Below are positions 1 through 64,000 of a stretch of 64,000 bases of DNA, one piece after another. The translations under genes and the position numbers were made by a program. The notes under the pieces are model-generated. The model ran no database searches. It was not told where the DNA came from and saw only the letters and a list, made by a program, of their open reading frames with translations. Source of the stretch: Glaciecola sp. HTCC2999 (lineage in GTDB: Bacteria; Pseudomonadota; Gammaproteobacteria; Enterobacterales; Alteromonadaceae); the NCBI GenBank assembly GCA_949498985.1, contig CATECQ010000019.1, positions 1 through 64,000 on the forward strand. The letters run 5' to 3'. Every line of letters begins with the position of its first letter. The stretch's first letter is position 1.

Positions 1-857
1 AATAACTTTAATTTAGTGTCAGGTGAACGCATCTTAGGATAGACCGCATAAATACCAACACGCTTCGCCGTTTGGTCTGAGAGTAACTGGGTTAATTCGC
101 CATTTTGCAAATCATCATAGACGAGTACTCTAGGTAAATAGGCGATCCCTAACCCCGCTAATACTGCTTGATGCAATGCGTTGAGATCATTGGCCACAAA
201 ATTACCTTGAACCACTTCTGTATATTCTCCCTCTGCGCTCAAAAAGCGCCAATGATTTGGCTGTGCTTCGTTGTATTTATACGTTAAACAATTATGGAAT
301 TTAAGTTCATTGCTCGATTCTGGTATGCCTTGCTGTTTAAGGTATTGCGGCGTAGCAACAATGACCCAATGCGAATCCACTAAGCGTCGTGCTAACAGAC
401 TAGAATCTTCCAAATAGCCAGTTCGAATAGCTAAGTCATAGCCTTCCTCGATTAAATTGGCAAACCGATCATCAATGATCATTTCTATCGTCACTTCTTT
501 ATATAAACGACAAAACTCCGCAATCGCTGTAGTTAAGGTCAAACGTGCTGAAACCGATGGAACGGTAATTTTAATTTTGCCACTAATAGAGTCACTATAA
601 CCACACACTGCGTCATGTGCTTCTTGCAATGCATCTTGAGCGACCTTAGCTTTGGCATAAAGGGTTTTACCACCATCCGTTAGGCTCAGCTTTCGAGTTG
701 AGCGATACAGTAATTGCATATTCAGGGCTTTTTCTAAGCGTGCGATACGTTTTGAGACGACTGAATTTGTGATCTCAAGTAACTGTGCCACTTTCGAAAA
801 AGAACCAGCATCTACCACCTGAACGAATAAAAAAATGTCATCCGCCTTTGCTTGCAT
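1..857 (-). CDS. LysR-family transcriptional regulator (3' end cut by window edge)
   Basis: The reading frame is open from ATG at 857 down to the left window edge without a stop, which is why it is missing from the ORF track. About 285 codons are present; LysR proteins are usually near 300 aa, so only a short C-terminal tail is lost. The N-terminus (MQAKADDIFLFVQVVDAGSF) leads into a winged helix-turn-helix (SKVAQLLEITNSVVSKRIAR) and is followed by a LysR substrate-binding domain. It is divergent from the FAD/Fe-S dehydrogenase across about 180 bp, the usual LysR-target arrangement, so control of that gene is a reasonable inference. The effector cannot be told from sequence; the sequence style is of the CrgA/DhcR-like large LysR subgroup. 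Confidence 0.92.
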   Translation of the reverse strand, partial: MQAKADDIFLFVQVVDAGSFSKVAQLLEITNSVVSKRIARLEKALNMQLLYRSTRKLSLTDGGKTLYAKAKVAQDALQEAHDAVCGYSDSISGKIKITVPSVSARLTLTTAIAEFCRLYKEVTIEMIIDDRFANLIEEGYDLAIRTGYLEDSSLLARRLVDSHWVIVATPQYLKQQGIPESSNELKFHNCLTYKYNEAQPNHWRFLSAEGEYTEVVQGNFVANDLNALHQAVLAGLGIAYLPRVLVYDDLQNGELTQLLSDQTAKRVGIYAVYPKMRSPDTKLKL

Positions 858-888
858 GAAAATCACCTTTATTAGTAAGCATATCTTA

Positions 889-910
889 TATAATACTATC
901 GTATATTATA
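889..910. promoter_or_regulatory. Imperfect AT-rich dyad in LysR/dehydrogenase intergenic region
   Basis: TATAATAC-TATC-GTATATTATA forms an inverted repeat with a 2-nt insertion in the right arm. It lies between the divergent lysR gene and the FAD/Fe-S dehydrogenase. LysR proteins bind interrupted dyads of this kind (T-N11-A type), so it is a candidate operator, but its AT-richness means it could also just be promoter DNA. Confidence 0.35.
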
Positions 911-1040
911 TCAATTTTGGAAACAGTTATTTTCATCTCTTGCTCTTATTTTGTGTATTATTTCGGCGTATATTGAGTACATTAGCTTTTTTGTAGATCC
1001 AGTCACTCTGGCACCTACGTTAACCTTTGGAAATCCATTT

Positions 1041-3872
1041 ATGTCATCACTCGCCCCTGCTTATATTAATGCGATTCGAGCTATTTTGCCTAAAGCTCAA
1101 GTAATTGATGATATCTCACGTCGTCGTGCCTATGCGACGGATGCCAGTTTTTACCAATTAATCCCACAACTGGTGTTAAAAGTCAGTTCCATCGAACAAA
1201 TGCAATCCATCTTAAAGACGAGCCAAGCACATAACGTTAGTGTCACGTTTCGGGCTGCCGGCACTAGCTTATCCGGCCAAGCAGTCAGTGATTCGGTGTT
1301 ACTTTTATTGGATGAACATTGGCGCGGTCATGAAATTATCAATGACGGCCAACAAATCAAACTACAACCTGGTGTCATTGGCGCGCAAGCCAATCAATAT
1401 CTAGCTCCTTATCATCGTAAAATAGGGCCCGATCCAGCTTCGATAAACACTTGTAAAATTGGGGGGATCGCCGCAAATAATGCATCAGGCATGTGTTGTG
1501 GTGTGGCGAATAATACCTTTTATACTTTGGCTGGTATGACAATCATCTTAGCTGATGGCACCTGTGTGGATACACTCGACCCCGAAAGTGTGGCTACATT
1601 TACTGCTTCACACGCTGACTTGCTCAACCAATTAACTCAACTGGGTGAAGACGTACGTAACGATAACGTGTTATCGGATTTAATTGCGCATAAATATCGC
1701 CTAAAAAACACCACCGGCTATGCTATTAATGCCTTGACTGATTTTACTGATCCTATCGATATATTGGTGCATTTAATGGTCGGTTCAGAAGGTACATTAG
1801 GATTTATCGCTGATATTACCTATAACACGGTGGTCGACCATCAACAAAAAGCTTCTGGTCTATATTTATTTGATTCGCCTCAACAGGCTTGCCAACTGGT
1901 CGATCAATTACGCGATAGTCCTGTAGATGCTGTGGAATTATTAGATCAGCGCGCTTTAGATTCCGTTCAGGGTAAGCCGGGATTACCCGATAGTTTTTGT
2001 GGTCGTAATAAACGCTGCACGGCTCTATTGATTGAAACAGCAGCGAGTGATGCTAACACGTTACATCAGCAAATCGCTCAAGTGACTCAACTAGTCAATC
2101 GCTTTAACCCCATTGAATCGATTGATTTAACCACCGACAAGATCCTATCTCAGCAGTTGTGGGCTATTCGCAAAGCCACTTTCCCAGCGGTAGGGGCAGT
2201 ACGCGAAACCGGCACCAGCGTCATTATTGAAGACGTTTCATTTCCACTTGAACAAATGGATCAAGGCGTCACGCGTTTACAAGCCTTGTTTGATAAATAT
2301 GAATACACCGAAGCGTTGATCTTTGGGCATGCACTCGCAGGTAACCTTCACTTTGTATTCACCCAAGCATTTGATACTGACACTCAAATTAAGCGCTACG
2401 ATAATTTCATGCAAGATGTTGCTCAACTTGTTGCTGTAGAGTTTGGTGGCTCACTCAAAGCCGAACATGGCACTGGGCGCAATATGGCACCCTTTGTCGA
2501 ACTAGAATGGGGCAGCACGGCTTATGCGATCATGAAACGTATCAAGCATCTCATTGATCCTCAATTCACTCTAAATCCAGGTGTCATTCTCAACGATGAT
2601 CCCCAGTCCCATATTAAGCACCTTAAACCTTTACCACGAGCTAATGATATTGTGGATAAATGTATCGAATGTGGTTTTTGTGAGCCGGTCTGTCCATCCA
2701 AAGAATTGACCTTTACTCCACGTCAACGCATTGCAATATGGCGACGGATCCAACAGCTTGAAGAACTTGGCTATCTAATTGATGCACAACGCCAAGAACT
2801 TGCACAACTCAAGCATGATTATCAATATTATGGCATCGATACGTGTGCTGCTACCGGGCTGTGTGCAGAACGTTGCCCTGTCGGTATAAATACGGGCGAT
2901 TTAATCCGTGAATTACGCGCCGAATCACATGGACGCTTTGGTCAAAGGATTGCATCGTTCTCTGCTGAGCAGTTTGCACCGATCACTAAAACAGTTAAAG
3001 CTACTTTAGGGGTAGCAGGTCGCATAAGTAAAATCATTGGACCAGAATCAACGAATGTCCTAGGTAAAATTGTGCATAACATTTCCAGAAATACGATCCC
3101 GTTGTGGTTTGCCAGTTACCCACAAGCCGCTCATGATCTGCCATCGTTCGTGGCGGCATCAAGCGAACGTCCCAAAGTCATTTATTTCCCGAGCTGCGCA
3201 ACACGCACTATGGGTGCCGACCCTCATGCTAAAGAGCAGCGCAGCGTGCCAGAAGTCGTCCAATCACTCTTTGATAAAGGCGGATATGAGGTCATCATTC
3301 CTGAATCTGTCGATGGTTTGTGTTGCGGTATGCCATTTAACTCTAAGGGATTTGTCCAGCAAGCTCAACAGAAAGGGAATGTGTTATTAACAGCTTTACA
3401 AGCAGTGTCAAAAGAAGGCGCGTATCCCATCGTGTTTGATACCAGCCCCTGTAAATTACGTTTACAGGAATTGGGTCATGAGTTACCTATATTTGAAACC
3501 ACCCAATTTATGTCCCAGTTTGTGCTTGATAAGCTCCACATTACACCATCCACAAACCCTATTGCGTTGCACGTAACTTGCAGCAGTCAAAAGATGGGGA
3601 TCGCACATGATTTACGTCATGTCGCTAACGCTTGCGCGACACACGTCGTTGAACCTGAAGGAGTCGCATGTTGTGGTTTTGCCGGCGATAAAGGTATGAC
3701 AGTACCTGAATTAAATGCCAGTGCATTATCTGGTTTAAAAGCTCAAATCCCGCAAGGATGCTCAAAAGGTTACAGTAACTCACGTACCTGTGAAATCGGT
3801 TTAACCCAGCATTCAGGCATTGACTATCAATCGTTACTCTTTTTGCTTGATGAGGTCAGTGTCGCCAAATAA
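1041..3872 (+). CDS. FAD-binding and Fe-S oxidoreductase, D-lactate/2-hydroxyacid dehydrogenase type
   Basis: This is a large single-chain flavoprotein that oxidises a 2-hydroxyacid and passes electrons through Fe-S centres, most likely to the quinone pool. I choose ATG 1041 (943 aa) over the track start because the extra 30 residues look non-homologous. In order: a PCMH-type FAD-binding domain (RAAGTSLSGQ near residue 70); an FAD-oxidase C-terminal domain (GHALAGNLHF near 433, EHGTGRNMAP near 475); two ferredoxin-like motifs (CIECGFCEPVCP at about 541 and CAATGLCAERCP at about 602); and two CCG cysteine-rich domains (CCGMPF near 761, CCGFAG near 877). The architecture and length resemble Shewanella Dld-II and E. 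coli YdiJ (D-2-hydroxyglutarate dehydrogenase), so D-lactate is likely but not certain as substrate. The divergent lysR is the probable regulator. Confidence 0.9.
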   Translation: MSSLAPAYINAIRAILPKAQVIDDISRRRAYATDASFYQLIPQLVLKVSSIEQMQSILKTSQAHNVSVTFRAAGTSLSGQAVSDSVLLLLDEHWRGHEIINDGQQIKLQPGVIGAQANQYLAPYHRKIGPDPASINTCKIGGIAANNASGMCCGVANNTFYTLAGMTIILADGTCVDTLDPESVATFTASHADLLNQLTQLGEDVRNDNVLSDLIAHKYRLKNTTGYAINALTDFTDPIDILVHLMVGSEGTLGFIADITYNTVVDHQQKASGLYLFDSPQQACQLVDQLRDSPVDAVELLDQRALDSVQGKPGLPDSFCGRNKRCTALLIETAASDANTLHQQIAQVTQLVNRFNPIESIDLTTDKILSQQLWAIRKATFPAVGAVRETGTSVIIEDVSFPLEQMDQGVTRLQALFDKYEYTEALIFGHALAGNLHFVFTQAFDTDTQIKRYDNFMQDVAQLVAVEFGGSLKAEHGTGRNMAPFVELEWGSTAYAIMKRIKHLIDPQFTLNPGVILNDDPQSHIKHLKPLPRANDIVDKCIECGFCEPVCPSKELTFTPRQRIAIWRRIQQLEELGYLIDAQRQELAQLKHDYQYYGIDTCAATGLCAERCPVGINTGDLIRELRAESHGRFGQRIASFSAEQFAPITKTVKATLGVAGRISKIIGPESTNVLGKIVHNISRNTIPLWFASYPQAAHDLPSFVAASSERPKVIYFPSCATRTMGADPHAKEQRSVPEVVQSLFDKGGYEVIIPESVDGLCCGMPFNSKGFVQQAQQKGNVLLTALQAVSKEGAYPIVFDTSPCKLRLQELGHELPIFETTQFMSQFVLDKLHITPSTNPIALHVTCSSQKMGIAHDLRHVANACATHVVEPEGVACCGFAGDKGMTVPELNASALSGLKAQIPQGCSKGYSNSRTCEIGLTQHSGIDYQSLLFLLDEVSVAK

Positions 3873-3879
3873 TCCAATT

Positions 3880-3914
3880 AAAAAACTAGCGTTGATATGA
3901 ATGATATCAGCGCT
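3880..3914 (-). terminator. Intrinsic terminator overlapping the 3' end of the TIGR03643 gene
   Basis: AGCGTTGATAT-gaatg-ATATCAGCGCT is an 11-bp stem with one G-U pair. On the minus strand it is followed by a T6 run (complement of 3880-3885). The right arm includes the stop codon of the leftward TIGR03643 gene, and the hairpin sits between convergent genes, so it may also slow rightward transcription from the dehydrogenase. Confidence 0.65.
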
Positions 3915-4248
3915 TTCTAACTGGTTTATATTGCGTTGCACAATATCCCCGTGTAACGTCCTTAGAGCGAAGTGCACCATGCTTAGTTTTACGTCCACTA
4001 ACACGCGCTCGCCAATTATTAAATGTTTTACGCTTAATACTTGCTCGCATGAGATTGATTACCTGAGGCTCTGTTAACCCAAATAACGCTTCAATGGCTT
4101 CAAATGGCGTGCGATCTTCCCATGCCATCTCAATAATTCGTGAGCGAGTTTCTTCATCAAGTTTATCTTTGCGAATTGATGAAACATCTTGTTTTACTGA
4201 CTTTAACTTAGCCGAAGCATGCTTGGGTGTTCTTGGTGTATCTAACAT
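3907..4248 (-). CDS. TIGR03643 (DUF2805) family protein
   Basis: A 113-aa basic protein with the conserved TIGR03643/DUF2805 core: an RIIEMAWEDRTPFEAIE helix region near residues 37-53, a W(R)-rich stretch (FNNWRARVSGRKTKHG, about 75-90), and a basic tail. The family is widespread in Proteobacteria and Bacteroidetes and its function is unknown. The helical, basic character would suit nucleic-acid binding, but that is inference. It lies 38 bp downstream of the FAN1-exonuclease gene on the same strand, so co-transcription is likely, and ends within its own terminator hairpin. The N-terminal 30 residues are lysine- and serine-rich and look disordered. Confidence 0.85.
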   Translation of the reverse strand: MLDTPRTPKHASAKLKSVKQDVSSIRKDKLDEETRSRIIEMAWEDRTPFEAIEALFGLTEPQVINLMRASIKRKTFNNWRARVSGRKTKHGALRSKDVTRGYCATQYKPVRKR

Positions 4249-4286
4249 AGGTATCTTGGTGTAATTTTATCTACTTATTACTACGG

Positions 4287-6452
4287 TTATAATTCAGAAT
4301 TAGATTGCTCTGCCAAACGATGTTCATTAATTATCGTCAATAATTCATTCGCCGCAATAGCATCCGACATTGCACGATGATGACGTGACATCTCAATCCC
4401 AAAATGTCGTGTCAAATTCGCCAGTGAATAAGACGCTAGGCCAGGTCTGGCTTTGCGCATTTCTCTAACCGTACACAGTTTTGCACGACTAAAATGCCGC
4501 TCTAACCGAGTGAATTCTTGTTTAATGAAGCCATAATCAAAATTCACATTATGCGCGACAAAAACACAGCCTTTGGTAAATTGTGCGACCTCGTCTGCCA
4601 CCTCAGCAAAAATAGGCGCATTGCTCACCATAACATCATCAATTCCGGTTAACGCAGAAATATTTCGGGGGATCCTTCGTTGCGGGTTAAGTAAAGTCTG
4701 ATACTCATCTACTATTTGTCCATTAATCACTTTGAGCATGCCAATCTCAGTGATTTTATGACTCGTAGCTCGTCCGCCTGTCGTTTCAATATCCACAACA
4801 ACATATGGCTGCATGGGATTAACTCCCCATGACACCGTTGTAATACCTACTGAAATCCCCGCTTTGGATAACATGCTCAGGGTGAGTAATTGGTTTTTAC
4901 GGACGCTATCTCCGGTTGCTTTGATCTCTTCAAAGCGCACTTGCTGGTTATCAATCACCATTATGTCAGGAAAGCCGTCGCTATACATTGCATAATCCTG
5001 TGCCATCGCTTTTAGCACGTTACCGAGCGACGCCGCCTTGGCATGTTCGATAAAGAGGACCAACCGCTTTAATATTTGTTTATGCCAACGAAAGATACCA
5101 TTAGGCTCACCATAATGCGCAGTGGCTTGGGCGATAATGTGTTGTTTAAGCGCATCCACCGTATCACATTGAGTCAATAGTGCATCTACACGTTCAGTTT
5201 GATCATGGTATAAATTATTATGTCGCAAATGATAAGGGCGCCAGTCAAATTCATTACCCACTGCAAATGCAGGGTCAAATATAATGTCCCAAAACATCAA
5301 ACCAAATAAACCCCGCCATAATTCGTTTTCAGTACGTAATGCTTGGATCCCACTCGCTTGGTAATGATCAACTGTCGCGGCTTCCACTCGATGTTTATGC
5401 ACTTCATCAAGTACCAACTGACGAGCACTATTACGTAGCATATCTGTCATGACGCTGGTCCGTTTTTTTTGGTATTTACGTGCTAAAAAATCCTCAGCAA
5501 ACGCCAATATATGTGAATTATCTGGCTGCTCAATAATCGCTTCTAATTGTTGTTTAACCTGCTCTTTATCAGCGTGCTGATACCGTATACGCAAGGCTTT
5601 TTCTTGAGCCTCGGGTAGCTCAGAGGCATCTAATATCGGTAATACTGTTTGCCAATCACTTTTTAGTTGTAATTGATACTTGGCGTATAACCATAAATAT
5701 TCGTTACGCTTTTGTCGCGCAAGCGTGCCGTGTGCATCGGGTAAGATATCGATACACAACGTAGGCTGTTGCGCAATTCTTCCAAGTTTGTGAATGCGTT
5801 TTAATTCACTTAGCGCAGATGCATAGAAATATGTCGACGTCGCTTCATTGAGAGAAGCAAACCTGGCTTGCATTTGAGCTACTTTTTTACGTGTTCGCAT
5901 CACGCCTAAATCACGCATTGAAAACTGATTAAGGCGGCTACCTACATTCCCAAAAAACAAGAAAAGTAGATAATCGATGATCGTATCTACTTGGCGATAC
6001 ACATATTGATGAAATATGGCATGCTCAGACACAAGAGCAAATGTTAAATGCGCTTGTGCTAAAGATAACAATTGCGCTTTAGAAGCACTGCTTAGCACAT
6101 TATCCACATCATGATCACGCAATAAAACCAATAACTTTGGCTTTGTCAGTTGCTCAAGCCATTCAAGGAAATGGGTTGCAGGGATCTGAGTTAGCCATTG
6201 TTTATCAAAGCAAACTTGCAAAGCATGCTCTGGGTCAGGGATTTCATCGTATCGTAATGAAGCACTGTCGATAAACGGTGATTTACGGTTTAAACTGCGC
6301 GCTAAAGTACACTGGACATGATGTGGTTGCTGTTTAAATACCTCAATAAATGCCCAATGCTGCTCTTCCAATAGCACTTCGCAACTACCACTGATAAAGC
6401 CTAAACATTCATGCAAGTGTTCTAAATAATAATAAGTAGGTAAATCTTTCAT
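4287..6452 (-). CDS. FAN1-type VRR-NUC structure-specific nuclease fused to DnaQ-like DEDDh 3'-5' exonuclease
   Basis: The 721-aa product looks like two DNA-repair nucleases in one chain. Residues 1-547 match bacterial FAN1 along their whole length: N-terminal FAN1 motif (YYYLEHLHE), a SAP-like segment (about 105-132), the winged-helix signature FFGN...DLGV (167-184), TPR-like helices, an FWDIIFDP segment (387-394), and a VRR-NUC core with FPDI (D496) and EEIKATGD (E509, K511). Residues 548-721 form a DEDDh exonuclease with D554/E556 (DIETTG), D639 (NFDYGF) and H692/D697 (HRAMSD), so both active sites look intact. FAN1 cuts 5' flaps and acts on interstrand crosslinks; the exonuclease could trim the products, which is inference. 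A LexA-like box lies directly upstream. Homology reaches almost to residue 1, supporting this start. Confidence 0.88.
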   Translation of the reverse strand: MKDLPTYYYLEHLHECLGFISGSCEVLLEEQHWAFIEVFKQQPHHVQCTLARSLNRKSPFIDSASLRYDEIPDPEHALQVCFDKQWLTQIPATHFLEWLEQLTKPKLLVLLRDHDVDNVLSSASKAQLLSLAQAHLTFALVSEHAIFHQYVYRQVDTIIDYLLFLFFGNVGSRLNQFSMRDLGVMRTRKKVAQMQARFASLNEATSTYFYASALSELKRIHKLGRIAQQPTLCIDILPDAHGTLARQKRNEYLWLYAKYQLQLKSDWQTVLPILDASELPEAQEKALRIRYQHADKEQVKQQLEAIIEQPDNSHILAFAEDFLARKYQKKRTSVMTDMLRNSARQLVLDEVHKHRVEAATVDHYQASGIQALRTENELWRGLFGLMFWDIIFDPAFAVGNEFDWRPYHLRHNNLYHDQTERVDALLTQCDTVDALKQHIIAQATAHYGEPNGIFRWHKQILKRLVLFIEHAKAASLGNVLKAMAQDYAMYSDGFPDIMVIDNQQVRFEEIKATGDSVRKNQLLTLSMLSKAGISVGITTVSWGVNPMQPYVVVDIETTGGRATSHKITEIGMLKVINGQIVDEYQTLLNPQRRIPRNISALTGIDDVMVSNAPIFAEVADEVAQFTKGCVFVAHNVNFDYGFIKQEFTRLERHFSRAKLCTVREMRKARPGLASYSLANLTRHFGIEMSRHHRAMSDAIAANELLTIINEHRLAEQSNSEL

Positions 6453-6460
6453 ACCAAACA

Positions 6461-6476
6461 GTGTATATACATACAG
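6461..6476 (-). promoter_or_regulatory. Candidate LexA (SOS) box before the FAN1-exonuclease gene
   Basis: Read on the minus strand the sequence is CTGTATGTATATACAC, against the consensus CTGT-N8-ACAG with an alternating AT centre; only the last core base differs. It begins 9 bp upstream of the start codon and overlaps a plausible promoter (TTTACA, 17-bp spacer, TACACT). The DNA-repair role of the gene and the clear SOS boxes at lexA in the same window make LexA control plausible. Confidence 0.55.
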
Positions 6477-6588
6477 CTTTTTTGTAAAATCATTGCACTA
6501 TTTAGTTTTTTTCAGTGTACATAAACAATCTTTTTTCTGATTCGTTGCGTAAGTATAATCATCTTCAATTAATAAGTGACTCGCCCCA

Positions 6589-6780
6589 ATGAGCCTAACG
6601 GAACCTAAAACGTTTGAATGTCCATATTGTATGGTAATTAACGATGTGGATGTTGATATTGACAATGATGTTGGGCAACAACAAATCGTTGATTGCCAAA
6701 TTTGCTGTTCACCGATAGAGTTATTGATTCAAGATTCAGGCTGGGGTTTAGAAATGATTGCCAAGAGGGATGACGAATAA
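6589..6780 (+). CDS. CPXCG-type cysteine-rich zinc-ribbon protein
   Basis: A 63-aa protein with cysteines at 11, 14, 36 and 39 (CPYC and CQIC), the pattern of the CPXCG small cysteine-rich family (PF14255), though the first motif ends CPYCM rather than CPYCG. The four cysteines probably bind one zinc; the role of the family is unknown. Its TAA stop overlaps the ATG of the flavin-reductase-like gene (TAATG), indicating translational coupling. A TATAAT at 6554-6559 could be its -10 element, but the -35 is poor and the Shine-Dalgarno is weak. Confidence 0.82.
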   Translation: MSLTEPKTFECPYCMVINDVDVDIDNDVGQQQIVDCQICCSPIELLIQDSGWGLEMIAKRDDE

Positions 6781-7412
6781 TGCACTTTAATGCTTGCGAT
6801 ATCAGCAACATGGAACAGCGCTATCGTGCTAACTTCATCAACACGTTATCCGGTTTTAAAAGTGCTAACTTAATTGGATCCGTTAATGCTGCAGGGCAAC
6901 ACAACTTAGCGATTGTCAGTTCCGTTTTCCATATTGGCGCACACCCACCTCTAATAGGGATGATAATGCGTCCACATACTGTCCCGCGCGATACGCTTCA
7001 AAATATCAAAGACACTGGTGTATATACGATTAATCATGTCCACAGTGATTTTGTAAAGGCCGCCCACCATACTTCAGCTCGTTTCCCTGAAGAGGTCAGT
7101 GAATTTGAAGAAGTTGGATTAACTCCTTGGTTCAGTGCAACGCATAAAGCCCCATTTGTACAAGAATCTCGAGTGAAAATCGCCTTAGAAGTCCAAGACA
7201 TTCAACTTTTAGCGCTGAATCAAACCGAGCTAGTGATTGGCCAAGTGGTTGAAGTTGTTGTCGATGAGCAGAGTATCGCTGAAGACGGATACATCGATCT
7301 TGAATCATTAGGAAGTGCCACTATCTCCGGTTTAGATAGTTACCATCAAACACAACGAATTTCCCGATATGGATATGCAAAAGCAGGTGAACCTGTTACA
7401 AAGATAAAATAG
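6780..7412 (+). CDS. Flavin reductase-like / FMN-binding split-barrel protein
   Basis: A 210-aa protein of the flavin_reduct (PF01613) split-barrel type. It shows the family's early core (NLIGSVNAAGQHNLAIVSSV), the PPLIGMIMRPHTVPRDT stretch with its conserved threonine/phosphate-contact region, and a TGVYTINHV strand. These proteins bind FMN and often act as NAD(P)H:flavin reductases or unknown oxidoreductases; no substrate can be assigned here. The start codon overlaps the stop of the zinc-ribbon gene by one base. The next gene follows after 13 bp and the HiPIP gene after that, suggesting one redox-related transcript. Confidence 0.85.
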   Translation: MHFNACDISNMEQRYRANFINTLSGFKSANLIGSVNAAGQHNLAIVSSVFHIGAHPPLIGMIMRPHTVPRDTLQNIKDTGVYTINHVHSDFVKAAHHTSARFPEEVSEFEEVGLTPWFSATHKAPFVQESRVKIALEVQDIQLLALNQTELVIGQVVEVVVDEQSIAEDGYIDLESLGSATISGLDSYHQTQRISRYGYAKAGEPVTKIK

Positions 7413-7425
7413 TGAGAACGCTTAT

Positions 7426-7623
7426 ATGAACCCAGCACTGGATCCGAACTTTGACCAATTATTAATTATTTGCGGTATTATTAGTGTCATTGTAATTGCA
7501 TTTGTTTTGTTCGTGATCAAACTACCAGATGAAGAAATCCGGTATGATGAAAAAGATACAACGTCAAAAAATATATCTAAACCTAATTGCAGTCGTTCAC
7601 AAAACGAAGATGAAGAGTTTTAA
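7426..7623 (+). CDS. Small single-span membrane protein, unknown function
   Basis: A 65-aa protein with one clear hydrophobic segment (residues 11-32, LLIICGIISVIVIAFVLFVI) followed by an acidic, polar tail of about 30 residues. I do not recognise a family. It is preceded by a GTGAGAA Shine-Dalgarno-like sequence, lies 13 bp after the flavin-reductase-like gene and 36 bp before the HiPIP gene, and is on the same strand, so it probably belongs to the same transcript. Its position suggests a membrane anchor or accessory role, which is inference only. Confidence 0.6.
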   Translation: MNPALDPNFDQLLIICGIISVIVIAFVLFVIKLPDEEIRYDEKDTTSKNISKPNCSRSQNEDEEF

Positions 7624-7659
7624 TTTAATCCATATAGAATGAGAAACTAAGGAAGCATA

Positions 7660-7947
7660 ATGAAAGATATTAAACGCCGTGACTTTTTAAAATTATCAGG
7701 TGGTGCACTAATTGGTATGACACTTGGTTCAGTATCATTACGCGCTGCTGCAGAGGAACTTGATCCTTCAGACCCAACTGCCGCAGCATTAAAATATGCG
7801 AAAGTATCACCTGTCGAAGGTGCATACTGTGAAAACTGCATGTTTGTGCAAGGAGAAGACGGCCAAGAACTTCGACCTTGTGCAATTTTCCCAGGCAAAC
7901 AAGTAGCAGCAAAAGGCTGGTGTTCTGCCTGGGCGAAGAAAGCATAA
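7660..7947 (+). CDS. High-potential iron-sulfur protein (HiPIP), Tat-exported
   Basis: A 95-aa precursor of a soluble periplasmic [4Fe-4S] electron carrier. The N-terminus carries a twin-arginine signal (KRRDFLKLSGGALIGM) with cleavage expected near residues 30-33, so the cofactor would be inserted in the cytoplasm before export. Four cysteines at 57, 60, 74 and 88 have HiPIP spacing, and GWCSAW at the C-terminus is typical. HiPIPs carry electrons from the bc1 complex to terminal oxidases or reaction centres in other bacteria; here the caa3 oxidase encoded 50 kb away is a possible acceptor, which is inference. A strong AAGGA ribosome site precedes the ATG, and a hairpin terminator follows. 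Confidence 0.93.
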   Translation: MKDIKRRDFLKLSGGALIGMTLGSVSLRAAAEELDPSDPTAAALKYAKVSPVEGAYCENCMFVQGEDGQELRPCAIFPGKQVAAKGWCSAWAKKA

Positions 7948-7973
7948 CTACATAAAATATGAGAGTTAATCGT

Positions 7974-8015
7974 TAGAATAAGAGATGAAACACGCTCTTA
8001 TTCTAGATCGCTTTT
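7974..8015 (+). terminator. Intrinsic terminator after the HiPIP gene
   Basis: TAGAATAAGAG-(10 nt)-CTCTTATTCTA is a perfect 11-bp stem. A CTTTTT tract follows five bases later, which is a little far, and the stem is AT-rich, so termination strength is uncertain. It closes the zinc-ribbon to HiPIP gene group. The rest of the gap to the carboxypeptidase (to 8157) shows nothing else clear. Confidence 0.6.
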
Positions 8016-8157
8016 TCATTCAGATAATGTAAGGTCATTAACTGTTCTGTTATCCAAAGACCTAATATATACCTCATCTTTGCCTAGCACATTATGATAA
8101 GATTGGTGTGATAATCAATCTATTCAAAGAATAAACATATTTCCTTTAGGTGAACCT

Positions 8158-9660
8158 ATGTCAAACACCCTATACATGCTGATTTTTTTATTGTTTACAC
8201 TTTCATGCATTGGCAAAGTCTTAGCGACTGAGCAACCTGTTGTTACCGATCCTGAAGCACGTATGAGTATCACTCAACATAGTGCAAAGTTTAATGGTAA
8301 AACCGTGAAATACTCCGTCCACGCTGGCGATCATTTTTTATATGATGAGCACCGCACTCCTAAAGCCAACATATACTCAACCGCGTATTTTGCTGATCAA
8401 CAAACTTCCTCTGAACGTCCAATATTATTTATCTTTAATGGCGGGCCTGGCTCTTCAAGTGTCTGGTTACATATGGGGGTATTTGGCCCTAAACGTGTTG
8501 TCTTGCCAAGTAATGCAGAACCTGTCGGTGCGCCGCCTTACGATTTGGCTCATAATCCTCTTAGTTTAATCGACATAGCAGACATGGTATTTATTGACCC
8601 TGTAGGTACTGGCTACTCTCACCCTTTAGGCAAATACCAAGGAAAAGACTTTTGGGGCGTCAAAGAAGATGCTGTCGTAATGGCCGATTTTGTCAGGGCG
8701 TTTACCCGTCAACATAATTTATTTAATCGACCAAAATATCTCGTGGGTGAAAGTTATGGCACCACTCGCGCTGGCGCAATGGTTAAAGAGCTCCAAGAAG
8801 GCTGGGGAACATTTGATTTATCAGGCGTGATGCTCATCTCGTCGATTGTAGATTTTCAAACCGGTGATTTTAATGTCGGTAATGATTTACCTTTTATTAC
8901 GTTTTTACCTACTTATGCCGCCACTGCTTGGTATCACAATGCGATTGATCGCAGCCAGTTTGCTAACCTTGAGGCCTTTCTTCAGGAAGTCCGCGACTTC
9001 GCCCTGGGAGAATACGCAACGGTTCTACTTAAAGGTAGCTTGGCTTCTGAGGCTGAACGTGAGTCGGTGTTATTGCAACTTGAGCGTATGACGGGTTTAA
9101 GTAAAGCATTTTTAACCCGCGCCAATTTACGGATTAATGAATTTCAATTCATGAAAGAATTAAAGCGTGATGAAGGACTCGCCGTGGGACGTTTAGATAG
9201 TCGATACTTAGGTAAAGAGAGTGATTTAAATGCCGAACGTTTTGAGGCTGATCCTTCTGGATACGCTATCGATGGCGCATACACTGCATTAATCAATCAT
9301 TACATGCGCACCGAACTAAACGTTAAGCGTAATGCTCAATATCATATTTTAAGTGGTCAGGTCTTCAGTAACTGGAATTGGTTGTATGAGCGCAGTGCCC
9401 GCAGCCAAGGATTTTTAAATGTGACGCCTTTTATCGCTAAAGCGATGCGACAAAACAAAGATTTTCGTGTCTTTGTTGGCAATGGTTATTATGACCTTGC
9501 GACTCCATTTTTCGCCACAGAACATTCTATGAACCATAATGGTATAGATCCGTCTCGGGTCACTATGAAATATTATGAAGCCGGTCACATGATGTATATT
9601 CATGAACCTTCTTTAATTGCTATCGTGAACGATATGCGTCAATTTTTACAGGCACAATAA
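8158..9660 (+). CDS. S10 family serine carboxypeptidase, secreted
   Basis: A 500-aa carboxypeptidase-Y-type peptidase of the alpha/beta-hydrolase fold that removes C-terminal residues from peptides. It has a signal peptide (about residues 1-23, ending VLA), the oxyanion-region motif [11 protein letters not shown] near residue 92, and the full triad: Ser199 in GESYG, Asp446 in GYYDLATP and His477 in AGHMMY. Export to the periplasm or outside is expected, and the type II secretion system encoded in this window could carry it out, though that is only a possibility. TTTAGGTGA supplies the ribosome site. Its stop is one base before the GTG start of prmA, so the two are probably co-translated despite unrelated functions. 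Confidence 0.93.
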
Positions 9661-9661
9661 C

Positions 9662-10540
9662 GTGGCATATATCCAACTTAAAATTAATATGATTGCAGAA
9701 TACGCTGAAGCGCTTGGTGATATGCTATCAGGTAATGGCGCTCAAGCTGTCACATTCTTAGATGCAAAAGACACTCCGATGTATGAACCGAAGCCAGGGG
9801 AAGTAATGCTGTGGCCTGACACTCAAGTCATTGGATTATTTGATGCCGCGGATGATATGCAGGGAATTATTGAACGACTGGCACAATCTAAGCTACTTAA
9901 AGACGAATTTGTATATGTCCTTGACCCACTCGAAGATAAAGATTGGGAGCGTGAATGGATGGACAATTTCCACGCTATGCGTTTTGGTGAGCGTCTATGG
10001 GTATGCCCTTCATGGCGTGAAATTCCCGAACCTGATGCGGTCAATGTGATGCTCGATCCGGGGCTGGCATTTGGTACCGGGACACACGCAACTACAGCGT
10101 TATGCTTACGTTGGTTAGATAGTTTGTCCCTTTCAGGAGCAAAAGTACTCGATTTTGGATGTGGTAGCGGGATTTTAGGTATTGCGGCTTTAAAATTAGG
10201 TGCTGCGGACATGTTAGGTATTGATATTGATCCACAAGCTTTACAAGCCACTGAAGCGAACGCTCAACGTAATGGTGTCGCAGATAAACTTACCCTTGCA
10301 TTACCAAAAGATGATCCTCAATACCTGGCTGATATCGTATGTGCCAATATCCTTGCTGCGCCACTTCGTGAGCTAAGAGAGGTCATCAGTGGATATTGTA
10401 AACAAGGTGGACAAATTATCCTGTCAGGTATATTAGTCGAACAAGCAGCAGAAATCGCCGATCTTTACCGAGCTGACTTTTCCATCAATGACATCGTTGT
10501 GGAAGGTGATTGGGCAAGTATTAGCGGCACCAAGCTCTAG
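9662..10540 (+). CDS. prmA: Ribosomal protein L11 methyltransferase
   Basis: PrmA trimethylates ribosomal protein L11 at several amino groups using S-adenosylmethionine. The 292-aa product has the N-terminal L11-recognition domain (starting AYIQLKIN, close to the E. coli MPWIQLKLN start) and a C-terminal Rossmann methyltransferase domain with [10 protein letters not shown] near residue 162, the acidic IDIDP loop, and CANILAAPL. The start codon is GTG at 9662, fixed by this N-terminal similarity, with only a weak ribosome site; translation probably depends on coupling to the carboxypeptidase gene just upstream. prmA next to dusB-fis is a conserved gammaproteobacterial arrangement, where panF usually sits upstream. 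Confidence 0.96.
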
Positions 10541-10596
10541 TTATTTACTTTCATACATGTCAAGTAAAAAAATTACATTTTGATTAAAAAATAGTC

Positions 10597-10625
10597 TTTT
10601 CAAATAACTCAAAAAGGCGTAATAT
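10597..10625 (+). promoter_or_regulatory. Candidate stringent-type promoter of dusB-fis
   Basis: TTTTCA (10597-10602), a 17-bp spacer, and TAATAT (10620-10625) are followed at once by a GC-rich discriminator (TGCGCTCC). That arrangement is expected for growth-rate and ppGpp-controlled promoters such as E. coli dusB-fis. It leaves a leader of about 90 nt before dusB. Confidence 0.5.
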
Positions 10626-10724
10626 TGCGCTCCTTTGACGAATTCCAGGTTATTAATTGCACAATATGCGTGTTTTTTATGCATTTTGCGATTATTTTTT
10701 TTGGTTAAGTACATGAGGTCGTAG

Positions 10725-11726
10725 TTGAACTCTCCTATTCAAATTGGTGCTTATTCACTAGAAAATAACTTGATGTTAGCACCTATGGCAGGTGTAACTG
10801 ATAGGCCTTTTCGTCAAATGTGCAAACAGATGGGCGCAGGTTTAGTGGTTTCAGAGATGCTCTCGAGTAACCCTAAGGTTTGGCATACTGAAAAGTCAAA
10901 AATGCGTATGGACCATACTGGGGAACATGGAGTTCGTTCCGTTCAAATAGCGGGCTCTGACCCGAATCTCATGGCTGAGGCTGCACAATTTAATGTCAAT
11001 AACGGTGCGCAAATCATCGATATCAACATGGGTTGTCCAGCAAAGAAAGTAAATAAAAAAATGGCAGGCTCTGCGTTACTGCAGTATCCAGAAATTGTAG
11101 AAGAAATTCTCGATGCTGTTGTTAATAGTGTAGATGTGCCAGTGACACTAAAAATACGAACTGGTTGGGATACGGATAATCGAAACGGTGTGCAAATTGC
11201 TAAACTTGCACAACAGTACAATATCCAATCCTTAGCAGTACATGGCCGAACCAAAGCCTGTATGTATAAAGGTAATGCTGAATACGATACGATCCGTGCA
11301 ATTAAACGTGCGGTGGAAATCCCAGTCATTGCTAATGGTGATATTACGACACCAGAAAAAGCGAAATATGTTTTGCAACACACCAATGCTGACGGATTAA
11401 TGATAGGTCGTGGAGCCCAAGGAAACCCTTGGATTTTCCGTGAAATTCTATATTATTTAGAGCATGGTGAGCGTTTACCTGAACCAGAGCTAACCGAACA
11501 ATGCACTGTCATGTTGGAACATGTGTCCAATGTCCACAATTTTTATGGTGGAATTAGTGGTGTAAGAATTGCTCGAAAGCATGTGGGTTGGTATATCGCT
11601 AAATATGATCAAGGAAGAAGTTTTCGTGAACACTTCAACGGTATTGATGATGCTGCAGAGCAGCTAGATGCACTAGAAATGTTCTATTCACGACTTCATA
11701 AGAAATTAGTTTCTTCAGTCGCTTAA
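10725..11726 (+). CDS. dusB: tRNA-dihydrouridine synthase B
   Basis: DusB reduces specific uridines in the tRNA D-loop using FMN and NADPH. The 333-aa protein has a TIM-barrel with APMAGVTDRPFR near residue 18, SEMLSSNPKVW, the catalytic cysteine in INMGCPAKKVN (about residue 105), and phosphate-binding IPVIANGDI and MIGRGAQGNPWIF motifs. The start is TTG at 10725: GAGGT lies 5 nt upstream and homology to E. coli DusB begins at once. The four codons just before it read ATG-AGG-TCG-TAG, a three-residue start-stop frame that contains the ribosome site. fis follows after 28 bp and is likely in the same operon. Confidence 0.96.
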   Translation: MNSPIQIGAYSLENNLMLAPMAGVTDRPFRQMCKQMGAGLVVSEMLSSNPKVWHTEKSKMRMDHTGEHGVRSVQIAGSDPNLMAEAAQFNVNNGAQIIDINMGCPAKKVNKKMAGSALLQYPEIVEEILDAVVNSVDVPVTLKIRTGWDTDNRNGVQIAKLAQQYNIQSLAVHGRTKACMYKGNAEYDTIRAIKRAVEIPVIANGDITTPEKAKYVLQHTNADGLMIGRGAQGNPWIFREILYYLEHGERLPEPELTEQCTVMLEHVSNVHNFYGGISGVRIARKHVGWYIAKYDQGRSFREHFNGIDDAAEQLDALEMFYSRLHKKLVSSVA

Positions 11727-11754
11727 TTGTCTAAAATAATAAAGAGCAGTATAT

Positions 11755-12048
11755 ATGTTTGATCAAAATGCATCGTCACCGTTTACTACTATAGTTACTA
11801 CCCCTGCACAAACTACCGCCCAGAAGCCTTTACGCGAGTCAGTAAAACAAGCAGTTAACAAGTATCTTAAGCAGCTAGAAAACACAAATATCGAAACCTT
11901 ATACGATATGGTGTTAAGCGAAGTGGAAGCACCACTACTTGAAGAAGTGATGACCTACACCCGTGGTAATCAGACTAAAGCAGCGAATATGATGGGTATC
12001 AACCGTGGTACTCTTCGCAAAAAATTAAAGCAATACGGCATGGGCTAG
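11755..12048 (+). CDS. fis: DNA-binding protein Fis
   Basis: Fis is a nucleoid protein and transcription regulator that bends DNA and activates rRNA and other growth-related promoters. The 97-aa product is nearly the usual 98 aa. The C-terminal half is almost identical to E. coli Fis ([20 protein letters not shown], then [14 protein letters not shown]), including the helix-turn-helix; the N-terminal arm that contacts recombinases is less conserved. It is the second gene of the dusB-fis operon and is followed by a strong terminator. Confidence 0.98.
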
Positions 12049-12074
12049 TATTGCAAAGGGGATTCCCCTAAGCT

Positions 12075-12106
12075 AAGAGCACCTTTTGAGGTGCTCTTTT
12101 CGTTTT
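12075..12106 (+). terminator. Intrinsic terminator after fis
   Basis: AAGAGCACCT-TTTG-AGGTGCTCTT is a perfect 10-bp GC-containing stem with a 4-nt loop, followed by TT and CGTTTT. It ends the dusB-fis operon 26 bp after the fis stop and separates it from purH. Confidence 0.92.
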
Positions 12107-12154
12107 ACCTACGCATAGAATTTTTCACTAAGCACACATAAGAAGTATATTATT

Positions 12155-13753
12155 ATGTCTACATCATCTCCTATTCGCCGCGCTTTGTTAAGCGTATCTG
12201 ATAAAACTGGCATCGTTGAGTTTGCCTCAGCTTTAGTCGCCCAAGACGTAGAATTGTTATCTACGGGTGGCACAGCAAAGCTGCTTGCAGAAGCGGGCTT
12301 ACCTGTGATTGAAGTGTCTGATTACACGGGACATCCTGAAATTATGGATGGTCGAGTAAAAACCTTACACCCAATGATTCATGGTGGTATTTTAGCTCGC
12401 CGTGGTCAAGACGAAGCGGTGATGGCAGATAATAATATCCAAGCTATTGATTTAGTTGTGGTCAACCTATATCCGTTCGCAGCAACCGTAGCCAACCCTG
12501 ACTGTACTTTACCTGACGCAATTGAAAATATTGATATTGGTGGCCCAACCATGGTCCGTGCAGCAGCTAAAAACCATAACGATGTCACTATTGTGGTGAA
12601 TGCTTCTGATTATGCTCATGTACTTCAACAAATGTCAGATAATAATGGCGCGGTTGATCACGCGACCCGCTTTGACCTGGCAATTAAAGCATTTGAACAT
12701 ACGGCAGAGTATGATGGCATGATTGCTAACTACTTTGGCGCTCGTTTAGACTCTGCAAATTGTGATGATGATTGTGGACATGAGCACAGTGAATTCCCGC
12801 GTACTTATAATATCCAAGTAAGCAAAAAACAAGATTTACGCTATGGTGAAAACGCTCATCAATCTGCAGCATTTTATGTTGAAAACGATATCCAAGAAGC
12901 ATCAGTTGCGACTGCAGAGCAATTACAAGGTAAAGAGTTATCGTTTAACAATATCGCTGATACCGACTCCGCCTTAGAATGTGTTAAAGAATTTGCTGAG
13001 CCAGCTTGTGTTATAGTGAAACATGCTAATCCATGTGGTGTAGCATTAGGCGACGACATTTTAACCGCTTATAACCGTGCTTATCAGACTGACCCAACAT
13101 CGGCTTTTGGTGGTATCATCGCATTTAACCGTGAACTTGATGCTAACACCGCTCAAGCAATTATCGATCGTCAGTTTGTAGAAGTTATCATCGCTCCCAC
13201 TGTCAGCAAAGAAGCACAAACAGTACTAAGTGCTAAACAGAACGTACGCGTATTAGCCTGTGGTGATTGGCAAGGCCAGCTTACTGATGGGTTCGATTTC
13301 AAACGCGTCAATGGTGGATTATTGATCCAAGAGCGTGATTTTGGCATGGTTGAATTAGATGATTTAACTGTCGTCACTAAAGTCAAGCCAACTGAAGCCC
13401 AGTTACAAGATCTATTATTTACGTGGAAAGTGGCTAAATATGTTAAATCTAATGCGATTGTTTACTGCAAAGACGGTATGACGATTGGTGTGGGTGCCGG
13501 TCAAATGAGCCGTGTCTATTCTGCAAAAATTGCGGGTATTAAAGCCGCAGATGAAGGTCTTGTGGTTGAGGGCAGTGTCATGGCATCAGATGCGTTCTTC
13601 CCATTTAGAGATGGAATTGACGCAGCCGCTGCTGCAGGTATTAGTGCGGTCATTCAGCCAGGCGGTTCGATGCGAGATGATGAAGTCATCGCTGCTGCAG
13701 ATGAAGCGGGCATTGCTATGGTATTTACTGGCATGCGCCATTTCCGCCACTAA
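12155..13753 (+). CDS. purH: Bifunctional AICAR transformylase / IMP cyclohydrolase
   Basis: PurH carries out the last two steps of de novo IMP synthesis: formyl transfer to AICAR and ring closure. The 532-aa protein has the N-terminal MGS-like cyclohydrolase domain ([23 protein letters not shown]) and the C-terminal transformylase domain with the catalytic [10 protein letters not shown] segment, plus the usual [10 protein letters not shown] and QPGGSMRD ends. A short His/Asp/Cys insertion (CDDDCGHEH) near residue 205 is a common variable linker in the family. purD follows after 24 bp; purH-purD is the standard gammaproteobacterial operon. Confidence 0.97.
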
Positions 13754-13777
13754 ACCAACGAATATTAAGGAATTATT

Positions 13778-15064
13778 ATGCAAGTATTAGTTATAGGTAG
13801 CGGGGGTCGCGAACATGCACTGGCATGGAAAGCGGCTCAATGTGCAGATGTGACAAAGGTATTTGTTGCACCGGGTAACGCAGGTACTGCTACTGAAGCA
13901 AATTTAGAAAATGTTGATATTAGTGTTGGTGACATTGCAGGATTGGTGGCATTTGCACAAAACAATGCCATTGAATTGACGATTGTTGGACCTGAACAAC
14001 CCCTTGTGGATGGTGTGGTAGATGCATTCAACGCGGCTGGATTAGCTTGCTTTGGTCCTACTGCAGCAGCGGCTCAGTTAGAAGGTTCAAAGGCTTTTAC
14101 TAAAGACTTTTTAGCGCGTCATAACATCCCTACTGGCGCATATCAAAACTTCACTGAAATCGAACCTGCCATCGCTTATGTACGTGAAAAAGGGGCCCCC
14201 ATCGTAGTCAAAGCTGACGGTTTAGCCGCTGGTAAGGGTGTAATTGTCGCCATGACTTTAGTTGAAGCTGAAGATGCGATCAAAGATATGCTCGCGGGTA
14301 ATGCCTTTGGTGAAGCAGGTAGTCGTGTCGTAATTGAAGAATTTTTAGATGGTGAAGAAGCTAGCTTTATCGTCATGGTAGACGGTAAAAATATTGCGTC
14401 TTTTGCCACTTCTCAAGATCACAAACGTGTCGGTGATGGTGATACTGGCCTTAACACAGGTGGAATGGGCGCATATTCGCCAGCCCCCGTTGTTACTCCA
14501 GAAATTCATGATCGTATCATGCAAGAAGTCATTGAACCGACCGTAGCAGGTATGGCTTCTGAAGGTAACGATTATACTGGATTTCTATATGCCGGATTAA
14601 TGATTACTGCAGATGGCACACCAAAAGTGATTGAGTACAATTGTCGTTTTGGCGATCCAGAAACACAGCCGATCATGATGCGTTTGCAATCTGATCTCGT
14701 CGCACTATGCTTAAAAGCAACACAAGGCGAATTAGCTGATACCGTTATTGAATTTGATTCACGTCCTGCAGTCGGTGTCGTATTAGCTGCTGGCGGATAT
14801 CCTGGCAGTTATGCAAAAGGCATTGAAATTTCAGGTCTTGGCACAGGTGAATCTGATGATGCTAAGGTGTTTCATGCAGGTACAGCATCTCATAATGGTT
14901 CAGTCGTCACTGCCGGTGGACGTGTCTTATGTGCAACTGCATTAGGTGAGTCAGTCACGCAAGCACAACAATCGGCTTATCAACTTGCCAAAACAATCTC
15001 ATGGGATGGTATGTTCCATCGCAATGATATTGCATATCGTGCAATTGCCCGAGAAAATAACTAG
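13778..15064 (+). CDS. purD: Phosphoribosylamine-glycine ligase (GAR synthetase)
   Basis: PurD joins phosphoribosylamine and glycine with ATP, the second step of purine synthesis. The 428-aa protein shows the N-terminal GSGGREHALAWK motif, the VGPEQPLVDG segment, an ATP-grasp domain (VVKADGLAAGKGV, EEASFIVMVDG), DHKRVGDGDTGLNTGGMGAY and the metal-binding EYNCRFGDPETQ. The AAGGA ribosome site is well placed before ATG 13778. The prkB start codon comes 10 bp after its stop, so all three genes may be co-transcribed. Confidence 0.97.
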   Translation: MQVLVIGSGGREHALAWKAAQCADVTKVFVAPGNAGTATEANLENVDISVGDIAGLVAFAQNNAIELTIVGPEQPLVDGVVDAFNAAGLACFGPTAAAAQLEGSKAFTKDFLARHNIPTGAYQNFTEIEPAIAYVREKGAPIVVKADGLAAGKGVIVAMTLVEAEDAIKDMLAGNAFGEAGSRVVIEEFLDGEEASFIVMVDGKNIASFATSQDHKRVGDGDTGLNTGGMGAYSPAPVVTPEIHDRIMQEVIEPTVAGMASEGNDYTGFLYAGLMITADGTPKVIEYNCRFGDPETQPIMMRLQSDLVALCLKATQGELADTVIEFDSRPAVGVVLAAGGYPGSYAKGIEISGLGTGESDDAKVFHAGTASHNGSVVTAGGRVLCATALGESVTQAQQSAYQLAKTISWDGMFHRNDIAYRAIARENN

Positions 15065-15074
15065 GAAGGTAATT

Positions 15075-15977
15075 ATGTCAGCGAAACACCCTATTATTGC
15101 TATTACGGGTTCATCTGGTGCTGGGACAACCACCACTACCAATGCTATTCGTCATATTTTTCGCAATTTAAGTGTCAACGCTGCTGTAGTCAGCGGTGAT
15201 AGTTTTCACCGCTATACCCGACCTGAAATGGAACTAGAAATCCGTAAAGCCCAAGACCAAGGTAAGCATATTAGTTATTTTGGCCCTATTGCTAATGATT
15301 TCGAGCTACTTGAAAATCTCTTTACTCAATATGCCAACGATGGCTCTGGGCAATACCGTCAGTATTTACATACTTTTGATGAAGCCGTTCCTTTTAATCA
15401 AATGCCTGGTACATTTACACCATGGCAAGACCTACCAACAAATACTGATTTATTGTTTTATGAAGGGTTACATGGAGGGATCGCGACGGAAGATCACAAC
15501 GTCGCTAAGCATGTCGATTTACTCGTGGGCATGGTACCGATAGTTAATTTAGAGTGGATTCAAAAAATTGTGCGTGACACCACTGATCGAGGCCATAGCC
15601 GCGAAGCGGTAATGAGTAGCATTGTTAGATCATTGGATGATTACTTCCAATATATCACCCCACAATTTTCACAAACACATGTTAACTTCCAACGCGTACC
15701 AACGGTCGATACCTCTAATCCCTTTAGTGCTAGAGAGATCCCAAGCCAAGATGAAAGCTTTGTCGTTGTGCGTTTCCGCCAAGAAATGACCAATGTTGAC
15801 TACCCTTACCTCCTTAAAATGATTGATGGTTCGTTTATGTCGCGCATGAACACTATCGTCGTTCCGGGTGGCAAAATGGGATTAGCAATGGAATTGATAT
15901 TAACTCCATTAATTGAAGACATTTTAGAAGCTAAACGTCGTTCAAGAATCCAAATGGATTGGGTCCAAGATCAATAA
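15075..15977 (+). CDS. prkB: Phosphoribulokinase-family protein
   Basis: The 300-aa product closely resembles E. coli PrkB, a phosphoribulokinase/uridine-kinase family protein whose real job in non-autotrophs is unclear. It starts MSAKHPIIAITGSSGAGTTT: the P-loop reads GSSGAGTT rather than GxGKS/T, as in E. coli PrkB. Other matches are GDSFHRYTRPEM, FYEGLHGG and VPGGKMGLAMELI. The track frame extends upstream to 14946 inside purD; ATG 15075 is preferred because it carries the conserved N-terminus and a GGAAGGT ribosome site. No RuBisCO or other Calvin-cycle gene is in the window, so carbon fixation should not be inferred. Confidence 0.93.
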   Translation: MSAKHPIIAITGSSGAGTTTTTNAIRHIFRNLSVNAAVVSGDSFHRYTRPEMELEIRKAQDQGKHISYFGPIANDFELLENLFTQYANDGSGQYRQYLHTFDEAVPFNQMPGTFTPWQDLPTNTDLLFYEGLHGGIATEDHNVAKHVDLLVGMVPIVNLEWIQKIVRDTTDRGHSREAVMSSIVRSLDDYFQYITPQFSQTHVNFQRVPTVDTSNPFSAREIPSQDESFVVVRFRQEMTNVDYPYLLKMIDGSFMSRMNTIVVPGGKMGLAMELILTPLIEDILEAKRRSRIQMDWVQDQ

Positions 15978-16101
15978 CATTTGAGATTATTTCTTAGACA
16001 AACTTTGTAACATCATCCAAGTATAGATTTACATAAAATCATTTGGCTTTTTAATCACTTACATTATAGTGTATGAATAAATGATGACGGAGTATGTGTA
16101 T

Positions 16102-16827
16102 ATGGGTCAGGAAACATCTAAAATTCTAGTAGTCGACGATGACATGCGGTTACGTAGTTTATTGGAACGTTATCTTGTTGAACAAGGTTTCCAAGTTCGT
16201 TCTGCAGCAAACGCCGAACAAATGGACCGCTTACTCGAACGCGAAAACTTCCATTTAATTGTCCTTGATCTAATGCTTCCAGGTGAAGATGGGTTGTCAA
16301 TCTGTCGTCGTTTGCGTCAAAAGGAAAATACAATTCCTATTATTATGTTGACGGCTAAAGGAGATGAAATAGACCGTATCATAGGGCTTGAAATGGGGGC
16401 CGATGACTATCTGCCAAAACCATTCAATCCACGTGAATTACTAGCCCGAGCCAAAGCTGTTCTTAGACGAAAATCAGCCGAAGCGCCTGGAGCTCCCTCT
16501 CAAGCAGAACAAATTGTTGAATTTGCGCACTATAAATTAAATTTAGCTACTCGCGAAATGTCAGCAGATGGTAAACCGATGACATTAACCAGCGGCGAGT
16601 TTGCAGTACTTAAATCATTAGTGACACACCCCCGTGAACCGTTATCACGGGACAAACTAATGAATCTTGCTCGCGGTCGTGATTACGGAGCCTTAGAGCG
16701 AAGCATCGATGTTCAGGTATCACGTCTGCGTCGAATGCTAGAACAAGATCCTACTAATCCACGTTATATTCAAACTGTCTGGGGATTAGGCTACGTCTTT
16801 GTTCCAGATGGTTCAGATGTAAGCTAG
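16102..16827 (+). CDS. ompR: Two-component response regulator OmpR
   Basis: OmpR is the DNA-binding partner of EnvZ and controls porin and envelope genes in response to osmolarity and acid stress in enterics. The 241-aa protein has a receiver domain with acidic pocket D12/D13, phospho-acceptor D56 (LDLMLPGEDG) and KPFNPRELLAR, then a winged-helix domain (TSGEFAVLK, RSIDVQVSRLRRM, VWGLGYVFVPDG). I choose ATG 16102 over the track start 16081: a GGAG sits 9 nt upstream and the product then lines up with E. coli OmpR. envZ follows after 12 bp. Confidence 0.96.
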   Translation: MGQETSKILVVDDDMRLRSLLERYLVEQGFQVRSAANAEQMDRLLERENFHLIVLDLMLPGEDGLSICRRLRQKENTIPIIMLTAKGDEIDRIIGLEMGADDYLPKPFNPRELLARAKAVLRRKSAEAPGAPSQAEQIVEFAHYKLNLATREMSADGKPMTLTSGEFAVLKSLVTHPREPLSRDKLMNLARGRDYGALERSIDVQVSRLRRMLEQDPTNPRYIQTVWGLGYVFVPDGSDVS

Positions 16828-16839
16828 TACTAGCAAACT

Positions 16840-18141
16840 ATGAGATTATTTCCGCAAAGTGCCTTTGGCCAAACGGTATTATTGGTAGGTGTACTGCTAT
16901 TAATAAACCAAGTGGTATCTTATTTATCGGTGACTTATTATTTTATTCAGCCTAGTTATCAACAAATTAATTCCTTAGTCGCCACCCAAGTTGACACCAT
17001 TTTTGACCAAGATATCGTAACAGTCCCCAAACGCCGAGCACGCTTTACGCAGCGAACTGGCATTGAATTTTACAGTAATAGTGAAGCTGTTTTAAAAGGA
17101 TTAAATAACGCGACCTACTACCGGTTTATGTCCAATCAAATTGCAGAAGAACTTGGTGGAAAGACAGACGTTCGTTTGAGCACTCACATACCTTATCGCA
17201 TTTGGATAAATCCACCCCAAAATCCTGAAATATGGATCGTTATACCTATGCCCGGAGTAGGTGAAACTAACTTTTCACCTTTAACCGTCATTCTGTTAGT
17301 GATCGGTATATTAAGCGTGATTGGTGGTTATATCTTTGTCCTAAGAATGACACGACCTTTACGAGCCTTACAAATTGCAGCCAAAGAAGTAGGACAAGGT
17401 GAGTTCCCTGAACCCATCGAACCCTCTGGCGCGAGTGAGATGCAAGCAGTGACGCAAGCATTTAATCAAATGTCTAGTAGTATCAAGCGCTTAGAGCAAG
17501 ATAGAAATCTTATGACAGCGGGTATATCGCATGATTTACGCACTCCACTCACCCGTATACGCTTAGCAACTGAAATGATTGATGAGCAGCATGAATGGGT
17601 CAAAGAGGGAATTGTCCAAGATATTGAAGATATGAACGATATTATCGATCAATTTATTAATTACGCTCGACAAGATCGAGAAGAACAGCGCGAAACAGTG
17701 AATCTCAATACAATTATTGAAGAAGTTGTTCAAGCTCGACATTTTGATGATCACCATACCATTGCACAGCGACTAAACCCTCTTCCCGAGATCAGTTTAC
17801 GGCGTGTTGCTATCAAACGGGTGTTGGATAATTTAATTGAGAATGCCTTCCGCTATGGATCTGATCATTTAGAAATTTATACTGGATTCTCCGCTAAGGA
17901 AAAACGCATTATTTGCCATATTCGTGATTTTGGTACAGGGATCCCTGAAGAGCAACTACCTAACTTACTCCAACCCTTTACCCAAGGGGACCGTGCTCGA
18001 GGGAGTTCAGGTTCAGGCTTAGGGCTTGCCATTATTAAACGCATAATCGATATGCATCATGGCGAAGTAGCCTTTACAAATCACCCTGAAGGAGGACTGT
18101 TAGTGGTATTTAAATTACCACTAACCGATTCTATTACCTAA
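16840..18141 (+). CDS. envZ: Osmosensory histidine kinase EnvZ
   Basis: EnvZ is the inner-membrane sensor kinase for OmpR. The 433-aa protein has two membrane spans (about 11-33 and 147-169) bracketing a periplasmic domain, a HAMP linker ([16 protein letters not shown]), the dimerisation/phosphotransfer H-box with His231 in [13 protein letters not shown], and a HATPase domain with N-box (LIENAFRYG) and glycine boxes ([18 protein letters not shown]). It is slightly shorter than E. coli EnvZ (450 aa). It is convergent with hslO across 29 bp, in which I see no clear terminator. Confidence 0.96.
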
Positions 18142-18170
18142 GTTTGGCTATCCATTAATACATTATTCGC

Positions 18171-19076
18171 TTATTGGGCTGTTTTACTCGCATCAGGATC
18201 AAATCCTGAATGAATCGTTTCCACATCCATAGCATCAAACACATAATCGGTATGACAGAATTGGCAATTCATCTTGATAGCACCTTCTTCAGCAATGATA
18301 CTAAGAAGTTCTTCTTTCGCTATATTTTGTAATGCGCCAATAGTGCTCTCGCGTGAACAATGACATTCAAATTTGACATCAGCAGGCGTAAATACTTCGA
18401 CTTCTTCTTGGTGATATAAGCGATACATTACATCATTCGCTTCGAGTGAAAATAACTCTTCGGCTTTTAACGTATCAGTTAACGCCGCAATATGACCAAA
18501 CTCGGTTGATTCAGCAACGTTTGTCGCTTCACTTGAAGTCGGTAAGACTTGCAATAAAGTACCGCCTGCCATTGGCTTCTCGCCCTGTTGAGCAAATAAA
18601 CGCACTTGTGTCATAAGCTGCTCTGATTGCAGGAAATATTCTTCAATACAAGCCGCTAAGCTATCTTGATCCAATCCAACAATTCCTTGATAACGCTCAC
18701 CATCTTTCGGGGTGATAGTGATCACTAGATAACCTTTGCTAAATAGCGCACTAAATGACTCCGGTAATTCAGTTAACGTCTCGTCCCAACGCGCTACACC
18801 GCGAAGTTTCAAATCATGGGTACCATTGACGACAGCATACTTAACAATGCCCTCGGATTGGATTTGCAAACCAATCTCACCTTCAAACTTTAACGTTGCA
18901 TTAAGTAACGCAGTAGCTGCCATTAGCTCGCCTAATAACGTTTGAATGACAGGAGGATAAGCATAGGAATCCAAAATATGCTGATAAGTAGATTTTAACT
19001 GAACCAACTCTCCACGCACGTTGGCTTGGTTAAATAAAAATCGTTGGAGTTGGTCAACACTGGCAATCTCTGACAT
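18171..19076 (-). CDS. hslO: Redox-regulated chaperone Hsp33
   Basis: Hsp33 is a cytoplasmic holdase activated by oxidation plus heat. The 301-aa protein has the N-terminal chaperone core and the C-terminal zinc redox switch with C238 and C240 (CHC) and C271 and C274 (CQFC), the family's C-x-C...C-x2-C arrangement. It is the second gene of hslR-hslO, 40 bp downstream of hslR, as in E. coli. ATG 19076 is followed directly by the conserved N-terminus. Confidence 0.96.
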   Translation of the reverse strand: MSEIASVDQLQRFLFNQANVRGELVQLKSTYQHILDSYAYPPVIQTLLGELMAATALLNATLKFEGEIGLQIQSEGIVKYAVVNGTHDLKLRGVARWDETLTELPESFSALFSKGYLVITITPKDGERYQGIVGLDQDSLAACIEEYFLQSEQLMTQVRLFAQQGEKPMAGGTLLQVLPTSSEATNVAESTEFGHIAALTDTLKAEELFSLEANDVMYRLYHQEEVEVFTPADVKFECHCSRESTIGALQNIAKEELLSIIAEEGAIKMNCQFCHTDYVFDAMDVETIHSGFDPDASKTAQ

Positions 19077-19116
19077 AACAGGTTCTCTTAAATTAGTTAC
19101 ACCCTATATAAGGGCA

Positions 19117-19494
19117 TTATTGGTGTTTTAAATGAATTATTTGTCGGCGCTGTTTTTTATCGGGTTTGCTGTCAGGCTTTGGACTATGAAAAGCCGATAA
19201 TTTTCGTGCCTCAGCATTGCGCTCACGCTTTTCAATACTCTCAAGTGTCTCTTCATACATTCCTAAAACTAAGGCTGCCGAACGTCGTTTATCGAATATT
19301 TCACGGATAACCAGTTCTTTTGTATCAAATCCCGCAGGTACTTTTAACGTCGCGTTTAACTCTACAATTTTACTCGGCTTGGTTCGCTGTCCATTATAAT
19401 GGATTTTACCTGCCTGCACAGCTTCACGTGCATTTGCACGCGTTTTAAATAACCTTGCAGCCCATAGCCATTTATCAATTCGGACATTTTCCAT
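19117..19494 (-). CDS. hslR: Ribosome-associated heat shock protein Hsp15
   Basis: Hsp15 binds stalled 50S subunits that still carry nascent peptidyl-tRNA and helps to recycle them. The 125-aa protein has an N-terminal S4 RNA-binding domain (VRIDKWLWAARLFKTRANAR, followed by a KIHYNGQR turn) and a basic C-terminal tail rich in lysine and arginine. It heads the hslR-hslO pair, divergent from the gsp cluster across 140 bp in which I could not fix a convincing promoter for either side. Confidence 0.95.
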   Translation of the reverse strand: MENVRIDKWLWAARLFKTRANAREAVQAGKIHYNGQRTKPSKIVELNATLKVPAGFDTKELVIREIFDKRRSAALVLGMYEETLESIEKRERNAEARKLSAFHSPKPDSKPDKKQRRQIIHLKHQ

Positions 19495-19634
19495 TCATTA
19501 CTACACTTACTGATATGTTAAGTTATAAAAAATTAATGTGGACACTGTATATTTTACTCTATTCAGCGTATATTCATACACTAAAATAGATACTAACATT
19601 AAGAAATTACGGTTTTAATTTTATAATAAGAATA

Positions 19635-20555
19635 ATGACGACTTTTCAACCAACCATAGAAGCGCTCATAAGCGTGATTAATCAACCTAAAAACAAGGCT
19701 TTATTCAAGACCCTGATATTAGTGTTGCTCGTCATTTACATAGTTTTCGCTTTAGCGAATATTATCTGGCAGGTATCTCCAGCACCTACATCCCCCAAAA
19801 TACCGTTACAAGTGACGACACAGCAAGGCACCCTCCCCGCTCAAACGAACAGCATCTCTGATTTGATTACATTAAATATTTTTGGTGAAGCAAATAACAA
19901 TACCGTGCAACCTATATCGAATATTACCGATGCCCCCGAGACACGATTAAATCTTGTACTTACCGGCGTCGTAGCATCTACAACCGAAGATGATGGTGCC
20001 GCAATCATTGCCAACCGAAATAAACAAAATACCTATGGAATAGGGGATAAAGTTGAAGGCACGCAAGCCACTTTGCATCGTGTATTTGCAGATCGTGTCA
20101 TCATTAGTAATCGAGGAGCAAAAGAAACGTTAATGCTCGATGGTATTGATTTTAGTAAAATGTCGGCACCAACCAATCGTACTAACGACACCATCACTTT
20201 CCCTGCCAATACCAATATTCCTAAAAGTGTTGTTAAACAGATAGCTCAACCCAGCGCTGCGAGTATTGCTCAATTACGCGCTGCGCCTGAAAAGTTTATT
20301 GATTTTATCAATGTTGCACCTGTGCGTGAAGAGGGTGAGCTGCGTGGTTATCGCGTCAGTCCAGGCAAAGAAAAAGCGCTATTTACGGATTCAGGATTAA
20401 AAGCCGGTGATATTATTACATATATCAACGGTTTAGATTTAACGCGGCCGCGCGAAGCGGTAGAAGCGATGCAAGCTCTACGACAAGCCGATAGCTTAGA
20501 GTTAGCATTGCTACGCAACAATCAACCCATGACGTTATCGTTATCGTTACCTTAA
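19635..20555 (+). CDS. gspC: Type II secretion system protein C
   Basis: GspC is the inner-membrane protein that links the T2SS platform to the secretin GspD and helps to choose substrates. The 306-aa product has one membrane span (about 26-44, ALFKTLILVLLVIYIVFALA), a periplasmic HR domain (about 75-165, with LNLVLTGVVAS), and a C-terminal PDZ domain (about 225-306, GYRVSPGKEKALFTDSGLKA, then GDIITYINGLDL). It is the first gene of gspCDEFGHIJKLMN, 14 bp before the earliest possible gspD start. Confidence 0.96.
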   Translation: MTTFQPTIEALISVINQPKNKALFKTLILVLLVIYIVFALANIIWQVSPAPTSPKIPLQVTTQQGTLPAQTNSISDLITLNIFGEANNNTVQPISNITDAPETRLNLVLTGVVASTTEDDGAAIIANRNKQNTYGIGDKVEGTQATLHRVFADRVIISNRGAKETLMLDGIDFSKMSAPTNRTNDTITFPANTNIPKSVVKQIAQPSAASIAQLRAAPEKFIDFINVAPVREEGELRGYRVSPGKEKALFTDSGLKAGDIITYINGLDLTRPREAVEAMQALRQADSLELALLRNNQPMTLSLSLP

Positions 20556-20590
20556 CGCTAACGTTTTAGGTGAACACATCACAAGGTATT

Positions 20591-22678
20591 ATGTTTATGT
20601 TGTCTAATTTGGTTTCACATTGTAAAACGGCATCTGTTGCAAGTGTGCTAACGTTTGCTATTTTGGCTGCAGCCGTCCCCGTATCGACCACTTCTTTTGT
20701 CGTTCAGGCAGCTCAATATTCCCCTAATTTTAAAAATACCGATATCAATGAATTCATCGCGATTGTAGGTAAAAACCTCCAACGCACCATCATTGTTGAT
20801 CCCAATGTGCGTGGTAAAATTTCTGTACGTAGTTATGATTTACTTGACGAAGAGCAGTACTACCAGTTCTTTTTAAACGTCTTACAAGTTTATGATTTTG
20901 CGGTCGTTGAAATGCCCAACGGTATTCTCAAAGTCATTCGCTCTAAAGATGCTAAAAGTTCTAATCTACCCGTTGTTGAAGGTAATATTCCTAACGGCGA
21001 TGAAATGATCACACGTGTGATTCCTGTCTATAACGTGCCTGTTCGTGAACTAACACCATTATTACGCCAACTTAATGATAGTGCCGGTGGTGGTAATGTC
21101 GTTAGCCATGACGCGTCTAATGTCATGATGTTAACCGGCCGTGCAGCGGTCATTAACCGTCTAGTTGAAATCATTGAACGGGTCGATAGAGCCGGTGATG
21201 AAGAAGTCGAAATCGTTAAACTGAAATATGCATCAGCTTCTGAAATGGTCCGTATTATTGAAAGTATCAATAAGTCTCAAGGTAAAGCAGCAAATACTTC
21301 AGCTAAATCAGAACCTCGCGTAGTTGCTGATGACCGCACCAACTCAGTGATAGTCAGTGGCGATGTGAAAGCGCGTCAACGGTTGATTAATCTTATTACC
21401 CGCATGGATCAAGAGCTTGAAACCAGCGGTAATACACGGGTTATCTTTTTAAACTATGCAAAAGCTGATGATCTAGTCAAAGTGCTCAAAGGAGTATCTG
21501 AAAGTATCCAGGCTGAAGAAAAAGGCTCATCGAGTAATTCACGCTCAAAAAATTCTACGTCTCGTGATGTAAGCATTGATGCTCATGAGGACTCAAACTC
21601 ACTCGTTATTACGGCTGAGCCGGATATGATGCGTTCGCTGGAAGAAGTTATCCGCCAGCTCGATGTTCGCCGTGCCCAAGTACAAGTAGAAGCGATCATC
21701 GTTGAAGTATTTGAAGGTGATGGCACCACATTAGGCGTTCAGTTAGTTTCAGAAGAAGGGGGTGGCACCCAATTCACTAATGGCGTAGCCGGTGTCGGTT
21801 CATTAGGGGTAGCCTTGCGTCAAGCGGAAGATCGTGAAGTCAACCGTTCTACCACTGCCCAAGATGGTTCCGCTGTACAAGCAATTGATACCATTGAAGG
21901 GGATTTTACTTCACTAGCGAATATTCTTGGTGGTGCAAATGGTATGATCGCAGGTATTATTGAGAACGGATGGGGTGCCGTAGTTCAAGCAGTGTCCACC
22001 GATACAAACTCAAATATTTTAGCGACACCTCATTTAACGACTATGGATAACGAAGAAGCCTTCTTCATCGTAGGTCAAGAAGTACCGATTATTACTGGCA
22101 CTAGTACCGGCTCAAATAATTCTAATCCCTTCCAAACAGTCGATCGTCAAGAAGTTGGAATAAAACTCAAAGTTACTCCACAAATCAACGAAGGCGATGC
22201 AGTGCAGCTATTAATCGAACAAGAAGTGTCGAGTGTTTCAGGCGCTACTTCAGTGGATATTTCCATTAACAAACGTGAAATTAAAACGACTGTGATTGTG
22301 GATGATGGCGGTACTATTGTTCTAGGTGGCTTGATTGACGAAGATGTCCAAGAGAGTGTTTCGAAAGTGCCTTTGTTAGGCGATATTCCATTTGTCGGTC
22401 ACTTATTCAAAACCACTACTTCGAGCAAACGTAAGCGTAATCTCATGGTATTCTTACGCCCAACCATTGTCCGAGATGGTGTTACTATGAATGAAATTTC
22501 ACATCGTAAATATAACTTTATTCGCGCTGAGCAGCTTAAACGTCAAGCCGATGGTATTCCACTCATGCCAAACTCCAAAGGTCCTAGCCTACCTGAGTGG
22601 AATGATGCATTGAGCTTACCCCCATCTTTTGAAGATTACTTGATGGAAAAAGATAAGCAAGCGAAAGAGAATAACTAA
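20591..22678 (+). CDS. gspD: Type II secretion system secretin D
   Basis: GspD forms the outer-membrane channel of the T2SS. The product of about 695 aa has an N-terminal signal region ending near VVQAAQY, N0-N3 periplasmic ring domains ([20 protein letters not shown]; repeated NSVIVSG/NSLVITA strands), and the C-terminal secretin domain ending with [14 protein letters not shown] and [13 protein letters not shown]. The track start is GTG 20570; ATG 20591 or 20597 is more likely because AAGG lies at 20583-20586 and both give a better signal peptide. I list 20591. No pilotin gene (gspS) is adjacent. Confidence 0.96.
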
Positions 22679-22689
22679 GGCGATTGCAT

Positions 22690-24138
22690 ATGGACATTTC
22701 ATTTAGCTTCGCCAAACGACATCAAGTATTACTCGATCCAGCGACACTGGTTGTGTTTTATACTGAAAATACCGACTTAGCCGTATTTGCTGAAATCCGC
22801 CGAGTCGTCGGTCAAGGATTTCGCTTAGAGCAAGTAAAAAGCGACAAATTCGAGACATTACTTACCTCGTTTTACCAGCGTGATTCCTCTGAAGCAAAAC
22901 AGTTAATGGAAGACCTGGGTAATGAGAGTGATTTGTTTGCCTTAGCTGAAGATCTCCCTGACACCGAAGACTTACTCGACAATGAAGATGATGCTCCGAT
23001 CATCAAACTCATAAATGCCATGCTGGGTGAAGCCATTAAAGAAGGTGCATCTGATATACATATCGAAACGTTTGAAAACCAACTTGTTGTGCGTTTCCGC
23101 GTCGATGGTGTACTGCGTGAAATATTAAAACCCAATCGTAAAATGTCTTCTATGCTCGTGTCACGAATCAAAGTTATGGCTAAACTCGATATTGCGGAAA
23201 AGCGCGTCCCACAGGACGGTCGTATTTCTTTGAAAATCGCAGGGCGAGCTGTTGATGTTCGGGTGTCGACTATGCCTTCGAGTCATGGAGAACGAGTAGT
23301 ACTGCGTTTATTAGATAAAAACAATGCACGATTAAACCTAGAAGATTTAGGAATGACCGCTGCAAACCGTGATATTTTCTCACAGCTTATCCGCAAACCT
23401 CATGGTATCATCTTAGTAACTGGCCCCACAGGCTCAGGTAAATCTACCACTTTGTATGCCGGTTTAACGGAAATTAATTCCAAAGACCGCAACATTTTGA
23501 CTGTCGAAGATCCGATTGAATTTGACTTACAAGGCATTGGTCAAACTCAAGTCAATACTCGAGTTGATATGACCTTTGCTAGAGGTTTACGAGCGATTTT
23601 ACGCCAAGATCCTGATGTGGTTATGATTGGTGAAATCCGTGACTTAGAAACTGCACAAATTGCTGTTCAAGCCAGTTTAACAGGTCACTTAGTGTTATCT
23701 ACTTTGCATACTAATACCGCAGCAGGTGCCATTACACGTCTTGAAGACATGGGGATTGAACCGTTTCTGCTATCTTCCAGTTTACTTGCTGTATTATCAC
23801 AACGCTTAGTTCGCACCTTATGTCACGATTGTAAGCAGCCCCATGAAGCGACTCCGGCAGAATGTAAAGTTCTAGGTATCACCTCTACACAAACGATCTT
23901 CTCGCCCGGCGACTGTCTGTCATGCAACCATACTGGATATCGTGGTCGTACCGGCATCCATGAATTACTCAAAGTTGATGATTCCGTGCGTGAAATCATG
24001 CACAGTGGCAAAGGTGAGCAAGCCATTGAAAAATACATTCGTGCACATACGCCTAGCATTAGAGGCGATGGTGTGGATAAAGTCCTTAATGGCGAGACTT
24101 CATTAGAAGAAGTTTTGCGTGTTACACGTGAGGAATAA
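22690..24138 (+). CDS. gspE: Type II secretion system ATPase E
   Basis: GspE is the cytoplasmic hexameric ATPase that drives pseudopilus assembly. From ATG 22690 (AAGG 9 nt upstream; the track's TTG 22684 is less likely) it is 482 aa. It has an N-terminal domain that docks on GspL, a Walker A ([15 protein letters not shown]), Asp box and Walker B ([14 protein letters not shown]), His box ([13 protein letters not shown]), and a four-cysteine zinc motif (CHDC...CLSC) near residues 378-416. It is coupled to the gsp operon, 11 bp after gspD and 6 bp before gspF. Confidence 0.97.
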
Positions 24139-24144
24139 CGAATA

Positions 24145-25371
24145 ATGGCCGCGTTTGCATTTGAAGCCGTCAATGCTAAAGGCAAGACCCAAAAAGGGGT
24201 ACTTGAAGGCGATAACGCACGTCAAATCCGTCAACAACTCCGTGAACAACAACTTATTCCGGTCAGTGTTGAACAGGTTAAAGAACCAACCCAGAAAGAT
24301 TCGACCGCTTTTGAATTCGCTTTATTTAAACCCCGAATATCTGCCGGCGAATTAGCACTACTTACTCGACAACTTGCTACATTAGTGGAAGCTGCGTTAC
24401 CGATAGAAGAGGCGTTACTGGCCGTTGCAGAACAAAGTGAAAAGCCCCGCCAAAAAAATATGATGATGGCAGTCCGTTCCAAAGTAGTAGAGGGCTTTGG
24501 TTTAGCCGAAGCACTTGGAGACTTCCCAAGTGTGTTTGATACACTTTTTATTGCGATGGTAGCTGCGGGTGAAAAATCAGGTCATTTAGATGTCGTTTTA
24601 AACCGATTAGCGGACTATACTGAAAATCGAGAAAAAACGCGAAGCCAAGTCGTTCAAGCTATGATCTACCCAGCATTGATGATGTTCTTTGCCGTCGCTA
24701 TTACTGTCTTATTACTCACTGTTGTAGTCCCTAAAATCGTTACCCAATTTCAACATATGGGTCAAGGGTTGCCCCCTATCACACAACTGGTCATGGACAT
24801 TTCAAGTTTTTTACAAGCTTCATGGATGTGGGTCGTCGGCTTACTCATATTAAGTGTCATTATAATACAACGTTTACTTACCGTCCCAACAATGCAATTA
24901 CGCTTTCACAAATGGCTTTTGACTCTCCCTTTATTAGGCAAAGTAAATCGAGGCTTAAACACCGCTCGCTTTGCACGAACATTATCTATTTTAACCGCTA
25001 GCGCTGTCCCTTTATTAGAAGCAATGAAAATTGCCAGTGATGTATTACTTAATCGTCATATTAAGGCTCAAGTCTCTGAATCCGCGGTGATGGTTAAAGA
25101 AGGTGCTAGCCTCAGAGCGGCATTAGATAAAACTAACATGTTTCCACCCATGATGATGCATATGATTGCATCAGGTGAGCGTTCAGGTGAGTTACAACAA
25201 ATGTTAGCACGGGCAGCAGATAATCAAGACCGTGAATTTGAATCTTTGGTCGGCGTATCTCTCAAAGTCTTTGAGCCTTTGTTGATCGTTTCCATGGCAG
25301 GTATAGTATTATTTATCGTACTCGCCATCCTCCAACCTATAATTGCACTTAATAGTATGGTGAATATGTAA
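24145..25371 (+). CDS. gspF: Type II secretion system platform protein F
   Basis: GspF is the polytopic inner-membrane platform protein of the T2SS. The 408-aa product has two repeated cytoplasmic T2SSF domains (about 70-190 and 270-390; LTRQLATLVEAALPIEEAL and ARTLSILTASAVPLLEAM) and three membrane spans (about 170-192, 222-242 and 375-400). The conserved GEKSGHLD and GERSGELQ motifs are both present. Its stop overlaps the gspG start (TAATG), so translation is coupled. Confidence 0.97.
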   Translation: MAAFAFEAVNAKGKTQKGVLEGDNARQIRQQLREQQLIPVSVEQVKEPTQKDSTAFEFALFKPRISAGELALLTRQLATLVEAALPIEEALLAVAEQSEKPRQKNMMMAVRSKVVEGFGLAEALGDFPSVFDTLFIAMVAAGEKSGHLDVVLNRLADYTENREKTRSQVVQAMIYPALMMFFAVAITVLLLTVVVPKIVTQFQHMGQGLPPITQLVMDISSFLQASWMWVVGLLILSVIIIQRLLTVPTMQLRFHKWLLTLPLLGKVNRGLNTARFARTLSILTASAVPLLEAMKIASDVLLNRHIKAQVSESAVMVKEGASLRAALDKTNMFPPMMMHMIASGERSGELQQMLARAADNQDREFESLVGVSLKVFEPLLIVSMAGIVLFIVLAILQPIIALNSMVNM

Positions 25372-25799
25372 TGAAAAAATCCACTGGTTTTACCCTTATC
25401 GAAGTCATGGTCGTATTAGTGATCATTGGAATTATGGCCTCTATGGTTGTGCCTCAAATTCTTGGTAATCAAGAAGAAGCACAACTTAAAAAAGCAGCTA
25501 TCGACATCCAAACCTTAGAAGGTGCAATGCAGATGTACAAGCTTAATAACAACCGCTTTCCTACTACCGAACAAGGTTTAGACGCGTTAGTCAACGAACC
25601 AACTATCGATCCTATTCCACGCGCGTTTCGTGAAGGAGGCTATATTCAACGCTTACCAACCGATCCTTGGGGTAATGACTACCAACTGATTTCTCCTGGA
25701 GAAGTGGGTGCAATTGATATCTTTTCAAACGGTCCTGACATGGAACCTGGTACGGATGATGACATCGGTACGTGGAACCTAAATGACTACTTAAATTAA
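25371..25799 (+). CDS. gspG: Type II secretion system major pseudopilin G
   Basis: GspG is the main subunit of the T2SS pseudopilus. The 142-aa prepilin begins KKSTGFTLIEVMVVLVIIGI, with prepilin-peptidase cleavage expected between G6 and F7 and the conserved Glu at +5. The C-terminal part carries the usual DPWGNDYQ motif and the calcium-binding loop (FSNGPDMEPGTDDDIGTW). Cleavage would need a PilD/GspO peptidase, which is not in this window. Confidence 0.97.
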   Translation: MKKSTGFTLIEVMVVLVIIGIMASMVVPQILGNQEEAQLKKAAIDIQTLEGAMQMYKLNNNRFPTTEQGLDALVNEPTIDPIPRAFREGGYIQRLPTDPWGNDYQLISPGEVGAIDIFSNGPDMEPGTDDDIGTWNLNDYLN

Positions 25800-25817
25800 T
25801 CTGATTTAATTAAGCTC

Positions 25818-26435
25818 ATGCTATCACGCCGACATTCATCTGGATTCACTCTAATCGAGATCATGTTGGTACTGGTGATCATGGGTTTAGTGGCAGGTTA
25901 TGTTGTAGTGAATGCCTTTGGTAATGACCCGCAAGACAAACTTAAAAATGAAGCTCTGCGTTTTCACGCTGTCGCAACACTGGCTTCTGATTTTGCCGTT
26001 CTAAATCAAATAGAATTTGGACTGGTAATTGATGATCAACGTAATTCGTATAAATTTGTCTTTTTAGATGACAATGATAAGTGGGTCGATGTCCCAGATA
26101 ATCCAGCTTTTGTAGAGCGTGAAATACCTGAAGAAATGCAAATACAGTTACTATTAGATGGATTTGAATGGGAGTCAGAAGAAACTCTCTTTTCGAGTGA
26201 ATCTTTGTTCAGTGAAGCACTGTCTGTATCTACTGACAGTGTACAAATTGGCAATGAAGAAGATATGCCTCCTCCACCTCCACAAGTAATGTTTCTTTCC
26301 AGCGGTGATTTAACCGAATTCACCTTACGCTTTCGCTTTTTTGACCTTCAAATATCGGATGCTGAATTTACTGTAAGCTCTAAAGGGTATCTACCTTTAA
26401 TCAATGATATTGCATTATTGGAAGCAGCATCGTGA
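25818..26435 (+). CDS. gspH: Type II secretion system minor pseudopilin H
   Basis: The 205-aa minor pseudopilin has a short leader and cleavage site SSGFTLIEIMLVLVIMGLVA with Glu at +5. The rest is a variable beta-rich domain containing an acidic stretch with a run of prolines (EEDMPPPPPQ near residue 150), plausibly a surface loop. GspH belongs with I, J and K in starting or capping the pseudopilus. It ends in a 4-bp overlap with gspI (GTGA). Confidence 0.93.
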   Translation: MLSRRHSSGFTLIEIMLVLVIMGLVAGYVVVNAFGNDPQDKLKNEALRFHAVATLASDFAVLNQIEFGLVIDDQRNSYKFVFLDDNDKWVDVPDNPAFVEREIPEEMQIQLLLDGFEWESEETLFSSESLFSEALSVSTDSVQIGNEEDMPPPPPQVMFLSSGDLTEFTLRFRFFDLQISDAEFTVSSKGYLPLINDIALLEAAS

Positions 26436-26839
26436 AGCCAGAATTCCAACAAAACCTCGCACGTCAACGTGGTATGACTTTAATTGAAGTCATGGTTGCT
26501 TTACTTATATTTGGTTTAGCTGGAACTGCTGTGATGAAAGCGGCGACTGAGAACCTGACCAGCGTCAGCCAACTCCAAGATATTACGCTTGCCACTTTTG
26601 TAGCGAACAATCGTCTTACCCAATTGCATTTAGAACAAGAATGGCCTATCCGCAATAATCAAAAAGGTGACATGGAAATAGCTGAAGTAAAATGGTACTG
26701 GCAACAAACAGTCACGAAAACCCAAGAAAACGATTTAGTTCAAGTGCGTATCAGCGTAGCCGTCGATGCTGAGTATCAGCAAATGGTCACAGATGTGGTC
26801 AGTTTTTTTGGTAAGCCCTCGACATCAGGAGGGCTTTAA
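26432..26839 (+). CDS. gspI: Type II secretion system minor pseudopilin I
   Basis: The 135-aa minor pseudopilin uses a GTG start that overlaps the gspH stop by 4 bp. The leader ends ARQRG, then MTLIEVMVALLIFGLAGTAV with Glu at +5. The NNRLTQLHLEQEWP region is typical of GspI. It forms the pseudopilus tip with GspJ and GspK. Its stop overlaps the gspJ ATG (TAATG). Confidence 0.95.
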   Translation: MKPEFQQNLARQRGMTLIEVMVALLIFGLAGTAVMKAATENLTSVSQLQDITLATFVANNRLTQLHLEQEWPIRNNQKGDMEIAEVKWYWQQTVTKTQENDLVQVRISVAVDAEYQQMVTDVVSFFGKPSTSGGL

Positions 26840-27558
26840 TGCAATCCTCTAGGGCTTCTTATGGTTTTACGCTCATCGAAATTCTGGTCGCGATTTTAAT
26901 TTTTTCTTTAATCGCCTCTGCATCTACCGCTGTGCTTTATAATGTCATTCAAGCCTCAGAACAGTCTAAAGCGAGTATCGAGCGCTTACAGATGCTGCAA
27001 CGAACTATGACGACTATCGAACGTGACTTACTCCAAGCGGTCAATCGCCCACCTCGGATTGATGGAGTAGATGACAATAGTATTGTCTTTCGTGGCGGCC
27101 TGGGGGTCATGAATAGCACCCATGATGGTGTCAGTTTTGTTCGAAATGGATGGCAAAATCCAATGTGGCGCTTACCCCGATCTAACATGCAAGGTGTCGC
27201 TTATCGCTTGAGTGATGAGCAAGTATTGGAGCGATTGCATACAACGTTTGTGGATAATGATTCGGGCGTAGAACCTAAAATTAGACCTTTATTAACTGGT
27301 GTGACTGATCTTAATATCGAATTTATGCGTGCCAAAAATGCCCGTAATGAAATTGTTTGGGATGAAACCTACACAGAAAATAGTGTACCTAAAGGTGTCG
27401 CAGTAGAAATCACCACGAAAGATTTTGGGCTGATCCGAAGAGAATTTGCATTGTTAGATCCACCTGTGATTGTCCCTACTTCCAAGGTCAACGGGAGCTC
27501 GAATAATGCCCCATCAGAGCAAAACAGCCCGGAAGCAAGCCAAGGAGGCAGTCAATGA
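26839..27558 (+). CDS. gspJ: Type II secretion system minor pseudopilin J
   Basis: The 239-aa tip pseudopilin has the cleavage site YGFTLIEILVAILIFSLIAS, Glu at +5, and the conserved RTMTTIERDLLQAVNRPPRI segment. The C-terminal 25 residues are rich in Ser, Asn and Gln and look disordered. Its stop overlaps the gspK start by 4 bp (ATGA). Confidence 0.95.
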   Translation: MQSSRASYGFTLIEILVAILIFSLIASASTAVLYNVIQASEQSKASIERLQMLQRTMTTIERDLLQAVNRPPRIDGVDDNSIVFRGGLGVMNSTHDGVSFVRNGWQNPMWRLPRSNMQGVAYRLSDEQVLERLHTTFVDNDSGVEPKIRPLLTGVTDLNIEFMRAKNARNEIVWDETYTENSVPKGVAVEITTKDFGLIRREFALLDPPVIVPTSKVNGSSNNAPSEQNSPEASQGGSQ

Positions 27559-28544
27559 GACCGCTTCACTCGCAGCAACGTGGTATGGCATTGCTGATCG
27601 TGCTATTTATTGTTGCTTTAGTCAGTATATTAGCCACCGAAATGGGCTCCAGATTACAATTACAAGTTCAACGTGTAGCAAACATTAAAGATAACAATCA
27701 AGCCTACTGGTATAGTATCGGAGCAGAGGCCTTTGCAATGCTGTCGATTAAAGACTTGTATGAACTAGATGATGGAGTGATCCATGCCAATCAACCATGG
27801 GCAATGCCGCTCGTATACCCCATTGAAAATGGACAAATTACTGCAACCATTGCTGATGCCCAAGCCTGTTTTAACATCAACGCACTTGCCAAAGAACCTG
27901 ATAGTAACAATACATTAGGCACTAACCGCCCATCGTTAGAAATGGATGCATTTAATGCTCTCATTAGAGAACTGACGAATGGTGATACTTATGCTGCAGA
28001 TGTATTGACAGATTCAATTGTAGACTATTTGGATGAAAATACGGTTGCGCGCACGAATGGCGCTGAAGATAATACCTACTTAGGAAAGTCTCATCCTTAC
28101 CTCAGCGCTAATACCTTGCTTAGCGAAGTATCTGAACTGCGCTTAATCAATGGTGTGAATTTAGCCTGGTTTGAAGCATTATTAGATTATGTCTGCGTTT
28201 TACCCAATAATCCGAATCTTGTCGTTAATGTCAATTCACTCACAACTGATGATGCGATACTACTTGGTGCGTTAACCGGCTTATCGATCTCCGATGCTCG
28301 GTCTTTAATTGAATCACGACCTGAAAATGGGTATGAAAATCCAACTGATTTTTTTGGTGAATCGGAGATGACAGGGTTATCATTACCCAAATCACAAATG
28401 GCATGGTTTGATACTACAACAGAGTATTTTACCTTAACGACAATAACTCAGTATAATGACACTCAATTCGCTTTAACTAGTTTGTTACATGTTGCGAAAC
28501 AAAAAGATGTTAGTGTATTGCAACGTACTTTTGGGAGACGGTAG
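27555..28544 (+). CDS. gspK: Type II secretion system minor pseudopilin K
   Basis: The 329-aa GspK is the large minor pseudopilin at the very tip. The leader ends QQRG, followed by MALLIVLFIVALVSILATEM; as is usual for GspK the +5 residue is hydrophobic rather than Glu, which fits a tip subunit with no neighbour above it. The alpha-helical domain (ACFNINALA, SEVSELRLINGV) is present. The GTG start of gspL follows 3 bp after the stop. Confidence 0.95.
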   Translation: MRPLHSQQRGMALLIVLFIVALVSILATEMGSRLQLQVQRVANIKDNNQAYWYSIGAEAFAMLSIKDLYELDDGVIHANQPWAMPLVYPIENGQITATIADAQACFNINALAKEPDSNNTLGTNRPSLEMDAFNALIRELTNGDTYAADVLTDSIVDYLDENTVARTNGAEDNTYLGKSHPYLSANTLLSEVSELRLINGVNLAWFEALLDYVCVLPNNPNLVVNVNSLTTDDAILLGALTGLSISDARSLIESRPENGYENPTDFFGESEMTGLSLPKSQMAWFDTTTEYFTLTTITQYNDTQFALTSLLHVAKQKDVSVLQRTFGRR

Positions 28545-28547
28545 CAC

Positions 28548-29783
28548 GTGGAAAAACTCATCCTTCGCTTAGGCGCAGATGCACAAACGCCCATTGATTG
28601 GGCGATTTGGCAAACCACCGAACGTACGATCTTAGCTTCTGGCATATTACCTAATGCAGACGCTCTTGCGTCCTTACAAGAACGCGCCGCCGGTCGTCCT
28701 CTAACGGTCTTGGTACCATCCACTGAAGTTTTATTAAAGCTTGTTGACTTACCTCCAGGCGCATCTCGTAAGGTCATCCAATCTATCGGCTTTATGCTCG
28801 AAGACGAAGTCGCTACGGATATAGATGATCAGTTTATCGCTTTAGGGCCGAAGCAAGGTAACCAGCAAGCAGTAGCTATTGTCGCCCATAATACCCTTAA
28901 GCAATGGCTCGAGTGGCTAGACGCAGCTCAACTGCATTGTGACGTAATGATACCGGATATATTGGCCTTACCCTACGCATCGATTGGTGCAGAAAAAGCA
29001 GGTGCGGAGCAAGTCGCAACAGCAAGTGTACTAACGATTCGAGAACAAGTATTGCTTCGAGATGGCACATGGTCAGGATTTTCCGGTGAAGCAGATTGGT
29101 TAATACCCATTGTATCCACACATTATGAACGACAACAGACGACTATCTCTCTGACACAATACACCGCGGATGATACATTTACTGATCACCCTTATATTCA
29201 AACAGTCACAGCAGAACTCGAACTACCTATGCATATTCTCGCTGACGAAATATCGCATAATCGTTTGAATTTTAATTTGTGCCAAGGCCAATATCAGCAG
29301 CGTAAGCGCAGTTCAGGTCAGTGGCAATATTGGCGAAGTGTCGCCGCTGTTGCACTACTTGCATTAACGATAGGTATAATCGATAAAGGGATCACTATTT
29401 CACAGTTATCTACTCAAAATGAAGCACTTAATGCCCAGATTAAAGCTGATATTCAGGCCGGTTTCCCAAATATTGGCACCTATCGAGATGCTAGAAGAGC
29501 TATCACTCAATATGTTAAACGTATAGACAATATGGGCAGTGGCACATCGGGAATTGATATGCTGGCAAATCTTAGTGGCGCATTTGCCAATTCAGGTATC
29601 AAAGCACAATCACTGAAATTCAATCATGATCGCAGTGAATTAAGAATCCAAGCTCAGGCCAAAGCTTTTTCTAATCTAGAAACCTTTAAACAGCAAGCAC
29701 AAGCAGCAGGCTACGTCGTTGAAGACGGTGCAATTAATAATCGCAATAATCTAGTCATTGGCACATTGACCATTAAAGGATGA
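28548..29783 (+). CDS. gspL: Type II secretion system protein L
   Basis: GspL recruits the GspE ATPase to the inner membrane. The 411-aa product has an actin-like cytoplasmic domain (about 1-240), one membrane span (about 258-278, SVAAVALLALTIGIID) and a periplasmic ferredoxin-like domain. The start is GTG 28548 with GGAG about 10 nt upstream. Its end overlaps gspM by 4 bp. Confidence 0.94.
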   Translation: MEKLILRLGADAQTPIDWAIWQTTERTILASGILPNADALASLQERAAGRPLTVLVPSTEVLLKLVDLPPGASRKVIQSIGFMLEDEVATDIDDQFIALGPKQGNQQAVAIVAHNTLKQWLEWLDAAQLHCDVMIPDILALPYASIGAEKAGAEQVATASVLTIREQVLLRDGTWSGFSGEADWLIPIVSTHYERQQTTISLTQYTADDTFTDHPYIQTVTAELELPMHILADEISHNRLNFNLCQGQYQQRKRSSGQWQYWRSVAAVALLALTIGIIDKGITISQLSTQNEALNAQIKADIQAGFPNIGTYRDARRAITQYVKRIDNMGSGTSGIDMLANLSGAFANSGIKAQSLKFNHDRSELRIQAQAKAFSNLETFKQQAQAAGYVVEDGAINNRNNLVIGTLTIKG

Positions 29784-30274
29784 TCACAATGAATAAACAA
29801 GCACTCCGTAATTGGTTTACCCAATTAGCCCCCCGAGAGCAAATATTGCTGAAAATCGGCAGTGTTATCCTTATTATTGGTGGATTTTATTGGCTCATTT
29901 GGGCACCTATGAATGAGAGTATTGAGCGTGAAACTAAGTTATTAGCCCAACAACAGGCACTTTCAACTTGGGTAGTGCAACAGCAAGCAAAGGTATTACA
30001 GTTTCGACGTCAAGGACCTGGCAAAGCCACTCTTAAGGGATCACTTGTCCAAGCTGTTAATCAAACTGCACGTGCAAGCAATATTAACCTCACTCGTATG
30101 CAACCCAGTAATGATGAAGTACAAGTGTGGATAGATGAAGTGGGTTTTAACACATTGATGACTTGGCTAAGCAATTTGGACACCACTGGTGTTCAAGTTC
30201 TGCAAGTTGATATTAGTGAATCTGGCACGCCAGGAAATGTCAAAGTAAGACGTTTACTATTAGGAAAATCATGA
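29780..30274 (+). CDS. gspM: Type II secretion system protein M
   Basis: The 164-aa bitopic inner-membrane protein has a short cytoplasmic N-terminus (WFTQLAPREQILLKIG), one span (about 25-44, SVILIIGGFYWLIWAPM) and a periplasmic ferredoxin-like domain (LTRMQPSNDEVQVWID, FNTLMTWLSNLD). It partners GspL. ATG 29780 overlaps the gspL stop; ATG 29789 is an alternative. gspN overlaps its 3' end by 4 bp. Confidence 0.94.
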   Translation: MITMNKQALRNWFTQLAPREQILLKIGSVILIIGGFYWLIWAPMNESIERETKLLAQQQALSTWVVQQQAKVLQFRRQGPGKATLKGSLVQAVNQTARASNINLTRMQPSNDEVQVWIDEVGFNTLMTWLSNLDTTGVQVLQVDISESGTPGNVKVRRLLLGKS

Positions 30275-31026
30275 AGTTACGCATTCTACCGATACTTGGA
30301 TTTATTGGTTTACTTATTACATTATTAATTGCAACAGTACCTGCTAAGCAGGTCATTTATCGCATTGATTTTCCACCCGATTTAGGTGTCTATGAAGTCT
30401 CTGGAACGATATGGAAAGGCACTGCGGCAAGTGCATTAGTGCATAACCAAACTTTAAATAATGTCTCCTGGAATTTATCATTTTGGCCATTACTCACCGG
30501 TCAAGTTCACCTTGAAATAACAAGTAATAAACGCAATTCTGTTGCCGTCAATGGCTCGGTGAATCTAGGACTAATATCGCAACAACTCATTTTTGATGAT
30601 GTCAAAATACAGTTACCCGCTGAACTGATTTTCACGCAAGCACCATTACCAGTTCCAGTGATAGGCGCTGGTACTGTGAATATTAGAATTAATTCTGGTC
30701 GTTTTGATCTGACTCAAGCTATGCCGACTTGTTTAGATTTAGACGCACAAGGTATATGGAATAATGCGGGTGTATTAGCAACTAATGGTATGGTTGACTT
30801 AGGTCAATTCGATGCACAAATGACTTGTAGTAACGAACAATATCGTATTAGTGTTGAGGAACCCAATGGCTTAGGTTTATCGTTCATTGCTACAGGCAAC
30901 AATCCACAAAATTTATCGGTCAATGGGCAATTTAAATTGCCGGATTCTTTACCAGAAGATATGCAAAGAGTCGGTCAATTCTTAGGTCAACCTGACGCCA
31001 CCGGCTATAGCCAATTCACCTGGTAA
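30271..31026 (+). CDS. gspN: Type II secretion system protein N
   Basis: The 251-aa protein has an N-terminal membrane anchor (about 6-24, PILGFIGLLITLLIATVPA) and a periplasmic beta-rich domain with the GTIWKGTA and LNNVSWNLSFWPLLTG motifs typical of GspN. GspN is absent from some T2SS and its exact role is not settled. It ends the coupled operon. A weak hairpin-like sequence follows but no good terminator is visible. Confidence 0.93.
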   Translation: MKLRILPILGFIGLLITLLIATVPAKQVIYRIDFPPDLGVYEVSGTIWKGTAASALVHNQTLNNVSWNLSFWPLLTGQVHLEITSNKRNSVAVNGSVNLGLISQQLIFDDVKIQLPAELIFTQAPLPVPVIGAGTVNIRINSGRFDLTQAMPTCLDLDAQGIWNNAGVLATNGMVDLGQFDAQMTCSNEQYRISVEEPNGLGLSFIATGNNPQNLSVNGQFKLPDSLPEDMQRVGQFLGQPDATGYSQFTW

Positions 31027-31171
31027 ATTGCCTAGCAATCTAAAGTACAAGGCGATTGGCACTTCACCTTGTCTGGGCTTAAGTGAAAAATTATTTTAAA
31101 ATGTAACAAATAATTTGCGAAATACCCATTTGTCTACAATACTTATTTTATGTATATAAAATAATAGTTTT

Positions 31172-32161
31172 ATGGATATCTTGTCACGCCAACCACAACC
31201 ATTCAATACTGCACCGGAATCTCGTCTTCACCGGATTTTAGTTGTTGATGATTCTCCCGTGGATCTGCAGTTTATCCTCAATGGTTTATCAGATCACTAC
31301 GAAGTATCATTTGCCACCTCAGCAAAAGAAGCCATCTGCTTAGCCCATCAGTTCCCTCAACCTGATTTAATCTTACTGGATGTTGTCATGCCTGAAACAG
31401 ATGGATATACAACCTGTTCAAAGCTCAAAAATGACGTCAACACTCAGAATATTCCAGTTATTTTTGTCACCAGTTTGCAAGACACGACCGATAAAACCAA
31501 AGGTTTTAATGCTGGAGCAGTTGATTACATCACTAAACCTTTACATCTAGCAGAATTAAATGCTCGAATACAAACGCATATTCGGCTTAAAGAACAATCT
31601 CAATACTTTGAATTCATCGCTAATTTTGACCCGCTAACTCATGTCCCTAACCGACGTAAATATAACGAAACTCTGCATCGTGAATGGGCTCGCTGTATTC
31701 GTTATGAGCAACCTATATCAATCATTATTATTGATATTGATTTTTTTAAACAATTTAACGAACGTCACGGTCATTCTGAGGGTGACAACTGTTTAATTAA
31801 AGTGGCGCAATTGCTCGAAAAACAAGGCAACCGACCCACTGATTTATTTGCACGAGTGGGTGGCGAGGAATTTGTCATGCTACTGCCCGACTGCGACATA
31901 AAGGGGGCAGTTATTAAGGCAGAGAAAATGCTAGCGGTTATTAATAATGCTGAAATTCCCCATGGAGGGGTGGTGGGTCATACCTTTTTATCTGTGAGTT
32001 TAGGTGTCGCGTCCATCTCGCCTAATCAAAGCCAAGATGCAATATCATTATTCCAACAAGCAGATGATGCATTATTTAAGGCTAAACGTAATGGCAGGAA
32101 TCGTATTGCCATCGCCCAAACCAATAACATTGCAGACATAAGTAGACACTCAGCTATATGA
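31172..32161 (+). CDS. Response regulator with GGDEF domain (diguanylate cyclase)
   Basis: The 329-aa protein pairs a receiver domain (DD at 26-27, phospho-acceptor D70 in LLDVVMPETDG, KP at 122-123) with a GGDEF domain. The active site reads GGEEF (230-234), a functional variant, and an allosteric I-site RPTD lies exactly five residues earlier (221-224). It should therefore make cyclic di-GMP and be inhibited by it. This is the PleD/WspR-like family with a single receiver. No kinase is adjacent. It lies 145 bp after gspN on the same strand, so co-regulation with secretion is possible but unproven. Confidence 0.95.
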   Translation: MDILSRQPQPFNTAPESRLHRILVVDDSPVDLQFILNGLSDHYEVSFATSAKEAICLAHQFPQPDLILLDVVMPETDGYTTCSKLKNDVNTQNIPVIFVTSLQDTTDKTKGFNAGAVDYITKPLHLAELNARIQTHIRLKEQSQYFEFIANFDPLTHVPNRRKYNETLHREWARCIRYEQPISIIIIDIDFFKQFNERHGHSEGDNCLIKVAQLLEKQGNRPTDLFARVGGEEFVMLLPDCDIKGAVIKAEKMLAVINNAEIPHGGVVGHTFLSVSLGVASISPNQSQDAISLFQQADDALFKAKRNGRNRIAIAQTNNIADISRHSAI

Positions 32162-32171
32162 CTTTAAACAT

Positions 32172-32849
32172 TTACTTGATAATAAACGGTATCTCATCGC
32201 GATAATCGATGATACTCGGAAATTCAGTCACCCCTCGGTTGGGTTTTTTGCTATCAGGGTTTTCCACACATAATAGATGTTTAATTCCGTAGGTTTTGGC
32301 CGCGTGTAAAATGGGGATACTGTCATCCACAAATAATGTCGTTTGAGGATTAAAATCCACATCCTGATGAAGTGCTTGCCATAAAGCTTGTGACTCTTTG
32401 GTCACCCCATAATCATGCGTCGAGATAAGACGTGTAATATGCTGATCCAATGCAGTCAGCTCCACTTTCAATGACAAGCCTCCACGATGAGCATTCGTCA
32501 CTAAGATGACATCTTTACCACTGTCTCGTAATGCGTCCAAAAAAGGAATTGTATCAGGACGCATCTGGATCAAGTGCTGAATTTCTCGTTTAGCCGACAT
32601 AATATCTAAGCCGAGTAATGCTTGCCAATAATCTAAACAATACCACTGTAATGTTCCTGCAACTCGGGTTAATTCAGTATCCATAAAAGCTTTAGCCTCA
32701 GACACCGATTGACCTTTTTGAGCTGCTATTTTTTGCGGGATAAGTTCCAACCAGAAGTATGAGTCAAAGTACAAATCTAATAATGTACCATCCATATCTA
32801 ATAGCACTGTCTCAATCTCGTGCCACGGCACTAATGGGTTGGAATACAT
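32172..32849 (-). CDS. yrfG: GMP/IMP nucleotidase (HAD superfamily)
   Basis: The 225-aa HAD hydrolase has motif I LLDMDGTLLDL near residue 16, motif II LVTNAH near 115, motif III lysine (GVTKES) and motif IV FVDDS near 178. It matches E. coli YrfG, a purine 5'-nucleotidase acting on GMP and IMP. The track start at 33002 overruns the divergent nudE; ATG 32849 has a TAAGGA ribosome site and gives the family N-terminus (MYSNPLVPWHEIETVLLDMD). yrfG beside nudE and near hslR is conserved with E. coli. Confidence 0.93.
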   Translation of the reverse strand: MYSNPLVPWHEIETVLLDMDGTLLDLYFDSYFWLELIPQKIAAQKGQSVSEAKAFMDTELTRVAGTLQWYCLDYWQALLGLDIMSAKREIQHLIQMRPDTIPFLDALRDSGKDVILVTNAHRGGLSLKVELTALDQHITRLISTHDYGVTKESQALWQALHQDVDFNPQTTLFVDDSIPILHAAKTYGIKHLLCVENPDSKKPNRGVTEFPSIIDYRDEIPFIIK

Positions 32850-32925
32850 CAACTTTTCCTTATAAATGGGGATGAAACAGGGTATGATAATTTCACTTTC
32901 AGTCATAGTGTAGCGTAATTCATTG

Positions 32926-33486
32926 ATGAGCAAAATAGACCCAAACAAACCGTTACCGACGATCACCGATCGAAGTATTGTTGCGCAAAGTCGATTCTTC
33001 AATGTTGAACAAGTTGATTTAACATTTTCTAATGGTGCAACTCGTCAGTTTGAAAGGATGGCGGGTAAAGGCCACGGTGCAGTGATGATTGTTCCTTTTG
33101 CTGATGATGATCATATTTTATTGATTCGTGAATATGGCGCTGGGACACATGCTTATGAACTTGGTTTTCCCAAGGGTTTGATCGATGCAGGTGAAACCCC
33201 TTTTGAAGCTGCGAACCGAGAACTCAAAGAAGAAGCGGGGTTTGGGGCTCATCACTTATCTGACCTGATGAAAGTCAGTATGGCTCCAACCTTTTTTAAT
33301 GCTAGAATGCATGTTGTCGTTGCCAAGGATTTATATCCGGAAAGCCTCGAAGGGGATGAACCAGAACCGCTAGAAGTCGTAAAATGGCCGCTGGCAAATA
33401 TTGATGAATTATTGGCTCGTGATGATTTTACCGAAGCCCGAAGTATCGCTGCATTGTTATTAGTTGAGAAGCAACTTAGAACTTAA
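32926..33486 (+). CDS. nudE: ADP compounds hydrolase NudE
   Basis: NudE hydrolyses ADP-ribose, NADH and diadenosine polyphosphates. The 186-aa protein has a complete Nudix box (GLIDAGETPFEAANRELKEE, then AGF) near residues 86-108. The track start is TTG 32923; the next codon, ATG 32926, is the better start (MSKIDPNKP). It is divergent from yrfG across 76 bp and is followed by cysQ after 52 bp. Confidence 0.95.
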   Translation: MSKIDPNKPLPTITDRSIVAQSRFFNVEQVDLTFSNGATRQFERMAGKGHGAVMIVPFADDDHILLIREYGAGTHAYELGFPKGLIDAGETPFEAANRELKEEAGFGAHHLSDLMKVSMAPTFFNARMHVVVAKDLYPESLEGDEPEPLEVVKWPLANIDELLARDDFTEARSIAALLLVEKQLRT

Positions 33487-33538
33487 AAATACATATGGTG
33501 TGTCATGGATAAACACCCATTACTCAGTAGGACCCAAG

Positions 33539-34363
33539 ATGCCTTACCCAGATTTACTTGCCATCGCTAAAGATGCCGCCAAACAAGCCGGCGCTGTTAT
33601 TCTTGATATTTATGATAGTGGTGATTTTACTGAATACAGTAAAGATGATGCATCTCCCGTGACCAGTGCTGATTATAAAGCAAATGAAATTATTACCGCA
33701 CTACTTGAACAACAGACGCCTGATATCCCAATCATGTCGGAAGAATCGGAACATTTATGCTTAGCGGATCGACAAGCATGGCCTCGTTATTGGCTGATTG
33801 ATCCGATCGATGGTACACAAGAGTTCATTGCTCGAAGTGGTGATTTCGCTGTCAATATTGCACTGATTGAGAATAATCAACCCGTCATTGGAGTCATTTA
33901 TTGGCCTGCAGGTGAGAGCCTATATTATGCTTCTAAAGGCGCCGGTGCATTTAAATCCAGTGCCATTGGAGAACAACAGATCCAGGTAAAAGCGTTTGAT
34001 GACCCCGAAAATGATCCTGTTGTTATCGCAATTAGTCGTCGTCAAAAACGAGAAAATGTCTTAAAACGTTTAGACCAAAACCGTACCTACCAAACCTTAC
34101 CTGCAGGTAGTTGCTCACTAAAAGCATGCTTCATTGCCGAAGGAAAAGCCGACTTTTTCATGCGCTTAGGGATTACTGGGGAATGGGACACAGGAGCATC
34201 ACAATGTATTGTCTCAGAAGCAGGAGGTTTAATTCGCTCAGTCGATTTTGAACCGATGTCTTATAACGAGCGTGAATCTTTAGAAAATCCTAATTTTGTC
34301 ATATTAGGTGATCAAGCAGTAGACTGGGAAGAACTTGTTAATTACTATGTAGAAGAATGCTAA
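33539..34363 (+). CDS. cysQ: 3'(2'),5'-bisphosphate nucleotidase CysQ
   Basis: CysQ removes 3'-phosphoadenosine 5'-phosphate, a by-product of sulfate assimilation that inhibits other enzymes. The 274-aa protein has the lithium-sensitive phosphatase signatures IMSEESE, the metal-binding DPIDGTQEF near residue 87, and GEWDTGASQCIVSEAGG near 213. The track start at 33464 lies inside nudE; ATG 33539 with AGGA 6 nt upstream is chosen. Its stop codon touches that of convergent yheU with no bases between. Confidence 0.95.
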   Translation: MPYPDLLAIAKDAAKQAGAVILDIYDSGDFTEYSKDDASPVTSADYKANEIITALLEQQTPDIPIMSEESEHLCLADRQAWPRYWLIDPIDGTQEFIARSGDFAVNIALIENNQPVIGVIYWPAGESLYYASKGAGAFKSSAIGEQQIQVKAFDDPENDPVVIAISRRQKRENVLKRLDQNRTYQTLPAGSCSLKACFIAEGKADFFMRLGITGEWDTGASQCIVSEAGGLIRSVDFEPMSYNERESLENPNFVILGDQAVDWEELVNYYVEEC

Positions 34364-34594
34364 TCAAGGTTCAAACTCTTCCTTAAAGCTCTGTGCATCG
34401 ACGATATCAATACTTTCATACAACTCGGAGTAGATTAATAGCGCTTCGCCACTGCGAAGCTTTTCAAGTACCTGCTCTACTTTTTCCTCCGTTGAAAATT
34501 CTTGCTCACCATAGTCAGTTCCCTCTCGCAAAACAAAAGACTCGGCAACGTTATACAACACATCTTTTGTTAGCTCATTAATAGGAATGATCAT
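34364..34594 (-). CDS. yheU: YheU family protein (UPF0270)
   Basis: A 76-aa acidic protein of the UPF0270 family. It carries the signature ESFVLREGTDYGEQEFSTEE near residues 18-37, almost identical to E. coli YheU, and the EALLIYSELYESI segment. The function is unknown. It is the last gene of the leftward yheS-TIGR02444-yheT-yheU operon; its ATG overlaps the yheT stop by 4 bp. Its stop abuts the cysQ stop. Confidence 0.95.
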   Translation of the reverse strand: MIIPINELTKDVLYNVAESFVLREGTDYGEQEFSTEEKVEQVLEKLRSGEALLIYSELYESIDIVDAQSFKEEFEP

Positions 34595-35592
34595 CGCTTT
34601 AGCTGCTCATCAATAAATGCAACAATACGTCTACCTAACCAGGTTGTCGTTGCCCATGGCATACCTTGCGCAAACCCCACATGGCCTCCCCTTGGACTAA
34701 ATTCATAAGCCACTTTATCTGATAGTGCTTGTGTAGTAGGTACCACACTTTGATTCATGAAAGGGTCATCTAATGCATGGAGTACTAACGTAGGGACAGT
34801 AATATGTTTAAGAAACTGCATACCTGAGCACTTTTGATAATAATCTTGGGCACTGGCGTAACCATGCAATGGCGCTGTCACGTTTTCATCAAACTGATCA
34901 AAAGTGGTTAAATTATCAATTTGAGCTTCATCAATTCTGACTTTGCCCGAATAATCGAGCATGCTGAATTTTTGCTTCAAGTTCGCACGCATACTGTTTA
35001 ACAGCTTATATTGATATATTTTGGAGAAACCTTCCGCAATCGCTTTTGCGCATTCATCTAAGCGTAATGGTGCTGAAACACTCACACATGCAGACAGTGG
35101 ATTGTTTATCTGAGTCTCACCTGCTAATTTCATAAGCATATTGCCACCTAACGAATACCCAACTCCCACTAAGGGGACATTAGGAAAACGCTGTTGAACA
35201 TGTCCTATGGTATGTAAAGGATCACTGGTTTCGCCACTGTGATAAGCGCGATGAGTTCGATTAGGCATACCACTGCAGCCACGAAAATGCATTAATACCA
35301 CCTGCCAAGGCTTATCCAATGAACTGTGTAACATATCTTGTATGTAATGTGAGTCTTTTGACCCTTCTAACCCGTGAAATAGGATGATAACCGCCTCTAC
35401 ATTCTCAGGCTTCGGCCCCCAAGCTAGATCAACAAAATCCTTGTCAGGCGTTTCAAGTCGCTCTAAGTGAGTATCTACCCACTGACGACGACCAAAAAAA
35501 CGCGGCCAAATAGTTTGTAGATGAGGATTTCGACACCAAGCAGGAGCTGAGTATTGAGCTAAAGTCTTTTGACCAAATTGAGTCGTAAACAC
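34591..35592 (-). CDS. yheT: YheT-family alpha/beta hydrolase
   Basis: The 333-aa hydrolase has the family's N-terminal PAWCRNPHLQTIWPRF motif, oxyanion ILFHGLEGS, nucleophile elbow GYSLGGN (Ser near residue 146), an Asp in VLHALDDPFM and His in GGHVGF. YheT/ABHD1-3-like enzymes act as esterases or lipases; no substrate is known for the bacterial one. It overlaps yheU by 4 bp downstream and the TIGR02444 gene by 1 bp upstream, so the four genes are translationally coupled. Confidence 0.93.
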   Translation of the reverse strand: MFTTQFGQKTLAQYSAPAWCRNPHLQTIWPRFFGRRQWVDTHLERLETPDKDFVDLAWGPKPENVEAVIILFHGLEGSKDSHYIQDMLHSSLDKPWQVVLMHFRGCSGMPNRTHRAYHSGETSDPLHTIGHVQQRFPNVPLVGVGYSLGGNMLMKLAGETQINNPLSACVSVSAPLRLDECAKAIAEGFSKIYQYKLLNSMRANLKQKFSMLDYSGKVRIDEAQIDNLTTFDQFDENVTAPLHGYASAQDYYQKCSGMQFLKHITVPTLVLHALDDPFMNQSVVPTTQALSDKVAYEFSPRGGHVGFAQGMPWATTTWLGRRIVAFIDEQLKR

Positions 35593-36143
35593 TAGTTATT
35601 CTCGTTAAGTCGTTGAGTAATTTTGTCGATATGGACCCTCGCAGCATCTTTCAAGGCAATACCCGATAGACATGTATCAATATGATGTGTCATATATGCA
35701 TGACAATTTTCCTGCGCTGGCACAACGACCTGTTGTGATGATTTAATTGAATTCACAATTGACTGGACATCAACCACACGTTCGAGCAAAGACTCAATCA
35801 ACAAAGATTGCTGGCGTTTTTCTGCTATCAATTCATCATGTAAAGCTTGTTGATATGCGTCTTTTTCGGACTTTAATATCATTCTTCGCAATGCTCTCAA
35901 GGGCGCAACATCGTTAGCGTGACTGGCATCTAAACTCAACTGAATATCTATCCACATAGCGTGATTCAACTTGATGCAACGCACATCACACCAAATTGCA
36001 AATAGCACGCCATTAACGTGGCCATGAAAAATATCTTGCCAATCAAGCAGTAATGACTGCAGACCTGCTAAGGCATAAATTTCTCCAGACATCGTCCATA
36101 AATCATCAGCTAATAAGGTTTTAGCTACCGGTGGATGTATCAT
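35592..36143 (-). CDS. TIGR02444 (DUF2390) family protein
   Basis: The 183-aa protein has the DUF2390/TIGR02444 layout: an LWTMSGEIYALAGLQSLLLDWQD start, the VNGVLFAIWCD core near residue 45, and RALRRMILKSEKDAYQQAL near residue 83. The function is unknown. In many gammaproteobacteria this gene sits beside the yheS ABC-F gene, and here it overlaps yheS by 4 bp and yheT by 1 bp, so a link to ribosome protection or to YheT is possible. The C-terminal 60 residues are variable. Confidence 0.8.
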   Translation of the reverse strand: MIHPPVAKTLLADDLWTMSGEIYALAGLQSLLLDWQDIFHGHVNGVLFAIWCDVRCIKLNHAMWIDIQLSLDASHANDVAPLRALRRMILKSEKDAYQQALHDELIAEKRQQSLLIESLLERVVDVQSIVNSIKSSQQVVVPAQENCHAYMTHHIDTCLSGIALKDAARVHIDKITQRLNENN

Positions 36144-38095
36144 GAAACAGCCATTTGCTCATGAAACTGTGTTTGCGCTAACTCTAGCGCTTCTTGTGCT
36201 TCACACCACTGTTCTTCAGCTGCGTCATGGCATTGTGTGAGCTTTGCTTGCTCGGCTAAATATTCCGTTAACTGGGCTTTGTTTGCAGTATCATAGATGG
36301 CGCTTTCACTTAATGCTGCTTCCACTTCAGATAATCGAGACTGAGCGTTTTCCATTATTTTTTCACTTTGTGTGATTTGCTGACGTAATTTAGCGGTTGC
36401 TTGTCGAAACTCTGCCTCTAAACGCTTCTGAGCTTTTCGATCTAGCGATGAACCGTTACCAGTAATATTTGATTGCGATTGCTTTTCTGCAGATGCTTGA
36501 GCTTGCTCTATCTGACGATCTTTCTTTGTTTCATTTAACACCCACTTAGTATAATCCTCCAAATCACCACTAAACATAGCGACTTGTCCTGCATCAACTA
36601 AGTAAAAATCTTCACACACTGCTCCGAGTAAGGTCCGATCATGCGATACTAAAACCATTGCGCCAGTAAAACCTTGTAACGCAAAATTCAATGCATCGCG
36701 CATTTCTAAATCAAGGTGGTTAGTTGGTTCATCTAGAAGCAGTAAATTGGGCTTTTGATAAACGATTAAAGCTAAAACTAATCTTGCTTTTTCACCACCA
36801 GACATAGGTTTTACAATAGCAGTGGCTTCGTCACCTTGGAAACCAAAACCGCCTAAATAATCTCGCAGTGCTTGCTCAGTAGCAAATTTGTCTAAACGCT
36901 GCAGGTGAAGTAATGGCGTCGCTTCCATATCCAGCGTATCGACTTGATGTTGTGCAAAATATCCAATATCCAAGCCCTGAGATGTCATATATTCGCCGCT
37001 TATCGGTGGATGAGCTTGGGCCAATAACTTAATCAATGTCGACTTACCCGCACCATTTCGACCCAATAAGCCGATACGACTGCCCGGAACGAGATTCAAT
37101 TTTACTTCATGTAAAATAACAGTCTCGCCATAGCCAACTTTGACCTTTTCCATAGACACTAATGGGTTGGGTAATTTTGCAGGGGGCAAAAATTCAAAAC
37201 TAAAGACACTTTGAGCATGCACAGGCGCTAGCTCTTGCATTTTTTCTAATTGTTTAATCCGGCTTTGCGCTTGTTTAGCTTTGCTAGCCTTTGCTTTAAA
37301 ACGATCGATAAAAGATTGCAGATGCGCTGTTTTGACTTGTTGCTTATCGTATTCTAATTGCTGTAAACGTAACCGTTCTGCGCGCTGACGTTGATAACTA
37401 TTATAATTGCCTTTGTAAGCAATCAGTTGGGAAGATTCAAAAGATAATACGTGTTGAGCAATCGCATCGATAAACGATTTATCATGTGAGATGAGTAATA
37501 GAGTGCCTGGATATTTTTGTAGCCATTTTTCTAACCAAATCACAGCATCCAAATCTAAGTGGTTCGTTGGCTCATCAAGTAACAAAACATCCGAAGGACA
37601 TAATAAGGCCTGTGCTAGATTCAAACGCATTCGCCACCCACCAGAAAAATCGCTCACCGGACGCTGCAAGGCCTCATTACTAAATCCCAATCCGGCTAAA
37701 ATCGTAGCGGCTCGCGCGTTGACATCATACGCGCCCGCATCTTGCAATTGAGCATGCAATTGCCCAATGAGCTCACCTTCCTCTGCCTGTTCGGCCTCTT
37801 TGAGTTGATGTTGTAATGCCTTTAAATGTTTATCACCACTGATAACATATTCAATAGCAGGCGCTTCTGAGTTGGGGGTATGCTGCGCCACCGCAACCAT
37901 TTTCCATTCTTTAGGGATATGATAAGCACCAGTCTCTAAGCTTAGTTGATGTTGTAATAGCGCAAATAAACTCGATTTACCACAGCCATTTGCCCCAATA
38001 ATTGCACATTTTTGCCCCGGATAAATATCCACACTACTCGGCTCTAATAGCGTTTTGGTTCCTCGCATGAATGAAATATTGGAAAGCTTGATCAT
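36140..38095 (-). CDS. yheS: ABC-F family ATPase YheS
   Basis: The 651-aa soluble protein has two ABC cassettes: Walker A GANGCGKSSLF (about 34) with signature FSGGWRMRLNLAQALL (about 149), and Walker A GRNGAGKSTLIKLL (about 344) with signature MSGGEKARLVLAL (about 432), joined by a basic interdomain linker (SFIDRFKAKASKAKQAQSRI). A C-terminal coiled coil (about 545-645) is present. YheS is an ABC-F factor that acts on ribosomes, reported to help relieve nascent-chain arrest. It heads the yheSTU operon. Confidence 0.95.
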   Translation of the reverse strand: MIKLSNISFMRGTKTLLEPSSVDIYPGQKCAIIGANGCGKSSLFALLQHQLSLETGAYHIPKEWKMVAVAQHTPNSEAPAIEYVISGDKHLKALQHQLKEAEQAEEGELIGQLHAQLQDAGAYDVNARAATILAGLGFSNEALQRPVSDFSGGWRMRLNLAQALLCPSDVLLLDEPTNHLDLDAVIWLEKWLQKYPGTLLLISHDKSFIDAIAQHVLSFESSQLIAYKGNYNSYQRQRAERLRLQQLEYDKQQVKTAHLQSFIDRFKAKASKAKQAQSRIKQLEKMQELAPVHAQSVFSFEFLPPAKLPNPLVSMEKVKVGYGETVILHEVKLNLVPGSRIGLLGRNGAGKSTLIKLLAQAHPPISGEYMTSQGLDIGYFAQHQVDTLDMEATPLLHLQRLDKFATEQALRDYLGGFGFQGDEATAIVKPMSGGEKARLVLALIVYQKPNLLLLDEPTNHLDLEMRDALNFALQGFTGAMVLVSHDRTLLGAVCEDFYLVDAGQVAMFSGDLEDYTKWVLNETKKDRQIEQAQASAEKQSQSNITGNGSSLDRKAQKRLEAEFRQATAKLRQQITQSEKIMENAQSRLSEVEAALSESAIYDTANKAQLTEYLAEQAKLTQCHDAAEEQWCEAQEALELAQTQFHEQMAVS

Positions 38096-38210
38096 AACTG
38101 GATATTTACCTGTGACTTTTACAGGACGAATTATATCACTAATCTATGAATGAAAAATGATCAGAATTTAATTTCCTGTTAACCCAATGGGCGCAAACTA
38201 ACGTATGTAA

Positions 38211-38239
38211 GTGTCACTAATATCAATTTTACGTATAAT
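38211..38239 (+). promoter_or_regulatory. Candidate promoter of yheV
   Basis: GTGTCA (38211-38216), a 17-bp spacer and a consensus TATAAT (38234-38239) lie about 50 bp before the yheV start. The -10 is perfect; the -35 matches 4 of 6. The rest of the 194-bp gap between divergent yheS and yheV shows no other clear signal. Confidence 0.5.
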
Positions 38240-38289
38240 ACCACAGCAAATCACAGCCCTTTTACCGTTCTTAATAAAGAGTAATTACC

Positions 38290-38493
38290 ATGAGTAACAA
38301 ACAACGCAAACGTTTTATCGCTGGGGCGACTTGCCCACAATGCCGTTCAGTCGATTCAATTATGCTGTATTTTGAAAACAATGTTGAAAAACTACAATGC
38401 GTGAAATGTGATTACAAAGATGTACAATCCAAAACAGATGTGTCTGATCAAGTTGCCAGTAACGCGGATGTCATAGGCGTATTCAAGCCATAA
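38290..38493 (+). CDS. yheV: YheV family zinc-ribbon protein (TIGR02443)
   Basis: The 67-aa protein has a zinc ribbon with cysteines at 15, 18, 37 and 40 (CPQC and CVKC) after a basic KRFIAGATCP start. It matches E. coli YheV (DUF2387/TIGR02443), of unknown function. It is near yheSTU, slyX and fkpA as in E. coli. A strong terminator follows 35 bp after the stop, so it is a single-gene transcript. Confidence 0.93.
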   Translation: MSNKQRKRFIAGATCPQCRSVDSIMLYFENNVEKLQCVKCDYKDVQSKTDVSDQVASNADVIGVFKP

Positions 38494-38527
38494 ATATTGT
38501 CAAACACAGTGCTTTATTGTTCGATTC

Positions 38528-38551
38528 AGGCCACTTTCAGTGGCCTTTTTT
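38528..38551 (+). terminator. Intrinsic terminator after yheV
   Basis: AGGCCACT-TTC-AGTGGCCT is a perfect 8-bp stem with a 3-nt loop followed by TTTTT, a textbook Rho-independent terminator. Confidence 0.93.
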
Positions 38552-38672
38552 ATGCATTAAAAAAACGATTAATACTTTGTGTTTTCAGTCAAATAGGACT
38601 AATCTAATTAATGTAATTAACAAATTATTTACATGTATCGTTTAAACAATATCAATAAAAGGATCGACCTGT

Positions 38673-38906
38673 ATGCCCTTTAATCCTGAACTTACCGCCG
38701 AACTCAACCTTATTTTAAAATTTCCAAGTAACAGTCTCATGCAAGGTCTTAAAATCCATCAAGATGCAGACCCAGAGATAATTAAAGCAGGTAAACGATT
38801 GTTTGATAAAGGTATCGTAACTCAGCCCGATGGGGGATATTTGACCAATCTAGGATATGACTTGGCTGAACACGCTAAAGTCATTCAATCTGCATTGAGC
38901 CACTAA
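38673..38906 (+). CDS. TIGR02647 family protein
   Basis: The 77-aa protein matches the TIGR02647 family from start to end: MPFNPELTAELNLILKF, GLKIHQDADPEIIKAGKRL, and the DKGIVTQPDGGYLTNLG turn. It looks like a small helical, winged-helix-like fold, which suggests DNA binding, but the function is unknown. GGATCG precedes the ATG. It is convergent with slyX across 27 bp. Confidence 0.87.
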   Translation: MPFNPELTAELNLILKFPSNSLMQGLKIHQDADPEIIKAGKRLFDKGIVTQPDGGYLTNLGYDLAEHAKVIQSALSH

Positions 38907-38933
38907 ACCGATAACAATCCACAAATATGAAGA

Positions 38934-39176
38934 TTAATAATGCGGTGGTGGTGTTTCTTCTTCTGGTGAAGCCACATTAGATGGCTGCATTGATTTTAAG
39001 CGCTCGACCATATGATTCATTTTAAACGTCATTTGTGCAATTTGCTGTTGTTGCTGTGCAATTGAATCATTCAACGATTCGATCGTGTCGTCTTGGAAAG
39101 CAACTTTTGTTTCCAAGTTTTCAACACGGGCGTGCAAGTCTTCGACTAATTCTGATGTGTGCTTTAATGATGACAT
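38934..39176 (-). CDS. slyX: SlyX family protein
   Basis: The 80-aa protein is a coiled coil over residues 8-65 (HARVENLETKVAFQDDTIES, LNDSIAQQQQQIAQMT) with the proline-rich end PPPHY that is characteristic of SlyX. The function is unknown. It is divergent from fkpA across 211 bp, the same pairing as in E. coli. Confidence 0.94.
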   Translation of the reverse strand: MSSLKHTSELVEDLHARVENLETKVAFQDDTIESLNDSIAQQQQQIAQMTFKMNHMVERLKSMQPSNVASPEEETPPPHY

Positions 39177-39281
39177 GAAAATATGCTCGTTACTGAATAA
39201 AAGAAAACCATTTTACCATGCCTAATGATAGAGTTAATCATCTTTATAGCGTAAACCGACGCTTTAAATAAAAATAACAAA

Positions 39282-39297
39282 AACCGTTTGAACGGTT
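39282..39297. promoter_or_regulatory. Perfect 16-bp dyad in the slyX/fkpA intergenic region
   Basis: AACCGTT-TG-AACGGTT is an exact inverted repeat with a 2-bp centre. It lies about 90 bp before fkpA and about 105 bp before slyX. There is no following T run, so it is not a terminator; an operator for an unidentified dimeric regulator is the likeliest reading. Confidence 0.4.
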
Positions 39298-39387
39298 GGA
39301 AAATGAAACGATTTAAAGTAGATTGCATTAGGTCAAATTAATGAATGCATGTTTAAGCATCTACTAGCATAACGGAGAATTAATATA

Positions 39388-40146
39388 ATGAAACAGTCTT
39401 TAGCTGCAATTGCAGTATTATCAGTCTTGGGATTAACTGCCTGCGGCGAGAAAAGTGAAGAAACACAATCAACAACCACGGCAACATCTGCAGCTGAACT
39501 AGACACCCCTATTTCACGTCAGTCATATTCCATTGGGGCAAGCATGGGTTCTTTTGCTTTAAATCGTCAAGAACAGCTTGAAGGTTTAGATATGGCTTTA
39601 GACATGGAAATAGTTCGTAAAGGTTTTAATGATGCCTTAAATGGCGAGCCTGCGATGAGCATGGAAGAAATGCAAACTATCATCCGTAATTCTGACCAAG
39701 AAGTACGAGCAAAACAAGAAGCCATGGCTAAGCAAGATGCAGAAAAAAATATTGCCGCTGGCCAAGCCTACCTAGTTCAAAATGCCGAAAAAGAAGGTGT
39801 TACAGTTACTGAGTCAGGTTTACAGTATGAGGTAATGGTCGAAGGGACAGGTGCAAAACCTGCAGCCACAGATATTGTAAAGGTGCATTACAAAGGTACA
39901 TTAATTGACGGTACCGAGTTTGATTCATCATATTCACGCGGTGAACCGGCTGAATTCCCACTTAATCGTGTTATTCCTGGTTGGACTGAAGGTGTTCAGT
40001 TAATGAGTGAAGGCAGCAAATTTAAGTTTGTTATTCCAGCAGAACTAGCTTATGGTGAACGCGCTACTGGTTCCATCACGCCTAACTCAACACTTATTTT
40101 TGAGGTTGAACTACTTGACATTCTTAATGATGAAGCTGAAAAATAA
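39388..40146 (+). CDS. fkpA: FKBP-type peptidyl-prolyl isomerase, FkpA-like lipoprotein
   Basis: The 252-aa periplasmic foldase begins with a lipoprotein signal (MKQSLAAIAVLSVLGLTACG, lipobox LTAC, lipidated Cys19), unlike E. coli FkpA, which is soluble. An N-terminal FKBP_N dimerisation domain (SYSIGASMGS, FNDALNGEPAMS) is followed by the FKBP_C catalytic domain (about 140-247; IVKVHYKGTLIDGTEFDSSY, IPGWTEGVQLM, AYGER). The residue after the lipobox Cys is Gly, which predicts export to the outer membrane. It pairs with slyX as in E. coli. Confidence 0.92.
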   Translation: MKQSLAAIAVLSVLGLTACGEKSEETQSTTTATSAAELDTPISRQSYSIGASMGSFALNRQEQLEGLDMALDMEIVRKGFNDALNGEPAMSMEEMQTIIRNSDQEVRAKQEAMAKQDAEKNIAAGQAYLVQNAEKEGVTVTESGLQYEVMVEGTGAKPAATDIVKVHYKGTLIDGTEFDSSYSRGEPAEFPLNRVIPGWTEGVQLMSEGSKFKFVIPAELAYGERATGSITPNSTLIFEVELLDILNDEAEK

Positions 40147-40168
40147 GCTTATCTAGAGTCACCCGACA

Positions 40169-40194
40169 AAACCCGCTTTTAGGCGGGTTTTTTT
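40169..40194 (+). terminator. Intrinsic terminator after fkpA (probably bidirectional)
   Basis: AAACCCGC-TTTTAG-GCGGGTTT is a perfect 8-bp stem followed by TTTT, and the A-rich left side gives a T run on the other strand. It serves fkpA and can also stop leftward transcripts from the GNAT gene. Confidence 0.93.
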
Positions 40195-40221
40195 ATACAT
40201 TACATGATTAATTTGCATGAG

Positions 40222-40707
40222 TTAATCAATAAGACTCACTTGCAGTGAGACGATTTTTTCAGGATGGTGCATTAACGTCGAGACTTCTTGAAAACCCCAT
40301 GAACGATGGAAGTGTAATGACGGTTCATTCGGTGGAGCAATATCTATTTCTGCGCATAATTGGTGAATGTGGTTTTGTTTTGCATCGTTGATAAGGTGCT
40401 GATAAAGAGTCTGTCCAAGTTTCTGCCCACGGTAATCCGCGTGTACGACGACCCTATCAATATAATAAAAATCACTATAATGCGTATCAAACCATTGGTA
40501 GTTAATACTGCTGTATTCACTCTTTGGCCCCAACACAACGAGAAAGGCTGCAACTACACCTTCTATCTCTATGACAGTCTTTAAAATGGCTTGTTCAAGT
40601 AATTTGATCAATTGTGTGCCATTGAGCGGACTGAGTACGGTGACTGATGCAAGATTTAGAGCCAGAATGCTATCATGATCTGAAGGCTGTATTGGACGGA
40701 TATGCAT
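40222..40707 (-). CDS. GNAT family N-acetyltransferase
   Basis: The 161-aa protein has the GNAT fold: an N-terminal IRPIQPSDHDSILALN strand-helix, motif A with the acetyl-CoA loop RVVVHADYRGQKLGQTLY near residues 90-107, and the C-terminal HFHRSWGFQEV segment. The substrate is unknown; the sequence does not resemble the ribosomal-protein or aminoglycoside subfamilies. It lies 22 bp downstream of greB on the same strand and is probably co-transcribed with it. Confidence 0.88.
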   Translation of the reverse strand: MHIRPIQPSDHDSILALNLASVTVLSPLNGTQLIKLLEQAILKTVIEIEGVVAAFLVVLGPKSEYSSINYQWFDTHYSDFYYIDRVVVHADYRGQKLGQTLYQHLINDAKQNHIHQLCAEIDIAPPNEPSLHFHRSWGFQEVSTLMHHPEKIVSLQVSLID

Positions 40708-40729
40708 GGATTATACTCGCTTAGTTTGC

Positions 40730-41209
40730 TTAATTATCATACTCAATGGCCATAATCGTATAATAGATTGGGCCATCTGGCATACTCACCATTACCTCGT
40801 CATCAACACATTTACCCACCATCGCACGCGCTAGAGGAGAATCAATAGAGCATGGTGCAGTATGTTTATAAATCTCATCAGAGCCAACGATTTGAATTTT
40901 TTTGACTTCGCCATCTTCATTTTCAATCGTCACCCACGCACCAAAATAAACTTTACCTGCTTGTTCAGGAGAAGGTGCAACAACAGTGAGTGTTTCCATC
41001 CTTTTACGTAAAAAACGGACCCGACTATGAATTTGACGTAAACGACGCTTATTCGTTTGATAGTCAGCATTATCGGAACGATCTCCTAGGCCAGCAGCCC
41101 ATGTTACTTTCTTGGTGATTTCATGACGTTCTACACGCCACAAATAATTCTCTTCCTCTTTGAGTAAGCGATAGCCATTAGGCGTAATGAGATTGGCTTT
41201 TTGAGTCAT
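40730..41209 (-). CDS. greB: Transcription elongation factor GreB
   Basis: GreB rescues backtracked RNA polymerase by inserting its coiled coil into the secondary channel and stimulating transcript cleavage. The 159-aa protein has the N-terminal coiled coil with the catalytic acidic tip (LGDRSDNADY near residues 41-50), the GreB-type basic stretch (NKRRLRQIHSRVRFLRKRME) and the C-terminal FKBP-like domain (VTIENEDGEV, DSPLARAMVGKCVDDEV). It is divergent from tex, as greB is in many gammaproteobacteria. Confidence 0.96.
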   Translation of the reverse strand: MTQKANLITPNGYRLLKEEENYLWRVERHEITKKVTWAAGLGDRSDNADYQTNKRRLRQIHSRVRFLRKRMETLTVVAPSPEQAGKVYFGAWVTIENEDGEVKKIQIVGSDEIYKHTAPCSIDSPLARAMVGKCVDDEVMVSMPDGPIYYTIMAIEYDN

Positions 41210-41273
41210 ATTACATTCAAGATAACACTAATTGTGAAGATAATATCATACAATAAATTTTCCATGTTAATGG

Positions 41274-41303
41274 TTGTTACCCACAATAGGCTTCACGTAT
41301 AAT
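41274..41303 (+). promoter_or_regulatory. Candidate promoter of tex
   Basis: TTGTTA (41274-41279), an 18-bp spacer and consensus TATAAT (41298-41303) lie in the 126-bp gap between divergent greB and tex. The start would fall about 25 bp before the tex ATG, leaving a short leader with no obvious Shine-Dalgarno. Confidence 0.5.
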
Positions 41304-41335
41304 CTCATCTTTGCTTATCATCGACATTTCCCATT

Positions 41336-43705
41336 ATGATTATACAAACACTGGCAACAGAATTAGCCGTCCAACCTGCCCAAATCAAAGCTGCTGTTGC
41401 ATTGTTAGATGATGGTGCCACCGTTCCTTTTATCGCTCGTTACCGTAAAGAAATGACCCAAGGTCTAGACGACACCCAATTGCGTAATCTTGAGAGCCGT
41501 TTAGGTTATTTACGTGAACTCGAAGAACGAAAAACCGTCATTCTCAAATCTATTACCGACCAAGGTAAAATGACCACAGCTCTTGCTCATGCAATTAATA
41601 ATGCAGACAGTAAAACCTTCCTTGAAGATTTATACTTACCCTATAAGCCGCGCCGCCGCACTAAAGGCCAAATCGCGATAGAAGCAGGCATCGAGCCGTT
41701 AGCCAATGCGCTTTATGATAACCCAACACTAGATCCCCAGCAGGAAGCGATTCAGTTTATTAATGTTGATGCTAAATTTGTGGATGAAAAAGCGGTACTC
41801 GATGGTGCAAAGTTTATTCTGATGGAGCGCTTTGCTGAAGATGCACAACTGCTGCAACAGATTCGTCAACACATGACTCAGCATGGATATGTCATTAGTC
41901 AGCTAATATCCGGCAAAGAAAAAGAGGCTGCAAAGTTCAGTGATTATTTTACCCATCAGGAAAAATTCAAAAACGTCCCTTCACACCGCGCTTTAGCGAT
42001 GTTCAGAGGACGTAATGAAGGATTTTTGGCATTAAATATTTCATTAGATCCTCAAGCAGAATCCTCTGTTACTCAACGTAGTGAATGTGAAGAAATTATC
42101 GCCAACCACGTCAATATTCGTGATAAAGGTAGAGCTGCAGACCCCTGGTTACAAACAGTTGTGGCATGGACTTGGAAACTCAAAATCCTAGTACACATGG
42201 AAACCGAGTTGTTCAATGTACTGCGTGAAAAGGCCGAAGCGGAGGCAATCAATGTTTTTGCCAAAAATTTACAAGACCTACTTATGGCAGCCCCCGCAGG
42301 TGCTAAAGTGACTATGGGCCTTGACCCAGGTATTCGCACTGGCGTAAAAGTTGCTATTGTTGATGAAACAGGAAAAGTGTTACATACCACGACTATTTTT
42401 CCGCACCCGCCCCAAAATGCATGGGAAAAATCACTGCGCACATTAGCAACAATTTCGAAACAGTTTAAAGTGAATTTAATCAGCATCGGTAACGGCACAG
42501 GATCGCGAGAAACCGATAAACTTGTCGCAGAAATGATGAAGGCTAACCCTGAATTAGGTATTCAAAAAATCATGATTTCTGAAGCGGGTGCTTCCGTATA
42601 TTCCGCTTCAGAATTGGCGTCATTAGAACTTCCGGGGATGGATGTTTCATTGCGCGGCGCGGTATCAATTGCACGTCGTTTACAAGACCCGTTAGCCGAG
42701 CTCGTTAAAATTGAGCCCAAAGCAATCGGTGTCGGTCAATACCAACACGACGTCTCTCAAAGTCAACTAGGCCAATCTTTGACACGAGTGATTGAAGATT
42801 GTGTTAATGCCGTCGGTGTCGATTTAAACACCGCATCTCCTGCGTTATTAGCGAATGTCTCTGGTTTAAATAAAACGCTGGCGAATAACATTGTCGCCTA
42901 TCGCAATGAACATGGCGCCTTTGCATCGAGAAAAGCATTGCTCAAAGTGGCACGTTTAGGGCCAAAAGCTTATGAACAAGCTGCCGGATTTTTGCGGATT
43001 CTTGATGGTAATAACCCACTCGACGCTTCTGCCGTTCATCCTGAAGCCTACCCCGTCGTTGATAAAATTTTGCTTCATAGCGGTGTCTCCGTGAATGATT
43101 TAATGGGGAATACCGACTTGTTACGTCGTCTAGCTCCTGAGGAATTTACTGATGACACTTTTGGAGAGCCGACTGTCAAAGATATTTTAAGCGAACTTGA
43201 TAAACCAGGTCGTGATCCTCGCCCTGAGTTTAAAACGGCCACTTATAAAGAGGGAGTTGAGAGTATTACTGATTTAACTCCAGGAATGATTCTAGAAGGC
43301 GTTGTCGCGAATGTCGCTAATTTTGGTGCTTTTGTCGATGTCGGTGTTCATCAAGATGGCTTAGTGCATATTTCAGCCATGACCGATGATTTTATATCAG
43401 ATCCACGTGAAGTCGTTAAAACTGGAGATGTGGTCAAAGTCAAAGTAATGGAAGTCGATGTTCCACGTAAACGTATTGCCTTTAGCATGCGCATGGGTGA
43501 TGAATTAAACAGTCGTCAAACCCAACAGGCTTCAAAAAAATCGAACAGTGCAGCTCATCATTCGACGACTAAACCAGTTAAAAATACAGGTGACAATCAC
43601 CAAAACAATCGGTCTCGCCATCAAAAAAACCGGGGAAATAATACACCTGCAGGTGGTGGTATGGCAGATGCCTTCGCAGCGGCATTTGCAAAGAAAAATT
43701 CATAA
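41336..43705 (+). CDS. tex: Tex family RNA-binding transcription accessory protein
   Basis: Tex is a conserved nucleic-acid-binding protein related to eukaryotic Spt6. The 789-aa product has the N-terminal helical domain ([20 protein letters not shown]), a YqgF-like RNase-H fold ([17 protein letters not shown] near residue 323), helix-hairpin-helix motifs ([39 protein letters not shown]) and a C-terminal S1 RNA-binding domain (about 650-720; [20 protein letters not shown]). A low-complexity basic tail follows. The start is ATG 41336. Confidence 0.97.
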
Positions 43706-43752
43706 GAAAAATCTTCGTTGCGTGGCTAGATTAATACCGGTTAACTAATAGG

Positions 43753-44547
43753 CTAACAACGTTCCATGAATTCCATGATCGTACGCGCGAAGAGCTCTTT
43801 GTCCGAAATAAACGGGGCATGAGAAACATGTTGGAGCATTATGGTCGTTGCACGCGGCTGTAATGCTTCAATCTTAGTCACTGCTTTATATGGCACGAGC
43901 GAATCTAAACGTCCATATATCCGCAGAGTTGGACATTGAATCTGCTGTATCTCGTTTCGTAAATCGACTGTTTGCAATAATCTTAACCCATGTAACAAGC
44001 TTTCTTCACAAGGTGCAGGGTAATGGGCAATGGCTTTTTTTAACTCCTGCATATCTGCTTTCGCAGAGACTGATCCCATTGCCTGTATTGCCAGAAAACG
44101 CTGAACTGTTTTTTGATAATTATTCGCTAATTGAGTTTCAAACTGCTGTAGTACCTTTGATTCAATACCGAACCATTCATGTTCTTGAGCCATAAAATAT
44201 GGTGTTGTGGCAGTGCAGATTAAACTGCTGACACTTTCAGGGTAAGTAAGCGCCAACTTTTGTGCAATTAATCCACCTAATGACCAGCCCAATAGACTAA
44301 AACGGGTAGGTAAAGAATCGTAAATATGTTCAACCGCGTTTTCCAATGTCGTTAATGTCACATCGGCATTATCCCCAAAGCCAGGTAAATCGATTAGGAT
44401 CACGTCATTACTTTGAGCTAATAAAGGAGCAACTTGATCAAATACACCACTATTAAGTCCCCAGCCATGTAACATCACTAACGGCTCGGCATTGGAGTCA
44501 CTAGGTAATTCTGATCGAATGATCCGCTGTTTGAGAGCTGTAGACAT
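43753..44547 (-). CDS. bioH: Pimeloyl-ACP methyl ester carboxylesterase
   Basis: BioH cleaves the methyl ester of pimeloyl-ACP to end synthesis of biotin's pimelate moiety. The 264-aa alpha/beta hydrolase shows LHGWGLNSGVFD near residue 26, the nucleophile Ser89 in GWSLGG, Asp215 in GRLDSLVP and His243 in VSHAPF, all matching E. coli BioH. It is divergent from comF across only 41 bp, the conserved bioH-comF pairing, so the two promoters must overlap. Confidence 0.94.
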   Translation of the reverse strand: MSTALKQRIIRSELPSDSNAEPLVMLHGWGLNSGVFDQVAPLLAQSNDVILIDLPGFGDNADVTLTTLENAVEHIYDSLPTRFSLLGWSLGGLIAQKLALTYPESVSSLICTATTPYFMAQEHEWFGIESKVLQQFETQLANNYQKTVQRFLAIQAMGSVSAKADMQELKKAIAHYPAPCEESLLHGLRLLQTVDLRNEIQQIQCPTLRIYGRLDSLVPYKAVTKIEALQPRATTIMLQHVSHAPFISDKELFARTIMEFMERC

Positions 44548-44588
44548 GTTAGGATTGTGACCTGTTATAAAATGATTTGTGAGTGTAA

Positions 44589-45314
44589 ATGAAGCCTACA
44601 TTGAAAGCAATTTGGCATCGTTGCTTATTATGCTTACAAGCAACTGAGCAGCACATTTGCACATTATGCCTCGCTGATTGTGGATTCATTCACTCACATA
44701 TTTTGCGGCAAAATTTACTCATTCATAACCTCAATGATTCTGAGCAATACTTTGTTCATGATGTCATTATCAATGCCAAATTTGATGAATTATGGGTGTT
44801 GGATATTTATCAATATCCATTGACGGTATTAATCCCGAAGCTGAAATTTTATAATCAACCTCACATAGCGACATTACTAGCCCAATGGTTTGTATTATAT
44901 CGAGTAGCAAGGATGGATAGGTTACCAGAGGCCCTTATCCCCGTCCCTATTCATTGGCGTAGAATGTGGCAACGCGGATATAACCAGTCTCATCTTTTAT
45001 GTGCTGAATTAAGTCGCCGATTATACATTCCATGTCTCGAAAATAATGTAAAGCGCAAGCACCATACGCGGCCTCAAAGTGAATTAAATTTAGCAGACCG
45101 GCGAACTAATATTCAAGATGTTTTTACTGTAGATACTGATTCTTTAGCAAGCATCAATCACATTGCCATTGTCGATGATGTCGTCACCACCGGAACCACT
45201 ATTAATGATTTATGTCGCAGTATTTATCAAGTCGCACCACACATTAATATTACTGTGTGGTGCATGGGCTTAGGTGTTTTTGAACCTAGTGTGAATAAAC
45301 AAACAACAGATTAA
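44589..45314 (+). CDS. comF: ComF/GntX family phosphoribosyltransferase-like protein
   Basis: The 241-aa protein has an N-terminal zinc finger (C12, C15, C24, C27 in RCLLC and CTLC) and a C-terminal phosphoribosyltransferase fold with the PRPP loop IAIVDDVVTTGTT. Family members are needed for DNA uptake in naturally competent bacteria; E. coli GntX/YhgH is needed to use DNA as a carbon source. In E. coli the next gene is nfuA, but here a leftward M14 peptidase gene lies between. Confidence 0.93.
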   Translation: MKPTLKAIWHRCLLCLQATEQHICTLCLADCGFIHSHILRQNLLIHNLNDSEQYFVHDVIINAKFDELWVLDIYQYPLTVLIPKLKFYNQPHIATLLAQWFVLYRVARMDRLPEALIPVPIHWRRMWQRGYNQSHLLCAELSRRLYIPCLENNVKRKHHTRPQSELNLADRRTNIQDVFTVDTDSLASINHIAIVDDVVTTGTTINDLCRSIYQVAPHINITVWCMGLGVFEPSVNKQTTD

Positions 45315-45323
45315 ATATCTTTA

Positions 45324-48020
45324 TCATCTTATTTTGATTAAGGGCGCCATAAAAATAGCATTCGCCATTAATTTTTCTGTCCCGCGCCAATACCCTCTGA
45401 AATTTACATTATCAGCAAACCCAATGACCCGACCTTGGCCGTAAGGATGTGCGATGATTGCAGAACTTTGGGCAATTAAATCCTGCATGGCTTGCGCACT
45501 ATATCCACCTAGTAATGGGGATTGAGAATATTTTGCAACTTCAATGAATGGCTTATCTACCCCATTCATGACCATGTTATTTGTTTTAAACATCGGTAAT
45601 TTTGCATTATTTGAATGAGTATTTGGCGCGCCAGCAGACTCTACTATACCAAACATTAAGGGGTGAGACGTATCCACAATTGTTTCATAAACTGCCCCCG
45701 CGACTAGTTTTTTAGCATAGTGGTCAGCTTGGCCGGCAAAATGCAATACTTGCGAACTAAACTGTTCATCTATTGCGCTCTTACTCAATACCGAGGCCTC
45801 TAATAGCCCATTGTCGGCTAAAAATTTTGCACCACGCTTAGTACCAATAACCACACCACCAGAACGAACCCATGCTTTTAATGCAGATAGATCTTTATCT
45901 GACAATCCTTGATAACGACCTGATGCAATAATAATGTGAGTGAAGTCAGATAAGTTTACTCGCCCAAATCGGTCTTGATCGACAATGGTTGTCGGCACGG
46001 TTAATCGTGTATCAAGATAATGCCATATTTCACCGACTTCGTATTGAGACATACCCAAGCCACCAAGCAGCATCACATTAGGTAAACTTGCAACTTGCAT
46101 ACTTGGACTTCCTACATCAATTCCTTGAGGGGTCAATCCTGAAGCTAATGCAAATAATTGTATGTTCAAATGAGCTGCTAGTTGGCGTAATTTATCTTCC
46201 CAATTATGACTATGTCTTAAACCAGCAGGTATAATTACCGTGCCTGCTGCGAACTGTTCAATCTCATTATTATGAGTCTTGACACTAAATGATTTAGCAG
46301 CGATTCGGGCTTCAATACCATGCGCTAATACTCGATATAACAAAGCGGGTGCCGTTGACTCGTCCCAACGAAATGCGTAGCCAACATGAGAATTTACCGA
46401 ATTATCAATCATGTCAGAACTATTTGGGTAAGTACTCACTTTTTTTGATTTGATTCGCTGTGTTTCGCGTTTTGTTAATGTTGCATAATTGAGATTAAAC
46501 GCAAACGCAATATTCCAATTGGATACATCGTAAAATGTATTATTAGGGAAATTTTGGCGGGTTGAAAAGAGTGATGATAACAAACGATACTGAGGTTGGT
46601 TAGTACTTACTAATATAGCTTCGTTCGCTTTATATCGCGTATCATTGACGGTAATATCCTGAGTCAATAGTTGTGTGGCAATCTGATGCGCATTGAGGGT
46701 TTCAATAAACACAGCATTACGCTTAGTATCTGTCGTTAACTGGACAAGATATCCACCGACAGGATCGTCTTTTTGCAATGCTTGAGTTTCCTTAACAAAA
46801 TTAACATGGTGGGCTTGAAATACAGATTTGTTAGCTAATGCACCAGCAAATGTTGAGAAACTCGTTGTAATTTGGTTTTGAATACTTTGTGCAAAACTTA
46901 ATGGACCATTAATTGAGGTTTGCAAGTGACCTCTTGAACTAGCTTGTTCAAATAATATTCCTACTGCTCCGTGTACATCGGGATAAGTAGATCCTTTACC
47001 ATAATAAAAATCATCGAAATTTTCTTGGGTATAATACATCTGGCCATGAGCGTCGAGCGCTTGAGCATGAAACTCACCTAATAGATTAGTCAACACGACG
47101 TTGTTATCATCGGTAAGTGGATTTTTTCGTGATGGAACACCGGGCTGGAAAAAATAGGTCGAATTCGTCCCCATCTCATGAAAATCGGTCAATATATGTG
47201 GTCGCCATGAATGAAATTGCGCAATTCTTGCTTGTGACTCGGGATGAGTAAGCAAAATCCAATCTCGGTTCAAATCAAACCAATAGTGGTTTGTGCGACC
47301 GCTTGGAAAACGCTCAGCATGTTCTCGATGCATAGCATGTGCTGATGGATGCTTACCTTTATGCATATTTGCCCACTGCGCAAAACGCGATAGCCCGTCA
47401 GGATTCAAAGAAGGATCTAGCAAAATGACAGCATTATTAAGTAACATATCTACTTCAGCACCTTGTGCTGCAGCTAAATAATAAGCCACTAATAATGATG
47501 CATTACTTCCTGACGGCTCATTGCCATGCACTGAATACCCCATATTAATGATTAAAGGGGCGTCCGGTTTAGGTGCGGTGCCATTATTAATCGAAGCTTG
47601 ATGGGCTGACTTGATAACGTCAATCTTTTGTTGATTCACAGAAGAAGTAATGGTTAACAACACCAATTCACGTTGCTCGTGAGTCCGCCCTGTCACCGTT
47701 AAAGACACTCTTTCTGAGCTCTCCGCTAACACTTTCATATAAGCAATTAATTGGTCATGGCGCACATGCCAAGTACCTACAGGATAGCCTAATACTGATT
47801 CTGGCTTAGGGATGTTCGGATCATAAGTCACATTCTTAGGTAAATAATCCAAATCGGAACTGGCTAAGAATACTTGCTTAGGGTTATTCGCAGCAAAGCC
47901 AGGTTCACTCAAGCTTGAATTGTCATGCTGGAGGGCTGCATAAGCATTATTGTGTAGTGAATAAAATCCACTGAACAATACAATTATCGCGAAACCCATT
48001 ACTTTAAATGTTTTGTTCAT
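45324..48020 (-). CDS. M14 family zinc carboxypeptidase, secreted
   Basis: The 898-aa protein has a signal peptide (about 1-28, ending NAYAA) and an M14 catalytic domain. Zinc ligands are H165 and E168 (SVHGNEPSG) and H281 (DFHEMG); DPSLNPDG near 203 and FDLNRD near 249 fit substrate binding, and ILFEQASSRG provides a candidate catalytic glutamate. The C-terminal part (about 650-780) looks like a class I glutamine-amidotransferase-like fold (DFTHIIIASGRYQGLS, GGVVIGTKRG). It should act on peptides in the periplasm or outside. Its place between comF and nfuA breaks a gene pair adjacent in E. coli, suggesting insertion in this lineage. It is divergent from nfuA. Confidence 0.9.
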   Translation of the reverse strand: MNKTFKVMGFAIIVLFSGFYSLHNNAYAALQHDNSSLSEPGFAANNPKQVFLASSDLDYLPKNVTYDPNIPKPESVLGYPVGTWHVRHDQLIAYMKVLAESSERVSLTVTGRTHEQRELVLLTITSSVNQQKIDVIKSAHQASINNGTAPKPDAPLIINMGYSVHGNEPSGSNASLLVAYYLAAAQGAEVDMLLNNAVILLDPSLNPDGLSRFAQWANMHKGKHPSAHAMHREHAERFPSGRTNHYWFDLNRDWILLTHPESQARIAQFHSWRPHILTDFHEMGTNSTYFFQPGVPSRKNPLTDDNNVVLTNLLGEFHAQALDAHGQMYYTQENFDDFYYGKGSTYPDVHGAVGILFEQASSRGHLQTSINGPLSFAQSIQNQITTSFSTFAGALANKSVFQAHHVNFVKETQALQKDDPVGGYLVQLTTDTKRNAVFIETLNAHQIATQLLTQDITVNDTRYKANEAILVSTNQPQYRLLSSLFSTRQNFPNNTFYDVSNWNIAFAFNLNYATLTKRETQRIKSKKVSTYPNSSDMIDNSVNSHVGYAFRWDESTAPALLYRVLAHGIEARIAAKSFSVKTHNNEIEQFAAGTVIIPAGLRHSHNWEDKLRQLAAHLNIQLFALASGLTPQGIDVGSPSMQVASLPNVMLLGGLGMSQYEVGEIWHYLDTRLTVPTTIVDQDRFGRVNLSDFTHIIIASGRYQGLSDKDLSALKAWVRSGGVVIGTKRGAKFLADNGLLEASVLSKSAIDEQFSSQVLHFAGQADHYAKKLVAGAVYETIVDTSHPLMFGIVESAGAPNTHSNNAKLPMFKTNNMVMNGVDKPFIEVAKYSQSPLLGGYSAQAMQDLIAQSSAIIAHPYGQGRVIGFADNVNFRGYWRGTEKLMANAIFMAPLIKIR

Positions 48021-48115
48021 CTCTAATCCTTCATCAACATACTATTTTGAGAGGTATTGTCATTAAAAAATGACATATTTGCAATTTAATCGTATTGTAT
48101 TGCAAAATGTTATTA

Positions 48116-48140
48116 ATACTTGACTGTTTTAGTCGGGTAA
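48116..48140 (+). promoter_or_regulatory. IscR type 1 binding site at the nfuA promoter
   Basis: ATACTTGACTGTTTTAGTCGGGTAA matches the IscR type 1 consensus ATASYYGACTRWWWYAGTCRRSTAT at 24 of 25 positions; only the last base differs. A possible -35 (TTGACT, 48120-48125) lies inside it, so [2Fe-2S]-IscR would block RNA polymerase. It lies 48 bp before the nfuA start. Repression of nfuA (yhgI) by IscR is known in E. coli. Confidence 0.88.
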
Positions 48141-48187
48141 TAATGTTATTATTACTTATTATTTATGGGAAAAGTAGGAAGCACCCT

Positions 48188-48766
48188 ATGGTCAATATTT
48201 CAGAAACTGCTCAAGCGCATTTTGTTAAACTTCTTAAAAACCAAGAAGATAACACAAACATTCGTGTATTCGTCGTAAATCCAGGTACATCAACTGCCGA
48301 GTGTGGTGTGTCTTATTGTACGCCTGATGCGGTTGAGGCAACTGATATCCGCCTACCATTTAATGGTTTTGATGCTGTTGTTGATCAGGAGTCTGCACCG
48401 TTTCTTGAAGACGCTGAAATTGATTTTATTACTGACCAGATGGGGTCACAATTGACACTGAAAGCCCCAAATGCAAAAGCACGTAAAATTTCTGATGACG
48501 CGCCATTAATCGAGCGTGTAGAGTATTTAATCCAAACTGAGATTAATCCTCAACTAGCAAATCATAACGGCCAAGTGACCTTGACTGGAATTACCGATGA
48601 TGGCATCGCCATCTTACAATTTGGTGGTGGTTGTAACGGCTGCTCAATGGTCGATGTAACCCTTAAAGATGGTATCGAAAAACAAATGTTGGAACAGTTT
48701 GCCGGTGAGTTAACCGGTGTACGTGATGCAACTGAGCATGCCGCGGGCGAACATTCATATTACTAA
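48188..48766 (+). CDS. nfuA: Fe/S biogenesis protein NfuA
   Basis: NfuA carries [4Fe-4S] clusters to target enzymes, especially under oxidative stress or iron limitation. The 192-aa protein has a degenerate A-type carrier N-terminal domain (about 1-95) and a Nfu C-terminal domain with the cluster-binding C149 and C152 in [11 protein letters not shown]. The track start at 48095 adds 31 leucine-rich residues; ATG 48188, with AGGAAG upstream and the family N-terminus [12 protein letters not shown], is correct. The upstream IscR site indicates control by Fe-S status. Confidence 0.96.
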
Positions 48767-48796
48767 ACGCCTATTCATGTAGAAGGCATAAGCAAA

Positions 48797-49918
48797 ATGT
48801 ATCAATCAAGATTGACACTGTTTGTATGGTTAATTGCTATTGGTATTGTGAGTTTCAGCCAGCATCTTTTAGCTAAAACGACATTCGCACCTGAGCTAAA
48901 AGATAATCTGGTGATCCTTCAATATCATCATGTCGCAACAAATACACCGACCATTACATCTACCCCACCAGATGTGTTTGCTGAACATCTTGCTTACTTG
49001 CATCAACACTTTAATGTCGTAGCATTACCTGAAGCCATTGATGCTTTGCGGGAAGGAACCGGTTTACCAGACAAGTCTGTCGCGATAACGTTTGATGATG
49101 GATTTGATAATATACTCACCAACGCTCACCCTTTGCTTAGAAAGTATAATTTTCCTTACACTGTCTTTATCAATCCTGCTCTTATTGGCCACACCAGAAC
49201 ACAGCTGACGTGGGAAGAGGTCGCCCAAATGAGTCAAGAAGGAGTATCGTTTGCGAATCATACCTTAACACATCAACATCTATTAAATCGTCGACACATT
49301 ACATCTAATAATGGTCACAGCGATGACGTGACGATAGAAAATGAAACACAATGGTTGAAGCGAATACTTGGCGATATTACACAAGCAGAAACTCTTTTAA
49401 AGGAGCGTTTAGGCTATTCATTACGCTATCTAGCATATCCTTATGGTGAGTTTAATCGCACTTTGAGCAATGCCTTAAGTAATCTAGGATATATGGGATT
49501 TGCACAACACTCTGGAGGAGTCAGCAGTCAGAGTGATTTTGCTGCACTACCACGTTATCCAGCAGCGGGGCGTTATGCTCAATTGGGCACATTAAAAATA
49601 AAGCTAAATAGTTTAGCTATGCCGGTACTGCATTCCAATATTACTGACCCGGAAGTTACAGAAAACACACCCGATGAAATGCGATTATTATTAGATACCC
49701 AAGATTTTAACTTAACCGGTGTCAATTGTTTCTATCAAGGTGCGGTTCAACCCACAGTGATTGAGAATGGGGTATTAATTGTCGCATTGAGTGAAAATCT
49801 ACCTACAGGTCGTTCTCGGATGAACTGCACGGCGCCAAGCAAACGTGAAAAAGGACGATATTATTGGTTATCACAGCCTTTCTTCAAAGCTAACGAAAAT
49901 GGTAAATACATTGACTAA
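48797..49918 (+). CDS. Polysaccharide deacetylase (NodB domain) protein
   Basis: The 373-aa protein has a signal peptide (about 1-26, ending LLA) and a NodB-type CE4 domain: catalytic and metal Asp residues in ITFDDGFDN (about 94-102), metal-binding HTLTH near 154-158, and YPYGEFN near 215. CE4 enzymes remove acetyl groups from GlcNAc-containing polymers or peptidoglycan; the VILQYHHV start is typical of the PgaB/IcaB-like subgroup, but no pga operon is nearby. The C-terminal 90 residues, including CFYQGAVQPTV, do not match a domain I recognise. It starts 30 bp after nfuA on the same strand and is convergent with the sco gene. Confidence 0.88.
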   Translation: MYQSRLTLFVWLIAIGIVSFSQHLLAKTTFAPELKDNLVILQYHHVATNTPTITSTPPDVFAEHLAYLHQHFNVVALPEAIDALREGTGLPDKSVAITFDDGFDNILTNAHPLLRKYNFPYTVFINPALIGHTRTQLTWEEVAQMSQEGVSFANHTLTHQHLLNRRHITSNNGHSDDVTIENETQWLKRILGDITQAETLLKERLGYSLRYLAYPYGEFNRTLSNALSNLGYMGFAQHSGGVSSQSDFAALPRYPAAGRYAQLGTLKIKLNSLAMPVLHSNITDPEVTENTPDEMRLLLDTQDFNLTGVNCFYQGAVQPTVIENGVLIVALSENLPTGRSRMNCTAPSKREKGRYYWLSQPFFKANENGKYID

Positions 49919-49941
49919 CAACTTCTAATGTATCCTGAAAT

Positions 49942-50628
49942 TTATTGCCCTGCAGCGAAACGAATTACTTTGGGTAAATCTGCTATAATCTGCTCAGTAT
50001 CACTGATAGCAATCTGACCAGGGGCATGATTTGGTTTGAAACGCCCTATAACTTGACCTAATGGATTTATCACGACGACGGAACCTGAGTGATCGACTAA
50101 ATAGTTGGGCTCATCTGTGCTTTGTGACATCGAATACATCATTCCCATACTCCGCACTAGTGGATAAAGTTCTTTATGTTCTGCGGTCGCAGCAACAAAG
50201 TTCGGATTAAAGAACCCTATATACTCAGCTAAACGTTCAATAGTATCGCGTTTAGGATCAACCGATAAAAACCATACTTTGATGGGATCGTCCTGCGCTT
50301 TTTCGATAATCATCGGATAGGCTTGATTCAATGCCGCTAATGTCGTTGGGCAGATATCAGGGCAATAAGTATATCCCACAAATGCCAGTGTCCATTGCTC
50401 ATTTAAATCAGCGTTCGTCATCATCATATGTTTGTGATTAGTTAACGTAAATTCACTTATCTTGCGCGGTTGAGGATACCACTGCATGTACTGAGTACCA
50501 GAAGGATGAGTATCAGCACTCTGGGTTCTATCGTTAGGATGATTGTCCGATGTCTCATACCAACTTAAACTAAAACCGAAACCAATTAAGAAAGCCACAC
50601 CTATTACTATTTTAATGGTCGTGTTCAT
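49942..50628 (-). CDS. SCO1/SenC family copper chaperone for cytochrome oxidase
   Basis: The 228-aa membrane-anchored thioredoxin-fold protein helps to load copper into the CuA site of cytochrome oxidase subunit II. It has an N-terminal span (about 5-22), the copper-binding C89-x3-C93 (YTYCPDICP) and H180 (VDHSG). It is the last gene of the leftward surf1-orf-ctaA-ctaB-sco operon, 23 bp after ctaB. Confidence 0.94.
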   Translation of the reverse strand: MNTTIKIVIGVAFLIGFGFSLSWYETSDNHPNDRTQSADTHPSGTQYMQWYPQPRKISEFTLTNHKHMMMTNADLNEQWTLAFVGYTYCPDICPTTLAALNQAYPMIIEKAQDDPIKVWFLSVDPKRDTIERLAEYIGFFNPNFVAATAEHKELYPLVRSMGMMYSMSQSTDEPNYLVDHSGSVVVINPLGQVIGRFKPNHAPGQIAISDTEQIIADLPKVIRFAAGQ

Positions 50629-50651
50629 ATCCAGATCCTTTAAATGATCAT

Positions 50652-51569
50652 TTATAGCGTAATTGGTATGTAATGATCTAATAATAACACGACAAATAAG
50701 ACCATTAAATGGACAATCGAAAACTTAAAGGTTTGCATTGCCGTGTTATCTGTTGGATGGAATTTAAGTTTATATGCATAAAATAAAAATCCCGCATTGA
50801 GTGCACTAGAACCGATTAAGTAAATCACATCAGCCATGCCTGCTAAGTAAGGCAATAAACAGACTAAAAACAGCAAAACGGTATATAACAATACAAAAGT
50901 TTTTGTATATTCAACACCATGTGTGACCGGTAACATCGGAATTTCCGCTTTAGCATAGTCTTTCTCACGATGAATGGCTAAGGCCCAAAAATGCGGTGGC
51001 GTCCACGTAAATATAATCAGCACCAACAGTAATGGATACGCATGGATCTCTCCGGTAACAGCAGTCCATCCCAATAACGGCGGGATTGCACCCGCTAATC
51101 CACCAATCACAATATTTTGTGGTGTTGCACGTTTTAAAAATAAGGTATAAATACCGGCATAACCCACCAAACCTGCAAAGGTCAGAACGGCTGTTAAACG
51201 ATTGATCCACAAATCTAAAGCGACAAACCCTAGCACCCCTAGTATCAATGCAAATAATAACGCTTGTTTACTTGATACACGTCCCTTTGCTACGGGACGA
51301 TTAATTGTCCGAGCCATTTTACTATCAATTTCATGGTCGACGACATGATTAACCACAGCTGCGGCAGATGATAATGCGCCAATACCAAATAAACCAATAA
51401 TAAGTGTTTGAGCGGGGATCCAAGTCTCACTAGCCAAACACATTCCGACCAATGCGGTTAAAAGCAATAACAAGACTACATTCGGTTTAGTCATTTCATA
51501 ATAATCGCGCCATGCTGCACGTTGATTTGCTTTTGTGGTGGGTTTGGCTATGGATGCGCTATTGGCCAT
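50652..51569 (-). CDS. ctaB: Protoheme IX farnesyltransferase (heme O synthase)
   Basis: This UbiA-family polytopic enzyme adds a farnesyl group to heme b to make heme O, the first step of heme A synthesis. The 305-aa protein has the prenyl-diphosphate-binding motif [19 protein letters not shown] near residues 73-91, a second motif region ([20 protein letters not shown]) and about eight to nine membrane spans. It is 10 bp downstream of ctaA, so the two steps to heme A are made together. The E. coli homologue is called cyoE. Confidence 0.96.
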
Positions 51570-51579
51570 GGAAAATCTC

Positions 51580-52557
51580 CTACACTCGTCGATAAAGGGT
51601 ATATGTGGTCATTACCATGACCAATAATAAACAAGCCGCCACTGCGTTATGTAAGGTTGCGACGGTTAATGGTAAAGAATAAAGAACATTACTAATACCC
51701 AGTAATACCTGGGCTGTTAATACGACTGCAATAGTCACGCCTAACTTTCGTAACATGTTTGAATTTGATTTACTGAATAGCACAAACGCTAACCAGATCA
51801 GATATGCACTAACAACAATCGCACCGATTCTATGGATAATATGCATTGTCATCCGCTCATTATACGAGTGTACACCAAACTCATAATTATCTGCCTCAGG
51901 TATACTAAATGCTCCTGAGAACTCTATACGAGATTGCCAATCACCTTGGCAAATTGGTAATTCAGTACAGGCTAATGACGCATAATTAGCAGATGTCCAG
52001 CCACCTAAGGCTATCTGTCCTACTAATAATGCGGTTCCAATCACAGCATATTTTGCATAATCACGCATATGGCTATTACCCATAGGTAACTGATATGGGG
52101 TCATTCTTAAATACAATAAAAACAAGGATGAAATAACGGTAAACCCACCCAATAAATGGGCCATGACGATAGCAGGCAGCAGGTTGAGTGTGACAGTCCA
52201 CATACCTAGTGCGCCTTGAAAACAGACTAAACCGAGTAAAATAACCGGTAATTTTAAAGGCTGGCCTTGTTTGCGTTTAAATACCGCTAAACTTGCGATA
52301 ATTAAAATAAACAACCCTAACGTACTTGCAAAATATCTATGGATCATTTCGTTCCACGCTTTTTCAACCTCAACGGGTCGCTCAGGAAATGCCTGGTTGG
52401 CAACATCAATAGTTTGCTCTGTCATAGGCACACCGATTAACCCATAACATCCAGGCCAGTCTGGACAGCCTAAGCCCGCATCGGTTAAACGTGTATACGC
52501 ACCTAAAACAATTACAATCAATGCAAGGAAAATGCTTGCCTGCGCCAATTTTTTCAT
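51580..52557 (-). CDS. ctaA: Heme A synthase
   Basis: CtaA oxidises the heme O methyl group to a formyl group, giving heme A for aa3-type oxidases. The 325-aa membrane protein has about eight spans, the N-terminal [21 protein letters not shown] motif, heme-ligand histidines ([33 protein letters not shown]) and the periplasmic cysteine pair (CTELPICQG). It follows the small C-x3-C protein gene by 9 bp. Confidence 0.96.
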
Positions 52558-52566
52558 GGATTTACA

Positions 52567-53160
52567 TCAACCTATTCTGGATAACTTTAGCAGTTTTTTT
52601 ATATCCGAAAGTATACTTCGACTTGCTTGAACTGCTTCTTCTTTGTCTGAATACAACGCATGTTTGAGCATGCCGTTATTTAATGTATCGACAATAAAAA
52701 TACCATCAGACGACACACTTTTAAACATCTCATTTACATTTTCCTTGGTTAAATTTAACGTTTGCATACGTTTGAATGTATCTAAGGAACTTTTACCGTC
52801 CGATAAATTAGTATCTTCAGACGATTGAAGCGCCGTTAACTGACTGTTTTGCGTAGTTATTATGAGAGGTTCAACCCTATCCATATGCTTTCCAAGTGCA
52901 ATATGAATTTGCCCCAATGCATATATTGCATTAGCGCATTTAGCATCACATTGTTCAGGTAACACGTAAACTAAACGCCACAAAGGGGGCAATTCAGCAA
53001 AATTGGCTGAAAAATCTATAGGGGGTGTGAGTAATTCACCTTGATTCGTTGCCCCTTTATTAAACCAATCATTCTCTAATGCCACTTTAGCAAGGATTAC
53101 CGGGAGCACAAAAACCACTACAAGTGCGATGATTGCTATCTGATTTTTCTTTTCTGCCAT
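52567..53160 (-). CDS. Membrane-anchored thioredoxin-like protein of the cox assembly operon, Sco-like
   Basis: A 197-aa protein from ATG 53160 (the track start is GTG 53169). One span (about 7-26, IAIIALVVVFVLPVILAKV) anchors a periplasmic domain with WRLVYVLPEQCDAKC, a C-x3-C pair (about residues 71 and 75) in the place where Sco proteins carry theirs, and a GIFIVDTLNNGMLKHALY strand-turn-strand like the end of a thioredoxin fold. The Sco histidine is missing. Genes in this position between surf1 and ctaA are widespread in gammaproteobacterial cox clusters and usually called hypothetical. A role in copper or thiol handling for oxidase assembly is my inference. Confidence 0.75.
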   Translation of the reverse strand: MAEKKNQIAIIALVVVFVLPVILAKVALENDWFNKGATNQGELLTPPIDFSANFAELPPLWRLVYVLPEQCDAKCANAIYALGQIHIALGKHMDRVEPLIITTQNSQLTALQSSEDTNLSDGKSSLDTFKRMQTLNLTKENVNEMFKSVSSDGIFIVDTLNNGMLKHALYSDKEEAVQASRSILSDIKKLLKLSRIG

Positions 53161-53193
53161 GGGTTTCACTTTTCCTTTTATACTAGGTAAACA

Positions 53194-53910
53194 CTATTGA
53201 ACTGTTCGCTTTTTTCGCCAAGCAATGAAATAAATGATAAATCCAGCAATCGCTAATCCAAACCATTGAATCGCATAGCCAATATGTTTTTCAGGAGCCA
53301 TCACTACAGGCGTCCATTGGCGGATATAATCTTCTGATGGCTGTGTCACTGTCAGCATATATGGTAATAACGGTTTATCTATTAAATCACCTAACCGTGA
53401 GATTTCTATTTGTTGTATCACTTTAGGAAATTGACCATCGTTGAGCGCAGTTTCCGTTACAAATCGGTTTATCCCTGGAATACTGATGGCGCCAGTTAAT
53501 GGCTTTGTCAGTTCTTCTAATGCCGGAATATTAGGTAATGTTAAACGGTCCTTACGGCCTTTTACCCAACCCATGTTCACTAACAACCAACCCTCTTCCG
53601 TATTAACTGGTACGACTAATTTAAATCCAATCTGCCCATTTGACTGTTGATTATCTAGCCATAAATATTTATCACTATATTCAAGTGGACTTATATTAAT
53701 CATGACATCTCTTACATCAGATAAATTTAGGGTCGTTAACATTCTATGTTCAATGACACCCTGCGCTTGGCGCTCGGATATCTGTATGACACGTTCTTTT
53801 TTATCCTCATAACGTGCAATTTGCCAGCTTCCTAAACTACATAGAATACTTATTACTATCGTCACAATTAAGTGTGAAATAATTGTTAAAACCTTGCTAT
53901 TATTAGGCAT
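53194..53910 (-). CDS. SURF1 family cytochrome oxidase assembly protein
   Basis: The 238-aa protein has the SURF1 topology: a span at each end (about 9-27 and 212-230) and a periplasmic domain with the conserved LGSWQIARYEDKKE, GFKLVVPVNTEEGWLLVNMG and HIGYAIQWFGLA motifs. SURF1 helps to insert heme A into subunit I. It heads the leftward assembly operon and is divergent from the DUF2909 gene across 38 bp. Confidence 0.94.
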   Translation of the reverse strand: MPNNSKVLTIISHLIVTIVISILCSLGSWQIARYEDKKERVIQISERQAQGVIEHRMLTTLNLSDVRDVMINISPLEYSDKYLWLDNQQSNGQIGFKLVVPVNTEEGWLLVNMGWVKGRKDRLTLPNIPALEELTKPLTGAISIPGINRFVTETALNDGQFPKVIQQIEISRLGDLIDKPLLPYMLTVTQPSEDYIRQWTPVVMAPEKHIGYAIQWFGLAIAGFIIYFIAWRKKRTVQ

Positions 53911-53948
53911 CCATATTTCTCAGTCATTTAGTCATATTAAGGCGACTC

Positions 53949-54158
53949 ATGCTTATAAAAATTCTTATTGGTGGTTTATTACTGGTTATGATATTCAGTT
54001 TATTTCAAGCGATGCGTGTCATGATGCAAGGTGATAATGCACAAACGAACATGTCTAAGTTTATTGGCCGTCGTGTATTACTATCGGCCATCATTGTTTT
54101 ATTAATTATTATCGGTGTAGCAACAGGTTTAATTGAGGCAAACCCTAGACCCTACTAA
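53949..54158 (+). CDS. DUF2909 twin-transmembrane protein
   Basis: The 69-aa protein consists of two membrane spans (about 3-23 and 42-62) joined by a short basic loop (GRR), as in DUF2909. This small family is found almost always in cytochrome c oxidase clusters. The function is unknown; a role in oxidase assembly or stability is inferred from position. It reads opposite to the cox genes on both sides. Confidence 0.85.
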   Translation: MLIKILIGGLLLVMIFSLFQAMRVMMQGDNAQTNMSKFIGRRVLLSAIIVLLIIIGVATGLIEANPRPY

Positions 54159-54197
54159 CGTTAATCCTTAGTGACATGGATACGCTATTAGGTGAAC

Positions 54198-54232
54198 AAA
54201 AAACCAGCGAACTATTAACGTTACGCTGGTTT
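54198..54232. terminator. Bidirectional intrinsic terminator between DUF2909 and coxC
   Basis: AAACCAGCG-(14 nt)-CGCTGGTTT is a perfect 9-bp stem. On the minus strand it is followed by TTTTTTG, ending the coxBA-ctaG-coxC operon; on the plus strand by TTATAATTTT, a weaker tract after DUF2909. The loop contains the palindrome TAACGTTA. Confidence 0.85.
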
Positions 54233-54241
54233 ATAATTTTA

Positions 54242-55123
54242 TTAAATAATGTAAACAAAGAAAAACAACATTACCCAGACTACATCCACAAAGTGCCAAT
54301 ACCAACTTCCTGCTTGAAACGCAAAGTGATTATCTGGAGTGAAATGCCCTTTTTGTACTCTAAACCACAAGACAATTAATATCACAGTACCTAAAGTCAC
54401 GTGCATACCATGGAATCCAGTCAACATAAAGAAAGTGTTTCCATATAAACCTGAATCAAGCGTTAGGCCTATTTCATAAGCATGGACATATTCTTCTACC
54501 TGTAGTGCTAAGAAAATACAGCCAAGAATAATTGTCGCACCGAGCATCCATGAGAGCTGTTTACGTTTATTTTGTTCAAGTCCAACGTGTGCATAATGGC
54601 ACGTCACTGATGAAGTTAATAATAACAAGGTGTTGATAAGCGGTAATCCAAACCAGCCCATTTGTGTTGATTCTGTTCCGCCAGGCGTTTGTAGTAATGG
54701 CCACACTGCTTCAAAACCAGGCCAGAGCACTTCATTCGTCATTGCATTATTCGATGCTCCGCCTAACCATGGAATAGCAATCATACGTGCGTAAAATAAA
54801 GCACCAAAAAATGCAGCAAAAAACATTACTTCTGAGAAAATAAACCACGCCATACCTTGGCGATATGAACGTCCTAATTGGGCTGAGTATAGTCCTGACA
54901 TTGACTCATGGATCTGATTACGGAACCAGCCTGTTACCATAACAATTAACATAACTATCCCAGCAAGTAATACCCACTCACCAAAACCTTCTTTGCCTTT
55001 TGTCACTTCTACAGTGAAGTTTCCCGCGCCTACGGCTATTAAAAATAGTGCAATTGCACCTACAATAGGCCAAATGCTTTGTTCTGGGACATAATATTTT
55101 TCGTATTGTTCTTGCTGTGCCAT
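54242..55123 (-). CDS. coxC: Cytochrome c oxidase subunit III
   Basis: Subunit III supports proton uptake and stability of the aa3-type oxidase. The 293-aa protein has seven predicted spans, with RQGMAWFIFSEVMFFAAFFG near residue 85, HAYEIGLTLDSGLYGNTFFM near 215, TGFHGMHVTLGT and a C-terminal WHFVDVVWVMLFFFVYI. It is the last gene of the coxB-coxA-ctaG-coxC operon, 12 bp after ctaG, and is followed by a terminator. Confidence 0.97.
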   Translation of the reverse strand: MAQQEQYEKYYVPEQSIWPIVGAIALFLIAVGAGNFTVEVTKGKEGFGEWVLLAGIVMLIVMVTGWFRNQIHESMSGLYSAQLGRSYRQGMAWFIFSEVMFFAAFFGALFYARMIAIPWLGGASNNAMTNEVLWPGFEAVWPLLQTPGGTESTQMGWFGLPLINTLLLLTSSVTCHYAHVGLEQNKRKQLSWMLGATIILGCIFLALQVEEYVHAYEIGLTLDSGLYGNTFFMLTGFHGMHVTLGTVILIVLWFRVQKGHFTPDNHFAFQAGSWYWHFVDVVWVMLFFFVYII

Positions 55124-55135
55124 TTAAGGACTCCT

Positions 55136-55711
55136 TTACTCTGATACTTCTGCTTGAGCGGCAGCCACTTCTTTTGCGGCTGCGGTCACATCATACAAAG
55201 TATATTGAACGGTAAATGTGGTTAATTCTTCGGGAATTTGTGGATCAACGTAAAACTGCATGGGCATCACCGCCTCCTCACCCGAAGGTAGAGGTTGATT
55301 ATTGAAACAAAAACATTCTGTTTTATTCAGATAAATAGCTGCAGTTCCAGGTGATACCGAAGGTATCGCTTGCCCTACGATATCTCGAAATGCAGGGTTT
55401 CTGACATAAAACTCAACTGTATTCAGTTCACCTGGGTGAACTTGAATGCGTTCTGTTCTTGCTTCAAATGCCCAAGGCATTCCTGTGGTTGTTTTTGTTA
55501 TAAATTCCACAGTAATTAACCTTTCTTTGTCTATATTTGTCGCCTCATAAACAACCGCGGTTTCATTTGTTTTCCCATTGATGCCTGTAATATCACAAAA
55601 CACATCATATAAAGGGACCAACGCAAAACCAAAAGTGAACATACCAAAAACAATCGCTACTAGTTTAACTACTAGTTTCTTATTTGGACTGTCATTAAAC
55701 TGTTCACTCAT
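55136..55711 (-). CDS. ctaG: Cytochrome c oxidase assembly protein CtaG (Cox11)
   Basis: CtaG delivers copper to the CuB site of subunit I. The 191-aa protein has one N-terminal span (about 14-34), the FALVPLYDVFCDITGINGKT motif with its conserved Cys, and the copper-binding C-F-C-F (TECFCFNNQPL). It is 19 bp after coxA, so chaperone and target are produced together. Confidence 0.96.
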   Translation of the reverse strand: MSEQFNDSPNKKLVVKLVAIVFGMFTFGFALVPLYDVFCDITGINGKTNETAVVYEATNIDKERLITVEFITKTTTGMPWAFEARTERIQVHPGELNTVEFYVRNPAFRDIVGQAIPSVSPGTAAIYLNKTECFCFNNQPLPSGEEAVMPMQFYVDPQIPEELTTFTVQYTLYDVTAAAKEVAAAQAEVSE

Positions 55712-55730
55712 AGCCGCTCCCTATTTATCT

Positions 55731-57329
55731 TTACTTAATAACAGGTGGAGTATCAAACGTGTGATAAGGAGCAGGAGAAGGTATTTCCCACTCAAGCCCT
55801 TCAGCTCCATCCCACACTTGATCGGTTGCTGGCTCGCCTTTCTTACGACAAGCTTTAATCAGCAATGCCAAGAAAATGAGCTGTGATAAACCAAACGCAA
55901 ACCCACCAATACTGATCCATTTATTAAAATCAGCAAACTGTAATGCGTAATCAGGAATACGACGAGGCATACCCGCTAACCCAACAAAGTGCATCGGGAA
56001 GAAGAGCACATTAACCGATACTAATGATGCCCAGAAGTGCCATTTCGCCAGCGTGTTGTCATACATCACCCCAGTCCACTTAGGTAGCCAATAATATGCT
56101 GCAGCCATTATCGAGAACACTGCACCAGTAACGAGTACATAATGGAAGTGAGCGACTACAAAATAGGTATCATGATATTGGAAATCTACAGGCGTAATTG
56201 CCAGCATCAGACCTGATAAGCCTCCTATTGTGAATAAAACTACAAAGGCAATGGCAAATAACATTGGTATTTCAAATGTCATAGATCCACGCCACATAGT
56301 AGCAACCCAGTTAAATACTTTCACACCAGTTGGTACAGATATCAGCATGGTGGCAAACATAAAGAACATTTCAGCAGCCACCGGCATACCGGTTGTAAAC
56401 ATGTGGTGAGCCCAGACAATGAATGACAACAATGCGATAGAAGCTGTCGCGTAAACCATTGAGGCATAACCAAACAGTCTTTTACGCGCAAATGTAGGGA
56501 TGATATGTGAGATGATACCAAATGCTGGTAAAATCATGATATACACTTCTGGGTGACCAAAGAACCAGAAGATGTGTTGGAACATCACTGGATCACCACC
56601 TCCAGCCGCGTTAAAGAAACTAGTGCCAAAATACTTATCCGTGAGCACCATGGTCACAACACCGGCTAGAACTGGCATTACCGCGATTAATAAGAATGCG
56701 GTAATTAACCATGTCCAAACGAACATAGGCATTTTCATCCACGTCATACCCGGTGCACGCATATTCCAAATGGTCACAACAACATTAATTGCACCCATAA
56801 TCGACGAGATACCCATGATATGTACAGAAAATACAAATAATGCCGTACTATCACTACTGTAGGTTGTAGAAAGTGGAGCATAGAATGTCCAACCAAATGC
56901 AGGACCGCCACCTTCCATGAAGAGTGAAGATAATAAGATTAAGAAAGCAAATGGTAGTATCCAGAAACTCCAGTTATTCATTCGAGGTAGCGCCATATCT
57001 GGCGCACCTATCATCATCGGAATCAACCAGTTAGCAAGACCGGTAAATGCTGGCATTACCGCACCAAACACCATGATTAAGCCATGGACTGTGGTCATTT
57101 GATTGAAGAAATTAGGATCGACAATTTGCAAACCCGGTTGGAATAATTCCGCTCGGATAACCATTGCCATCGCTCCACCTGTTAAAAACATGATGAAGGA
57201 GAACCATAGGTATAAACTGCCTATATCTTTATGGTTAGTTGTAAACAACCAACGTTTAATTCCAGTAGGAATATGGTGGTGATGATCATCATGTTCATCA
57301 TGATGCATTGTATCGGTAGCAGTACTCAT
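55731..57329 (-). CDS. coxA: Cytochrome c oxidase subunit I
   Basis: The catalytic subunit of the heme-copper oxidase, holding heme a and the heme a3-CuB site. The 532-aa protein has 12 spans and the expected ligands: [11 protein letters not shown] (heme a His), [14 protein letters not shown] (CuB His and cross-linked Tyr), [10 protein letters not shown] (two CuB His) and VAHFHYVLV (a3 and a His). The HPEVY motif places it in the type A oxidases. The N-terminus is histidine-rich ([13 protein letters not shown]), which could bind metal. It is 12 bp after coxB. Confidence 0.98.
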
Positions 57330-57341
57330 TCTCAGTGCCCC

Positions 57342-58496
57342 CTATTTACCATTTGCAAAAGTATGCACTTCAGACGCTTGTACAATATCACCAGTATTGT
57401 TGCCCCATGCATTACGTTGATATGTAATTACCGCAGCAATCTCAGATAGTGTGAGTTGTTTAGCAAATGATTGCATTGCAGTACCCGTTCGACCATTGAG
57501 TAAAATATCAATATGGCCTGCTCGATCGTTAAGTGCTAAGTCGCTACCTTTTATCGCAGGGAATACACCTGGCAAACCCTCACCATTAGGCATGTGACAC
57601 GCAGCACACTTGGCAAGATAGACTTTTTGACCTGTAGTCATTAAATCATCCATACTCATGTTCATCGCTAATAAACGCTCTTCTTCTTCCTTAGCAATTT
57701 GAATCGCAGCAATTTTTTCTGTTTTCCAGGCTTCATAATCTGCAGGATCTTTAGCAATGACCACTATTGGCATGAACCCATGGTCTTTACCACATAATTC
57801 GGCACATTGCCCACGGTAGACACCCGGCTCATTGACATTAGTCCAAGCTTCATTAATAAAACCTGGATTAGCATCTTTTTTAACTGCAAAATCAGGCACC
57901 CACCAAGAATGGATTACGTCGTCTGAAGTAATCAGGAAACGGACTTTTTGACCCGTTGGAATGACAAGTGGACGATCCACTTCTAGTAAGTAATTTTCAC
58001 TTTTAGAAAACTTATTATTAATTTGTTCACGTTGTGTAGCGAGATTAGAAAAATATTCAATATCTGAATCCATATATTTGTAGTGCCATTTCCACTGTGA
58101 ACCAGTAACTAACACGGTCAAATCAGCATCAGATGTGTCTTCCATCGCAATCAATGTATTCGCAGCTGGGACGGCCATCAAAATCAAGATGATAAAAGGT
58201 ACAACGGTCCAAGCAATTTCGACTTTTACACTTTCATGAAAATTGGCAGGTTTAGCTCCACGTGATTTACGATGTAGATACATAGACACAAACATCACGC
58301 CAAATACAACCACCGCGATACCAATACACACCATAAACATCAACATGTGTAAATCATATACCTGAGTGCTGATATCCGTCACACCTTGACGTAAATTAAG
58401 GTCACTTCTTCCATCAGACTCAACTGATTGCGCAAATACCGGTAACGTTAGGCATAAAGTGACAATTGATATCACCATTTTTGTGAGTAGGTTCAC
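57342..58496 (-). CDS. coxB: Cytochrome c oxidase subunit II with C-terminal cytochrome c domain (caa3-type)
   Basis: Subunit II takes electrons from cytochrome c through CuA. I choose GTG 58496 (384 aa) over the track start 58523: GGAGGTG lies 4 nt upstream, and the product then opens with a good signal peptide (MNLLTKMVISIVTLCLTLPV). Two spans follow, then the CuA cupredoxin domain (H196, C231, C235, H239, M242 in RGQCAELCGKDHGFM), then a fused class I cytochrome c with C297-x2-C300-H301 (CAACHMPNGEG). The fused heme domain makes this a caa3-type enzyme. It is the first gene of the structural operon. Confidence 0.96.
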   Translation of the reverse strand: MNLLTKMVISIVTLCLTLPVFAQSVESDGRSDLNLRQGVTDISTQVYDLHMLMFMVCIGIAVVVFGVMFVSMYLHRKSRGAKPANFHESVKVEIAWTVVPFIILILMAVPAANTLIAMEDTSDADLTVLVTGSQWKWHYKYMDSDIEYFSNLATQREQINNKFSKSENYLLEVDRPLVIPTGQKVRFLITSDDVIHSWWVPDFAVKKDANPGFINEAWTNVNEPGVYRGQCAELCGKDHGFMPIVVIAKDPADYEAWKTEKIAAIQIAKEEEERLLAMNMSMDDLMTTGQKVYLAKCAACHMPNGEGLPGVFPAIKGSDLALNDRAGHIDILLNGRTGTAMQSFAKQLTLSEIAAVITYQRNAWGNNTGDIVQASEVHTFANGK

Positions 58497-58621
58497 TAAC
58501 CACCTCCAAGAAAAATTAAACACAGCAAAACATTTGATTTTCTACATATATGTAAATATGTTACGTCAAATGTTAAGCGCAATTACTTTGTATGTGAAAA
58601 ATATGTTAAACAATGTATGAT

Positions 58622-58649
58622 AAATAAACAACTACTTTGTTGTTTATTT
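58622..58649. repeat. Perfect 11-bp AT-rich inverted repeat upstream of coxB
   Basis: AAATAAACAAC-TACTTT-GTTGTTTATTT is an exact dyad. It lies about 125-155 bp before the coxB start, inside the probable leader. There is no T run on the coxB side, so it is not a classic terminator. It could be an operator or an mRNA hairpin. Confidence 0.5.
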
Positions 58650-58724
58650 TCAAATAAATAGCAGAGTTTTTAGAAAGGTTTGTTCAGATAATATTACGCA
58701 CGTATTTTTTATCGTTTATTAGTA

Positions 58725-58738
58725 TTGATCTTTATCAA
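58725..58738. promoter_or_regulatory. FNR/EtrA-type binding site upstream of the cox operon
   Basis: TTGATCTTTATCAA is a perfect match to the FNR/Anr/EtrA consensus TTGAT-N4-ATCAA. It lies about 230 bp before coxB and about 35 bp from a TAATAT that could be the coxB -10. Oxygen-responsive control of an aerobic oxidase is biologically sensible; sign (repression or activation) cannot be decided from spacing. Confidence 0.7.
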
Positions 58739-58761
58739 TAATAAATTTTAAAGTTTCCATA

Positions 58762-58801
58762 AAAAAAGAGTGTGGACACCATTTCGCCCACACTCTTTTT
58801 T
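58762..58801 (-). terminator. Intrinsic terminator of lexA
   Basis: GAGTGTGG-(12 nt)-CCACACTC is an 8-bp GC-containing stem flanked by A6 on the left and T6 on the right, extending the pairing. On the minus strand a T6 run follows, ending lexA about 50 bp after its stop; the T run on the plus strand makes it potentially bidirectional. Confidence 0.9.
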
Positions 58802-58849
58802 AGGAAATGAAGTATGTTTTGCGTATATTAACAAATAAGTTAAACGCAA

Positions 58850-59473
58850 CTACATCCAATCAGCATTCCTTATAACACCGACTGCAATTCCTTCAATATT
58901 AAATGGCTCTTCCGCTAGATCGACTTTGATGGGATCAAAATCCTCGTTCTCTGCATGTAATAGGACATGTTGGCCATTCTTCTCTAAACGTTTTACCGTC
59001 ACATCTTCACCTACTCGTGCCACGACAACCTGCCCGTTGTGAACATCAATAGTGCGATGAACAGCCAACAAATCACCATCCAAGATACCAATGTCTTTCA
59101 TCGACATACCATTTACTCGTAACAAAAAATCGGCTTGTGGATGAAATAAGTTCGGATCTACCTGGTAATGAGACTCAACATGTTCCTGCGCCAATATTGG
59201 CTCCCCCGCAGCGACTCGACCGATTAAAGGTAAGCCCAACTCTTCAGGTGTATCATCTAAAGGAATATTTAACTTAATGCCACGAGAAGTACCCGCTAAA
59301 ATCTCAATCACCCCTTTTCGAGCCAGTGCTTTAAGGTGCTCCTCTGCTGCATTAGGAGATTTAAAGCCTAACTGACGCGCAATCTCTGCACGCGTGGGAG
59401 GCATCCCCGTATCAAGCATAGTGGCTTTGATTAAATCGAGAACTTCTTGTTGTCTGGGAGTTAGTGGACGCAT
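58850..59473 (-). CDS. lexA: LexA repressor
   Basis: LexA represses the SOS regulon and cleaves itself when RecA filaments form on damaged DNA. The 207-aa protein has the winged-helix DNA-binding domain (1-70, [20 protein letters not shown]), the cleavage bond A89-G90 in RVAAGEP, and the catalytic dyad S124 (NGMSMKD) and K161 (VTVKRLE). Two SOS boxes directly upstream indicate autoregulation. It is divergent from plsB. Confidence 0.98.
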
Positions 59474-59480
59474 AAACAGC

Positions 59481-59496
59481 CTGTTAATTAATACAG
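59481..59496. promoter_or_regulatory. LexA (SOS) box 1 upstream of lexA
   Basis: CTGTTAATTAATACAG is a full match to CTGT-N8-ACAG. It lies 8 bp upstream of the lexA start codon and is a very probable autoregulatory operator. Confidence 0.93.
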
Positions 59497-59499
59497 TTA

Positions 59500-59515
59500 C
59501 TGTTAGTATATCCAG
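59500..59515. promoter_or_regulatory. LexA (SOS) box 2 upstream of lexA
   Basis: CTGTTAGTATATCCAG matches CTGT-N8-ACAG except for one core base (CCAG). It follows box 1 after three bases, nearly two helical turns between centres. E. coli lexA likewise has two closely spaced operators. Confidence 0.75.
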
Positions 59516-59605
59516 TATTATATAAATTACAACCCCTGATAAATATCCCTAAATACAATTGTCATGTATAATCTGAAAAAAATATCAAAGGATAAATTAC
59601 GGTCC

Positions 59606-62044
59606 ATGTCTTTTTTTAAAAAATGCTTAATTTGGTTACTATATTGGCCTATTCGGATCTTAGTCAAACCTCATACCATCCCTGCAGACGTAACGGGTGA
59701 ACTAGACATTGATCCCGCTCGTCCTATTATGTATCTATTACATACTGATTCTGTAGCAGATCAACTTGCATTAGCTTATTCTGCTAAAAAGTTGGGTCTA
59801 CCAAGCCCATTGTCTCCTGTTAAACTTCAAGATACACAACATCCAGCTTGTCTATTTCTACATTCTCCAAAGCCATTATTTAAGAAAGTTCCGTCAAAAA
59901 CCAAAATTGAAGCTCAATTTACAGCACTTTTTCATGCGCACAGAACACAGCCTGAATTAGATATTCAAATGGTTCCCGTTTTTATTACATGGGGTCGTGC
60001 ACCCGAAAAATCTAAACCTGGATTTTCCGACCTAATCGTTGATGTAGCCTCACCAAGTTGGCTACGCAAATTATTCATTGTATTATTTTTGGGTCGAGAC
60101 AATTTTGTGTCTTATTCACGTTCTGTATCTTCTCAGTTCATGGCTAAACAACACGGTGATGATAAAAAAATTGCACGAAAACTGCTTCGTGTTGCCGCTA
60201 CGCATTTTCAACGTAAACGCCAAGGACTCATTGGTCCAACATTATTAGAGCGCCAGACTCTTCATTCAGCCATTGTAGGTTCCGATTCGGTGAAACTGGC
60301 AATGCGAGATTTAACCCGTACAAAACACGTTTTACCCGAAAAAGCAAAACAAGAGGCACATCAATATCTTGATGAAATTGCAGGTGACTATAGAGAGGGG
60401 TTAATCCGATTTGCTAATCGCATTCTCACACCATTATGGAACAAAATTTATAACGGTATTACGGTTTCAAATGCGGCAAAAGTTCGCGAACTTGCCCGTA
60501 ACGGTCATGAAATTATCTATGTTCCCTGTCATCGCTCTCACATGGATTATCTATTATTAACCTACGTCATTTATCATGAAGGCCTCGTCACTCCGCATAT
60601 TGCTGCGGGGATCAATCTTAATTTTTGGCCTGCTGGCCCTATATTTAGGCGTGCTGGCGCTTTTTTCTTACGTCGAAGTTTTGCAGGCAATAAATTATAC
60701 ACTGCCGTCTTTCGCGAATACTTAGAATTATTATTTAATAAAGGCTATTCTGTTAAATATTACCCTGAAGGTGGACGCTCCAGAACTGGGCGTTTGCTCC
60801 CACCTAAAACCGGTATGTTAGCGATGACAGTTCAGGCTATGACTAAAGGAATAAATCGACCTGTCAGCTTAGTGCCAGTCTATATTGGTTATGAAAATGT
60901 GATGGAAGTGAGCTCATACGTCAAAGAGCTTAAAGGAAAATCTAAGAAAAAAGAATCGCCTTTACAGGTGCTTAGTGCCATCAAAAAGCTGCGCAATTAT
61001 GGTCATGGGTATTTAAACTTTGGTGAGCCGATTCAGTTGAACCAATTTTTAGATCAGCATGCACCTCTTTGGAGCGAGCCGGCCAATGAAAATGACCCCA
61101 CCAAAAAGCCACAATGGCTCACCCCAGCGGTTAATCGTTTAGCGGACGATATTATGTTAGAAATTAACAAATCCGCTGCACTTAACGGCATGGCAATGGT
61201 ATCTCTGTGTTTACTTGCCAGTAAAACCATGACCATGAGTCAAACCGAAATTGAGCAAGCTATTAGTGATTACTTAATATTATTTAGAGAGTTACCTTTC
61301 TCTGATACCATGTCGATTCCAGAAGTTTCTGCCCAAGAATTGGTCCGTGATGCGCTGGCATTGAAACGCCTAGAAATCAAATCAGATAAGTACGGTAGTC
61401 TAGTTTCACCGTTTATGGGTAAAGCTGTTGCGCTGACTTATTATCGTAATAACATCATTCACTTATTTGCCTTACCGAGCTTAATTGCGGCATTAGTTTT
61501 TGCCAAAAACGGGTGTGAAAAAACCTATATTTTATCGACAGTTAAAACAATTTATCCATTGCTACATAGTGAATTATTTATTTATTTTACACTTGAAGAG
61601 GCATTGGAATATACTGAAAAATGCATCAACCAATTGAAATATCAAGGTTTATTACTACAATCGGGCCGCAAAATTGTCCCTCCATCAGCATCTGCCCCAC
61701 AATTTCATAGTGCTTGGTTGCTATCACGAGTTATGCAAGACACTTGGCAGCGTTATGCGGTGGTATTAACAGTATTAGCAAGTAACAAAGGTATTAGCAG
61801 GGGTGAGTTAGAGCGTGAATCACGTAAAGTAGCGGAGCGATTATCGAGCCTATATGGCGTAAGCTCTCCTGAGTTCTCAGATAAGAACGTGTTTGCGACG
61901 TTAGTGAACGGTTTGCGTGATCACCAACTGTTAGAGTCAGATCAAAACGGTGCACTGCATTTAAATGATAACTCTAGTGCGCTACATGATTTAGTCAATG
62001 ATATTGTATGGCCGGAAATAGTGCAGCATTTACAAAAAATCTAG
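59606..62044 (+). CDS. plsB: Glycerol-3-phosphate 1-O-acyltransferase PlsB
   Basis: PlsB makes lysophosphatidate from glycerol-3-phosphate and acyl-ACP/CoA at the inner membrane, the first step of phospholipid synthesis. The 812-aa protein matches E. coli PlsB throughout, with motif I HRSHMD (H309 and D314), IFRRAGAFFLRRSF, the phosphate-binding EGGRSRTGRLL, and VPVYIGYE. I prefer ATG 59606 over the track ATG 59564: homology to PlsB supports the shorter N-terminus, and a TATAAT at 59567-59572 could be the promoter -10, placing the first ATG upstream of the transcript. It is divergent from lexA and convergent with ilvA, with 4 bp between the stops. Confidence 0.95.
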   Translation: MSFFKKCLIWLLYWPIRILVKPHTIPADVTGELDIDPARPIMYLLHTDSVADQLALAYSAKKLGLPSPLSPVKLQDTQHPACLFLHSPKPLFKKVPSKTKIEAQFTALFHAHRTQPELDIQMVPVFITWGRAPEKSKPGFSDLIVDVASPSWLRKLFIVLFLGRDNFVSYSRSVSSQFMAKQHGDDKKIARKLLRVAATHFQRKRQGLIGPTLLERQTLHSAIVGSDSVKLAMRDLTRTKHVLPEKAKQEAHQYLDEIAGDYREGLIRFANRILTPLWNKIYNGITVSNAAKVRELARNGHEIIYVPCHRSHMDYLLLTYVIYHEGLVTPHIAAGINLNFWPAGPIFRRAGAFFLRRSFAGNKLYTAVFREYLELLFNKGYSVKYYPEGGRSRTGRLLPPKTGMLAMTVQAMTKGINRPVSLVPVYIGYENVMEVSSYVKELKGKSKKKESPLQVLSAIKKLRNYGHGYLNFGEPIQLNQFLDQHAPLWSEPANENDPTKKPQWLTPAVNRLADDIMLEINKSAALNGMAMVSLCLLASKTMTMSQTEIEQAISDYLILFRELPFSDTMSIPEVSAQELVRDALALKRLEIKSDKYGSLVSPFMGKAVALTYYRNNIIHLFALPSLIAALVFAKNGCEKTYILSTVKTIYPLLHSELFIYFTLEEALEYTEKCINQLKYQGLLLQSGRKIVPPSASAPQFHSAWLLSRVMQDTWQRYAVVLTVLASNKGISRGELERESRKVAERLSSLYGVSSPEFSDKNVFATLVNGLRDHQLLESDQNGALHLNDNSSALHDLVNDIVWPEIVQHLQKI

Positions 62045-62062
62045 GCAGTTAATCACTGCCTA
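62034..62062 (-). terminator. ilvA terminator overlapping both the ilvA and plsB stop codons
   Basis: TAGGCAGT-TAATC-ACTGCCTA is a perfect 8-bp stem. Read leftward it is followed after two bases by T6 (complement of 62034-62039), which lies in the last plsB codons. The hairpin includes the plsB TAG and the ilvA TAA. No T run follows on the plus strand, so it should serve ilvA. Confidence 0.82.
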
Positions 62063-63587
62063 AGAAAAATTGATAAGCAGCATTTTCAGTATGCTCTTGG
62101 TAAATGTAGCCAAGAGCATTGAGATGCGTTTCAAAATCTGATGATGCACCATCGGGTAAATCAAAGCCAACTAACACTAACCCTTCTGCTGCACCGTGGT
62201 TACGATAATGAAACAATGTAATATCGTAACGCTCACCTAGTGTATTCAAAAAATGCATTAAAGCTCCTGGGTACTCAGGAAACTCAAAACCAAACACACG
62301 TTCCTTAATCGCCACCGGCGGTTTACCTCCGACCATATGTCGGACATGTAACTTGGCTAGTTCATCATTTGATAGATCTATTGCTTCATAACCATTTTGT
62401 GCCAAAGTATTAGTCAGTTCAGCATATTCCTCTAAGCCGCGCTTTAATTTCACACCGACAAACACATAAGCCTGATCTGCATTGGCAAAGCGATAGTTAA
62501 ATTCGGTAATATTAATCCCACCCAACACTTCACAAAAACGCTTAAAAGCACCGGTCACTTCAGGAATTTTCACGGCAAATACGGCTTCCTTACCTTCGCC
62601 TAATTCGCATCGCTCTGATACATAACGCAATGTATGGAAATTAATATTGGCACCACATAATATGCCACCAATATGCTGACCTGTAATCTTATTGGCTTGA
62701 CAGTATTTACGGATAGCCGCTACTGATAAAGCCCCTGCAGGCTCTGCTATTACACGTGTATCATCAAAAATATCTTTTATTGCAGCGCAGATTTCATCAT
62801 TGCTAACCGTCATAACTTCATCGACATATTTTTGACAAAGTCGAAAGGTTTCCTCGCCCATGATCTTAACTGCTACACCATCAGCAAAAATACCGACAGT
62901 CGGTAACATCACCGGCTCTCCAGCCTCTAATGCAGCAGCTAAACACGCAGATTCTGCAGATTCAACAGCAATAATTTTTACCTCTGGCTTCATTTGCTTG
63001 ACATAAACGGCAATACCCGCAGCTAAGCCGCCACCTCCGACTGCAACAAATAAAGTATCTAAATCAGGTTGTTGCTCTAGCATTTCGCGAGCGATAGTGC
63101 CTTGACCTGCTATTACATCAGGGTCGTCAAATGGAGGGATATAAGTTAACCCCTGTTCAGCACATAACTGTTGGGCAAACTGTGAGGCAGTATCAAAACT
63201 AGTACCATGTTGCACAATATTGACCCACTCTCCACCAAAACGACGAACGGCATCAACTTTGATATCCGGTGTGGTTTCTGGCATAACGATCGTGGCATGA
63301 ATTTGCTTTTTCTTAGCGGCATATGCCATACCTTGGGCATGGTTGCCGGCTGAAGCGGCAATCACGCCCTGATCCAATTGTGCTTGAGTTAACTGACAAA
63401 TGCGATTGTAAGCACCACGTAATTTAAATGATTTAACCGGCTGCTGGTCTTCACGTTTCAAATAAATCTGATTACCCAACTCCCCTGACAATCGATTCAT
63501 TAAATCACAATCAGAATTAACCGCTGCCTCATATACTGGCGCGAGTAAAATCCTCTTCAAATATTCATTAGCACTTACATGACTCAT
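62049..63587 (-). CDS. ilvA: Threonine ammonia-lyase, biosynthetic
   Basis: IlvA converts threonine to 2-oxobutanoate, committing it to isoleucine. The 512-aa protein has the PLP domain with the cofactor lysine K55 in SFKLRGAYN, the phosphate-binding glycine loop (VGGGGLAAG), SAGNHAQGMA, and two C-terminal ACT-like regulatory domains (about 325-510), the feedback-regulated biosynthetic form. Length equals that of E. coli IlvA (514 aa). It starts 3 bp after the ilvD stop, so the two genes form an ilvDA operon. Confidence 0.97.
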   Translation of the reverse strand: MSHVSANEYLKRILLAPVYEAAVNSDCDLMNRLSGELGNQIYLKREDQQPVKSFKLRGAYNRICQLTQAQLDQGVIAASAGNHAQGMAYAAKKKQIHATIVMPETTPDIKVDAVRRFGGEWVNIVQHGTSFDTASQFAQQLCAEQGLTYIPPFDDPDVIAGQGTIAREMLEQQPDLDTLFVAVGGGGLAAGIAVYVKQMKPEVKIIAVESAESACLAAALEAGEPVMLPTVGIFADGVAVKIMGEETFRLCQKYVDEVMTVSNDEICAAIKDIFDDTRVIAEPAGALSVAAIRKYCQANKITGQHIGGILCGANINFHTLRYVSERCELGEGKEAVFAVKIPEVTGAFKRFCEVLGGINITEFNYRFANADQAYVFVGVKLKRGLEEYAELTNTLAQNGYEAIDLSNDELAKLHVRHMVGGKPPVAIKERVFGFEFPEYPGALMHFLNTLGERYDITLFHYRNHGAAEGLVLVGFDLPDGASSDFETHLNALGYIYQEHTENAAYQFFLGSD

Positions 63588-63590
63588 AAT

Positions 63591-64000
63591 TTAAATATCT
63601 TCTAATTTTGACTGATCACGCACTGCACCTTTATCTGCGCTGGTTGCTAACATCGCAAACTGACGTAACGCAAGAGATACTTTACGTTCACGATTCACCG
63701 GTTTATATGGACGCTCACGGGCTTCCATTTTTTCGCGACGCACTGCTAGCTCAGCATCTGATAACAATACATCAATCGTACGATTTGGGATATCAATGGC
63801 AATTTGATCGCCCTCTTCAACTAGTGCAATCCCACCACCACTGGCAGCTTCTGGTGAACAGTGACCAATCGAGAGACCAGAAGTCCCTCCAGAGAATCTT
63901 CCATCGGTAATCAAAGCACAATCTTTACCAAGACCTTTAGATTTCAAATAAGACGTCGGATAGAGCATTTCTTGCATACCCGGTCCACCTCGTGGGCCTT
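63591..64000 (-). CDS. ilvD: Dihydroxy-acid dehydratase, C-terminal part (runs off the window)
   Basis: IlvD dehydrates dihydroxy acids in isoleucine and valine synthesis using an Fe-S cluster. The frame is open to the right edge: upstream of the track's Met it continues [20 protein letters not shown], the classical IlvD motif, so 63977 is an internal Met, not a start. About 136 codons of a usual 610 are visible, including [27 protein letters not shown]. ilvA follows after 3 bp. Confidence 0.97.

Follow-up and report, generated by a model that had tools for sequence, protein, structure and literature searches.

What does a bacterium gain from carrying a FAN1 nuclease and a DnaQ-like exonuclease on one polypeptide, and do the two halves work together? 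The gene that raises this question lies in a 64,000-nucleotide stretch of a Glaciecola sp. HTCC2999 contig (hereafter, the window), where an intact open reading frame of 721 aa with full-length homologues occupies exactly positions 4287–6452. It runs on the minus strand, from an ATG start and with zero internal stops, and the plus strand across the same interval is stop-rich. The first-pass annotation had named no strand for the gene.

Profile searches divided the protein into three Pfam domains, all scoring over their curated cut-offs: FAN1_HTH (PF21315, E = 2e-14; residues 7–87, positions 6192–6434), VRR_NUC (PF08774, E = 1e-12; residues 437–542, positions 4827–5144) and RNase_T (PF00929, E = 5e-34; residues 551–704, positions 4341–4802), all on the minus strand like the gene itself. 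The order along the chain is FAN1_HTH, a TPR-like region, VRR_NUC with D496, E509 and K511, a linker of seven residues, and the DEDDh 3′–5′ exonuclease with D554, E556, D639, H692 and D697. The linker, delimited by spacing counts, comprises residues 543–549 (GVNPMQP; positions 4806–4826, minus strand; family motif DPxQ) and is predicted with a pLDDT of about 89–92. No curated family in Pfam or NCBIfam profile searches spans the full 721 aa. An AlphaFold2 model of the protein reached a mean pLDDT of 89.6 and a pTM of 0.77, the latter being only moderately informative about how the two active sites would be positioned relative to each other. The first-pass annotation had placed FAN1 in the N-terminal part and a DEDDh exonuclease behind it; that reading, its boundaries and its catalytic residues agree with Pfam, with alignment to Pseudomonas aeruginosa FAN1 (PaFAN1) and with an alignment of 44 family members. 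FAN1_HTH and VRR_NUC both fall within the N-terminal part, and Foldseek searches with the predicted structure matched the FAN1 part and the DEDDh C-terminus alike.

Enzymes of the FAN1 (KIAA1018) clade are monomeric 5′-flap endonucleases that do not cleave Holliday junctions. Residues 6–545 of the fusion align end to end with PaFAN1 (phmmer, 6–544 against PaFAN1 19–557), forming a unit of ~545 aa with FAN1_HTH at its N-terminal and VRR_NUC at its C-terminal end, as in PaFAN1. Foldseek matched this part to PaFAN1–flap complexes (TM by target length 0.77–0.80; 0.79 with E = 1e-25 for 5y7q, and 0.79–0.80 for 5y7q and 5y7g together), and the match covers the NTD, TPR and VRR-Nuc regions of the FAN1 fold. 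Against PaFAN1 (PDB 4r89/5y7g; KIAA1018 clade of VRR-Nuc), identity in the fold alignment is about 21%, with a TM of 0.79 over the target. In the phmmer alignment, D496, E509 and K511 correspond to PaFAN1 D507, E522 and K524, and E375 to E386, so the fusion holds the same PD-(D/E)XK residues together with the glutamate that serves as fourth metal ligand. D507, E522, K524 and E386 are the metal-binding residues of PaFAN1 (PMC4348246; numbering also in PMC9635880), and FAN1 and PaFAN1 cleave 5′ flaps a few nucleotides beyond the junction (PMC4103454, PMC9635880). PaFAN1, however, stops at VRR-Nuc, whereas the fusion adds about 175 residues that form the exonuclease.

The added domain carries all five DEDDh catalytic residues (D, E, D, H, D) on an RNase H-like fold, and Foldseek matched the C-terminus to the exonucleases of DinG, PolC and epsilon. 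By sequence, its best matches among solved structures are the DinG and PolC exonucleases, led by the N-terminal DEDDh domain of Staphylococcus aureus DinG (8zef), which differs from the fusion in being joined to a helicase rather than to a nuclease. We considered and rejected a captured DnaQ epsilon subunit, on the tree and on a TIGR01406 score (86.9 bits) that falls below the cut-off of that model (222.7). A separate dnaQ-like open reading frame is present on another contig of the same genome (C40). The best NCBIfam profile was instead NF005906 (167 bits, versus 87 for true epsilon), and the nearest relatives are DEDDh domains that run on into a GIY-YIG nuclease of the UvrC/Cho type. These DEDDh–GIY-YIG proteins (PRK07883/NF005906) are the closest to the exonuclease by sequence, with 46–59% identity to Bacteroidota members, and like the fusion they join a DEDDh exonuclease to a repair-type endonuclease. 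The fusion is nonetheless not a member of PRK07883, as its NF005906 score is 167 against 495 bits and it has no GIY-YIG domain; moreover, the GIY-YIG partner stands C-terminal of the exonuclease, whereas the FAN1 partner stands N-terminal. A possible functional parallel is MrfB, a DEDDh exonuclease that, like the fusion's exonuclease, belongs by description to the DnaQ superfamily and that Bacillus subtilis needs to repair mitomycin C damage (PMC10889028). Unlike the fusion, MrfB is a stand-alone protein paired with the MrfA helicase, and it has no FAN1 part.

Both active sites are conserved across the family. In the 44-sequence alignment, whose members share 34–67% identity with the window protein, all eight residues (D496, E509, K511, D554, E556, D639, H692 and D697) are invariant, as is E375. 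All 112 fusion sequences retain the VRR motif; L155 alone fell outside the search pattern, and read by eye its motif is complete, with a longer loop. The DEDDh pattern holds in 111 of the 112. The exception is an alphaproteobacterial fusion (L151, G536:C54) that reads DIGT for DIET; having lost the exonuclease glutamate, this copy is probably inactive as an exonuclease. Comparison of the two Glaciecola-type copies gave a dN/dS of about 0.04–0.09 for each domain, at dS values that approach or exceed saturation, and both domains are under purifying selection.

How widely this architecture occurs, which the first-pass annotation had left open, can now be answered in part. A search of GTDB-species genome contigs matched 79 loci, of which 68 hold the complete fusion in a single reading frame, and the one-chain form is found in more than 60 named genomes. 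The fusion is common in Alteromonadales; Neptunomonas has it too, as do alphaproteobacteria, on plasmids of Bradyrhizobium and in MAGs labelled Hellea. Its genera include Glaciecola, Paraglaciecola, Alteromonas, Salinimonas, Aestuariibacter, Marisediminitalea, Pseudoalteromonas and Neptunomonas, with a further occurrence in MAGs labelled Idiomarina. Plasmid records carry it in Pseudoalteromonas and Bradyrhizobium, and annotated copies are named 'exonuclease domain-containing protein'. We found no paper on VRR-Nuc with DnaQ, or on FAN1 with an exonuclease and Alteromonas, in the open-access literature; the combination probably does appear in public tables of domain architectures. The architecture is thus old, conserved and apparently undescribed, but not a new system.

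In a maximum-likelihood phylogeny built from the FAN1 part, a single branch with support of 100/100 separated 45 fused sequences from 26 stand-alone FAN1s of the same phylum (about 540–630 aa), setting the fusion's FAN1 part in a clade apart from the sampled stand-alone proteins. The simplest reading of this tree is a single fusion event with transfer into alphaproteobacteria. For the single origin we rely on the FAN1 tree because the exonuclease tree does not leave the fused set strictly one clade: the fused sequences group together in 22% of its bootstrap trees, and Bacteroidota GIY-YIG sequences sit with weak support among the early fused branches. With 168 columns, the exonuclease alignment was too short for rooting the fusion, and we dropped that use of it.

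We then looked upstream of the gene for gammaproteobacterial LexA operators of the form CTGT-N8-ACAG near the start codon. One such box, AGCTGTATGTATATACACTG, lies directly before the fusion start codon (positions 6459–6478, minus strand; 16-bp core 6461–6476) and has one core mismatch. Perfect boxes precede recA, umuD and uvrD elsewhere in this genome (genes named by eye from their protein starts), and the window contains its own positive control in lexA (58850–59473, minus strand), with a perfect box at 59481–59496 and a second, with one mismatch, at 59500–59515. Since boxes stand before recA, umuD, uvrD and lexA, we take CTGT-N8-ACAG to be the operator of this organism. Within the window, sites with one mismatch number 15 where chance predicts 21, so the single box here proves nothing and the evidence lies in recurrence. 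Upstream of 80 of 97 distinct fusion loci there is a LexA box at p ≤ 0.01 by first-order Markov resampling, and, with the plain first Met taken as the start, 71% of 62 fusion genes have a score of at least 27, versus 1.2% of 758 other genes at the same loci. The inner sequences of the boxes and their distances from the gene vary among Pseudoalteromonas, Alteromonas and Neptunomonas; hence the site itself has been kept, not merely the stretch around it. A putative LexA operator therefore precedes the gene in most gammaproteobacterial carriers, and its conservation at fusion loci is new here. The Bradyrhizobium copies showed no such box. Stand-alone FAN1s of several gammaproteobacterial families (L109, L126, L142, L164, L170 and L171) also carry LexA-like boxes, which makes SOS control a wider FAN1 habit and not one special to the fusion.

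The reading that we favor, and hold to be probable, is that the fusion is an SOS-induced DNA-repair nuclease that uses both active sites of its single chain. The strongest competing view is that the two domains act independently, FAN1 incising flaps and crosslinks while the tethered DEDDh domain degrades single-stranded tails elsewhere, so that fusion would bring co-regulation and nothing further. Such modularity is in keeping with the many partners to which DEDDh domains are joined (DinG helicase, PolC, GIY-YIG), with the separate completeness of the two active sites, and with DinG and PolC being the best solved matches of the exonuclease. The linker argues otherwise. From Trp542, at the end of the last VRR strand, to Tyr550, at the exonuclease start, there are seven residues in 105 of 105 pattern-matched fusions, and the remaining 7, which do not have the Trp, show the same spacing by eye, while the rest of the protein tolerates many indels (802 alignment columns for 721 residues). 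We read this constancy as pointing to a fixed geometry, although inheritance of a short linker from a common ancestor could account for it as well. Fused and free FAN1 also appear to replace each other among genomes: 21 of 79 relatives carry the fusion, 6 carry a stand-alone FAN1 and none carries both, and no genome in the class and phylum samples combined the two. On this balance we regard independent action as unlikely.

The surroundings of the gene bear on a second view, in which the fusion is mainly a nuclease of mobile elements or defense that destroys invading or phage DNA. Its presence on Bradyrhizobium conjugative plasmids and on second replicons of Pseudoalteromonas would suit such a role, as would matches of the exonuclease to the PADLOC candidate PDC-S48 models. 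Those matches span the DEDDh domain only, however, and on that ground we rejected a defense system. Carriage by phages or viruses was likewise rejected: 50,697 phage records held no full-length copy and IMG/VR a single exonuclease-domain match, so that only the DEDDh domain was found, besides a weak partial PHROG match on the VRR side. The LexA box and the housekeeping neighbors of the window gene, in a local synteny shared with relatives, also speak against defense, which we consider very improbable as the main function. Alphaproteobacterial copies adjoin genes for SRAP (L115 and L196), Pol IV-type polymerases (L114, by eye, and L199), Ku (L114), and an ATP-dependent ligase with PolX (L197). 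No operon partner is common to all of the 31 loci compared. Directly downstream of the window gene lies a gene for a DUF2805 protein (3907–4248, minus strand), and homologues of it are immediately downstream in 7 and nearby in 8 of the 31 fusion loci. In 11 of the 31 loci the fusion gene is preceded by a small HNH-like open reading frame of the same orientation (CPLC..HHLIP), directly so in 10 (for example, L008 4996–5409, L017 7561–7929 and L020 7572–7874). The window locus lacks this frame; one of two tested passed the Pfam HNH cut-off, and the product is a possible repair or defense partner.

Finally, that sequencing or assembly error, or the chance joining of two adjacent genes, made the fusion is effectively refuted, frameshifted though the gene is in a near-identical HTCC2255 record, by an intact second copy with collinear flanks in the same bin, by the 68 full-length loci of many genera, and by strong purifying selection; the single chain proposed in the first-pass annotation is real. 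The second copy, 83% identical, lies on contig C12 of the same MAG (2.07 Mb, 83.5% complete). Its locus (L112, G000:C12:30000–46000) is collinear with window positions 1–15977, about 15.9 kb, at 79–83% nucleotide identity. Because these flanks are collinear, we rejected a recent paralogue and read the copy as an orthologue from a second co-binned population; the bin holds two related Glaciecola-like populations. The HTCC2255 record (L015, DS022288.2, 'alpha proteobacterium HTCC2255') is 99.3% identical to window positions 1–14452, and this alteromonad DNA under an alphaproteobacterial name is likely contamination or a mixed culture. In another genome (G033:C4:3197436–3200833) the fusion gene is split, its N-terminal 91 residues lying about 1.3 kb from the remainder, perhaps through an insertion.

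How might an SOS-induced, two-site repair nuclease work? DNA damage would lift LexA repression and the fusion would be expressed. Its FAN1 part would bind a stalled fork or a 5′ flap, in many cases one at an interstrand crosslink, and VRR-Nuc would incise the strand past the junction. The DEDDh domain would digest 3′ ends at the same site, whether those of the nascent strand, of the unhooked strand or of tails arising from the incision, and the lesion-bearing fragment, shortened from both sides, would become fit for recombination or translesion fill-in. The protein is predicted to act at bulky or crosslinked lesions, on forks that have stalled there or on flaps. We infer this course, from SOS induction through flap or fork recognition and VRR-Nuc incision to 3′ trimming, and with it the enzymatic coupling of FAN1 to the exonuclease. 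The first-pass annotation had imagined a single-protein repair machine, an idea that gains from the conserved LexA box, the repair-gene neighbors in alphaproteobacteria, the purifying selection and the fixed-length linker; its further step, in which the exonuclease acts on FAN1 products, stays conjectural. More tentatively still, and with doubt prevailing, the protein could be a bidirectional unhooking enzyme in which VRR-Nuc works 5′ to 3′ across the lesion and a rigidly docked DEDDh domain works 3′ to 5′ on the same or the nascent strand, making it the main crosslink-repair nuclease of Alteromonadales. If so, one SOS-induced chain would do what eukaryotes divide among FAN1 and separate exonucleases.

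FAN1 has roles in crosslink repair and in the repeat expansion of Huntington's disease, yet little is known of what it does in bacteria. The putatively LexA-controlled fusion occurs in Alteromonas and Pseudoalteromonas, which can be cultured, and so opens the bacterial role to direct testing. The fusion also suggests that FAN1 incision may normally precede 3′-end trimming, including where the partners are separate proteins.

Follow-up and report, generated by a model that had tools for sequence, protein, structure and literature searches.

A predicted LexA operator upstream of a FAN1-exonuclease fusion gene in Glaciecola sp. HTCC2999

The site CTGTATGTATATACAC, located on the minus strand of the 64,000-nucleotide stretch of Glaciecola sp. 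HTCC2999 DNA analyzed here (the window), is predicted to be a working LexA operator controlling a gene that encodes a FAN1-type nuclease fused to an exonuclease, a reading to which we assign a probability of about 0.88. LexA control of this gene is very likely, and the gene would represent a new, well-supported member of the LexA/SOS regulon. In this organism, LexA would be expected to bind the site, repress the gene, and allow its induction. The original prediction of a nuclease under SOS control is supported by three lines of evidence, namely, the score of the site on a LexA matrix, the conservation of the box in 64 of 78 gammaproteobacterial loci, and the presence of the alphaproteobacterial LexA repeat upstream of homologous genes. 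The features of the window are listed in Table 1.

Table 1. Coordinates of the operator, promoter elements, and genes in the window
Feature	Position	Strand	Evidence
Predicted LexA operator CTGTATGTATATACAC (SOS box) before the FAN1-exonuclease gene	6461..6476	-	Matrix score, footprint, homologous loci
-35-like hexamer TTTACA	6483..6488	-	Promoter match; TTTTACAA in 4/5 close sequences
-10-like hexamer TACACT, over the 3' half of the operator	6460..6465	-	Invariant in five close sequences
FAN1-type nuclease fused to DEDDh exonuclease, 721 aa	4287..6452	-	Pfam, PDB matches, catalytic residues
DUF2805/TIGR03643 protein, 38 nt downstream of the nuclease gene	3907..4248	-	Domain match
lexA (LexA_DNA_bind + Peptidase_S24), presumed repressor	58850..59473	-	Domain matches
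lexA operator, proximal box	59481..59496	-	Pattern and matrix match
lexA operator, distal box	59500..59515	-	Pattern and matrix match

Results

The candidate operator overlaps a predicted promoter

The plus strand reads GTGTATATACATACAG from 6461 to 6476, and the minus-strand reading (6476 to 6461) is CTGTATGTATATACAC, exactly the letters and the location first proposed for a LexA-like box. Relative to the consensus CTGTN8ACAG, the site shows a single core mismatch, with ACAC in place of ACAG, and a gap of 8 nt (6460 to 6453) separates it from the ATG of the nuclease gene at 6452; both the one-base deviation and the short spacing had been described beforehand. The minus strand across the box, promoter, and start region reads TTTTACAAAAAAGCTGTATGTATATACACTGTTTGGTATGAAAGATTTACC. 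A sigma-70-like match, TTTACA-N17-TACACT (6488 to 6460), encloses the box and includes the -10 element TACACT that had been suggested to overlap it. This match agrees with the consensus at 9 of 12 positions, a level found about equally often in shuffled sequences, and the promoter is a prediction. The box lies between the -35 element and the ATG and overlaps the predicted -10 element. Because the promoter hexamers enclose the site, bound LexA would hide the greater part of the spacer as well as the -10 element. Transcription is predicted to start about at the nuclease ATG, giving a near-leaderless mRNA, and the off-consensus ACAC half-site suggests that repression may be weaker.

A cognate LexA and RecA are both encoded in this genome. 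The window contains lexA, preceded by two boxes of the same style as anticipated by the original prediction, and recA, on contig C32, has a CTGTATAATTATACAG box.

The gene encodes a fusion of two nucleases

According to Pfam, the 721-aa protein contains a FAN1_HTH domain (residues 7 to 87), a VRR_NUC domain (437 to 542), and an RNase_T/DEDDh domain (551 to 704). The matches to PF21315 (FAN1 HTH) and PF08774 (VRR-NUC) exceed the cut-off, and the C-terminal exonuclease matches PF00929 with an E value of 4.5e-34; it is this DEDDh domain to which the "exonuclease" label initially given to the gene correctly refers. Residues 1 to 545 align with the Pseudomonas FAN1 structures 4r89 and 5y7g (PDB), and the last ~160 residues align with exonucleases of the DnaQ and DinG types. 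The VRR-NUC residues D496, E509, and K511 (equivalent to D507, E522, and K524 of PaFAN1) and the DEDDh residues D554, E556, D639, H692, and D697 (D-x-E, D, H-x4-D) are invariant across 15 homologues, and both active sites look intact. Of 69 fused-gene loci, 28 have a DUF2805-like motif in the downstream region, on the same strand in 25 of them, and the DUF2805/TIGR03643 gene of the window may be the second gene of an SOS operon, co-transcribed with the nuclease.

In undamaged cells, LexA would occupy CTGTATGTATATACAC, between the -35 element and the start codon, and block RNA polymerase. Upon DNA damage, RecA filaments would induce LexA to cleave itself, allowing the FAN1-exonuclease gene to be transcribed with recA, lexA, umuDC, recN, uvrD, and rmuC, perhaps together with the DUF2805 gene. 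The protein, in which a flap-cutting nuclease (FAN1/VRR-NUC) is joined to a 3'-5' exonuclease (DEDDh), would most likely trim or unhook blocked DNA, for example at interstrand crosslinks, in recombinational repair. Human FAN1 is a crosslink-repair nuclease, and a role of the fusion in crosslink repair is reasonable given its homology to FAN1.

A somewhat less probable alternative, which concerns function only and does not conflict with LexA control, is that the fusion acts mainly on double-strand ends or on blocked forks, by itself or in concert with RecBCD, rather than in crosslink unhooking. The position of the fused gene directly after recD in Idiomarina and Aliidiomarina maris (L124 413-4639 and L132 428-4693) suggests such a RecBCD link; a LexA-like site is also present between recC and the dUTPase gene of this genome, and the exonuclease domain is most like those of DnaQ- and DinG-type exonucleases. 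However, the FAN1 portion can be aligned over its full length to Pseudomonas FAN1, for which a role in crosslink repair has been reported, as cited in PMC9635880.

The box scores like a lexA operator

Simple counting of core-consensus sites was rejected as evidence. The window contains 15 sites within one mismatch of CTGTN8ACAG, in comparison to 20.8 expected, and exact sites genome-wide (17) are fewer than those of the reversed control pattern (24). Since one-mismatch sites occur at chance level, the match of CTGTATGTATATACAC to this pattern is not by itself beyond chance. The longer pattern CTGTATATATATACAG, allowing up to three mismatches, occurs once in the window versus 0.37 expected. Scoring with a matrix built from relatives' lexA boxes, a check suggested with the original prediction, was performed using 32 distinct boxes found upstream of these lexA genes, none of which came from the nuclease gene. 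On this matrix, CTGTATGTATATACAC behaves like a lexA operator: it scores 19.07, ranks second in the 64-kb window, and is bracketed by the scores of the two lexA boxes present there (19.43 and 16.47), nearly all lexA boxes used scoring from 13 to 22.4. The best other site in the window reaches 14.65 and lies within a gsp coding region, and the next one scores about 10.0.

Across the 2.07-Mb genome, 15 sites lie within three mismatches of CTGTATATATATACAG, versus five for the reversed control pattern, and CTGTATGTATATACAC is among the best eight of these 15. Sites with at most two mismatches precede umuDC, recN, rmuC, uvrD, recA, the FAN1-exonuclease gene and its syntenic counterpart on contig C12, as well as one small ORF; three-mismatch sites are found at recC/dUTPase, at ruvA, and as a second umuDC box, and some also occur inside coding regions (the names umuDC, recA, uvrD, recN, and ruvA were assigned from sequence). 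The recC site (L229 1501-1516, G000:C8:14613-14628), with a score of 15.1, is situated between recC and a divergent dUTPase gene. A 118-aa ORF (L032 1501-1916; G000:C1, from 80084) carries two LexA-like boxes, CTGTTTATTTATACAG and CTGTATAAATAAACAA. This ORF has no Pfam or NCBIfam match and is possibly a diverged SulA-type SOS gene.

The C12 copy of the fused gene (G000:C12:39555-41714; L046, L224) shows 83% amino acid identity to the window protein and has its own box, CTGTATATATATACAC. We rejected the interpretation of this copy as a paralogue, given that C12 is collinear with the window at 79 to 83% DNA identity across ~16.7 kb of aligned DNA. This collinearity makes it most probable that C12 belongs to a second species represented in the metagenome bin.

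The box is conserved upstream of gammaproteobacterial homologues

Conservation upstream of orthologues, also put forward as a check at the outset, was evaluated in 87 distinct fused-gene loci, of which 78 are gammaproteobacterial and 9 alphaproteobacterial. A box was counted when a site scored at least 9 on the lexA-box matrix within 200 nt of the start, and windows upstream of other ORFs in the same loci served as controls (n=114). A box was present in 64/78 gammaproteobacterial loci versus 2/114 control windows, related loci being non-independent samples; a score of at least 13 was reached in 54 of the 78 loci, and both control windows that reached 9 correspond to one single divergent site. 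Genera with the box include Alteromonas, Aliiglaciecola, Glaciecola, Aestuariibacter, Pseudoalteromonas, Aliidiomarina, and Motilimonas, and it is also present at three more fused genes from another family of Gammaproteobacteria (L245 to L247). At closer range, comparison of five close sequences (the window, its C12 counterpart, and three same-genus genomes) revealed that the block CTGTAT..ATATACACT is invariant and the rest of the upstream DNA has diverged, with the promoter hexamers kept alongside the box. The off-consensus ACAC is likewise conserved in these five sequences, perhaps because it is also part of the -10 element.

No site scoring at least 9 was found within 200 nt of the start in 14/78 gammaproteobacterial loci; the box is missing in L005 and L006 (both of the same genus), Aliidiomarina maris, Pseudoalteromonas G4, Paraglaciecola, genus g18, L029, and L136. 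In L005 and L006, only 8 nt separate the fused gene from the end of an upstream ORF; in L029, a decayed box (CTGTATAAACAACTGTAT) is visible; and in Aliidiomarina maris, the fused gene sits behind recD. On several occasions, therefore, the regulation has disappeared or been taken over by an upstream promoter. At one further locus (G025:C4:3197436-3200815; L028, L249), the fused gene is apparently interrupted by ~1.3 kb of DNA at roughly codons 85 to 100, and two LexA-like boxes are still found upstream.

We regard it as very improbable that the box serves the CPXCG zinc-ribbon gene (start near 6589, plus strand), which is divergent and shares the same intergenic region. The box is only 8 nt away from the nuclease ATG and within the predicted nuclease promoter, but ~110 nt from the CPXCG gene; L005 and L006 retain the CPXCG gene upstream, but no site exceeds 4 in the 1.5 kb searched; and across Alteromonas, Pseudoalteromonas, Idiomarinaceae, and Alphaproteobacteria, the nuclease keeps an operator although the upstream DNA is not the same.

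Alphaproteobacterial homologues carry another LexA repeat

The gammaproteobacterial box was found at 0/9 alphaproteobacterial fused-gene loci, the homologues being from Asticcacaulis, another Caulobacterales, and Bradyrhizobium. All nine loci (L126, L128, L133, L135, L150, L138, L139, L142, and L151) present GAACN7GAAC or GTTCN7GTTC 25 to 149 nt upstream of the gene, versus 0/39 alphaproteobacterial controls and 0/78 gammaproteobacterial loci. GAACN7GAAC is the published Caulobacter SOS box (PMC9578287). In two alphaproteobacterial genomes, a repeat of this type occurs about once per 41 to 45 kb, corresponding to ~0.7% per 300 nt by chance, and lexA carries the same type of repeat in all five alphaproteobacterial genomes where lexA was found. 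In Bradyrhizobium, the repeat upstream of the fused gene comes after a TTGACA. On the protein tree, in which the placement of two long branches (L126 and L136) is unsure, alphaproteobacterial-box and gammaproteobacterial-box loci separate, and operator type requires 6 changes versus a shuffled mean of 14.5.

The presence of the alphaproteobacterial LexA repeat in one class and of the gammaproteobacterial box in the other suggests that SOS membership persisted, with a different operator in each class. The odds are about even, in our estimation, that the FAN1-DEDDh fusion belongs to the SOS core of two proteobacterial classes, placed under LexA via unrelated operators by strong selection for damage-induced expression, LexA control having been kept or regained after the family split or after transfer between classes; the fusion may even be a one-protein crosslink-repair machine combining 5'- and 3'-acting nucleases.

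It is, finally, highly unlikely that CTGTATGTATATACAC is a chance AT-rich palindrome produced by the overlapping -10 element and devoid of LexA control, since, although one-mismatch core sites occur at chance frequency in the window and TATA-rich promoters look like the box centre, this explanation is opposed by the matrix score, the footprint in close relatives, a conservation far above that of matched controls, and the alphaproteobacterial LexA repeat.

Discussion

If controlled by LexA through CTGTATGTATATACAC, the FAN1-exonuclease fusion would be one more member of the SOS regulon, and the evidence for this comes from two classes. That Gammaproteobacteria and Alphaproteobacteria use different operators offers a natural test that selection acts on the regulation, and not on the DNA word, and a LexA-controlled bacterial FAN1 fused to a second nuclease would be a simple system for testing the in vivo role of FAN1. 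The literature searched contained no paper on SOS control of the fusion, induction of PA1865 (see below) aside, and an earlier prediction in subscription papers or RegPrecise is possible. Within this literature, and as far as shown there, the fusion protein, its clade-wide operator, and the operator change between classes appear to be new.

Standalone FAN1 genes of other Gammaproteobacteria presented a more varied picture, with a box in L238 (17.9) and L069 (19.7), a moderate one in L235 (9.6), and a weak one in L233 and L234; most of the others examined had no box, so SOS control does not extend to every bacterial FAN1 gene. Damage-induced FAN1 nevertheless has a precedent in Pseudomonas aeruginosa, where PA1865 (FAN1) was among eight ciprofloxacin-induced genes together with recA, recX, sulA, lexA, and recN, according to the account of Murray et al. 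given in PMC8526614. PA1865/PaFAN1 has the same FAN1 HTH and VRR-NUC domains as the protein studied here, an end-to-end alignment with it, and the same catalytic residues, but it is a standalone protein of ~560 aa without a DEDDh exonuclease.

The candidate operator resembles the LexA operators of E. coli and Shewanella (CTGTN8ACAG) in its palindrome, promoter overlap, and distance to the start, and the same boxes as in the SOS systems of these bacteria precede recA, lexA, umuDC, recN, and uvrD in this genome. It differs from them in that its target is a FAN1-exonuclease fusion and one half-site reads ACAC; the Shewanella SOS gene list names no FAN1 or VRR-NUC product (PMC4471891). In Caulobacter, mmcB encodes an SOS-regulated PD-(D/E)XK nuclease that gives mitomycin C resistance (PMC9578287). 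It is likewise a LexA-controlled nuclease for crosslink damage, as the fusion is proposed to be, but is a different protein with an alphaproteobacterial operator. DinG-type DnaQ exonuclease-helicases, lastly, provide the closest sequence matches to the exonuclease domain, but in these enzymes the partner is a helicase and not FAN1/VRR-NUC.
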